A stretch of 35,812 bases of DNA, taken from Gammaproteobacteria bacterium. GTDB lineage: Bacteria; Pseudomonadota; Gammaproteobacteria; SG8-11. Below are positions 1 to 35,812 of this stretch, piece by piece. The stretch's first letter is position 1; each line of letters opens with the position of its first letter. The position numbers and the translations under genes are program-made. Location of the stretch: assembly GCA_024641505.1 (NCBI GenBank), contig JAHECY010000036.1, forward strand, positions 1 to 35,812. Reading direction: 5' to 3'. Below the pieces are notes generated by a model. That model worked only from the letters and a program-made list of their open reading frames with translations, was not told the DNA's origin and made no database searches.

Positions 1-3
1 ACG

Positions 4-1344
4 ATGAACAGACAATTTACGATCAAGATCGGCGTAATCCTGCTATTGGCGATTATGTTAATGATTCCCCTGTCCATGATCGAAGACGTGGTCATGGAAC
101 GCAGCACTTATCGCGACCAGGTTCGTAACGATATTGCGGCAAGTTGGACTGGAACACAGATGTTTCTCGGTCCGCTACTGGTAGCGCCCTATCAGGAATT
201 CGTGAAATCCAGAGTTTGGGATGAGAACCTTAAAACCTACCAGGAAACCAGCGTATTGGAAAACCGAAAACTCTATATATTACCTGGCGATTTGAACATT
301 GATGGCAATATCGTCACCGAAGAACGCAGGCGTGGCTTGTACAGCATCCCGGTTTATGCGACGGATTTGACGGTCAAAGGAACATTCGATAACGCCCCGA
401 TACTGGAGTTAAGTCTGGCGAAGGACGCCACTATTCAGTGGCAACAGGCCTACTTAGCGATGATGGTCAGTGATGTGCGAGGTGTCAGCGCTCAACCAAT
501 TCTAACCTGGAATAACACACCCTATGAGTTCCGCTCCGGTTCAAATATTCCGGAATATGAAACCGGTATCCATGTACCTCTGACAATATTGGCGACCGAC
601 AAGGCGGAACAATACCAGTTTGCGTTTGATGTTAACCTGAAAGGCATGGAAAGCATCGTGTTTTCCCCCGCGGGAAAAAATACCGCAGTGAATCTGCAAG
701 CCAACTGGCCGAATCCGAGCTTTATCGGGCGATATTTGCCGTCCCACCGGGAAATCACCGCCGATGGTTTTGTCGCTCACTGGAAGATGTCGTCATTTTC
801 CAGTGACATGCCCCGTTTGATCAAATCCTGCCAGGAAAATAGTTGCATGGGGTTTACCGAAAATAATTTTGGTGTAGCACTGATAAATACGGTGGATATC
901 TATCAAAAAACCGAGCGTTCGGTTAAGTACGCCATCTTATTCATCAGCCTGACATTCATTTCATTCTTTTTATTTGAGATCATGAAAAGTTTACGTTTAC
1001 ACCCGATGCAGTATCTGCTGGTGGGTCTGGCACTGACCTTCTTTTACCTGCTGTTGGTGTCTTTGTCGGAACATATCGCCTTTGCCGGTGCGTATATGAT
1101 CGCCGCGGCAGCCAGCGTGGGGGTGATCGGGTTCTACATCAGCGCCTTGCTGCAAAGCCGCTTGCGGGCAAGTATCTTTGCCGGGCTGCTTGCGCTGCTT
1201 TACGCCATGCTGTATGCCATACTGATATCCGAAGACAACGCCTTGCTCATGGGCAGTCTGCTGTTCTTCGCCATCCTGTCCCTGGTAATGACGGTTACCC
1301 GGAAACTGGATTGGTATCAGGTAACCGAGATATTGATTAAATAG
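4..1344 (+). CDS. creD: CreD family inner membrane protein
   Basis: Inner membrane protein of the CreD family, 446 aa, close to the usual length of about 450 aa. One N-terminal membrane segment (residues about 8-22) is followed by the family region containing YRDQVRNDIAASWTG. A long periplasmic beta-rich domain runs to about residue 300. The C-terminal third has several hydrophobic helices (about 305-325, 333-352, 358-378, 382-402, 405-430). In enterobacteria creD is a target of the CreBC two-component system and affects envelope behaviour; its biochemical role is not known. Only three bases precede the ATG, so the promoter and any creBC genes lie outside the window. A strong terminator follows immediately. 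Family assignment is firm; function is only as good as knowledge of the family. Confidence 0.93.
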   Translation: MNRQFTIKIGVILLLAIMLMIPLSMIEDVVMERSTYRDQVRNDIAASWTGTQMFLGPLLVAPYQEFVKSRVWDENLKTYQETSVLENRKLYILPGDLNIDGNIVTEERRRGLYSIPVYATDLTVKGTFDNAPILELSLAKDATIQWQQAYLAMMVSDVRGVSAQPILTWNNTPYEFRSGSNIPEYETGIHVPLTILATDKAEQYQFAFDVNLKGMESIVFSPAGKNTAVNLQANWPNPSFIGRYLPSHREITADGFVAHWKMSSFSSDMPRLIKSCQENSCMGFTENNFGVALINTVDIYQKTERSVKYAILFISLTFISFFLFEIMKSLRLHPMQYLLVGLALTFFYLLLVSLSEHIAFAGAYMIAAAASVGVIGFYISALLQSRLRASIFAGLLALLYAMLYAILISEDNALLMGSLLFFAILSLVMTVTRKLDWYQVTEILIK

Positions 1345-1356
1345 AAGTCCGGAGAT

Positions 1357-1404
1357 ACCCGGGACAGATCCAGTGGACACTGGCGTCGGTCCCGGGTTTT
1401 GTTA
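1357..1404 (+). terminator. Rho-independent terminator of creD
   Basis: A perfect 9-bp stem (ACCCGGGAC at 1357-1365 with GTCCCGGGT at 1389-1397) encloses a second 6-bp stem (CCAGTG/CACTGG). It is followed by a T-rich tail at 1397-1403. It lies 13 bases after the creD stop. Confidence 0.85.
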
Positions 1405-1691
1405 TATCCCCGATTTCCCTATCACCAGATAACCACGTGGTTTTTTTGCCATTGAATCTGTGGTTGTCATGGCCTCCCAAAGAGATCGTGCGCCTACCCA
1501 AGCAGCAATAAACACCCGGTGATTACCCGTATCAAATAGCTTCTTGGTTTTATATGGTTTCAATAGACATGAATTTGCACAGACTATCAGGAAAACAAAC
1601 CCCTGGTAAAAATCGTGTCCGAGCGCAGCAAACAATTTCGATATGCAGACGCCACCTGCACTCCTGGTCAATAAATGCCCAGCCGGCATAC

Positions 1692-1729
1692 CGTGATAAA
1701 ATCGTGATACATCCGTGAAGTCGCCGTGA
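1692..1729 (+). promoter_or_regulatory. Phased array of four CreB-like half-sites
   Basis: The pentamer CGTGA occurs at 1692, 1703, 1714 and 1725, an exact 11-bp period. Read as GTGA(T/T/A/C) with 6-bp spacers, it is the reverse complement of the known CreB tag TTCAC-N6-TTCAC, with imperfect last bases. PhoB/OmpR-family regulators bind such 11-bp direct repeats. A possible -10 hexamer, CAGAAT (1741-1746), lies 11 bases after the last repeat. This is the spacing seen when such an activator replaces the -35 element. The neighbour creD supports CreB as the binder. The regulator is inferred; the periodicity is seen. Confidence 0.6.
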
Positions 1730-1796
1730 CCATCGTCTCCCAGAATCCTGCTTGCTGTCAGTTGCTGTACCTACTTTCATTAACAAGGAGATGAAC

Positions 1797-2453
1797 ATGA
1801 AAACAACGAGAAGCGTTCTAGCGGTGGCGGGCATCGCCATGGCAATTGCGGGCGGCGCCCAGGCCGGTGACGGATATTACGAAGTCACGGTCACCAACCT
1901 GACCAAAGGTCAGATCTTCTCCCCGATCGTCGCGGCTTCTCATAACGCCCAGTTCAATCTGTACACGCTCGGTGAACCTGCGTCCGCAGCTTTAGCTGCC
2001 GTCGCTCAGGATGCGGATTACAGCGGTATAACGGCATTGCTGCAGGCTTCTTCCGACGTGAATGGCATGGCCATGGGCAGCGGCGTGATTCTACCAGGAC
2101 ACAGTGATACGGTGATGCTACCGGCCATGGAAAAATCCGATCGCATCAGCCTGGCGGCCATGCTGGTCACCACCAATGACGCGTTTATCGGCCTCGCCGG
2201 CGCCATGGCTCGCGCGGAAAGCATGACCAACGCGCTGGTGCCGGCGCTGGACGCGGGCTCGGAAGCCAACTCCGAATCCTGCATGCATATTCCCGGTCCG
2301 CCCTGCGGCCATGCCTTCATGGCACCGGACATGGCGGCGGAAGGCTTTATCCATGTACACAACGGCATCCACGGCGTGGGCGATCTGGACGCCAGCGACT
2401 ATGATTGGCGCAACCCGGTGGCAAAAATCAGCGTCAAACACATCACGAAATAA
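1797..2453 (+). CDS. Secreted spondin-domain protein
   Basis: A 218-aa exported protein with a Spondin_N-like domain. The signal peptide is about residues 1-22 (KTTR, hydrophobic core, AQA cleavage before GDGYYEV). The mature part begins with YYEVTVTNLTKGQIFSPIVAASHN, typical of bacterial spondin-domain proteins. It continues with GGAQ/LPG-type turns, FIGLAGAM, and a His-rich C-terminal part (GFIHVHNGIHGVGDLD). The start at 1797 is chosen because AAGGAG (1785-1790) sits 6 bases upstream; an ATG at 1791 would have no spacing. Eukaryotic spondin domains bind cell-surface partners; bacterial roles are unknown, probably periplasmic or extracellular. It is monocistronic, between the CreB-like array and a strong terminator. 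Confidence 0.82.
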   Translation: MKTTRSVLAVAGIAMAIAGGAQAGDGYYEVTVTNLTKGQIFSPIVAASHNAQFNLYTLGEPASAALAAVAQDADYSGITALLQASSDVNGMAMGSGVILPGHSDTVMLPAMEKSDRISLAAMLVTTNDAFIGLAGAMARAESMTNALVPALDAGSEANSESCMHIPGPPCGHAFMAPDMAAEGFIHVHNGIHGVGDLDASDYDWRNPVAKISVKHITK

Positions 2454-2599
2454 CAATAACGCCTGGATCAAGGACACAATTGTTCACACCACCTGCCGGT
2501 GTATTCCTTTACTAGCCGCCAATGGTGTCGATACTTAAGGTAGGTTGGACTGCCTGTACGTAGGCTTACGCACAGGCTCATCCTCCCTCCCCCGCTGAC

Positions 2600-2645
2600 C
2601 TCTCAAGCTCAGGTCGCAAGACCAGGCTTGAGGGGTATTTTTTTG
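2600..2645 (+). terminator. Rho-independent terminator of the spondin-domain gene
   Basis: CTCAAGC (2602-2608) pairs with GCTTGAG (2626-2632) around an inner GGTC-GCAA-GACC stem, followed by TATTTTTTT. It lies about 150 bases after the stop; no gene is visible in the 2454-2599 gap. Confidence 0.85.
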
Positions 2646-2662
2646 CCTCGACGTCACCCGTT

Positions 2663-3373
2663 TCAGGCATCCGGCTTGAACACGATAACTTTTTTCTGCG
2701 GCGTCAAGGTCACCTCGTCAATCACTGTACCCGGGCGCATTTCCAACAAGGTCAATACCGCGCTGGCGACATCTTCCGGGGTAACATGATTGCTGACATC
2801 CGATCCCGGCGCAAAATGCAGTTGATCGTAAAATCCCGTGGCGGTCATGCCCGGATTGACAATGCCCACGCGCACGCTATTGCGCGCGCATTCGTCCCGC
2901 AACGCCTGGGCAAATCCCCGCAGCGCGAACTTACTGGCACTGTAAATCGCACCACGACGTCCACCCGACAACGCGGCTTCGGAACCGATGAATACGAGAT
3001 CGCCGCGACCCAGTCGTTTGAGACTGGCGATGAAGGCTCGCGCCACAAACGCCTGACTGGTGAAATTCAAATCCATGAGGGCACGTATTTGTTCATAGGA
3101 AAATTCCTCAAGGGAGCCAAACTGACCACGACCCGCGTTGCAGATCACGGCGTCAATTTTCGGGTAGACGCGGGACAGCTCTCGCAACGTTACCGGCAAT
3201 TGCTTCAGATCACTGAAGTCCACCACGCACGTGATGAAACGCTCGTCAATCAATGGACACTTGCTGAAATCACGCGCCAAACCCACCACCGTAAAACCCC
3301 GGTCCAAACATGCCCGGGCGGTAGCCAGGCCGATGCCGGCGCTGGCGCCGGTAATCAGTACGGTTCTTGTCAT
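2663..3373 (-). CDS. SDR family NAD(P)-dependent oxidoreductase
   Basis: Classical short-chain dehydrogenase/reductase, 236 aa, a typical length. It has the cofactor loop TGASAGIG (residues 8-15), NAG (79-81), and a complete catalytic tetrad: N103, S131, Y144 and K148 in YSASK. The PG motif (VNPGMTATGFY) is also present. No basic residue directly follows the second strand other than R34 in GLARD, so NADP preference is plausible but not certain. Substrate unknown. It is last in a four-gene minus-strand operon, starting only 3 bases after the stop of the SPL-like radical SAM gene, so it is very likely cotranscribed and functionally linked to it. Confidence 0.92.
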   Translation of the reverse strand: MTRTVLITGASAGIGLATARACLDRGFTVVGLARDFSKCPLIDERFITCVVDFSDLKQLPVTLRELSRVYPKIDAVICNAGRGQFGSLEEFSYEQIRALMDLNFTSQAFVARAFIASLKRLGRGDLVFIGSEAALSGGRRGAIYSASKFALRGFAQALRDECARNSVRVGIVNPGMTATGFYDQLHFAPGSDVSNHVTPEDVASAVLTLLEMRPGTVIDEVTLTPQKKVIVFKPDA

Positions 3374-3376
3374 GGG

Positions 3377-4369
3377 TTAAAACCTGCAGGGAAAAAGTTT
3401 CTCGGGGGCCACATATCGCAGCAGCTCAGTTTGGCAAAAATCCAGCATTTGCTGTTCCACAGGCGGCGCGTAAGCCATCATGCCCGCGATCCGCTCCAGA
3501 GGCGCGGCGAACAGTCGTTCCCGCGGGTACAAGCGCACGGTATTGTGATAAAAATTCTCCGGCATGCGCATTACACCGAAACTGATGGAATGCAGTAACG
3601 GAATATTCAAGCGTGACAGCACGTTGGCGAACAAACGCCGATACAAGTCTTGATAGCCAGGAGTATAGATCAGCGGATCGAAACGCAGGCCAATCGGCCA
3701 ACCATGTTCCTGCAGTTTCACCATGGCATCGATGCGCCGTTCCAGAGCCGGCACCTTATGTTCCAGTACCGCGGCAATCTCCGCCGGCGTAAAACTGAAC
3801 GCGATGATCACTTTGGGCGAGGGCGTCTGAGTGAGCAACTGGCGCACCTGGGTGCTCTTGGTACGCAGCTCCAGGTAAGCATTTTCCACATGCGCCAGCG
3901 CCCGCAGAAAATACGCGCTGAAACCGGTCACTGGTTCCAACGCCAGACTGTCACAATCATAACCGGAATAAAAATACACCGACGCACCTTCGTGTTGGGC
4001 GCAAATCTGGGCAATCTCCGCCACGAAATCCTCATAGTTCACAAACAGCACATAGTGCGCCGACCGGTACATGCCCTGCAGAAAACAATAGCGGCAGTCA
4101 TACAGGCAATTGAGCATGTGGGAAAAATAGTAGTTATGCGCGCCGCCGATACTGTAGCCGGCTGGCGCCGGTAACACGTGCTTGTTGTGTTTGCGGCTGA
4201 GTATCAGCGCGGGTTGTTGCTTCTGCAGACGAAAATTCTGGGCTTTGCGATTGAGGATCTCGCCATAGCGCTCACAGGTCACGATCGGTGCTTTGGGAAA
4301 TCGATCGCGTATTTCCAGCACCCGGGGATGTGTGCTTACATCCTCTTCAATATAAAGGCCGCTGATCAT
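3377..4369 (-). CDS. SPL-family radical SAM protein (spore photoproduct lyase-like)
   Basis: A 330-aa radical SAM protein of the spore photoproduct lyase family. The CxxxCxxC cluster motif is C88-L-Y-D-C92-R-Y-C95, in a context (HMLNCLYDCRYCFLQGMY) characteristic of SplB. C139, in YDCDSLALEP, lies 51 residues after the first cluster cysteine. This matches the position of the hydrogen-donor cysteine (C141) of Bacillus SplB. The C-terminal part keeps ELRTKS and RFDPLIY. SplB repairs the UV thymine dimer of spores, but nothing else here suggests a spore former, so the substrate may be another DNA lesion or something different. It overlaps the upstream nucleosidase by 4 bases (ATGA) and is followed 3 bases later by an SDR. 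Confidence 0.88.
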   Translation of the reverse strand: MISGLYIEEDVSTHPRVLEIRDRFPKAPIVTCERYGEILNRKAQNFRLQKQQPALILSRKHNKHVLPAPAGYSIGGAHNYYFSHMLNCLYDCRYCFLQGMYRSAHYVLFVNYEDFVAEIAQICAQHEGASVYFYSGYDCDSLALEPVTGFSAYFLRALAHVENAYLELRTKSTQVRQLLTQTPSPKVIIAFSFTPAEIAAVLEHKVPALERRIDAMVKLQEHGWPIGLRFDPLIYTPGYQDLYRRLFANVLSRLNIPLLHSISFGVMRMPENFYHNTVRLYPRERLFAAPLERIAGMMAYAPPVEQQMLDFCQTELLRYVAPEKLFPCRF

Positions 4370-5202
4370 GGCGCAAGTAGATCATATGGCAGCGCGGCGA
4401 TTTGTGCCTGCAGCCAGGACAAAGGTTTAGCGCCGCCGCCACCCGCGGTTACCGCCGCCGCCAGTTTATTTCCATCGCCCCCCAACGCCAGAAAATGGCG
4501 CAGGGACTTTTCCAGTTCCCGACGCTGGTATGCCGTGATCCGATGGCGCTCGACAAAAGTCTGCATCAACGCCCGCAACTCACCATCCGGCGCAACCTCC
4601 CGTGACATCCGCGTTAACCGCGCCAACAGTGCATCAATCACCGGCACTTGCGCCGCCAGCAGTGCTTGCACTTGAGCGGCATGCACCCCGCTAACCCCCT
4701 GCTCGCTGTTATCCGAAATCACTTTGATGCACTGCACCAATTCCGCGGTAGCGAAATGGGTCGCCGTCGCATAGAAACCTGATGCTTCCATTTCATAGAC
4801 CATGGCGTCCCGGTATGCCGTTTCGGGGACATCCACGGTGCACACCTCCTGCACCGGCAGGTCCACATTGCACAGCAAGGGCGGATACCAGCTGCGCTGC
4901 GTCGCCTGATCAGTGATCTTGCCCGCTAACACCGTACTGCCCAGGCTCAACTCCCGGTGGCCGGCAACGCCGACATTGAGCCAGACCTGATGCGGGGCAT
5001 TGCGGAAATACCCCTGACAGGCACCGACCGCCGCAGCTGCCGCCACTTTCCCGACACCTGTCACCAGCAACCGCACATCATCGCCGACATAACAACGAAA
5101 CCCGGGAAAATCCAGCACCCCATGCAATCGATAGTAATCGATGAATGGCCGCGCCTCGCACGGTAAGGCGACAATAATATGCTTATAGGCAGCGTCAGCC
5201 AT
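4366..5202 (-). CDS. Nucleosidase of the MTA/SAH nucleosidase superfamily
   Basis: A 278-aa protein with the phosphorylase/nucleosidase fold of the PNP/UDP superfamily. Seen motifs: E16 in the N-terminal ALPCEARP segment, the glycine loop LNVGVAG (75-81), EME (137-139, the ribose/substrate-binding EME of MTA/SAH nucleosidases) and ISDNSEQG with D164 in the place of the catalytic Asp. About 100 extra C-terminal residues, helical, are not part of the core fold. The likely reaction is hydrolysis of a 5'-modified adenosine such as MTA, SAH or 5'-deoxyadenosine. It overlaps the glycosyltransferase gene by 8 bases and the radical SAM gene by 4. 5'-Deoxyadenosine is a radical SAM by-product, so a clearing role is a reasonable inference. 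Confidence 0.8.
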   Translation of the reverse strand: MADAAYKHIIVALPCEARPFIDYYRLHGVLDFPGFRCYVGDDVRLLVTGVGKVAAAAAVGACQGYFRNAPHQVWLNVGVAGHRELSLGSTVLAGKITDQATQRSWYPPLLCNVDLPVQEVCTVDVPETAYRDAMVYEMEASGFYATATHFATAELVQCIKVISDNSEQGVSGVHAAQVQALLAAQVPVIDALLARLTRMSREVAPDGELRALMQTFVERHRITAYQRRELEKSLRHFLALGGDGNKLAAAVTAGGGGAKPLSWLQAQIAALPYDLLAP

Positions 5203-6049
5203 GCGCCGGGATTGCTTCCGGGGATGCTACGCCCATATAACGATCAATCAGTTGCTGGTAGTAGTCGGCTTGCTCGAGTTTGCCGCGTTTGTGCGCTCCA
5301 TTACGCAGAATCAACGCTTTCTCATGCAGGGTACGGCGCGCCTGCTCACGTTGTTGCACATTCAGATGCTCCTGGGCCAGTATTTTTTCCAGTGCACGCA
5401 GGCGAAAGCGGTCCATCCCCCAGTGCTGTCGTGACAGTTGGTCCGCATGACCGCCGTATTTGAGGGTGAGTTTCTGTTCCAGGTAAAGTACCGGCATGCG
5501 ACTGCATATGCGCAGCCACATGTCATAGTCTTCGCAAGCGGGCAAGGACTCATCGAAATACCCGATGGTGTCGAAAAGACTGCGGTGCATCAACACCGAT
5601 GAAGGCGATATGGCGCACAGAGGCAGACAATGCTGAAAAATCCAGCCTCCGCGTTTGTTATGCTTGGCCATGGCATTGACTCGCACCCCATTGCGTATCC
5701 AGATTTCATCGGTATGTACCAGTCGGTAGTCCGGATAGCGGGACAATGCTTGCATCTGGTATTCCAATTTGCGGGGTTCCCAGGCATCGTCGGAATCCAG
5801 AATCGCGATCCATTCATGGGTCGCGCGCTCCACGGCTCGGTTGCGTGCCGCGCTCACCCCACCATGAGTCAAGGCCAGATGTGTTACCCCGGGGAAATCC
5901 CGTGACAACGCTGCGCGAGTGTCGTCCGTGGAACCGTCATCCGCGACAATGATCTCGTCGGGTTCCCGCGTTTGCTGCACCACCGACGTCAAAGCGCGTG
6001 GCAAAGTATGCGCTCGGTTAAACGCCGCAATCACTACTGATATGCCCAC
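5195..6049 (-). CDS. Family 2 glycosyltransferase
   Basis: GT-A fold glycosyltransferase, 284 aa. It has SVVIAAFNRAHTLPRAL at the N-terminus, DDGSTDDT for nucleotide binding, ILDSDDAWEP as the DxD metal site, and CEDYDMWLR with the general-base Asp. This is a standard GT2 set. Acceptor and donor sugars cannot be read. The start is taken as GTG at 6049, in front of the conserved first strand and with GAGG 8 bases upstream. A longer frame to 6211 has no family content. First gene of the minus-strand operon; it overlaps the nucleosidase gene. A glycosyltransferase heading a DNA-repair-like operon is unexpected. Confidence 0.9.
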   Translation of the reverse strand: MGISVVIAAFNRAHTLPRALTSVVQQTREPDEIIVADDGSTDDTRAALSRDFPGVTHLALTHGGVSAARNRAVERATHEWIAILDSDDAWEPRKLEYQMQALSRYPDYRLVHTDEIWIRNGVRVNAMAKHNKRGGWIFQHCLPLCAISPSSVLMHRSLFDTIGYFDESLPACEDYDMWLRICSRMPVLYLEQKLTLKYGGHADQLSRQHWGMDRFRLRALEKILAQEHLNVQQREQARRTLHEKALILRNGAHKRGKLEQADYYQQLIDRYMGVASPEAIPAHG

Positions 6050-6082
6050 CCTGTCTTCCTCGCGCCTGATCAATGGCCGCCC

Positions 6083-6111
6083 ATTATAACCGAATGCTCC
6101 AGGTCGACACC
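6083..6111 (-). promoter_or_regulatory. Probable sigma-70 promoter of the glycosyltransferase operon
   Basis: On the minus strand a perfect TATAAT (6088-6083) lies 33 bases upstream of the GTG start. The -35 is weak; GTGTCG with a 16-bp spacer is the best visible fit. Confidence 0.5.
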
Positions 6112-6403
6112 GGGGATACGGTAATCCATCAGAAAAACCTGCGACATTTTGCCTCTTTCGTCCGACCCCATCCGGCCCTAACATGATCCTGGACTTACGG
6201 CACGGGACCAACGAATCTGGAGGCGTAACGCCTCATCCCCCCTAGTCGGATTCGGGCAGTCCCGGCTCGCCGTAACAGGATATTTTCCTGTTGTCTTTGA
6301 ACCTCTCACACTGCCATGGATGGCGATTTTTTTATCATTCCCCGACGCGTTTTCCGCATTTTGTCATTGCTCCCCGGAGTCGAGGCAAGGCTTTTTCAGC
6401 ACC
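6112..6403. other. Intergenic region with small hairpins
   Basis: No gene is seen here. Two perfect hairpins are visible: GAGGCG-TAA-CGCCTC (6220-6234) and AACAGGA-TATTT-TCCTGTT (6274-6292). The second is followed by a modestly T-rich stretch on the plus strand. No known riboswitch class was recognised. Confidence 0.4.
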
Positions 6404-6428
6404 AAAAAAATGCCGCAATCCTTGCGGC
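6404..6428 (-). terminator. Orphan Rho-independent terminator (minus strand)
   Basis: GCCGCAA (6412-6418) and TTGCGGC (6422-6428) form a perfect 7-bp stem with a 3-base loop. On the minus strand it is followed by A and seven Ts (6410-6404). No intact gene ends just upstream; it would serve the remnant or small ORF at 6550-6893, or an unannotated RNA. Confidence 0.8.
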
Positions 6429-6520
6429 TGTCGGGTAGAGAGTGGATGAAGAGAGGGAGGTATGTCGTTAGCTGTCGTGTGTGTATTGACTATAGCAACG
6501 ATCCGTAATAATAGTAAGTT

Positions 6521-6540
6521 ATATAATATGATTATTATAT
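6521..6540. repeat. AT-rich inverted repeat
   Basis: ATATAATA (6521-6528) and TATTATAT (6533-6540) are perfect arms around TGAT. Possible operator or promoter element in the AT-rich gap; TATAAT at 6522-6527 resembles a -10 on the plus strand, without a clear -35. Confidence 0.4.
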
Positions 6541-6549
6541 GCTTCACAT

Positions 6550-6718
6550 TTATATAGCGTAATTGAAGCGGATTCGATATCCAGCCCTGATACCACCACC
6601 GGACCACTCCGACATTGACCCCAACCCCACCAAAATTCGGCATTTCCACGTAGAAAAACGCCCCCGCAATCCGAAACTTATGGTCTGTTTTTCAACAGCA
6701 TAAAAACTTTTCCTGCGC
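6550..6718 (-). pseudogene. Probable remnant of an outer-membrane barrel C-terminus
   Basis: A minus-strand frame ending at 6550-6552 reads ...SGGGIRAGYRIRFNYAI-stop. This is the alternating pattern with aromatic end expected of a terminal transmembrane beta strand. Upstream, barrel-like content switches frame: one frame gives AGAFFYVEMPNFGGVGVNVG, and the frame joined to the C-terminus gives QTISFGLRGRF. This suggests a frameshift near 6605 and loss of the rest of the gene. No upstream coding part remains. The terminator at 6404-6428 may have belonged to it. The reading is by eye and the segment is short, so it could be chance. Confidence 0.35.
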
Positions 6719-6737
6719 AATTAGCTGTTTTCTCCCG

Positions 6738-6893
6738 TCATCCAAGTGTCGCGGAATGGGTGCGGGAGCCTAGCCCAGTTGTTGTACGTTTCATACCACC
6801 CTTAATAATAAGGTAATACTCGCCACATTTTCCCGCACATGTCACCAGGGCGCTGTTGATATCGCATTCATCCATATCGGTTTTCAGGCCCAT
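6738..6893 (-). CDS. Small 51-aa cysteine-containing protein, unknown
   Basis: An unlisted short ORF of 51 aa beginning MGLKTDMDECDINSALVTC and ending ...RTHSATLG. Cysteines are at 10, 19 and 23 (C-x8-C-x3-C), followed by GEYYLIIKGG and a basic Thr-rich tail. The ATG at 6893 is preceded by AAGGAA (6907-6902) with 8 bases spacing, a good ribosome binding site. Upstream lies an AT-rich region with paired TTGTTA motifs that could hold a divergent promoter. No family is recognised. The cysteines might bind a metal or form a disulfide, but there is no signal peptide. The good RBS and reasonable composition favour a real gene; the short length argues for caution. Confidence 0.5.
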   Translation of the reverse strand: MGLKTDMDECDINSALVTCAGKCGEYYLIIKGGMKRTTTGLGSRTHSATLG

Positions 6894-6924
6894 GGTAAGG
6901 GTTCCTTAATTAAAGTTTTCCCCC

Positions 6925-7000
6925 AATTGTTACGACAATTTAACAAGTGTTTCTAATTGTTACCGGTTTTTATACAGACAAATATAAACACATATAAATA
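6925..7000. promoter_or_regulatory. AT-rich divergent promoter/operator region
   Basis: AATTGTTAC occurs twice in direct orientation (6925-6933 and 6955-6963, 30 bp apart). TTGTTA (6927-6932) is also mirrored by TAACAA (6941-6946). Further on are TATAAA hexamers at 6983 and 6993. The region separates the minus-strand 51-aa ORF from the plus-strand surface-protein cluster. Exact -35/-10 pairs cannot be fixed by eye. Confidence 0.4.
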
Positions 7001-7078
7001 AAGGGTTAATCTGGATGTGTAAGGAATTCACATCAATTTGGCGCGCCACGACAACTACAAGCCTAAAGGCGGCTGGAA

Positions 7079-9361
7079 ATGATGTTTCATATCGCTTCAA
7101 GGATGCGATACCGGAAGGAAAAAAATCGAGAATCCGGTTCGTATCGCCCATCTGATGCCTTGACATTCTTTCCGGGCATGGCGGATACCTTTTCCTGGCT
7201 AAAAGAAGGGTGCTGCCATGCGCGCATCGTTCCTGTTCTGTCATCACGTGTCCTTGCGATCGGCGCATGTCTGCTGCTGTTGACGTCCACGCCCGCTGAG
7301 GCGGTGCAATTCTGCAACACCAACGGTGGCGCGGGTTGGGCGATCCCGGACAATGACCCGACACCGACCACCGCGACGGTGACCGTCGCCATGGGCACCG
7401 CCGTCGGCCCCATACAAGACGTCAATATCACCACCAACATTACCCACACCTACGTGGGCGATCTGTACGCCGCGGCCCGCAGTCCAAGTGCCGCGAGCGC
7501 CGTGCTATTCGACCGCCCGGGCGTGCCCGCTGCCACTTTCGGGTGTAATGGCGCCAATTTGCAGGTGCTGTTCGATGATGAGGCGGGCACTGCTACCACC
7601 ATCGAGAATCTCTGTGGCGGCGGCAATCCCAGCATCAGCGGCACTTATTTGCCCAACACCACCCTGACTGCCATGGACGGCGGCACCGTCAACGGCATCT
7701 GGAACATCGACGTCACCGACAATGCCGCCGCCGATACCGGCACCATCGACAATGTGTGCGTGGATGTTCAGGCGGCGGCGATTACTCTGATTCGTTACGT
7801 CAGTACCTTCGCCAATTGCTCCGATCAGCTCGCCAGTCTCACGGTACCCAGCGGCACCAACGTTTATTACTGCTATACCGTTACCAACTCCGGCAGCTAT
7901 GCCTTTACTATCGACTCGGGTGGAACCGCGGACGACTTGGGGGCGGATATCTCCGGTCTTGAAGGCAGCTACGCGGTGGGCGCCAGTGTCACGGTAACCT
8001 CAGGGCCCTATGTGGCCGGAGGCAGCGCATTGCCGGTGGGCACCACCGGTTACACGGCACAAGTCACCGCATCCGGTGTCGCAACAGGCTTGCCACTCAC
8101 ACCGACAGCGGCGGCTTCCGTTACGGTACTCGCCGCGCCCGTCGCCGCGGCAGGTAACAAACCCCTTTATCTCACTGGCAGTACCGGCCTGTCACGCACT
8201 AAACCTACCACCACCACCCAGACCACAATCAACGGTGCCAATGCTTTACAGAAGTGGACCCTGCAACCCACATTGGCAAAGAAACTGGACTTTACCAACG
8301 CCTCGATTCCCGTGGTGCTACGGCTGTCGCGAAACAACGGTGGTACAACCCGCAACTTTACCTTGCAGCTTGCCACCGCCGGCGGCACTCCCGCCGGTCC
8401 CATCGGTACCCTCAGTGTTACCAATTACACTCTTACCACCACCGCGACAGAGTACGCATTTTCCATTCCTGTGAATGCAGGATTCAATTCACTGTCCCTG
8501 GCGAGCGATATCACCCTCACGTTGACCAACACTACCGGCGCCGCTAACAGGCGTATCCTGGTAGACGACACTAACACGACGACGTCCTACTCCCAACTGT
8601 CCTTGGACGCCACCACGGTCATCAATGTCGGCAGCGTGGCCACCTATAGCGCCGCCTACAACGGTGGTGCGGCCATCAGCAGCATCGCCCCGGGCGCGAC
8701 CATTTATATTCGCGGCACCATCAGCGATCCCTTCGGCGACTATGACGTTACCAGTGCGCAATTCGATATTCGGGACAATCTCGGCGTACTGCAAAGTACC
8801 GTGGTGCAAACCGTACCAGTGACGGAATTGCCATCGAACGATCCGGCACTGGCAATTTTTGAATACGCCTACCCGGTTCCAGTCACCGGTCTCGGTAACT
8901 GGACGGTATCAGTGACTGGGTTCGAAGGTTCGGAAGGCACGGTATCCCACAGTTGGTCCACGTCGTTTGTCGTCGGCATCCCGAACGTCACGGTGCTCAA
9001 ATCCGCCGCCACGCCACGCACCGTCAACACCCTCGTCAACTCCGGCGAGAACATCACCTACACGCTGTTGATTTCCAATAGCGGCACCGGCTATGCCTCC
9101 AGCGTCACCATCAGTGAAGCCATCAGTGTGTTCCTGAAATTCTGCACCAATTGCCAGGCCGGTCAGGCCTTCAGCTTTACCGACGGCAGCCCTGTCAGCG
9201 GCCTGTCCCTGGGCACACCCACTTACACGGATCGACTGGCGGCGCCCTATATCCCCGCCGCGGGCTACGACGCCAACGTCGGCGGCGTAGCGCTGCCCAT
9301 GACCGGATTCATGGCCCCCGGCACCAGTTTCACGCTCATTTATCAGGCTCAAACCCAATGA
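7079..9361 (+). CDS. Secreted P-domain / DUF11 repeat surface protein
   Basis: An exported protein, 760 aa from this start. The ATG at 7079 has AAAGG 9 bases upstream but gives a 75-residue signal region. A start at 7178 gives a normal-size one but has no good RBS. The hydrophobic core VLAIGACLLLLTST and PAEA cleavage site precede VQFCNTN. Residues about 78-190 form a proprotein-convertase P-domain (IPD..., ITHTYVGDLYA, LFDRPG, NGIWNIDVTD, GTIDNVCVDV) with paired cysteines. A DUF11-like domain follows (about 245-345), then two beta-rich parts. A second DUF11-type domain (about 640-760; SGENITYTLLISNSGTGYASSV) closes the protein. No PEP-CTERM, LPXTG or barrel is seen. First gene of the surface cluster; the next gene starts 33 bases later. 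Confidence 0.8.
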   Translation: MMFHIASRMRYRKEKNRESGSYRPSDALTFFPGMADTFSWLKEGCCHARIVPVLSSRVLAIGACLLLLTSTPAEAVQFCNTNGGAGWAIPDNDPTPTTATVTVAMGTAVGPIQDVNITTNITHTYVGDLYAAARSPSAASAVLFDRPGVPAATFGCNGANLQVLFDDEAGTATTIENLCGGGNPSISGTYLPNTTLTAMDGGTVNGIWNIDVTDNAAADTGTIDNVCVDVQAAAITLIRYVSTFANCSDQLASLTVPSGTNVYYCYTVTNSGSYAFTIDSGGTADDLGADISGLEGSYAVGASVTVTSGPYVAGGSALPVGTTGYTAQVTASGVATGLPLTPTAAASVTVLAAPVAAAGNKPLYLTGSTGLSRTKPTTTTQTTINGANALQKWTLQPTLAKKLDFTNASIPVVLRLSRNNGGTTRNFTLQLATAGGTPAGPIGTLSVTNYTLTTTATEYAFSIPVNAGFNSLSLASDITLTLTNTTGAANRRILVDDTNTTTSYSQLSLDATTVINVGSVATYSAAYNGGAAISSIAPGATIYIRGTISDPFGDYDVTSAQFDIRDNLGVLQSTVVQTVPVTELPSNDPALAIFEYAYPVPVTGLGNWTVSVTGFEGSEGTVSHSWSTSFVVGIPNVTVLKSAATPRTVNTLVNSGENITYTLLISNSGTGYASSVTISEAISVFLKFCTNCQAGQAFSFTDGSPVSGLSLGTPTYTDRLAAPYIPAAGYDANVGGVALPMTGFMAPGTSFTLIYQAQTQ

Positions 9362-9394
9362 CCATCCACAACCATCAACCATGGAGAAAGCACC

Positions 9395-9880
9395 ATGCAC
9401 GTTAAACACATCGCTCTCACGATCCTGCTCATCGCGGTATCCTCCACCGCCTTCGGGCAACCCAAGATCGAAGTGACCGCCGTGGCGGAAAAAGAAATCA
9501 AGGTGCAGGAGGCGGACCACACCATAACCAAACGGGTACCGGCGACCGACATCGAATCCGGTCAGGAGCTGATCTATACCTTGCACTATCGGAATGTAGG
9601 CACGGATAAGGCGACCAATGTGAAGCTGGATAACCCGGTACCACAGCATACCGCCTATGTTTCCAACAGCGCCTTTGGCGAAGACGCCGAAGTCCTGGTG
9701 TCCCTGGACGGCAAGCATTTCAGTAAACCCGGACAACTCACTTATACCTTGAAAACCAAAGACGGCAACACCGAACAGCAGGTGGCGAGCCCGGAGCAAT
9801 TCAGCCATTTGCGCTGGGCGCTCAACGAAGTGCCGCCCGGCGCCGCCGGTGCAGTCGGATTTCGGGTAAGGGTTAAATAA
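9395..9880 (+). CDS. Small secreted DUF11-like protein
   Basis: A 161-aa protein with a clear signal peptide (MHVKHIALTILLIAVSSTAFG, cleaved before QPKIEV). It has a single DUF11-type Ig-like domain: ESGQELIYTLHYRNVGTDKATNVKLDNPVPQHTAYV followed by FGEDAEVLVSLDGKHF and an end strand GAVGFRVRVK. GGAG lies 8 bases before the ATG. It probably acts in the periplasm or at the cell surface as a subunit or adaptor to the larger DUF11 proteins on both sides. The same architecture (signal peptide plus lone DUF11) is widespread in proteobacterial surface loci, with no known biochemical role. No cysteines or anchor are seen. Confidence 0.82.
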   Translation: MHVKHIALTILLIAVSSTAFGQPKIEVTAVAEKEIKVQEADHTITKRVPATDIESGQELIYTLHYRNVGTDKATNVKLDNPVPQHTAYVSNSAFGEDAEVLVSLDGKHFSKPGQLTYTLKTKDGNTEQQVASPEQFSHLRWALNEVPPGAAGAVGFRVRVK

Positions 9881-9916
9881 CGGCGCATACGAATTCAAAC
9901 ATCGAGGATATGGATC

Positions 9917-10051
9917 ATGTACCAACATACCACTGCACTGCAAAAAGCCATGCTGTACATCTTCACTCTGCCCCGCGCGGGTCCGGATCCCCCCGGGAAG
10001 CGGGATTGGGCACACCGCAGACGCGGCAATCTGGCGCCCAATCCACCCTGA
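9917..10051 (+). CDS. Possible 44-aa ORF in the gap, doubtful
   Basis: An ATG at 9917 has GAGGA 8 bases upstream and opens a 44-codon frame (MYQHTTALQKAMLYIFTLPR...). It ends in a Pro/Arg-rich tail with no recognisable family. The same DNA forms a hairpin (10003-10044), so the sequence may be constrained as RNA instead. Listed because of the RBS; could be a leader peptide or chance. Confidence 0.25.
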   Translation: MYQHTTALQKAMLYIFTLPRAGPDPPGKRDWAHRRRGNLAPNPP

Positions 10052-10056
10052 TTTTC
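10003..10056 (+). terminator. Hairpin, possible attenuator within the surface cluster
   Basis: Perfect 9-bp arms GGATTGGGC (10003-10011) and GCCCAATCC (10036-10044) enclose a 24-base loop; TTTT follows at 10052-10055. It lies in the 228-bp gap between the two DUF11 genes and could lower readthrough. Confidence 0.4.
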
Positions 10057-10108
10057 AGTAACAAATATTTAGAGCAACGTACTTCAACAATTAACAAGGA
10101 ACAATATC

Positions 10109-11371
10109 ATGAACGCAAAAATCAACCATGGTCCACCGTGGACCAACACGCTGACCGGGACGGCATTGATACTCGCCTTGACTACCAGCCTGGCATTAGC
10201 ACCGCAGCTGGCCTGGTCCGCACTCACCGCCGGTACCACGATCAGCAATACCGCTACCGTCAGTTACAGTGATGCCGTCGGCACAGGGCAAGCACCCGCC
10301 AGCAGCAACACCGTGGACGTTACCGTTGCCCTGGTGGGAGCCGTAAGCTGGAGTGCCGCACCCGCTGGTCAAACCCAGCCTTCCGGCGCGTCAATTTCAC
10401 CCGACTATAGCATCAGTGTCATCAATGGCGGCAATGGCGTCGACACCTTCACGCTCACGCATAACGTAGCGGAAAGCGGTACGCTGACGGCAGGCACCTG
10501 GACGCTCGCCGCTTCGGTCACGCTGTACGGCGCCATTGCCGACGGGGTCACCGTCTCCTATAACATACCGTTCGATCAAACCACGATTTCGGTACCTTAT
10601 CACGACACAGCCCAACTCACCGCCGGCGTCACGGTCGTGCGTATCAACGGCGTGGACTACACCGTGGTAAACAGTACCGCTACTACCGTGGTGGTCAGTG
10701 GCAATGCTAGCGCAGGCGTTGGCGCCGGCACCCAAATCGGCGAGGTCGCTTCCGTCACTTTAGGCGGTACCGTGGGAACGCTCGCTGCGGGAACCAGCGA
10801 AACCCATACCCACTCCATCGGCGCAACGGGAACGACCCAGGGTGGCAATACGGCCGCGACGGCGACGTCCGGCAACTGGACCACCACCGTCACCCGGGTG
10901 GCGCTGTCGGTTGCAAAATACGTGCGTAATGTGACCGACGCCAATGACAATCCGTTGGCAGGTACCGGTACCACCATCAACGGCGCTGAGTATTTCGCTG
11001 CCGGGGTGACCGGCAATTCCGATCCCGATGGGGCCGGTGCTTTGGTCGGTGACACGCTGGAGTACGTGATCGTCATCACCAACAGCGGCGGCGGCAATGC
11101 CACGGATGTGATCTTCACCGATACGGTCTCAGCGTTCACCACCTACGTGGCCAGTTCCGGTAAAGTGGATAGCAACGGCGATGGCACCTACGACATCGCC
11201 GTCGGCGTCGGCGGTGAAACCGATGGTGTGGACGCACTTGGAATCTTCGCGATCGCGGGCGCTACCATCACCGTGCATGCGGGCACCGGCGGCAACGAAA
11301 CCACGCCGGTGGGTGGTACCATAATCCCGGCGGCCACGTCGGTAATTCTGTACCGGGCCACGATCAACTGA
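10109..11371 (+). CDS. Secreted DUF11-domain surface protein
   Basis: A 420-aa exported protein. The signal peptide (LTGTALILALTTSLALAPQLAWSA) is about residues 16-38. The mature protein starts with AGTTISNTATVSYSD, a motif echoed in the giant downstream protein (GASILNTANVS). The body is Thr/Val/Gly-rich beta-sandwich sequence with no cysteine in the mature part. A DUF11 domain lies at about 280-350 (DTLEYVIVITNSGGGNATDVIFTDTVSAFTTYV), then an Asp-rich SNGDGTYD segment that may bind calcium. AAGGA is 8 bases before the ATG. The TGA overlaps an ATG at 11371 by one base. Probably a major surface or matrix subunit; function inferred from composition and context only. Confidence 0.8.
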   Translation: MNAKINHGPPWTNTLTGTALILALTTSLALAPQLAWSALTAGTTISNTATVSYSDAVGTGQAPASSNTVDVTVALVGAVSWSAAPAGQTQPSGASISPDYSISVINGGNGVDTFTLTHNVAESGTLTAGTWTLAASVTLYGAIADGVTVSYNIPFDQTTISVPYHDTAQLTAGVTVVRINGVDYTVVNSTATTVVVSGNASAGVGAGTQIGEVASVTLGGTVGTLAAGTSETHTHSIGATGTTQGGNTAATATSGNWTTTVTRVALSVAKYVRNVTDANDNPLAGTGTTINGAEYFAAGVTGNSDPDGAGALVGDTLEYVIVITNSGGGNATDVIFTDTVSAFTTYVASSGKVDSNGDGTYDIAVGVGGETDGVDALGIFAIAGATITVHAGTGGNETTPVGGTIIPAATSVILYRATIN

Positions 11372-11407
11372 TGATCGACCTGCGGCGACAGGCGTCAGGA
11401 CCCGATC

Positions 11408-11456
11408 CGCATGCCGGCAGCAACGCCGGCGTGCGGGCCGGGACCGGCCCGTTATC
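11408..11456 (+). terminator. Two overlapping GC-rich hairpins before the giant gene
   Basis: Stem 1: 11408-11418 with 11425-11435 (11 bp, one G-T pair, 6-base loop). Stem 2: CGGGCCGG (11434-11441) with CCGGCCCG (11444-11451), followed by TTATCTTTATT. The two share 11434-11435, so they may compete. Terminator- or attenuator-like. Confidence 0.5.
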
Positions 11457-11501
11457 TTTATTCACTCACGCGATGACGCCGGTGTTCGGACCGGCGTCCA
11501 T

Positions 11502-11539
11502 CGTCCCAAGCTCTTTTTCCATGAAAAGAGCTTGGGACG
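11502..11539 (+). promoter_or_regulatory. Perfect 16-bp hairpin with the start codon in its loop
   Basis: CGTCCCAAGCTCTTTT (11502-11517) and its exact reverse complement (11524-11539) enclose the 6-base loop TCCATG. That ATG (11521-11523) is the best start of the giant gene. No Shine-Dalgarno is visible near it. The structure itself is certain; a role in translation control or mRNA processing is inferred. Confidence 0.7.
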
Positions 11540-14500
11540 TTGTGCTGCGTATTGGCGGCATAGTGTCGTTACTGGCCGGCATGGCCGCCGTGGCCAATGC
11601 CGCCGTGCCACCCCACGGCGCCAGCATCCTCAATACCGCCAATGTCAGCACCTCCCTGGGCAATCTCAGCAGCAGCGTCAGCGTCAGAGCCCTGGGTCGC
11701 ACATCGGCATCGATGCAGGTGCTGAGTTATGCGGCGGGATCCGGCACCGCCGTCAACACCTTTATTGGCGGCAGCGAATGCCGAGCGCCGGCCGGGTCTG
11801 CGCAGCCTTACACAGCGCTGGCGGCGCCGGTCACTTTGTCCGGAACCACATTGACGATTCCAGGCAATCTGGCGCTGTCCACTTCAACCAGCTTCAAACT
11901 TGGCAACCCTTTGTTCGTCGAAGTCAACGACAGCGATCAGAACATTGACCCCACGATCGCCGAACAACTGGTAGTAACCGTCAGCTCTGAAAACAGCGAC
12001 AGCGAAGAACTGCGCCTGACTGAAACCGGTAGCGACACCGGTCTGTTTACCGGTTATATGCAAACCGCCAAAGGCGCCGCACTACCCAATGATTGCAGGA
12101 TAACAGCGCAGAGTAACCAGACCCTGACCATCAGCTATACCGATACCTGGGACGGCACTGATGTCGCCGTATCCAGCGTGCTGGTCGACCCCTACGGCGT
12201 TATTTTCGACAGCGCCAGCGGCAGTGCCGTCGACGGCGTCACCGTAACGCTGGTTGATGCCGCCACCGGTCAGCCGGCAACGGTTTACGGAGACGACGGC
12301 ATCAGCCTGTTTCCCGCCACCGTGGTTACCGGCGGCACGGTCAACGACCAAAGTGGTGCCGGCTATGTGTTTCCCGCGGGTAACTACCGCTTTCCCCTGG
12401 TGGCACCGGGCGACTATCGCTTGCTGATCACGCCCGTTACGGGTTACGTATTTCCTTCCACCGTGGATGATGCCACGCTGCAGACCTTGCCCGGCGCCCC
12501 CTACGTATTAAGCGTCGCTTCCCGCGGTGCGGACTTTACCGTACCCATGGGTCCGCCGGTGCAGGTGGACGTACCGCTGGACCCGGCAGCGGCGGTGTTA
12601 TTCCTGACGAAAAACGCCGGCAAGCAGCAGGTTGAAGTGGGTGAATTCGTTCCTTATACCCTGGAACTGACCAATACCGGCGCCGGCATAGCCGCAGCTA
12701 TTCAGATCAACGACCGCTTACCCGCCGGTTTTCGGTTGCAGCCGAACGCCACGCGCAGGGATGGTCTGCCGGCCGCGGACCCCGCCATCAGCAGTGATGG
12801 CCGTGCGCTCAGGTTCACGGTCCCGGATCTCCCGCCCGGCACTACGACACGCGTCAACTATGTCGCCATAACCACCGTAACCGCCCCCCAGGGCAAGGCG
12901 GTCAACAGCGCTCAGGCCATGACCGCGGACGGCATTGGCTCCAACACCGCCCGCGCCTCGGTCAAGGTACAGCTGGATCCTTTCAGCAGCCGCGGCCGCG
13001 TTTTGGGCCGGGTGATGACGGGCAATTGCACGGCAACCACGCCGGAAGGCGCCGTGCGCCTGAGCCTGCGCAGCCACGTTGCCGGCGATCAGGTATTGTA
13101 TACCGTACACATGCAGGGCAACGTGATACCGGTGCAGGATGTGCAACTGGTACTCAATTTACCCCAGGCCATTGGTTTAATCGACAACAGCGTGCGCATC
13201 AATGAACAGACCGTAGCAGATCCGGAAAGCCGGACGGACGGACTCTATTTACCACTGGGAAACCGCGCCGGGGATTGGTCCGATGTGATCAATTTTGCGG
13301 TGAAAGTCGCCCCCAGCACCCGCGGCGAACTGAGCCTGCTCTCCAATGGCTTGTTCAAAGTGTTGGCGCGAGCGGAATTCACTGCTGTCGGCTCCGGACA
13401 TATGCGCACGCCGGTGGCGGAAAACTCCTTCCGCAGCCTGCCCAATCTGGTGTGGCCCAAGTTCGCCGCGCTGACCGCCGAGTTGCGGGCAACGGACCGG
13501 CAGATCCTCGATGACCTTGCCAAATACTACGCGGGTCAACAAGTGAAAAGCGTACATATCGTTGGTCATACCGACAGCAAACCCATTGCGCGCGGTCAAC
13601 ACCAACGCTTCAAGGATAACTATGAACTGGCCGCCGCTCGCGCCCAAGCGGTCGCCGACTACCTGAGTAAACTGTTCAAGCTGCAGCCCCGGCAAATCAC
13701 CGTGGAGGGTGCGGGACCGGACAAGCCCATCGCCGACAATGAAACCGTCGAAGGCCGTCAATTGAACCGGCGCGTGGAAATTGCCATTGAAACCGATACC
13801 GACCAATCCCGTGACAGCTTCCGTGTGCTCGCCGATGACAGCGGGGAAAAGTCCATCAAAATACTGGGCGAGTCCGTACAAAACGGTGATGCCGGCATCG
13901 GCATGGATGCACCAGGCGTCGCCGGTATCAAATTACTGATGGAAGACGGCCGCTACGCCGTTACCGATGAACGTGGCATGTACCATTTCGAGGGCTTGCT
14001 GCCCGGCAGCCATGTTCTGCAGATCGATGGCGCATCGGTACCGGAGACCTGGGAAGTATTCGCCTGTGAAAAAAATAGCCGCTTTGCCGGTGACCCCAAT
14101 TCCCGCTTTGTCGATCTGCAAGGCGGCAGCTTGTGGCGTGCCGACTTCTACGTGCGGCCAAAACAAAGCAGCAATGGTGCCGTGGGCCTGCGCATGACCA
14201 GCGACCTGGAGAACGGCCTGGTGCGTTACCGTTTCCAGGTGCGGGGCAATACCCTGAACTACGATAATCTGCGTTTGCAAATCGACTTGCCCGCCGGCTT
14301 CATTTATCAGGCACACAGCGCCCTGCGCGATGGCGCGTCGATCGAAGATCCGGTGATTACCGGGGAAACACTGGTGCTGAACCTCGGTAATCGTCCTGCG
14401 TCCGCTTGGCAGGAAGAGATTTCCATCACCACCGCTGCCGCAGACGACCACACCGGCGAAGTCTATACCCGCGCCCGACTCATGTTTGACACGCCTTCGC

Positions 14501-17500
14501 AGCAGCATCAGGAGACGCCCGAAGTGGACAATGCCCTGGCCATGGAATCCGCCAGCAACCGACGCTTCGAATTTCAGGGGGAATTCCGCCCCGGCAGCAG
14601 CGAACTGACTGCCGCCGACAAGGCGAAGCTCGACGCCATCGTAGCAAATCTGCTGGATATGCCGGTCAAACATATATTGATCAACGCCCTTGGCGGTTTT
14701 CGTTCCTCGGTAAAATCTTCGCAAGACTATGCAGCTCTGGGCATGGACAGAATACGGGCCGTGGCCGCGCATCTGTCGTCGAAACTCGCGTTGTTTGACA
14801 ACCAGGTCAAATTTACCGAAGACCTGTCATCCCCGGACTCCGGCTCGGCGAAACGTCTGGAAATCATCGTCACCGTGGCCGGCGCCGAAACCAGCCAGAG
14901 TTTACGCATTACCCGGGGTGACAGCGGCTTCTGGGAACGCCAGGTGATCGCGCAGGCGCGCGATCTGGTACCGGGTAACAAGCCCGAACCGGCGGTCGAG
15001 GCGGATACCCGCCAGGGATTCTTGAATCTGCGCAGCGGCACGGTAATCGTCAATGAATTCGTCAATTTGCGCCTGCGCCTGGATGCGCGCCTGCAAGCCA
15101 AGCTGTTGGTGGACGGCGTAGAGGTGCCCAAGGAATACCTGGCGTTGAGCCATCACGATCGCGCCACCGAATTGACCACCTACGCCTACTTAGGCGTGAA
15201 ACTGGGCGCGCCCGGCCAACATACCCTCAGCTTCAAAGGCATGGGGCCGTTTGGTAACGCCCGTTTCGAGGAAAACCTGAGCATCACGCGGGCCGGGGGA
15301 ATCACGCGTATGCGCGTCGCCTCCACCGCCGGCAATATCGCCGATGGCAAACAACCGATCCACGCGCAAATCGAACTGCTCGACCAGCAAGGCACGGTGA
15401 TTCCCGCGGCGGCGGACCTGATCTTCGAGGGCGGCACCCTGGAGCCGTTACGGGAGGGTACGGATCGCTGGTCGGAATTGTCGGCGGACAAGAACCTGAT
15501 CCCGCTGGCCGCGGACGGCACCGTGCGTTTCGCGCCGGTCACCAATAGCGGGGTCTACACCGCGCGTCTGCGCTATCAGGATCTCACCCTGTCCCTGGAA
15601 ATACCCGTGCAACCCTTCTACCGGGATTGGGTCATGGTCGGTCTGGCGGAAGGTACCGCCGGTTACAGCGTCGCCCATGGCAATATGCAGGAACTCGAGC
15701 AGGTTGACGGCAGCGACGGTTTCTACCATGACGGGCGGCTTGCGTTCTACGCCAAAGGCCAGATTCAGGGCAAGTGGCTGCTCACCCTGGCCTATGATTC
15801 CGGCAAAGACCAGGACGCGGTGGATGACGGCCTGTACCAGCTGATCGATCCCGACAAGTACTATACCCTGTACGGCGACAGCAGTGTTGGCGGCAGCGAT
15901 GCCACATCACGAGAACGCCTGTATGTGCGTCTGGAAGCCGAACAATATTACGCGCTGTTCGGCGACTACGATACCGGCCTCACGGTCACGGAGCTGTCCC
16001 GGTACAGCCGCAGTTTTACCGGTCTGAAGTCCGAATTTCATGACCAGCGCGTCTCGGTCACGGCTTTTGCCGCGCAAACCGACCAGGGGTTTATCCGTGA
16101 CGAGATCCCCGGCGACGGCACTTCGGGCTTATACCGGCTCAGTCACCGCGCCATCGTGCTGAACAGCGATAAAATCACGATCGAGGTGCGGGACCGTTTT
16201 CACAACGAAACCATCGTCAGTTCCCGCAAACTGTCACGCTATCTGGATTATCAAATCGATGCCGATGCCGGCACCCTCTACTTCAAGGAACCGGTATTTT
16301 CCCGGGATGAGTATCTGAATCCAATCTATATCATCGCGGAATACGAAGTGGCGGCCGATGGCGGCAACGACCTTAGCGGCGGCGTGCGCGCGGCGATGAA
16401 GATTCTGGAAAACAAGGTGGAAATCGGCGCCACCACGATTCATGAAGGCACCACGGGCGCCACCGGCGATTTGCTGGGGACCGATATCAGCTATCACCCG
16501 GATGACGACACCGACCTGCGCGCCGAATGGGCGACCACCGACAGCCTCCGCAATGGCACCCAAGCTACCGGGGAAGCCTATCTCGCGGAAGTGAAACGCA
16601 GCACCGCCCGTTATCAGGCCAAGGTCTATGCGCGCCGACAGGAAGGAGGCTTTGGCCTCGGACAACAGCAGGCGAGTGAATACGGTATGCAGAAATTCGG
16701 TATCGATGCCGGCTACACCCTGACGCCGCACACCCGGTTGACGGGCGAATCCTGGCGCGAAGAAAACCTGGTGACCGAGCAGCAACGTGACGTGTTCAAT
16801 TTCAACAGCATCCACAGTCTCGATCCCTATACCATCAGCGGCGGTTTCCGGCTGGCGCGCGATACCGATGCCAGCGGCAGGGAAGCGGCGTCCGACCTGC
16901 TCACCGGTGGAGTGGGTCGTACCTTGTTCGCGGAGCGTCTGAAATTGCGCGCCAACGGTGAACTTGCCGTCGATGACAATGACAACGCGGATTATCCCAG
17001 CCGTCTGACCTTGGGCGGCGATTATCGCCTGACCCCGGCCGCCAGTATCTTCCTGGAACAGGAATTCACCGATGGCGCCGACCAGGACACCAACACCACC
17101 CGCATTGGCCTGAAGGCCACGCCTTGGGAGGATGCCAGCGTCAATACCAGTATGCAGAACCAGACCACGGAAAACGGCCCGCGCACCTTCGCCAGCGTCG
17201 GCCTCACCCAGAAAGTGAAATTGTCCGAGCATCTATTAGTGGATTTCGGCATTGATCGCAGCCAGACCACGCGCCATGCCGACGATCAAACCTTTAACAG
17301 CAATAGTGCGCCGGTGTCGGGTCCCATCACCGACGACTTTACCGCCGCCTCCCTGGGCACTACCTACAAGCAGGAAGCCTGGTCCGCAACGGGCCGCCTG
17401 GAGGGGCGCAACGGCAAGCAGGAAGACAAGACCGGTGTCATCCTGGGTCTGTACCGCCAGCACAATACCGGCCTGGGCATTGCCGCCACACTAAAATATT

Positions 17501-18090
17501 TTAGCAGCGAGCGCACGGGCGCAGTACGCAATACCAACGCCGCCAGCCGTTTCGCCCTGGCTTATCGGCCCATCGCCAGCCAGTGGATCGTGCTCGAGCA
17601 ACTGGATCTGAGACATGACAGCAGCGCCAGCGCCGGTGCCTCCCAGGAAACGAAAAAAGCCGTCAACAATGTCAATGCCAACTACCTGTTCGACCGGCGC
17701 AATCAGATATCAGTGCACTATGGCATTAAATATACGCTGGAAACTCTGGATGCGCGTGCCTATGACAGCGTCACTCATATGCTGGGTTCCGAATACCGTT
17801 TTGATATTACTCCGCAATGGGACGTGGGTGTGCGTGCGGCGAGCCTGCTCCTGACCACCACCCACAGCATCCGTAACTCCCTGGGTGTAGCCACCGGCCA
17901 TGCGGTCAGCCGCAATGTGTGGCTCAGCGCCGGTTACAACTTCCAGGGTTTCGACGACAAGGATTTCCGTAATGCCGGTTACACTGCCGCTGGCCCCTTC
18001 CTGAAATTCAGGATGTCCCTGGACCATCTGACCGCACGCAATGTGCTCGCCTGGTGGGAAAAACGCCCGGCCGAAGAGCAGGCCCCTTAA
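11521..18090 (+). CDS. Giant outer-membrane DUF11/OmpA/barrel protein
   Basis: 2189 aa from the chosen ATG; the frame is open to an ATG at 11371. The signal peptide MKRAWDVVLRIGG...AVANA fits the 11521 start. Domains in order: GASILNTANVS module; a DSDQNIDP...LTETGSDTGLFTGY module (about 120-185); a prealbumin-like module (about 220-320); DUF11 (about 358-455); OmpA-like peptidoglycan-binding domain (about 660-760; IVGHTDSKPI...AQAVADYL...GRQLNRRVEI); SdrD-B-like module (about 793-880); a second, degenerate OmpA-like domain (about 1013-1123); linker Ig-like domains; then from about 1365 a long amphipathic beta region (YTLYGDSSVGG, LFGDYDTGLTV, SRYLDYQIDADAGTLYFKEP) ending in strand-rich sequence, probably an outer-membrane barrel. 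The final residues EEQAP are not a classic barrel end. Likely an anchor or export platform for the upstream DUF11 proteins. Confidence 0.82.
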   Translation: MKRAWDVVLRIGGIVSLLAGMAAVANAAVPPHGASILNTANVSTSLGNLSSSVSVRALGRTSASMQVLSYAAGSGTAVNTFIGGSECRAPAGSAQPYTALAAPVTLSGTTLTIPGNLALSTSTSFKLGNPLFVEVNDSDQNIDPTIAEQLVVTVSSENSDSEELRLTETGSDTGLFTGYMQTAKGAALPNDCRITAQSNQTLTISYTDTWDGTDVAVSSVLVDPYGVIFDSASGSAVDGVTVTLVDAATGQPATVYGDDGISLFPATVVTGGTVNDQSGAGYVFPAGNYRFPLVAPGDYRLLITPVTGYVFPSTVDDATLQTLPGAPYVLSVASRGADFTVPMGPPVQVDVPLDPAAAVLFLTKNAGKQQVEVGEFVPYTLELTNTGAGIAAAIQINDRLPAGFRLQPNATRRDGLPAADPAISSDGRALRFTVPDLPPGTTTRVNYVAITTVTAPQGKAVNSAQAMTADGIGSNTARASVKVQLDPFSSRGRVLGRVMTGNCTATTPEGAVRLSLRSHVAGDQVLYTVHMQGNVIPVQDVQLVLNLPQAIGLIDNSVRINEQTVADPESRTDGLYLPLGNRAGDWSDVINFAVKVAPSTRGELSLLSNGLFKVLARAEFTAVGSGHMRTPVAENSFRSLPNLVWPKFAALTAELRATDRQILDDLAKYYAGQQVKSVHIVGHTDSKPIARGQHQRFKDNYELAAARAQAVADYLSKLFKLQPRQITVEGAGPDKPIADNETVEGRQLNRRVEIAIETDTDQSRDSFRVLADDSGEKSIKILGESVQNGDAGIGMDAPGVAGIKLLMEDGRYAVTDERGMYHFEGLLPGSHVLQIDGASVPETWEVFACEKNSRFAGDPNSRFVDLQGGSLWRADFYVRPKQSSNGAVGLRMTSDLENGLVRYRFQVRGNTLNYDNLRLQIDLPAGFIYQAHSALRDGASIEDPVITGETLVLNLGNRPASAWQEEISITTAAADDHTGEVYTRARLMFDTPSQQHQETPEVDNALAMESASNRRFEFQGEFRPGSSELTAADKAKLDAIVANLLDMPVKHILINALGGFRSSVKSSQDYAALGMDRIRAVAAHLSSKLALFDNQVKFTEDLSSPDSGSAKRLEIIVTVAGAETSQSLRITRGDSGFWERQVIAQARDLVPGNKPEPAVEADTRQGFLNLRSGTVIVNEFVNLRLRLDARLQAKLLVDGVEVPKEYLALSHHDRATELTTYAYLGVKLGAPGQHTLSFKGMGPFGNARFEENLSITRAGGITRMRVASTAGNIADGKQPIHAQIELLDQQGTVIPAAADLIFEGGTLEPLREGTDRWSELSADKNLIPLAADGTVRFAPVTNSGVYTARLRYQDLTLSLEIPVQPFYRDWVMVGLAEGTAGYSVAHGNMQELEQVDGSDGFYHDGRLAFYAKGQIQGKWLLTLAYDSGKDQDAVDDGLYQLIDPDKYYTLYGDSSVGGSDATSRERLYVRLEAEQYYALFGDYDTGLTVTELSRYSRSFTGLKSEFHDQRVSVTAFAAQTDQGFIRDEIPGDGTSGLYRLSHRAIVLNSDKITIEVRDRFHNETIVSSRKLSRYLDYQIDADAGTLYFKEPVFSRDEYLNPIYIIAEYEVAADGGNDLSGGVRAAMKILENKVEIGATTIHEGTTGATGDLLGTDISYHPDDDTDLRAEWATTDSLRNGTQATGEAYLAEVKRSTARYQAKVYARRQEGGFGLGQQQASEYGMQKFGIDAGYTLTPHTRLTGESWREENLVTEQQRDVFNFNSIHSLDPYTISGGFRLARDTDASGREAASDLLTGGVGRTLFAERLKLRANGELAVDDNDNADYPSRLTLGGDYRLTPAASIFLEQEFTDGADQDTNTTRIGLKATPWEDASVNTSMQNQTTENGPRTFASVGLTQKVKLSEHLLVDFGIDRSQTTRHADDQTFNSNSAPVSGPITDDFTAASLGTTYKQEAWSATGRLEGRNGKQEDKTGVILGLYRQHNTGLGIAATLKYFSSERTGAVRNTNAASRFALAYRPIASQWIVLEQLDLRHDSSASAGASQETKKAVNNVNANYLFDRRNQISVHYGIKYTLETLDARAYDSVTHMLGSEYRFDITPQWDVGVRAASLLLTTTHSIRNSLGVATGHAVSRNVWLSAGYNFQGFDDKDFRNAGYTAAGPFLKFRMSLDHLTARNVLAWWEKRPAEEQAP

Positions 18091-18111
18091 GTCACGAGAC
18101 CAGCCGCGCCA

Positions 18112-18714
18112 TCAATCCGTGAAGGACCAGTGGCCGTGCTGATCCATCAGGGCCGACAGCGGTTGACGCACCCGTGGCGCGGATTCTCCCGCTTTATGTT
18201 CATCCAGCAAATGATCGCTGGCTCCGGGGTAGCCGATGGCGGCAATCGCGGTCGGCGTGTAACCATCAGGAACCGCGAATTCGCTGCGCACTTTAGCGCT
18301 GTCATAGCCGCCCATCTGGTGACTCATCAATCCCGATGCGGTCGCCTGCAGCACCAGACTCATCATCGCGGCGCCGGTATCGTAGTGCGCCCAGCGATTA
18401 GGTTGTTCATTGTGACTGAAGCGTTCCCGGGCGAACGCCAGGATCAACACCGGTGCCTTGCAGGCCCAACTCTGGTTTTTCTCCGTCAGGCAATGCAGCG
18501 CCTGTTGCCACGGCGCCCGCTGTTCATGGTAGTCGCACACCAGAAAACGCCAGGGTTGCGCGTTGAAACAGGACGGCGTCCAGCGCGCCGCCTCCAGCAT
18601 CGACTGCAAATGTTCCGCAGGTACGCGGCGTTCCAGATCAAAAGCCCGGGTGCTCCAACGCTCGGCCATTAAGGGATGCAACGTATGTTCGGTTCGCGCT
18701 TGTATGGTTTTCAT
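18112..18714 (-). CDS. Nitroreductase family protein
   Basis: A 200-aa FMN-dependent nitroreductase-fold protein. It has RWSTRAFD near the N-terminus (phosphate-binding RxSxRxF), ARWTPSCFNAQPWRFLV (the S/N-x-Q-P-W segment), a central GAAMMSLVLQATASGLMSHQMGGYD helix region, and AAIGYPG near the end. Family members reduce nitroaromatics, quinones or flavins with NAD(P)H. AGGAG lies 6 bases before the ATG. It is the third gene of the operon doxX-pirin-nitroreductase, 19 bases after the pirin gene. In that context quinone or nitroaromatic reduction is the likely job. It converges on the giant surface gene with only 21 bases between stops. Confidence 0.92.
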   Translation of the reverse strand: MKTIQARTEHTLHPLMAERWSTRAFDLERRVPAEHLQSMLEAARWTPSCFNAQPWRFLVCDYHEQRAPWQQALHCLTEKNQSWACKAPVLILAFARERFSHNEQPNRWAHYDTGAAMMSLVLQATASGLMSHQMGGYDSAKVRSEFAVPDGYTPTAIAAIGYPGASDHLLDEHKAGESAPRVRQPLSALMDQHGHWSFTD

Positions 18715-18733
18715 CTATCACTCCTGGGATGAA

Positions 18734-19429
18734 TTAGGGCAAATCAAATAACAGCACATCGGTGTCGACGATGCCGGTCAGGGTTAACAAGGATTCGTCG
18801 GTCAAGGTGGCGCCGTCACCGCCCGCCATCTCGAGATCATTGCACCGTACTGCGCCACGGGCCACGTGCAGATAGCAGGTGCGCGCAATCGACAACGAGT
18901 GCGTCAATACCACGCCCTGCGTCAGACGGGTCGCATACAGCATGGCATCCTGGTGCATACTGATCGAGTCCTCGCGTCCATCGGGCGACGCCACCAGACA
19001 CCAGCGGTCCAGAGTGCGCGCCCCGAAGTTTTTTTGCTCATAGCTTGGCGCTACACGCTGCTCATCGGGCAGAATCCAGATTTGCAGAAAGTTCACGACT
19101 TCCTGCGCCGATGCATTGTATTCACTGTGGCGAACGCCGGTACCGGCACTCATCCGCTGTACATCACCGGGCCGGATCACGGAACCATGCCCCATGCTGT
19201 CCTTGTGTTCCAGGGCGCCGGACAACACATAACTGATAATTTCCATGTCGCGGTGACCGTGGGTAGCGAAGCCCGCGCCGGGTGCCACGGTGTCATCGTT
19301 AATGACGCGCAGCACCGACACTCCCATATGCGCCGGATCAAAGTAATCCGCGAAGGAAAAACTGTGGTAGGAGTCCAGCCACCCGTGATTGGCGTGTCCA
19401 CGTTCTCCCGCAGGCCGTAACGTAATCAT
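18734..19429 (-). CDS. Pirin family protein, YhhW/YhaK-like
   Basis: A 231-aa bicupin of the pirin family, the same length as E. coli YhhW. The N-terminal cupin keeps all four metal ligands: H57 and H59 (THGHRDMEI), H101 and E103 (GVRHSEYN). Further typical motifs are GWLDSYHSFSFADY, RPGDVQRMSAGTG and FLQIWI. YhhW has quercetin 2,3-dioxygenase activity in vitro; the natural substrate is unknown. It lies between doxX and the nitroreductase. In E. coli the pirin yhaK lies next to and is controlled by the LysR regulator YhaJ, which matches the regulator here. Confidence 0.93.
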   Translation of the reverse strand: MITLRPAGERGHANHGWLDSYHSFSFADYFDPAHMGVSVLRVINDDTVAPGAGFATHGHRDMEIISYVLSGALEHKDSMGHGSVIRPGDVQRMSAGTGVRHSEYNASAQEVVNFLQIWILPDEQRVAPSYEQKNFGARTLDRWCLVASPDGREDSISMHQDAMLYATRLTQGVVLTHSLSIARTCYLHVARGAVRCNDLEMAGGDGATLTDESLLTLTGIVDTDVLLFDLP

Positions 19430-19456
19430 GATGCGCTCCTGTAAATTGGCCGAAAC

Positions 19457-19487
19457 GCGCCGGCTACCGATGATTGGTAGCCGGCGC
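19457..19487 (-). terminator. Intercistronic hairpin between doxX and pirin genes
   Basis: Perfect 12-bp arms GCGCCGGCTACC (19457-19468) and GGTAGCCGGCGC (19476-19487) with a 7-base loop lie 6 bases after the doxX stop. No clear T-run follows on the minus strand, so it may stabilise mRNA ends or cause partial termination. Confidence 0.6.
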
Positions 19488-19492
19488 TGCGG

Positions 19493-19906
19493 TTAATGGG
19501 ATACCGCGGGGACGCCGCCACCGCCGCTACGGCGTGCCAGCCAGTGATCGACACTGAACGCACCCGCGCCATACACCGACAACAACAGCAAACCCCCGGT
19601 AATCGATAGATTTTTCATGAACATGATCAATTGCAGTTGATCCGCGAAATTATTGTGAAAAACGCCGCCGGCGATCAATGTAAATCCCGCCAGAGCGACG
19701 GCGGCCCAACGCGTTTGCCAACCAATGATCACGGCCAGCCCGGCCACTACTTCCAGAGCAATAACCAGGGGCAGCAAACCGCCGGCTATGCCCATGGCCT
19801 CCATATAATCCTGGGTGCCATGGTAAGCGGAGATTTTGCTCAACCCGGCAAGTAAAAACAGGTGTCCCAATAACACTCGCCCAGCGACCACAGTCATCTT
19901 TTCCAT
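19493..19906 (-). CDS. DoxX family membrane protein
   Basis: A 137-aa inner membrane protein with four hydrophobic helices (about 5-23, 40-63, 68-88, 96-115). It has DoxX signatures: GRVLLGHLFLLAGLSKI near the start, and GLAVIIGWQTRWAAVALAGFTL. AAGGAG (19918-19913) is 6 bases before the ATG. E. coli YqjF, a DoxX member, is induced through YhaJ by aromatic hydroquinone-like products. Here the gene is divergent from a YhaJ-like regulator and heads an operon with pirin and nitroreductase. The molecular activity of DoxX proteins is poorly known; a role in quinone or thiol redox at the membrane is inferred. Confidence 0.9.
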   Translation of the reverse strand: MEKMTVVAGRVLLGHLFLLAGLSKISAYHGTQDYMEAMGIAGGLLPLVIALEVVAGLAVIIGWQTRWAAVALAGFTLIAGGVFHNNFADQLQLIMFMKNLSITGGLLLLSVYGAGAFSVDHWLARRSGGGGVPAVSH

Positions 19907-19947
19907 TTTATGCTCCTTAGTGTTGTAAACGTGATGAGGCTATTATC

Positions 19948-20008
19948 GTTCTAATTATCTAATAAGAAAGCGCAATTATTTGTTCTAATGTATCTAATTT
20001 TTTGATAC
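19948..20008. promoter_or_regulatory. LysR operator region with four TCTAAT repeats
   Basis: Two long direct repeats, GTTCTAATTATCTAAT (19948-19963) and GTTCTAATGTATCTAAT (19982-19998), start 34 bp apart. Each contains TCTAAT twice. The second overlaps an inverted repeat GTATC (19990-19994) / GATAC (20004-20008). They lie in the 111-bp gap between doxX and the LysR gene, and are the likely binding sites of that regulator for both directions. Confidence 0.65.
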
Positions 20009-20017
20009 GTTAAGGCT

Positions 20018-20941
20018 ATGAAACCCCTACGATCTTCCCTTGAACAATGGATGGTTTTACAGGCCGTCATTGATCATGGCGGTTATGCCCATGCGGCGGA
20101 AATACTGCACCGCAGCCAATCCTCCGTGAGCTACACCATCGCCCAGTTACAGAAACAACTGGGTGTGGAACTGCTGTCGATCGAAGGCCGCAAAGCACGC
20201 CTGACGGAAATCGGCGCCAGCCTGCTGCAACGGGCGCGGCATTTATTGAACGAGGCGCAGGCCCTGGAGTCTTTCGCGCGCGCACTGACCGACGGCTGGG
20301 AACCACAACTCAACTTGGTCGTGGAAGCCTTGTGTCCCACGCTTTTTATCTTACGGGTACTGCAGGCGTTCGAGACTGCCAATTGCAATACCCGCATCAT
20401 GCTTCGGCAAGTCGTGTTGTCGGGCGTGGAAGAAGCTCTGGACAATGAATCGGTGGCGCTGGCCATCGGTGCAGGTGTGCCACCCGGGTATCTTGCGGAT
20501 CCGCTGATTACCGTGGAAATGGTCGCCGTCGCCCATCACGAGCACCCGTTGCATCAATTACGGCGAGAACTCACCGCCCAGGATCTCCGCCACCATCGGC
20601 AGGTGGTCATCAGCGATTCCGGGGTACGGAAAAATGTCGATGCCGGCTGGCTGGACGCCGAACGGCGCTGGACGGTTTCCACCCTGGACATGGCGAAGGC
20701 CGTCGTGGTTGAAGGTTTTGGATTTGGTTGGCTGCCTTATCATGAAATCGCACCGTATTTGAACACGGGCACCTTGCGGCCGTTGCCGCTACGCGAAGGC
20801 GGTACCTCTCGCTTACCATTAAATCTTATTTATCCTCATGATCGGGAACAAGGGCCCGCCACACGGCAACTGGTCAAATTGCTGTTGGCGCATAGCGATC
20901 GCGGTGGTTTAATCGGACCAGATACTGAACATGAAAAATAG
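20018..20941 (+). CDS. LysR family transcriptional regulator, YhaJ-like
   Basis: A 307-aa LysR-type regulator. The N-terminal winged helix-turn-helix is at about residues 8-65 (LEQWMVLQAVIDHGGYAHAAEILHRSQSSVSYTIAQLQ). A linker helix and then the periplasmic-binding-like effector domain follow from about 92. SSLEQWMVLQAVIDHGGYA is close to the start of the YhaJ group. It is divergent from doxX-pirin-nitroreductase, with a repeated operator in the gap. This suggests it activates that operon in response to an aromatic or quinone effector and represses itself. AAGG lies just before the ATG. Its last 33 bases overlap the end of the convergent lipoprotein gene. Confidence 0.9.
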   Translation: MKPLRSSLEQWMVLQAVIDHGGYAHAAEILHRSQSSVSYTIAQLQKQLGVELLSIEGRKARLTEIGASLLQRARHLLNEAQALESFARALTDGWEPQLNLVVEALCPTLFILRVLQAFETANCNTRIMLRQVVLSGVEEALDNESVALAIGAGVPPGYLADPLITVEMVAVAHHEHPLHQLRRELTAQDLRHHRQVVISDSGVRKNVDAGWLDAERRWTVSTLDMAKAVVVEGFGFGWLPYHEIAPYLNTGTLRPLPLREGGTSRLPLNLIYPHDREQGPATRQLVKLLLAHSDRGGLIGPDTEHEK

Positions 20942-21967
20942 TTGCAGCGGCAGAGTGTAGTAATCCAGGGCCATGCTCACGGGACTGAGCAGTACGCGCG
21001 CCGGCGCTGGGAACACATACTCACTCTCCCGACGCGTGACCAAGAGACGGGCAGGAATCCAGCCCTGATCAGGATATGAGGAAATCACCGCCGGTTCACC
21101 ATAGTCGGCGGCGACGACAAAGGTCAATAAATGGGTATCCGCCTGCGCTGTGGTACCGGTCGCATCGGCGTCGGGATCAAAGCTGATTTTTATGAATGCC
21201 AGCTGGTAATCGTTGGCGGTAAGACTGATAAGCATGGCCCGATAGTCGCGCGTTTCCTCGACCAGATCGCTGAGCGCACCCGCCGCTTCCTGCCAGATTA
21301 TGGCTTTGTCGGCATCAATGGGCACGTGCGCAGTACCCGCGAATTGCGCCCACTGAGCAGCAATCACCGCCCCGAAATCCTCGGCATACAAACGATAGCC
21401 CGCGGCCAATTTTTTTTGCGCCGCGGGAATCTGCGCCAGGCTACGCGCTGGATAATCAAGCATTCCGGTAGGCACGAAAGAAATACTGTAAGCCGGCCAG
21501 CGGTAACGCAATTCCACGGTGGCCCAGGACTGCTGGCGTGCCGTGTCCACCCCGAGTATCACATAGGCATCTTGTAAGCGCGTGGCAATCGGTCCCCAAA
21601 CCGGCTTGAATCCGCGACGTTCGCTATCGTCCCGACGCTCGCTCTGCGCATGATAGATGGTGGGAAATTGTGTGATGAACGCGACGTCACGTACTGCGTG
21701 GTGCAGTGCCGTGCTTTGCCGGGTGTAGTCCAGCCAGACCTCGGTGCGGCTGTTTTCGAAATCGCCGTGGCTACTGACCACCACTTTGATCGCCGCTTCC
21801 CGTTCCGTCCGATACACCGCGTCGGTGGTACTCCAAAGCGTCGTGGTAGCACAGCCCTGCAACAGGGAACATCCCAGCAATCCAAGCCACAGTCCCTGGT
21901 AACACTGCGCCTCATCACCCACCAGAATTCGGGCTAACTGTCTGTATTTGCCATACATCGCTATCAC
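20909..21967 (-). CDS. Predicted lipoprotein, function unknown
   Basis: A 352-aa protein from a GTG at 21967; an ATG at 21958 is equally possible. A lipobox LLQGC (cysteine at residue 39) follows the hydrophobic stretch GLWLGLLGCSLLQ, so it is probably an outer-membrane lipoprotein; the long N-region may mean a later start. The mature part is mixed alpha/beta with no recognised domain: VVVSSHGDFENSRTEVWLDY, WATVELRYRWPAYSISFVP, then a hydrophobic C-terminal segment (YYTLPLQLFFMFSIWSD) that could touch a membrane. It is monocistronic, its end overlapping the LysR gene. I do not recognise the family. Confidence 0.75.
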   Translation of the reverse strand: MIAMYGKYRQLARILVGDEAQCYQGLWLGLLGCSLLQGCATTTLWSTTDAVYRTEREAAIKVVVSSHGDFENSRTEVWLDYTRQSTALHHAVRDVAFITQFPTIYHAQSERRDDSERRGFKPVWGPIATRLQDAYVILGVDTARQQSWATVELRYRWPAYSISFVPTGMLDYPARSLAQIPAAQKKLAAGYRLYAEDFGAVIAAQWAQFAGTAHVPIDADKAIIWQEAAGALSDLVEETRDYRAMLISLTANDYQLAFIKISFDPDADATGTTAQADTHLLTFVVAADYGEPAVISSYPDQGWIPARLLVTRRESEYVFPAPARVLLSPVSMALDYYTLPLQLFFMFSIWSD

Positions 21968-22125
21968 CGCCAGCTTGCAAAATGGTAGCTACTGGCAGTT
22001 TATCGGCCTGTATATCCGTACTCTTTACAGCACAACACCGCCGCCATCGGTACTGTGCAGCGCGATGACCCGGCATTGGGATTACACACCGGTTTTTAAA
22101 AAAAATAGAACGAAGAACCAGACTT

Positions 22126-22192
22126 AGGTGGCTCCGTTCCGGATTTCCCACCCGCTCTCTGTGTCGGTGGGAAATCCCGAACGCAGCCATCT
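22126..22192. repeat. Imperfect 27-bp inverted repeat
   Basis: Arms 22126-22152 and 22166-22192 match at 24 of 27 positions around a 13-base loop. The inner 12 bp (GGATTTCCCACC/GGTGGGAAATCC) are perfect. It lies in the 422-bp gap between two minus-strand genes. Reading downward on the minus strand, a run of Ts begins about 20 bases later (22104-22097), so a terminator of the DHH gene is possible. A small mobile palindrome is the alternative. Confidence 0.6.
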
Positions 22193-22389
22193 ATCAAGGG
22201 CCTGACATTGTAAGCAGGGCCGTTTTTACACAGTCTCGCACGCTACAATCATTGCCGTAACATAATTCGCAGAGGCGTTTTTGCACGGTCGCGCCCCGGG
22301 CAGCAACGCCGCCGGGTCATTGCATGAGGTGTCTGCACATCGAAAATCACTGGCGATATTACCGACGCATCGAACCGAACGCAGCGCGG
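22193..22389. other. Intergenic region without a gene
   Basis: No ORF with an RBS is seen. GGCCTG...CAGGGCC followed by GTTTTT (about 22200-22227) resembles a weak plus-strand terminator with no gene in front. Confidence 0.3.
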
Positions 22390-23346
22390 TCAATCGCCGT
22401 AAATCTCCTGAAATTTAGCGAGAAATGCCGGATAGAGATCGGGCGGTAATTGATTGATACCCGCGGCGCCCTTACGGCCACCGCCGGAAGGAAATGCGCT
22501 GCACAACAGATCGGCGCCTTCCTTTCGATTTTGCGGCGCGCGCACACTGATGCGATATTCACCGCCTGCCATTTGTGTTACCAAAGCATGCGCACGGGCC
22601 GGCGCCGCGCTGGCAAGCTCATTGCCAAACACGCCGCTCACCCGGTTTGCCCACGGTGCAGGCGGTAACACATAGACAGCCCGGTTTTCGGTTTCCAGGT
22701 CCGGCGCTAACTGCCGCGCCTGGGCCATGTCCGAGGCATAACCGGCGCGCAGCGTCTGAAAAGTCGCGCTTTTCATAAACGTGAACGGATCGGGATGTTG
22801 CGCCACCTGCCGGTATAGCTCTTCGGGGGGGAAATAGAGATCATCGAGCGTGATGCCATAACCATTATAGTTCAGACATATGCCCAGCTCGCGCAGTTGC
22901 AGTAACCGGGATTCATCAAGGTTCAATGGCGCGGCGGCCTGGCGCGCGCTGTTGTCGAGATTATCGCCAAATGCACCGACCACCGCCCACACGCGATGGG
23001 CACCCTGAAGATAAGCATCCACCAGCAAGCTGGTGCAGACATCGGCGCGGGTATCGATATGGACATGCAATCCGGGGTGCTCGGGAATCGGACCGGACTG
23101 ATGGTGGTCGAAATAGTGAACTTGCGCGCCCCGCTCCAGATTCGCCTGCACAGCTTTGAGATTCTTCTCGAAAGCGACATCCAATACGGTAACCACGTCA
23201 CCACGGGCCGCGCTAACCTGGTCCACCAGCTTGATATCCCGTTTGACGCCAGTGATCAAGGTGCTGGCCACCGGGGTGTGCAAACGTAGTTGCTGCAGGG
23301 CGCAAATTCCATCCGCGTCCCCATTGAAAACATCATAGTAAGTCAT
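22390..23346 (-). CDS. DHH family phosphoesterase
   Basis: A 318-aa member of the DHH superfamily of Mn-dependent phosphoesterases. It has motif I DVFNGDADG (D10, D12), motif II LDVAFEK (D56), the hallmark FDHH (80-82), and a C-terminal GGGRKGAAG loop as in DHHA1-type domains. Relatives cleave oligonucleotides, cyclic dinucleotides or 3'-phosphoadenosine phosphate; the substrate here cannot be told. The start at 23346 is chosen because motif I begins at once and GAGG lies 9 bases upstream. The frame extends 12 codons further without support. Single gene, driven by an extended -10 promoter. Confidence 0.85.
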   Translation of the reverse strand: MTYYDVFNGDADGICALQQLRLHTPVASTLITGVKRDIKLVDQVSAARGDVVTVLDVAFEKNLKAVQANLERGAQVHYFDHHQSGPIPEHPGLHVHIDTRADVCTSLLVDAYLQGAHRVWAVVGAFGDNLDNSARQAAAPLNLDESRLLQLRELGICLNYNGYGITLDDLYFPPEELYRQVAQHPDPFTFMKSATFQTLRAGYASDMAQARQLAPDLETENRAVYVLPPAPWANRVSGVFGNELASAAPARAHALVTQMAGGEYRISVRAPQNRKEGADLLCSAFPSGGGRKGAAGINQLPPDLYPAFLAKFQEIYGD

Positions 23347-23414
23347 GATCACGCCTCTAATTTTCCTGTCGCTATTGGCCATGTTAAACTGGAGCCCGAA
23401 CCGTACTCGACGGC

Positions 23415-23423
23415 ATTATAACA
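23415..23423 (-). promoter_or_regulatory. Extended -10 promoter of the DHH gene
   Basis: On the minus strand TGTTATAAT (23423-23415) is a perfect extended -10 element, about 70 bases before the ATG. No good -35 is seen, which is common with extended -10 promoters. Confidence 0.55.
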
Positions 23424-23652
23424 AAACCGCGCGGAGAATCCTGAAATGCACGGGGGGTCCGCGCGCGAGACGCTACCGGCCATGGCTGGAACGGCCCCAT
23501 AAGAATTCAGCGCTGCGCGAAGCAGTCGACGGCGGGTGCCCGGATTATACTCTGCGTCCGCGGCGGCGTCCCATGTTGCCGCTCCGAACAGAGAGAAATT
23601 CCCCGTACTCGGCCAACCACGGCGTATGCTCATGCCCAGCAAAGGATTTCCC

Positions 23653-24717
23653 ATGGACCAAGACATCAGCGGTGCACTGCAGGCGCAGGTAGCAAGCGCG
23701 CTGCACCACCAATCTCCCCTGCGCATTCAAGGCGGTGGCAGCAAGAGTTTCTACGGCAACAGAGTCCGCGCCGAGCCGATCAATGTGACGGCCCACACCG
23801 GCATTCTCAGTTATGAACCCACGGAACTCGTGATCACCGCCCGCGCCGGCACGCCGCTGCGCGTGCTGGAGGAGACGCTGGCACAACACCGGCAAATGCT
23901 GCCGTTCGAACCGCCGCATTTCGGACCAGGCGCCACGCTGGGCGGCACCGTGGCAACCGGTCTTTCCGGGCCGCGCCGGCCGTTCACCGGTGCGGTGCGT
24001 GACTACGTTCTGGGCGTGAAACTGCTGTCAGGTCGTGGTGAAATCGTCAGTTTCGGCGGTCAAGTGATGAAGAATGTCGCCGGCTACGATGTGTCCAGAC
24101 TGGTAACCGGTTCGCTGGGCATGTTAGGCATTATTCTGGAAGTGTCGTTGAAAGTGTTACCGCTTCCGGAATGCGAACATACGGTTAGTCTGGAGCAATC
24201 ACCCAGTGACGCCATTGATAGTCTATGCCGGTTGCGCGCACTGTCCCTGCCCTTGTCCGGCGCCTGTTATTACCAGGACCAATTACATTTGCGGCTCAGC
24301 GGCGGCGATAAAGCGTTAGCCGCGGGGCGCGCGCACATTGGGGGCACGGAGCATGCGGTTAGCGCGGTATTCTGGCGCGATCTGCGCGAACACTCCCTGC
24401 CTTTTTTTGGCAGTGAGTTGCCGCTGTGGCGGCTGTCCTTGGTACCGGATGCGCCTCCGGCAAAGCTCCAGGGAGAGGTCCTCATCGATTGGGCCGGAGC
24501 GCAACGCTGGATCATGACCGATGCACCGCCGGACATTATGCATGCTTATGCCGCCCGCCGTGACGGCCATGCCACCTTGTTCCGCGCACCCGTCGGATTC
24601 AACGAACCCCGCTTTCACCCGTTGCCGGATGGCCTGCTGGCGTTGCACAAAAATCTGAAATCCGCCTTCGATCCCCAACGCCTGCTGAATCCCGGGATCA
24701 TGTATCCGGAACTGTAG
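23653..24717 (+). CDS. glcE: Glycolate oxidase FAD-binding subunit GlcE
   Basis: A 354-aa GlcE-type protein. The FAD_binding_4 domain is at about residues 5-170: LRIQGGGSKSFYG, TAHTGILSYEPTELVITARAGTPL, FGPGATLGGTVATGLSGPRRPFTGAVRDYVLG, and QVMKNVAGYDVSRL, a GlcE hallmark. The C-terminus is FDPQRLLNPGIMY. In E. coli GlcE works with GlcD and GlcF to oxidise glycolate to glyoxylate. No glcD or glcF adjoins it here, so partners must be elsewhere. The start at 23653 has AAAGGA 6 bases upstream. It is divergent from the DHH gene, with a 306-bp gap in which only the DHH promoter is recognised. Confidence 0.88.
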   Translation: MDQDISGALQAQVASALHHQSPLRIQGGGSKSFYGNRVRAEPINVTAHTGILSYEPTELVITARAGTPLRVLEETLAQHRQMLPFEPPHFGPGATLGGTVATGLSGPRRPFTGAVRDYVLGVKLLSGRGEIVSFGGQVMKNVAGYDVSRLVTGSLGMLGIILEVSLKVLPLPECEHTVSLEQSPSDAIDSLCRLRALSLPLSGACYYQDQLHLRLSGGDKALAAGRAHIGGTEHAVSAVFWRDLREHSLPFFGSELPLWRLSLVPDAPPAKLQGEVLIDWAGAQRWIMTDAPPDIMHAYAARRDGHATLFRAPVGFNEPRFHPLPDGLLALHKNLKSAFDPQRLLNPGIMYPEL

Positions 24718-24718
24718 C

Positions 24719-24795
24719 GTGCGTGTGACGCACCGGCTGTTGATCGTGAACGATGCCGTTGCAGCTGCCACAAAGAGCGGTGCGTAATACGCACC
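24719..24795. repeat. Pair of TGCGT-N3-ACGCA palindromes
   Basis: GTGCGT-GTG-ACGCAC (24719-24733) and GGTGCGT-AAT-ACGCACC (24779-24795) share the same arms and lie 60 bp apart, between the convergent glcE and ABC permease genes. They resemble the short repetitive extragenic palindromes of proteobacteria and may also act as two-way terminators. Confidence 0.55.
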
Positions 24796-24879
24796 CTGCG
24801 CACTGCCCGTTTACATGAAGAGTGGCGCAAATGATATTAATTCCGTAGCACCAATGACCAATCGTAATTTTCCTCTCCG

Positions 24880-26271
24880 CTAATCTATCTGCGGCGCCTG
24901 ACCCGCACTCACCCCGGACTGCAATTCGGGAAACGCGCGCCGCCAGCGGCGAACAATAAAACTTCCGAGCGCCACCAACTGCACTATTCCGGAGCCGATA
25001 GTTATCACCGGCGATTCCGGCGCCAGTGGCACGAATATAGCGACCACCATCGGCAAACCCATTGCGGCTGCCAGACTGGGCACCAGCCAATACAGCATCA
25101 GTAAATACACGATGGCGGTGGCGTCCGCGCGTTGCGCCTTGGCTCCCAGATGCAGAAATATCACCAGCGCCATATCTCGCAACAGGAACACGAACAACGC
25201 TACCACCAGAAGCTTGCCGGAATAGGTATGGCCGATCAACACGTCCGCAATAAATTCCTGCTCCTGCACGTTCATCACCGCCAACAGCAGCAGCAACAGC
25301 AGTACTGGAATGCTCGCCATCCAGGCACTGGTATTCTGCAGCGCAATCGGTAACTGCCGCGCTTGCAACGCCACCAGCAGGCGCCTGATCGCCACCAGAT
25401 TTTTAGTTTCGATGAACAATGCGATATAACTCAAGGCCAGTACGGTAAAAAATGCGACATACAATCGGGCGGTATAACTTTGCACGTTCTCGAAAGGGAG
25501 CGTGTCCAGCAAGCCGGCACCATAACCGACACAGAATACATTAAACGCGATCCAGACTAACGGCCGGCTTTGAAACTGCAACTCGACACGCATCTTGCGA
25601 TATAGCCCGACAATCGACCAGGCACTGAACGCAAGCAGCGACCACAACGCGAAATCCAGAGGCTGCCATGAGCTGCCAAACCATTGGATCTCCCAGGTAT
25701 CCGACACCGAATCGCGGAAGATCAAGTTCAGAAACGGCCATAACAATAAGAGACCGATCACCGTGAATGCCGTGGAAACAGCGCGCTTCCGTGTCGCCTT
25801 ACGTTCGATGGCGAACATGCTGACCAGCATCGCCACCGCCTGATAAAATACCGCCACCGTCAGGGATGCGAGAACGATTTTCAACGTCGTCAACCCCGAA
25901 TTCCGCACATCAATAGCGGCATACACCAATAGGCAAATTACGGCGCCATACCATGAAAACACCGTACTCCCGAACAACTTGCCCCAGGTCATGGACCAGG
26001 GATCTATCGCGGTCATTCTTTGGGTATTCCAGGTGCGATCTCTGACTTCATTGATGATGGCTTCCCCTGCAAGGCGGGTGCCCCAAAACACCGTTAACAC
26101 AAAATAGAGAAAAATTGCCGTCACCCGCACGGTCTCCAGCGCGTTTTCGTTGATCACCATATATTCCAGCGCAAACACCCCGACCAGCGCCAGCGGCATG
26201 CCAACCAGGCGCTGTGGCGTCATTTCCAACCACCAGTTACGCAATAGTTCCGGATTGAACGCTTTATTCAT
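24880..26271 (-). CDS. ABC transporter permease
   Basis: A 463-aa integral membrane protein with about ten to twelve hydrophobic segments. It starts with LLRNWWLEMTPQRLVGMPLAL and contains EAIINEVRDRTWNTQRMTAI near residue 75. This soluble loop is typical of ABC-2-like permeases and reads as the coupling segment. Its start overlaps the stop of the ATPase gene by 4 bases (ATGA), so the two form one transporter. Substrate unknown; a single large permease with an ATPase is usual for exporters of lipids, peptides or drugs. The Gln- and Leu-rich mid part is ordinary membrane sequence. Confidence 0.82.
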   Translation of the reverse strand: MNKAFNPELLRNWWLEMTPQRLVGMPLALVGVFALEYMVINENALETVRVTAIFLYFVLTVFWGTRLAGEAIINEVRDRTWNTQRMTAIDPWSMTWGKLFGSTVFSWYGAVICLLVYAAIDVRNSGLTTLKIVLASLTVAVFYQAVAMLVSMFAIERKATRKRAVSTAFTVIGLLLLWPFLNLIFRDSVSDTWEIQWFGSSWQPLDFALWSLLAFSAWSIVGLYRKMRVELQFQSRPLVWIAFNVFCVGYGAGLLDTLPFENVQSYTARLYVAFFTVLALSYIALFIETKNLVAIRRLLVALQARQLPIALQNTSAWMASIPVLLLLLLLAVMNVQEQEFIADVLIGHTYSGKLLVVALFVFLLRDMALVIFLHLGAKAQRADATAIVYLLMLYWLVPSLAAAMGLPMVVAIFVPLAPESPVITIGSGIVQLVALGSFIVRRWRRAFPELQSGVSAGQAPQID

Positions 26272-27191
26272 GGCGCTAACCCTCTTTGTCCGGTCTGTTT
26301 GAGATAGGCATCCTGCATATTCAGTTTCTGCACGGCGAAGCTGTGTACCGATATATTCTGGGTCACCAGCTGCCTCAACAACTGTTGTTGCTGCTCCTTG
26401 GCCGCAGACACGTTGACGGTGACGGTGTCCCCGTCAACGGCCGCGATGCTGACACCCGTCATGCGCGCCAATACCGCGCGCAATTCCTCCACACCGCTGA
26501 CCACACCGATGGTCACGGTGGTATAGCCCAGATCCCTCTGGTGCAGGCGCTGATGCTCCACAATTCTGCCCTGCTGCACGATCACCATGCTGTCGGAATA
26601 CTCCTCCAATTCCGCCAGGATATGCGATGACACGACGATGGTCATGCCTTGGTCGCGCAGTGACAGAAACAATTGCGACAATGCATATCGGGCCTCGGGA
26701 TCCAAACCGGAAGCGGGTTCATCCAGCAGTAATACCAGAGGTTCATGCACGATCGCCTGGGCGATGGCCAGGCGCTGACTGAGACCGCGCGACAAGGTGT
26801 CGACCCTTTGTGCCATTCGATCATCGATTTGCAGACGTTGCGCGGCGCGCAGCACCGCCGCAGACGCATGCTCCGGTGCAATATCGTGGGCAAGCGCCGC
26901 ATACGTCAGGCACTGGCGCACAGTGAGCTCCTGGTACAGACCAAAAAAATCCGGCAAATAGCCCATGTGGCGATGGGCCAGACGAGGATGCAGCAGCACG
27001 TCGACATTGTTGACCCGAATTGCCCCGGCGACTGGCGTATCCAGCCCCGCCAGACTGCGCAACAGTGTAGTCTTGCCCGCGCCGTTGGGCCCCACCAGCG
27101 CGGTGATGTCCCCAACACCGATGCGCAGCGACACATCGTCCAGGGCGCGTACGCCGGGATATTCATAGGTAAGGTGTTCAATTGAAATCAT
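26268..27191 (-). CDS. ABC transporter ATP-binding protein
   Basis: A 307-aa ABC ATPase of the exporter (CcmA/ABC-2) type. It has Walker A GPNGAGKTT (34-42), signature LSRGLSQ (133-139), Walker B LVLLLDEP (152-159) and switch His H190. The C-terminal 80 residues form a small extra domain, as in many ABC-2 ATPases. The signature carries LSRGLSQ instead of LSGGQ, common in this subgroup. The start at 27191 is set by the conserved first strand MISIEHLTYEYPG and GAGGGG 6 bases upstream; the longer frame to 27428 has no family content. First gene of a two-gene unit. Confidence 0.92.
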   Translation of the reverse strand: MISIEHLTYEYPGVRALDDVSLRIGVGDITALVGPNGAGKTTLLRSLAGLDTPVAGAIRVNNVDVLLHPRLAHRHMGYLPDFFGLYQELTVRQCLTYAALAHDIAPEHASAAVLRAAQRLQIDDRMAQRVDTLSRGLSQRLAIAQAIVHEPLVLLLDEPASGLDPEARYALSQLFLSLRDQGMTIVVSSHILAELEEYSDSMVIVQQGRIVEHQRLHQRDLGYTTVTIGVVSGVEELRAVLARMTGVSIAAVDGDTVTVNVSAAKEQQQQLLRQLVTQNISVHSFAVQKLNMQDAYLKQTGQRGLAP

Positions 27192-27546
27192 TCGCAGCCC
27201 CTCAATACGTGTTAAAGGCGGCGACTGACATGGCAATACAGAGGCGTTATGAGCTGACCGTCTCCTTGTGTTCCCCGGCAACGCAACCTTCCATGTAAGC
27301 GCCCACGGTCCGGACAATCCACGGACAGTTCCGCGAGTATACACCCCGCTCCGGGCGGAACACAAAGCATAATCCCGGTAAAAAACTTGGCACCCCCGTT
27401 TGGCGCCATTCGGTGGCCACCTGTCCACCTGTAGCCACGCATAAATTAAATAAACGTGGGAGTGGATTGCTGATACTTCCCTTGAATTAACCTGTTAAGT
27501 TCGCACGCTATGCATTTTGGCGCGAACGACATGACCATGGCCGACG
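27192..27546. other. Intergenic region, no gene seen
   Basis: It holds the presumed promoter region of the ABC operon. No ORF with support and no strong hairpin is seen. Confidence 0.35.
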
Positions 27547-27985
27547 TTACATGGCCTGCTTGGAAGCTCCACCGGGCAGGGCTGATTGCTCGGCATTACC
27601 GCTGACCGGCAATTTGATCACGAATGTGGTGCCTTCGTGCAACTTGCTGGTAAAACTGATGTCGCCATGCATTAATTGCAGCAGCTGCTTCACAATCGAT
27701 AGACCGAGCCCCGTGCCTTCGATGATGGTGTTTTCGTGACCCAGTCTCTGATATGTATGAAAAAGTTTGGCATGATGCTCCTGGGCGATGCGCCTCGATT
27801 TTCGCCAGATCGAGCAGGCCATCGATCAACTTTAACAAATGATGCCCGGCTTTCACGATTTCCCTGACATTCTCCTGATCGGATTCGGTGAGATGTTTTT
27901 CCAGGCACAATAGCTGCGCGAAACCCAGTATCGCATTCAATAATGAGTCGCCGCGCGCATAACTGACGGCCATGGCAAACAGAGA
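27547..27985 (-). pseudogene. Decayed sensor histidine kinase fragment
   Basis: Two overlapping minus-strand frames together hold kinase parts. The upstream frame reads SYARGDSLLNAILGFAQLL...LLKLIDGLLDLAKIEA, a HisKA dimerisation helix pair. The downstream frame reads KLFHTYQRLGHENTIIEGTGLGLSIVKQLLQLMHGDISF...GTTFVIKLPV, the F and G2 boxes of an HATPase domain. The phosphoacceptor box expected as SHELRTPL is degraded to SYARGDSLL, so the His is lost. About 65-70 residues with the N box are missing at the frame change near 27800. No sensor domain remains upstream. A dead gene. Confidence 0.8.
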
Positions 27986-28120
27986 CCGGTGCGCAACATA
28001 GACATATATGGCATGCCTAGAGCAACAGTGGCAGGTCCACCGCCACCCTCCGTCTCCGTGCCGTTTGTTTCATGCTTCGAATGACGCCTCCGATCATCCG
28101 TCAAACCCTGCACTCACCCG

Positions 28121-28216
28121 CACCACCAGCTCCTGACGCCGCGCTCCCTTCCCCCGCATTGCTGGGCTCGCGTTTTAATATGTTGCCGGCGGGCGTTCCT
28201 GGCAGCGCCGCCATGA
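28121..28216 (-). pseudogene. Degenerate acyl-CoA ligase C-terminus, copy A
   Basis: On the minus strand this reads MAALPGTPAGNILKREPSNAG. It corresponds to the A10 motif region (LPxTPxGKILxREL) that ends AMP-dependent acyl-CoA ligases. It matches copy B (31931-32026) over about 90 bases, at roughly three quarters identity with one indel. It is followed by no stop in register and has an in-frame stop just upstream, so it is a relic. Confidence 0.6.
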
Positions 28217-28463
28217 GCTACGCAGTACCTGCAAACCCGTGATAACAAGCTTTCCCAAGTTCGGCGGTTTAGTTTATTCCTGATATTAATGGCGGCGCAC
28301 GACATCCAACCGCGGTCGTTACGTATTCGGGCGTGACATGGCTGTGATTGGTCACATCCCCCCCGCACACCGTGCGCTCAGCAGTTCTAAGGCGAAAGTT
28401 GTAATAATGAGCGGACGTGCTATACCGACGAGAAATAACAACCGGCATATCTCCAAAATCTGC

Positions 28464-28493
28464 TTGATTTTTCACTCCACAGTAGCCTAGCAT
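28464..28493 (+). promoter_or_regulatory. Possible promoter of the sulfatase gene
   Basis: TTGATT (28464-28469) and TAGCAT (28488-28493) are 18 bp apart, about 120 bases before the ATG. Just downstream is a short tandem repeat, TCAAATTTAA/TCAAATTTTA (28499-28518). Confidence 0.35.
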
Positions 28494-28615
28494 TATGTCA
28501 AATTTAATCAAATTTTAAGACTCGTCCAAGGGACATCAGGCTTCTGTTGCCCATTCCCGGATCGTCCAGGATCGAACCAACCATTGGTAACTGTGTCTAT
28601 CGGGCCAACAACTTC

Positions 28616-31600
28616 ATGAAAACTGTATTGTCCGTGTTCAAACTTGCTTGTAACCTGGCGCTGTCGGTATTGTTCGGTAGCAGTCTCAGCGGCTGTTTTC
28701 CGGACAATAATCACCACCACGCGCAGCAATCCGGGAAAGACGCCACCGAGCAAACCGCGGCGCCGGTAGCCAACGACGCGAAATTTTCTACGCTGTTCAA
28801 CCATCAGCTGACCGGGCAACTCACGGGCACTGATCCCAAGGGACTCCCGTTGACCTTTTCCCTGGTACGCGCAAGCACCCACGGTGAACTCACTATCAAT
28901 GCGCAAGACGGCAGGTTTGAATACCTTCCCAAGACACCTGCTCCCGACACCGACAGCTTCAGCTTCAAAGTCGACAACGGTAGTCGTGTGTCAGCACCCG
29001 CGGAGGTCAACATTGAGATTGTGAGCGGACAACTGCTCGCCGCCGACGACAGTTACCAGGGAGTACTGGAAGGCGGCGTACTCAACGTCCCCATATCTCT
29101 GGGATTGCTGTTCAACGACCAGAATACCACCAGCCAGACGATGACGGTGATACTGATCGATGCCCCCGCGCATGCGCAGACAATGGTCTTGAACAAAAAC
29201 GGCTCATTCATCTACACCCATGATGGCAGCGAGAATTTCAGCGATTCATTTCATTATCGTATTACCAACGGCACGCTGGAATCCAACACGGCTACCGTTA
29301 CCATAAATATTACACCGGTAAATGATCCCCCGGTGGCGCTGGACGACAACGGCGAAATGCTGGAAGGCGGCTCGGTGGCCATTCACATCACCGCGAACGA
29401 TTTCGATGCGGAAGGTGCCCTGGACTTGACCAGCATCGCTCTCACAAACGTGGAGAATGGCAGCGCCAGTGTGGACCCACACACCGGAGTTGTTCAATTC
29501 GTCCACGATGGTTCTGAAACACGTGTCGCCGGTTTTAATTACACCGTAGCGGACACCGCCGGTGCAGTAGCGCCGGCGGCCAAGGTAAGCCTTCAGGTAA
29601 CGCCGGTGAACGATCCGCCCCAGGCGCGAGCCGACGCACTGAAGATTGATCGGTTACATCTGGAAACCGCCATCCCGGTTCTGGCCAACGACTCTGATCC
29701 CGACAGTAGGTCCTTGACGATCAGCAGTGTGCAAACCGACGGCCTGCACGGTCAAGCACGCATTGACAGTGCAGGCACCATGATTCTTTATACACCCGAA
29801 AGCGATTTTCAGGGCGATGACATATTCTCCTACACCATAGGCGATCAAGCGGGTGGCAGCGCCACGAGCACGGTAACAGTAACGGTGACACCGGCGACGC
29901 CGAATATCATTGTCGTCCTCGCCGATGACCTAGGTTATGGTGATCTCGGAATCTATGGTTCGAGCACCATCAGCACGCCAAATTTAGACCGCATGGCAAC
30001 TGAGGGCGCTAGATTTACCGACTTTTATGCCGCGCCGGTATGCGGTCCATATCGCGCGGCGCTATTAACCGGAACCTATGCGCCACGCATCACCATGTCA
30101 TTCAATCATATGCCCGGCGCCGGCACGGGCATCAATCCCGGTGAGGTCACTATTGCGCAAATGCTCAAAGAAAGAAATTACGTCACCGGAATGTTGGGTA
30201 AATGGCATCTCAGCGAGCACCCGGAATTCATGCCTACGCGTAAAGGTTTTGACATGTTCTACGGAATTCCTTATTCCAATGACATGTGGCCCTTCCACCC
30301 CCTAACCTGCGCGCAACCTTTTGAAGACCCGCGTCTGGCAGCTGCGCGGGCACGCGCCGCGCTTACCGGATATGATGGCCAGGGAGGCAAAACTTGTTGG
30401 CCAACCGGGACATTTCCTGATTTGCCGGTGTTTGAAAATGAAACCGTGGTGGATATCAATCCGGACCAGAGCAAGTTTATGGATGAGTTCGTACGGCGCG
30501 CCAAGGACTTCATGCAAACACGCGGCGACCAGCCGTTTTTCCTCTATGCCGCATTTCCACAACCCCATGTGCCGCTGTTCCCGGCCGCCCGTTTCATTGG
30601 CACCTCCACGCAAGGCTTGTACGGCGATGCGGTGCAGGAAATCGATTGGGGTGTCGGTGAAATTTTGCAATACTTGGATACCTTGGGTATCGACGAGAAT
30701 ACCCTGGTCATTTTCACCTCCGACAACGGACCATGGGCGGAATACGGCATCGATGCCGGCACCACCGGTGGTCTCCGCGGTTCGAAAAAGAGCAATTGGG
30801 AAGGCGGCGTAAGAGTTCCCATGATTGCACGCTGGCCGGGTCATATACCGCAAGGGTCCACGGTCACGGAAATCGCCAGCCATATCGATATCCTGCCGAC
30901 GATCGCCGCTTTAGTGAAGGCACCACCAATCACCCGCAAGCTGGATGGCTTGGATATCTGGCCGCTGTTGGCCGGCCAGGTAAACGCCGAGTCGCCTCAC
31001 GACTACATCTATTACTACAACCAATCTCAGAGCTGGCAGCTCGATCAGACATTAATGCTGCAAGCGATTCGCGGTGGCAAATGGAAATTGCATCTCATCG
31101 TGGCCGCCACCGGTGTAATCACGGCCAAGGCGCTTTATGATCTCGCCAGGGACCGGAGTGAACAAACCGATTTGCTGGCTTCACGACCGGACGTTGCTAA
31201 CCAGTTGCTGGCTCAGGCAGTTTCTTTTAACGACAGTATGCGTCAGGAAAAACGCCTTCTGGGTCAAGCGGTTACGCAGGTCGGTGGCTTGCTGTCGGTA
31301 ACCACTACCCAGGCACCGCCAAACGTCAACCTGACCGGCGAAGGCACGCTGGATTGGTGGCATTGGGGCTTGAACAGCGCGGCTAGCGTCAATCGTTTTC
31401 AGGGCAAGACCGGTGGCCCGGTACTCGGCTATACGCAGGGCATATCGCCCCAGCAATTCACTGACAACAGTGGTCTACGCAGCACTTTCTCCTGGACCAA
31501 CGGCGACCCGGTCGCCAGTGTCAACAACAGCGCCACCGGCCTGAAAGTTTCCCAGCTCAACGGCGGCTTCATTCTCAAGATTCCCGCGGACACCCAGACT

Positions 31601-31837
31601 CACACGCTTAAGTTGTATCTTGGCGCGGAACAGGCGCGAGGCAAACTGGTGGCCAGCATCAGCGATAATAGCGCGCCGCCCAGAACGTCCTTCACCGACA
31701 GCTCCCAGAAGCCCCGTGACAACGTGCTGACCATCAATTACCACGCCGCGGGCGCAGGTCAGGAAATGACCTTGGTCTACACGCTGGAGAACTCCGAGAC
31801 CGGCAGCATCTCCTTACGTGCGCTGGCGTTGCAGTAA
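28616..31837 (+). CDS. Lipoprotein type I sulfatase with cadherin/Ig-like repeats
   Basis: 1073 aa from the ATG at 28616, chosen because it gives a proper lipoprotein signal: MKTVLSVFK..., lipobox LSGC (C27). Residues about 45-425 are four tandem VCBS/cadherin-like repeats, each with an N-D-P or D-D-x-Y element (NDPPVALDDNGEMLEGG, NDPPQARADALK, LANDSDPDS). The sulfatase domain (about 428-850) has ADDLGYGDLG metal ligands and the formylglycine site C476-G-P-Y-R-A-A-L-L-T-G. It also has GKWHLSEH, TSDNGPW and GLRGSKKSNWEGGVRVP. The core CxPxR is kept, but Tyr replaces the usual Ser. A beta-rich C-terminal domain (about 890-1073) may bind carbohydrate. Probably a surface-anchored arylsulfatase or polysaccharide sulfatase needing a formylglycine-generating enzyme. 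Confidence 0.9.
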   Translation: MKTVLSVFKLACNLALSVLFGSSLSGCFPDNNHHHAQQSGKDATEQTAAPVANDAKFSTLFNHQLTGQLTGTDPKGLPLTFSLVRASTHGELTINAQDGRFEYLPKTPAPDTDSFSFKVDNGSRVSAPAEVNIEIVSGQLLAADDSYQGVLEGGVLNVPISLGLLFNDQNTTSQTMTVILIDAPAHAQTMVLNKNGSFIYTHDGSENFSDSFHYRITNGTLESNTATVTINITPVNDPPVALDDNGEMLEGGSVAIHITANDFDAEGALDLTSIALTNVENGSASVDPHTGVVQFVHDGSETRVAGFNYTVADTAGAVAPAAKVSLQVTPVNDPPQARADALKIDRLHLETAIPVLANDSDPDSRSLTISSVQTDGLHGQARIDSAGTMILYTPESDFQGDDIFSYTIGDQAGGSATSTVTVTVTPATPNIIVVLADDLGYGDLGIYGSSTISTPNLDRMATEGARFTDFYAAPVCGPYRAALLTGTYAPRITMSFNHMPGAGTGINPGEVTIAQMLKERNYVTGMLGKWHLSEHPEFMPTRKGFDMFYGIPYSNDMWPFHPLTCAQPFEDPRLAAARARAALTGYDGQGGKTCWPTGTFPDLPVFENETVVDINPDQSKFMDEFVRRAKDFMQTRGDQPFFLYAAFPQPHVPLFPAARFIGTSTQGLYGDAVQEIDWGVGEILQYLDTLGIDENTLVIFTSDNGPWAEYGIDAGTTGGLRGSKKSNWEGGVRVPMIARWPGHIPQGSTVTEIASHIDILPTIAALVKAPPITRKLDGLDIWPLLAGQVNAESPHDYIYYYNQSQSWQLDQTLMLQAIRGGKWKLHLIVAATGVITAKALYDLARDRSEQTDLLASRPDVANQLLAQAVSFNDSMRQEKRLLGQAVTQVGGLLSVTTTQAPPNVNLTGEGTLDWWHWGLNSAASVNRFQGKTGGPVLGYTQGISPQQFTDNSGLRSTFSWTNGDPVASVNNSATGLKVSQLNGGFILKIPADTQTHTLKLYLGAEQARGKLVASISDNSAPPRTSFTDSSQKPRDNVLTINYHAAGAGQEMTLVYTLENSETGSISLRALALQ

Positions 31838-31851
31838 TTACCGATGCCACG

Positions 31852-31878
31852 GATCGGGGCCTCATCAGGCCCCCGATC
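31852..31878 (+). terminator. Hairpin after the sulfatase gene
   Basis: GATCGGGGCCT (31852-31862) pairs with AGGCCCCCGATC (31867-31878), one bulge, loop CATC. It lies 14 bases after the stop. No T-run follows, so termination is likely but not typical. Confidence 0.55.
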
Positions 31879-31933
31879 ATTGTGACCTGATCTGCTGAAC
31901 CGCGCATAAGACCGACGACACAGCCCTACGCCA

Positions 31934-32071
31934 TCAACTGCTGACGCCGCGCTCCCATTCCCCGGACTTGCTGAGTTCCCGCTTTAATATTTTGCGGGTG
32001 GGCGTCTTCGGCAGTGATTCCATAAGGTGCACGGTGTGCGGAACCAGGGTAATTTGGGCACACCCGGTTTA
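31934..32071 (-). pseudogene. Acyl-CoA ligase C-terminal remnant, copy B
   Basis: A 44-codon frame bounded by stops (32069-32071 and 31934-31936) reads QITLVPHTVHLMESLPKTP, then TRKILKREL and a short tail ending GVSS. This is the A10 motif and C-terminus of an AMP-dependent acyl-CoA ligase, with Arg in place of the usual Gly. The rest of the enzyme is absent upstream. A more degraded copy lies 3.8 kb away on the other side of the sulfatase gene, in the same orientation. Confidence 0.65.
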
Positions 32072-32239
32072 CCTGGTTTATATTGAGAACGCCCTGCATT
32101 GGCACGAGATTCCGGTGCCCCCGGATCCGGAAAGCTTAAAGATTGACCACCCACGCATCGTCTCACCCTCAGGACATACCACAATATTTTCCGGGCGTTA
32201 TTGTGGTCCCCCCAGGAGGATTGTGCGGACGACGCAGCG

Positions 32240-32282
32240 ACACTACACCCCCTTGTGGATTTGCTCTACACTACACCCCTTG
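32240..32282 (+). repeat. Direct repeat upstream of the FAD oxidase gene
   Basis: ACACTACACCCCCTTG (32240-32255) and ACACTACACCCCTTG (32268-32282) lie 28 bp apart, the second ending 13 bases before the ATG. Possible operator, or a local duplication. Confidence 0.5.
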
Positions 32283-32295
32283 AAATTAATCCAAC

Positions 32296-33867
32296 ATGGT
32301 CAAGCCTTTGGAAATTCCAGCAATAGAAATAGGTACACTACCCCCGGACCCCGTGGCACCGGATGCCCTGCAGGGCATTCCGCGCCAACAAACCAATGCC
32401 AAACGCTGGCTGGGAGATAACTGGTCGCTGTTTGTCGGTGAACTCAGCCAATGGGATGTGGAAGTTCAGGAAGACCAAGGTACGCGTGGCATATATGTGA
32501 CCGATGCCGGGGGCCTCGCCCATGGCCTGCCTCACGGCGTGGTATTGGCGCGCAATGCGCAACAGGTTGCCAGTCTGTTGCAGTTGGCCCAGCGCTACCA
32601 TATTCCCGTGACCACGCGCGGCGGCGGTTTGACCACCGAGGGCGAAGCGGTGGCATTCGGCGGCGTGTTGCTGGACATGACCGGCATGGGCCGGGTGCTG
32701 CACGTCGACAAAGAAGAACTGACCGCCCGGGTGCAAGGCGGCATCTTGTGGCATCGTTTGGCGGAACTGCTGCGGCGCGACGGCATGGATTATTTGTCAG
32801 CGCCGTTAAACATGGCCTCCTCCGTGGGCGGCACGGTGGGTGTCGGCGGCATCGATGTCAACTCGGCGAAACACGGTTGCAGCGCCGACCAGGTGGTATC
32901 CCTGGAGGTGGTCACACCCACCGGCGACATTGTGGAGTGTTCCGACAAGCTGAATCCTGAACTGTTCAAGCGCGTGATTCTGGGTTATGGGCAATTTGGG
33001 GTAATCACCGAGGTCACCTTGAAAATCCGCCTCTACACGCCGATGCGCATGCGTTATTTCTATTACCGTTCACTGCACGATGCCATTGGCGATCTGATGA
33101 TGCTTGACCGCGAAGGGGTCTGCGACTATACCGGCATCCTCACCATGATGGACAAGGCAATTACCCTGCTGGTGGGTTTCGACACCGCGCAGCGGGATCT
33201 GGTGTTTGCACAATCCCATGTACCCCGGTTAAAAGGCCGTGGTGAACTGGCGTTTGGCATGCGTCTCGCCGGGTATTATCTGTTACATCCCTGGTATTGG
33301 CGTGAATTGCAGTTTTTGCTGGAACGCAAAAAGGCGCTGTTTCCGGACCTACATCCACCCCAGCATATGCGCAATGGCGAATTGCTGGACCGTAGCGTGG
33401 TGTTTTCGCGGGCCGTGTGGAAACACTGGGGACACAAGAACATGGTAATCCCCGATCTGGCCACCAGCGTGGGGAAATTCACCGAGGTGGTGGCGCGCGG
33501 CAACGCCGTGTGCCGGCGCTATTTCCCCCGTTACACCCTGTATTGCGTCGGCATCAAATTGCGCCCCGAGCATCGGGCGCACTACGAAATGTCGGGCATC
33601 CCACCGGACGCCGTGGGTTGGAGTTATGGTTGTGAGTTCGAGCCGATTCTGGACGAGGATGTTTATTACAGCCGTGATTATCTTCAATCTTTCAAGAACG
33701 CGATCTACGACATCGGCGTCGACATGGGCACCAGCTATTACCGATTCGGTGGCATGATGAAAGCGTATATCCGGCGTGCCCTGGGAGACGCCGTCGTGGA
33801 AAAACATTTAGCCGACAAACGCCGCATGGACCCGGCCATGATTCTGAATCGGGATGTAATTTTCTAA
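32296..33867 (+). CDS. FAD-linked oxidoreductase (GlcD / cytokinin-dehydrogenase-like fold)
   Basis: A 523-aa flavoprotein with an FAD_binding_4 (PCMH) domain at about residues 75-245. It has TTRGGGLTTEG (106-116), GGVLLDMTGMGRVLHVD, the SVGGTVGVGGID loop (176-187), and GDIVECS...LGYGQFGVITEVTLKI, close to the cytokinin dehydrogenase/D-lactate dehydrogenase pattern. The C-terminal domain carries unusual long helices (WYWRELQFLLERKKALF). The substrate is probably a hydroxy acid or alcohol but cannot be read. No clear RBS is seen. The stop overlaps the ATG of the next gene by one base (TAATG), so the two are coupled and electrons likely pass from FAD to the Fe-S protein. Confidence 0.86.
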   Translation: MVKPLEIPAIEIGTLPPDPVAPDALQGIPRQQTNAKRWLGDNWSLFVGELSQWDVEVQEDQGTRGIYVTDAGGLAHGLPHGVVLARNAQQVASLLQLAQRYHIPVTTRGGGLTTEGEAVAFGGVLLDMTGMGRVLHVDKEELTARVQGGILWHRLAELLRRDGMDYLSAPLNMASSVGGTVGVGGIDVNSAKHGCSADQVVSLEVVTPTGDIVECSDKLNPELFKRVILGYGQFGVITEVTLKIRLYTPMRMRYFYYRSLHDAIGDLMMLDREGVCDYTGILTMMDKAITLLVGFDTAQRDLVFAQSHVPRLKGRGELAFGMRLAGYYLLHPWYWRELQFLLERKKALFPDLHPPQHMRNGELLDRSVVFSRAVWKHWGHKNMVIPDLATSVGKFTEVVARGNAVCRRYFPRYTLYCVGIKLRPEHRAHYEMSGIPPDAVGWSYGCEFEPILDEDVYYSRDYLQSFKNAIYDIGVDMGTSYYRFGGMMKAYIRRALGDAVVEKHLADKRRMDPAMILNRDVIF

Positions 33868-34823
33868 TGCCGCATTCCAAATGTCATGGTTGTGGTTTAT
33901 GTACCCTGGTGTGCCCCATCTGGCAGCAGCACGGTGATCTGCGCTACACACCGCAAGGCCATGCCAAAGCCTTGCAGTACCAGGGCGAGCTGAGCGTGGA
34001 GGCGGTATTCAGTTGCGTATTGTGTGGCGCCTGCGATCCCGTGTGCCCCCAAAACATCGGCCTGGTGGATCTGATGCTGGGACTGCGGCGCCAGGCGGTA
34101 CGCACCGGCTACGGGCACGATATCGTCGAGGCATTGCAGCGACGCCTCGCGGAAGCTCAGTTTTCCGTGCAGGGTCCGATGCAGGGAGCATGCATGTTCC
34201 TGCCCGACGCGAAGTTATTGCACGATGAAAACCGCCTCTATAAAATGCTCACTCTGCTCGGCACCCAGTTTAAGCCAGTCAGTACGGTGCGTGATGTGGG
34301 CGTGATCAGCGCCGCCTTGGAAGCCGGGGTTACCATCCCTGAAACGATCTTACATCGATTTCTGGTACCGCTGCGGGAAGCGCAACACATCATTGTCGAG
34401 GACGGTGTTCTGGTCAGTCAATTGCGCCATTGGTTACCGGACCGGAATATCAGCAGTCTGGCGCTGACGGTAAGCGGGCTGCGCCAAATCCGCGCCTGGC
34501 TGAAACCCACGGATTTCTATGTGATTGAAAGTCGGGCATACCACAGTCTGTACCCGGAGGCCGTGGTCAGCTATAACGAGTTACAGCTGTTTGCCGGTTG
34601 CCAACTGAACTGGGATTTGCAGCGGTTGGCGATACCCACTGGCAGGACCCATATTCCGGCACTGCACCACGACCATAGCCCTGACATCGACGCGCAAGTG
34701 CGATGGATGCTGGGCAGCGCGGACATCAAGCGCATCGTCGTGGAAGATATGGATGATTATGAAATCATGCGGCAACACACCGATAAACCCGTGGTGTATT
34801 TCGCGGACCTGGCACAAATTTAA
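33867..34823 (+). CDS. 4Fe-4S dicluster ferredoxin-like protein
   Basis: A 318-aa protein. The N-terminus carries two [4Fe-4S] motifs: C6-x2-C9-x2-C12-x3-C16-P and C50-x2-C53-x2-C56-x3-C60-P. This is the layout of GlcF/LldE/HdrC-type electron-transfer subunits. Unlike GlcF or HdrB, the C-terminal 200 residues lack the CCG domains; only one Cys in LFAGCQLNW is seen. This part is of unknown fold. Its start overlaps the FAD oxidase stop by one base. The likely role is electron acceptor for the FAD oxidase and donor to a membrane carrier or to the next flavoprotein. Confidence 0.85.
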   Translation: MPHSKCHGCGLCTLVCPIWQQHGDLRYTPQGHAKALQYQGELSVEAVFSCVLCGACDPVCPQNIGLVDLMLGLRRQAVRTGYGHDIVEALQRRLAEAQFSVQGPMQGACMFLPDAKLLHDENRLYKMLTLLGTQFKPVSTVRDVGVISAALEAGVTIPETILHRFLVPLREAQHIIVEDGVLVSQLRHWLPDRNISSLALTVSGLRQIRAWLKPTDFYVIESRAYHSLYPEAVVSYNELQLFAGCQLNWDLQRLAIPTGRTHIPALHHDHSPDIDAQVRWMLGSADIKRIVVEDMDDYEIMRQHTDKPVVYFADLAQI

Positions 34824-34857
34824 TCATGCCCATTAACGTTCAACAAGAAGGTTTGAC

Positions 34858-35812
34858 ATGCGTTCCGTAGACGTCATTATCGTCGGCGCCAGCCTGGCCG
34901 CGGCGGCGGCGGCAAAACGTCTGGTAGACTCGGGTTTTGAAACTCTGGTGCTGGAACGCCAGGCATTACCGCGCCACAAAATTTGCAGCGGCATCCTGTC
35001 GCCGCGCGGCTACCGCTTCTTGATCGAAAATTTCGGCCCGCTGCCGCGAGAGGCACTGCATGATCCTACCTGGTGCCGGGGCGTGACCTTTCACTTCCCC
35101 AGCATGGTGTCCATGCCCATGGACTTTTTCGGTGGTACTACGCCGCATTTGCATCGCAAGTACTCCGACTACTGGGCGATTCAGCGCAGTGGCGCGGAAA
35201 TCATCGACCGCACCTCCGTGGTGCAGCTGGAGGATCAAGGCGCGAAAGTGATCGTCAGTGCCCGACAAAGCGGCGGCAGCACCGAACAGTTTGCCGCCCG
35301 TTACGTAATCGGGGCCGATGGCCCCAGTTCCGTGGTGCGTAAAACCCTTTACCCGGAGTATGACAAGGTCATCCCGTGGTTCTTCGTGGGCCAGAAATTC
35401 CATGAAATCATCGACTGCCCCCTGGACGAAGCCTATTTTCATTTCTGGTTTCACCCGGCCCTGGGTCATTACACCTGGAGCCACGCCCGGGACGGCCGGC
35501 AAATCGTCGGTGTCGGTTTCAAGAAAGGTGATAATTTCGAGCGCCGTCATGGCATCGTATCGCAGTATCTGGAAGACAAACATGGCGTAAAGCTGAAACC
35601 CGCGGATCCGGATCGGGAGGGCTGTGCGGAGAATTTTGGACCGTCATTGGTCAACCGTTACATCTTCGGCAAGGGCAATATGCTGCTGACCGGCCAAAGC
35701 ACCGGATTTCTCAATATGATCGGCGAAGGCATGAGTTGTGCCCTGCATTCCGGCGCCATCGCCGGCGAATCGGTGGTCGCTGCACTGTGCAACAATACGC
35801 CAGTACAAACCA
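34858..35812 (+). CDS. Geranylgeranyl-reductase-like FAD-dependent oxidoreductase, partial
   Basis: The frame is open from the ATG at 34858 to the window end (318 codons), so the C-terminus is missing. AAGAAGG is 6 bases upstream. The N-terminus VDVIIVGASLAAAAAAKRL is a Rossmann FAD site in which the usual GxGxxG is altered to GASLAA. RHKICSGILSPRGY matches the geranylgeranyl reductase group. GADGPSSVVRK is the second FAD motif. In the third motif, usually GDAAG, this protein has TGQSTGFLNMIGEGMSCAL: Gln replaces the Asp. Likely a reductase of isoprenoid or other unsaturated bonds, fed by the two genes before it (34 bases upstream). Confidence 0.83.
   Translation, partial: MRSVDVIIVGASLAAAAAAKRLVDSGFETLVLERQALPRHKICSGILSPRGYRFLIENFGPLPREALHDPTWCRGVTFHFPSMVSMPMDFFGGTTPHLHRKYSDYWAIQRSGAEIIDRTSVVQLEDQGAKVIVSARQSGGSTEQFAARYVIGADGPSSVVRKTLYPEYDKVIPWFFVGQKFHEIIDCPLDEAYFHFWFHPALGHYTWSHARDGRQIVGVGFKKGDNFERRHGIVSQYLEDKHGVKLKPADPDREGCAENFGPSLVNRYIFGKGNMLLTGQSTGFLNMIGEGMSCALHSGAIAGESVVAALCNNTPVQT

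Follow-up and report, generated by a model that had tools for sequence, protein, structure and literature searches.

The DUF11 domain was recently solved and renamed CLIPPER; it carries a Lys-Asn isopeptide bond together with an Asp residue, and in 9IFR the three residues are Lys715, Asp748 and Asn806 (PMC12617251). The bond described is intramolecular and lies within one complete domain, an isopeptide survey found it to be missing from some DUF11 domains, and phage capsids provide a known case of intermolecular isopeptide bonds that form autocatalytically (PMC12617251). Tag/catcher pairs such as SpyTag/SpyCatcher have been engineered by splitting pilin or CnaB domains (PMC5487036). The type IX secretion system (T9SS) includes SprA, a 36-strand barrel (PMC10994853). 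The locus described here lies in a window of 35,812 nucleotides of gammaproteobacterial DNA. Its domains belong to the same family as the CLIPPER domains of surface fibres, which are also found in Gram-negative bacteria, and have the same Lys-Asp-Asn triad; however, the domain appears here to be shared out over two proteins, one contributing its tail and the following one its head. As with SpyTag/SpyCatcher, this would be a split isopeptide domain with pieces that react between chains, but the pair here would be natural and CnaA-like, with a two-strand N-terminal hairpin as the smaller piece, and it was seen across approximately 60 cassettes examined.

The locus also has features in common with three established kinds of surface assembly. 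It resembles chaperone-usher pili in its incomplete Ig-like subunits, which a neighbour would complete, and in having a candidate tip and linker, a predicted outer-membrane barrel and a possible chaperone. It differs from them in that a hairpin at the N-terminus of the next protein would supply what is missing, in that the candidate chaperone is an acceptor and not a strand donor, and in the possible covalent bond. The Usher family (PF00577) has no match in the bacterium's own genome, for which an E. coli control was positive, and none in the giant protein of the locus. The predicted very large outer-membrane barrel and the diverse proteins that end in one type of Ig-like domain recall the T9SS, but we detected no sequence similarity to SprA, the barrel is fused to OmpA and DUF11 domains, and the organism is not one of the Bacteroidota. 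The SprA_N profile matched nothing in the genome, although its control matched nowhere either, and SprA appeared only as a low-TM fold match. Likewise, the sortase pili of Gram-positive bacteria are covalent, isopeptide-linked chains of Ig-like subunits, whereas the bond here would be autocatalytic; the sortase family has no match in the bacterium's own genome, with positive controls in three Gram-positive bacteria. None of these known kinds (usher, T9SS, sortase pilus) fits the whole cassette, and we regard it as categorically new, with each of its domains being of a known type. The preliminary description of this DNA knew of no named system with this gene set, and our search of open-licence literature agrees, having returned no description of the gene set or of DUF11 domains with donor strands; an unseen description is possible.

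The locus consists of four co-directional exported genes on the + strand. ORF1 (L, positions 7079 to 9361) encodes a protein of 760 residues, a candidate tip, with a P_proprotein domain above the Pfam cut-off at residues 113-225 and an incomplete C-terminal DUF11 domain (8981 to 9358, residues ~635-760), an acceptor that contains Lys641 and Glu680 and stops at strand E ('TSFTLIYQAQTQ'). ORF2 (S, 9395 to 9880) encodes an exported protein of 161 residues with one incomplete DUF11 domain, a candidate cap or chaperone. ORF3 (M, 10109 to 11371) encodes a linker subunit of 420 residues. Its N-terminal donor hairpin (10226 to 10327, residues 40-73; 'LTAGTTISNTATVSY..SNTVDVTV') contains Asn47, and its C-terminal acceptor (10898 to 11368, residues 264-420) is an incomplete DUF11 domain with Lys270 and Asp338 that ends at strand E ('SVILYRATIN'). 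ORF3 overlaps by 1 base with the gene for the giant protein G (11371 to 18090, 2239 residues), which has a donor hairpin of its own (11611 to 11694, residues 81-108; 'PPHGASILNTANVS..SSSVSVRAL') with Asn88, followed by a complete internal DUF11 domain (12604 to 12930, residues 412-520) with Lys414, Asp448 and Asn512. The DUF11 matches of ORF2, ORF3 and G are above the Pfam cut-off and that of ORF1 is below it. The preliminary description had placed four exported proteins ahead of the giant, three of them with DUF11-type domains, and had given them small or no cysteine content. The genes are real, exported and co-directional; the number of upstream genes is three, and the cysteine statement applies to ORF2 and ORF3 only, with ORF1 containing 11 Cys residues. 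The additional gene was a 120-residue ORF at 9910-10272, which we rejected; it overlaps ORF3 and was not observed as a gene in the relatives.

The true start of G is likely to be Met51 (nucleotide 11521), immediately ahead of the signal peptide. Strong hairpins are present at 11371-11545, after ORF3 and ahead of the signal peptide of G, and one of 12 bp (CCAAGCTCTTTTTCCATGAAAAGAGCTTGG) takes in this likely start ATG. A perfect hairpin of at least 8 bp occurs in 29 of 68 G leaders (one of them, being a run of N, should be discounted), compared with 4 when shuffled. An Rfam scan of the window gave nothing above threshold, and its weak matches are attributable to chance.

Gene order is conserved in relatives of this cassette. 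Where 2.5 kb or more of DNA is available upstream of G (68 loci), S is found upstream in 61, an adjacent M in 61 and both in 57, from Gammaproteobacteria, Desulfobacterota and Nitrospirota, and the median gap between M and G is 21 bp. S is present in 23 of the 24 genomes that contain G among 369 genomes, where 1.9 would be expected (Fisher P 5e-30); 6 further genomes of the 369 have S without a matching G, and 3 of these have a weaker barrel match. Loss of gene order had been named beforehand as the outcome that would count against a partnership; we observed that S, M and G stay together across classes and phyla. A full-length relative of G occurs in the same genus and others occur in many families of the class, and the orthologues that we retrieved are 35-58% identical over the barrel. 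In named genomes, the best 80 of at least 572 relatives, a sample biased to close relatives, fall in the Gammaproteobacteria, in Geobacter/Geomonas and other Desulfobacterota, and in the Nitrospirota. Many cassettes contain a second M-like gene (M1). The body of L varies by cassette and can consist of a P-domain, an H-type lectin, fibronectin type III (fn3), DUF7933/SpaA_3 or up to seven DUF11 domains; L orthologues with the P-domain were found at loci L069, L070, L078 and L088.

Alignment reveals where the terminal domains of these proteins are cut. In L, M, M1 and S alike, the tail breaks off after DUF11 strand E ('..sVtFRVtI', then the stop), without the last hairpin, and mature M and G open directly after the signal peptide with 'GTxIsNtAtVsY..SNTvtVtV', which corresponds to the missing hairpin. 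An N-terminal module common to ORF3 and G (GTTISNTATVS and GASILNTANVS) had been noticed before, and it proves to be real and conserved in relatives. In profile alignments, the tails of M, M1 and S match complete DUF11 with ~98% probability and end at position 90-91 of 119, and the tail of L, aligned with the giants' own DUF11, ends at position 104 of 135. The donor head motif, located ~12-15 residues past the signal-peptide core, was found in 56/60 M, 36/46 M1 and 55/67 G proteins and is rare elsewhere (1/61 S, 6/22 L, 9/310 control ORFs and 192/2551 shuffled sequences). One G, that of HTCC5015 (L078/L163), is without the donor.

We also joined tails and heads and aligned the products with a general DUF11 profile built from tandem repeats, with the heads cut in register with the motif. 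A single DUF11 alignment spanned the join in 68% of cases for the tail of M and the head of the G encoded in its own cassette and in 77% for the tail of M and M's own head, compared with 22% for shuffled heads and 5% and 18% for random pieces. With the giants' own internal DUF11 as the reference, the same test was much weaker (10/62 real versus 9/310 shuffled). Isolated heads match DUF11 weakly in profile-profile comparison (5% probability, perhaps expected for ~30 residues); the split-domain argument is carried by the join test. A sub-profile of the hairpin only separated heads poorly from shuffled sequence, and single DUF11 domains, searched by sequence against the PDB, returned no match. 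Long M-like proteins at loci L071, L090, L091 and L097 have the N-terminal hairpin, a complete internal DUF11 domain (for example, profile positions 3-117, E 2e-19) and a truncated C-terminal DUF11 domain ending at 89-90 in one chain. The AlphaFold model of ORF3 (mean pLDDT 85.8) has Ig-like domains resembling streptococcal surface adhesins and pilins. The sequence evidence suggests that the tail and head pieces belong together and that complementary halves of the domain sit on different chains, as a natural tag/catcher system requires.

The residues of the isopeptide triad, assigned by position and spacing against 9IFR, are distributed in a manner that follows this division. In the tail of M, Lys270 is found in 64/65, Asp338 in 64/65 and Y319 in 65/65 sequences, and Asn47 of the head in 60/65. 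The tail of M1 has both Lys and Asp in 46/46, and L tails have each of the two in 93% (n = 27), ORF1 having Glu680 at the Asp position. Asn is present in at least 53 of 68 G heads (Asn88 here), several of the remainder having been misread by the search pattern; it is replaced or unreadable in some M1 and G, and some heads have Ser, Thr or Ala at this position. S has no conserved Lys on strand A, and its Asp position is occupied by Asn in 21/30, so that by its sequence it looks like an isopeptide-dead acceptor. In complete tandem DUF11 domains, Lys, Asp and Asn are all present, as they are in the internal domain of G. The triad of the terminal domains is dispersed, the tail having Lys and Asp and the Asn lying in the head of another chain or in the far head of the same chain. 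This residue pattern makes covalent linking between chains likely, and the near-invariance of Lys and Asp in the tails of M, M1 and L together with their loss in S is as selection for the bond predicts.

Beyond its DUF11 domains, G has an OmpA-like domain (13462 to 13770, residues 698-800; Pfam E 2.2e-21) in which 'GHTD' and 'NRRVEI', with the Asp and Arg binding residues, are visible, pointing to putative peptidoglycan binding. A second OmpA domain, which had also been claimed for G, corresponds to a weak stretch at 14581 to 14814 (residues 1071-1148) that is present in 3/62 giants, and we rejected it as a conserved feature. The SdrD_B and carboxypeptidase-regulatory-like modules reported earlier do have matches (13903 to 14040, residues 845-890), below the curated cut-offs. 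An AlphaFold model of G 1200-2239, made with 67 sequences (pLDDT 79.7), has two Ig-like domains (15010 to 15615) and then a predicted barrel (15631 to 18021) with ~32 consecutive long strands at residues 1651-2217 and at most 8 more before them. The fold matches of this region are mainly outer-membrane barrels (SlpA, SprA, TonB-dependent receptors, LptD and the ushers PapC/FimD), all with low TM scores; against any solved barrel, the query-normalized TM score is ~0.2. No Pfam family covers the region above cut-off, and a PDB sequence search gave no barrel match. The C-terminus of G is thus predicted to be a very large outer-membrane barrel of ~32 or more strands, and the structure model backs the barrel that the preliminary description had proposed. 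Failure to predict such a barrel was the other outcome named beforehand as counting against that description.

We modestly favour a model in which the cassette produces a tether or fibre at the cell surface, held together by CLIPPER (DUF11) domains that are split between consecutive proteins and anchored by G. The tails of L and M, as DUF11 domains that lack the last beta-hairpin and carry the isopeptide Lys and Asp, would accept the absent hairpin with its Asn from the heads of M and G, with each next protein's head completing the preceding tail. Given that M has both a head and a tail, whereas L has just a tail and G just a head, the order would be L, M, G, with M repeated in the chain where M1 exists. 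Since L is usually without a donor and G is without a C-terminal acceptor, neither is able to complete itself, and therefore any completion at L and G must be between chains. A Lys-Asn isopeptide bond would probably form between the chains, as it does in engineered tag/catcher pairs. S would be an unreactive acceptor, holding donor hairpins reversibly until they are used, as a cap or chaperone. G would anchor the chain through its very large barrel and its OmpA domain and may also be the export pore. Because the head of G is N-terminal to an OmpA domain of periplasmic type, joining is probably periplasmic, with the chain then passing out, possibly through G; that the model has to assume these steps counts against it. 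The earlier view of the giant as an outer-membrane anchor or assembly platform, with the upstream proteins as partners or fibre subunits, pointed in the right direction and is partly supported, secretion by G being no more than possible. The split DUF11 domains, the Lys, Asp and Asn residues spread over chains and the variable P-domain tip were absent from that reading, and they make the partnership specific and testable. More tentatively, and with some doubt, we suggest a fuller version in which this is an enzyme-free covalent surface fibre of Gram-negative bacteria, formed by head-to-tail reaction of split CLIPPER domains, with S chaperoning the reactive heads and a barrel of 32 to 40 strands serving as both base and exporter.

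All of the evidence for split anatomy also fits a chain that is assembled without covalent bonds, by beta-strand complementation, with Lys, Asp and Asn being structural or reactive only in complete DUF11 domains. The Ser, Thr or Ala at the Asn position of some heads and the absence of the bond from some DUF11 domains (PMC12617251) are consistent with such a chain, but the almost invariant Lys and Asp of the M, M1 and L tails, lost in S, argue against it, and we consider it unlikely. A different possibility is that the head of M completes M's own tail, so that the hairpins serve to stabilize individual proteins and something else accounts for the partnership of the genes. M does have both halves and by itself might close in this way, and the AlphaFold monomer is confident for the M head (pLDDT 92-97) and tail; however, self-closure is impossible for L and S, which have tails without heads, and for G, which has a head without a C-terminal tail, and the long M proteins place the joined domain between two units. 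We think self-closure quite improbable.

The C-terminal DUF11-like domain could alternatively be an export signal that is read by G, as in the T9SS, with G being a secretion pore and the other proteins its cargo. One type of C-terminal domain on unrelated L bodies, a very large barrel and the presence of SprA among the fold matches would fit such a sorting signal, but it leaves the matching head hairpins of M and G and the join result unexplained, and no sequence match to SprA was found. As a replacement for the split-domain chain we hold this to be very unlikely, although the two can be true together. Least probable of all, and in our opinion barely credible, is that these are ordinary DUF11 fibrillar adhesins beside an OmpA-type barrel protein, with truncations that are boundary effects of a variable family. 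DUF11 is indeed a common stalk domain, and most parts of the cassette are generic surface-protein modules; yet the truncation point, the head motif, the residue distribution and the gene order are conserved across phyla.

If the split-domain chain is correct, it predicts a bond between Lys270 and Asn that joins named proteins, and bacteria would have evolved their own tag/catcher chemistry, covalently joining surface proteins without sortases. It would also establish, for Gammaproteobacteria, Desulfobacterota (Geobacter and relatives) and Nitrospirota, a route of surface assembly whose parts domain annotation lists as separate DUF11 and OmpA proteins. A family of very large barrels without a solved relative would gain a function, and many natural reactive pairs would become available.

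A c-di-GMP-I-type riboswitch core lies upstream of seven cassettes of the Geomonas/Desulfuromonas group (L124, L123, L126, L132, L135, L139 and L171). That of L124 (1366-1454) was confirmed by Rfam as c-di-GMP-I-GGC and the other six were found by pattern match; none was found in the window. This suggests that the cassette is under cyclic-dinucleotide control in Geomonas/Desulfuromonadales relatives, and a riboswitch at this place fits a role in biofilm formation or adhesion. DUF11 proteins have been tied to cell aggregation in methanogens (PMC10787695).

In one gammaproteobacterial group (L108, L109, L111, L122 and L129), the cassette adjoins mutL, miaA, hflX, hflK and hflC-like genes in a stable chromosomal place, the gene names having been assigned by eye from the sequences. 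The same genome as the window contains two distant and longer relatives of G, at G000:C165 (L068) and G000:C187 (L067), with open frames of more than 3000 residues; the former contains numerous complete DUF11 domains, and it has a match with an internal stop near its end. At L074 and L075, the G genes are split into at least two frames by frameshifts or assembly errors. A distant relative of the barrel (G115:C2:461371-463974) is located inside an open frame that runs to 11,777 residues, and distant G relatives are also carried by the plasmids NZ_CP028348.1 (Novosphingobium) and CP085288.1 (Acinetobacter haemolyticus).
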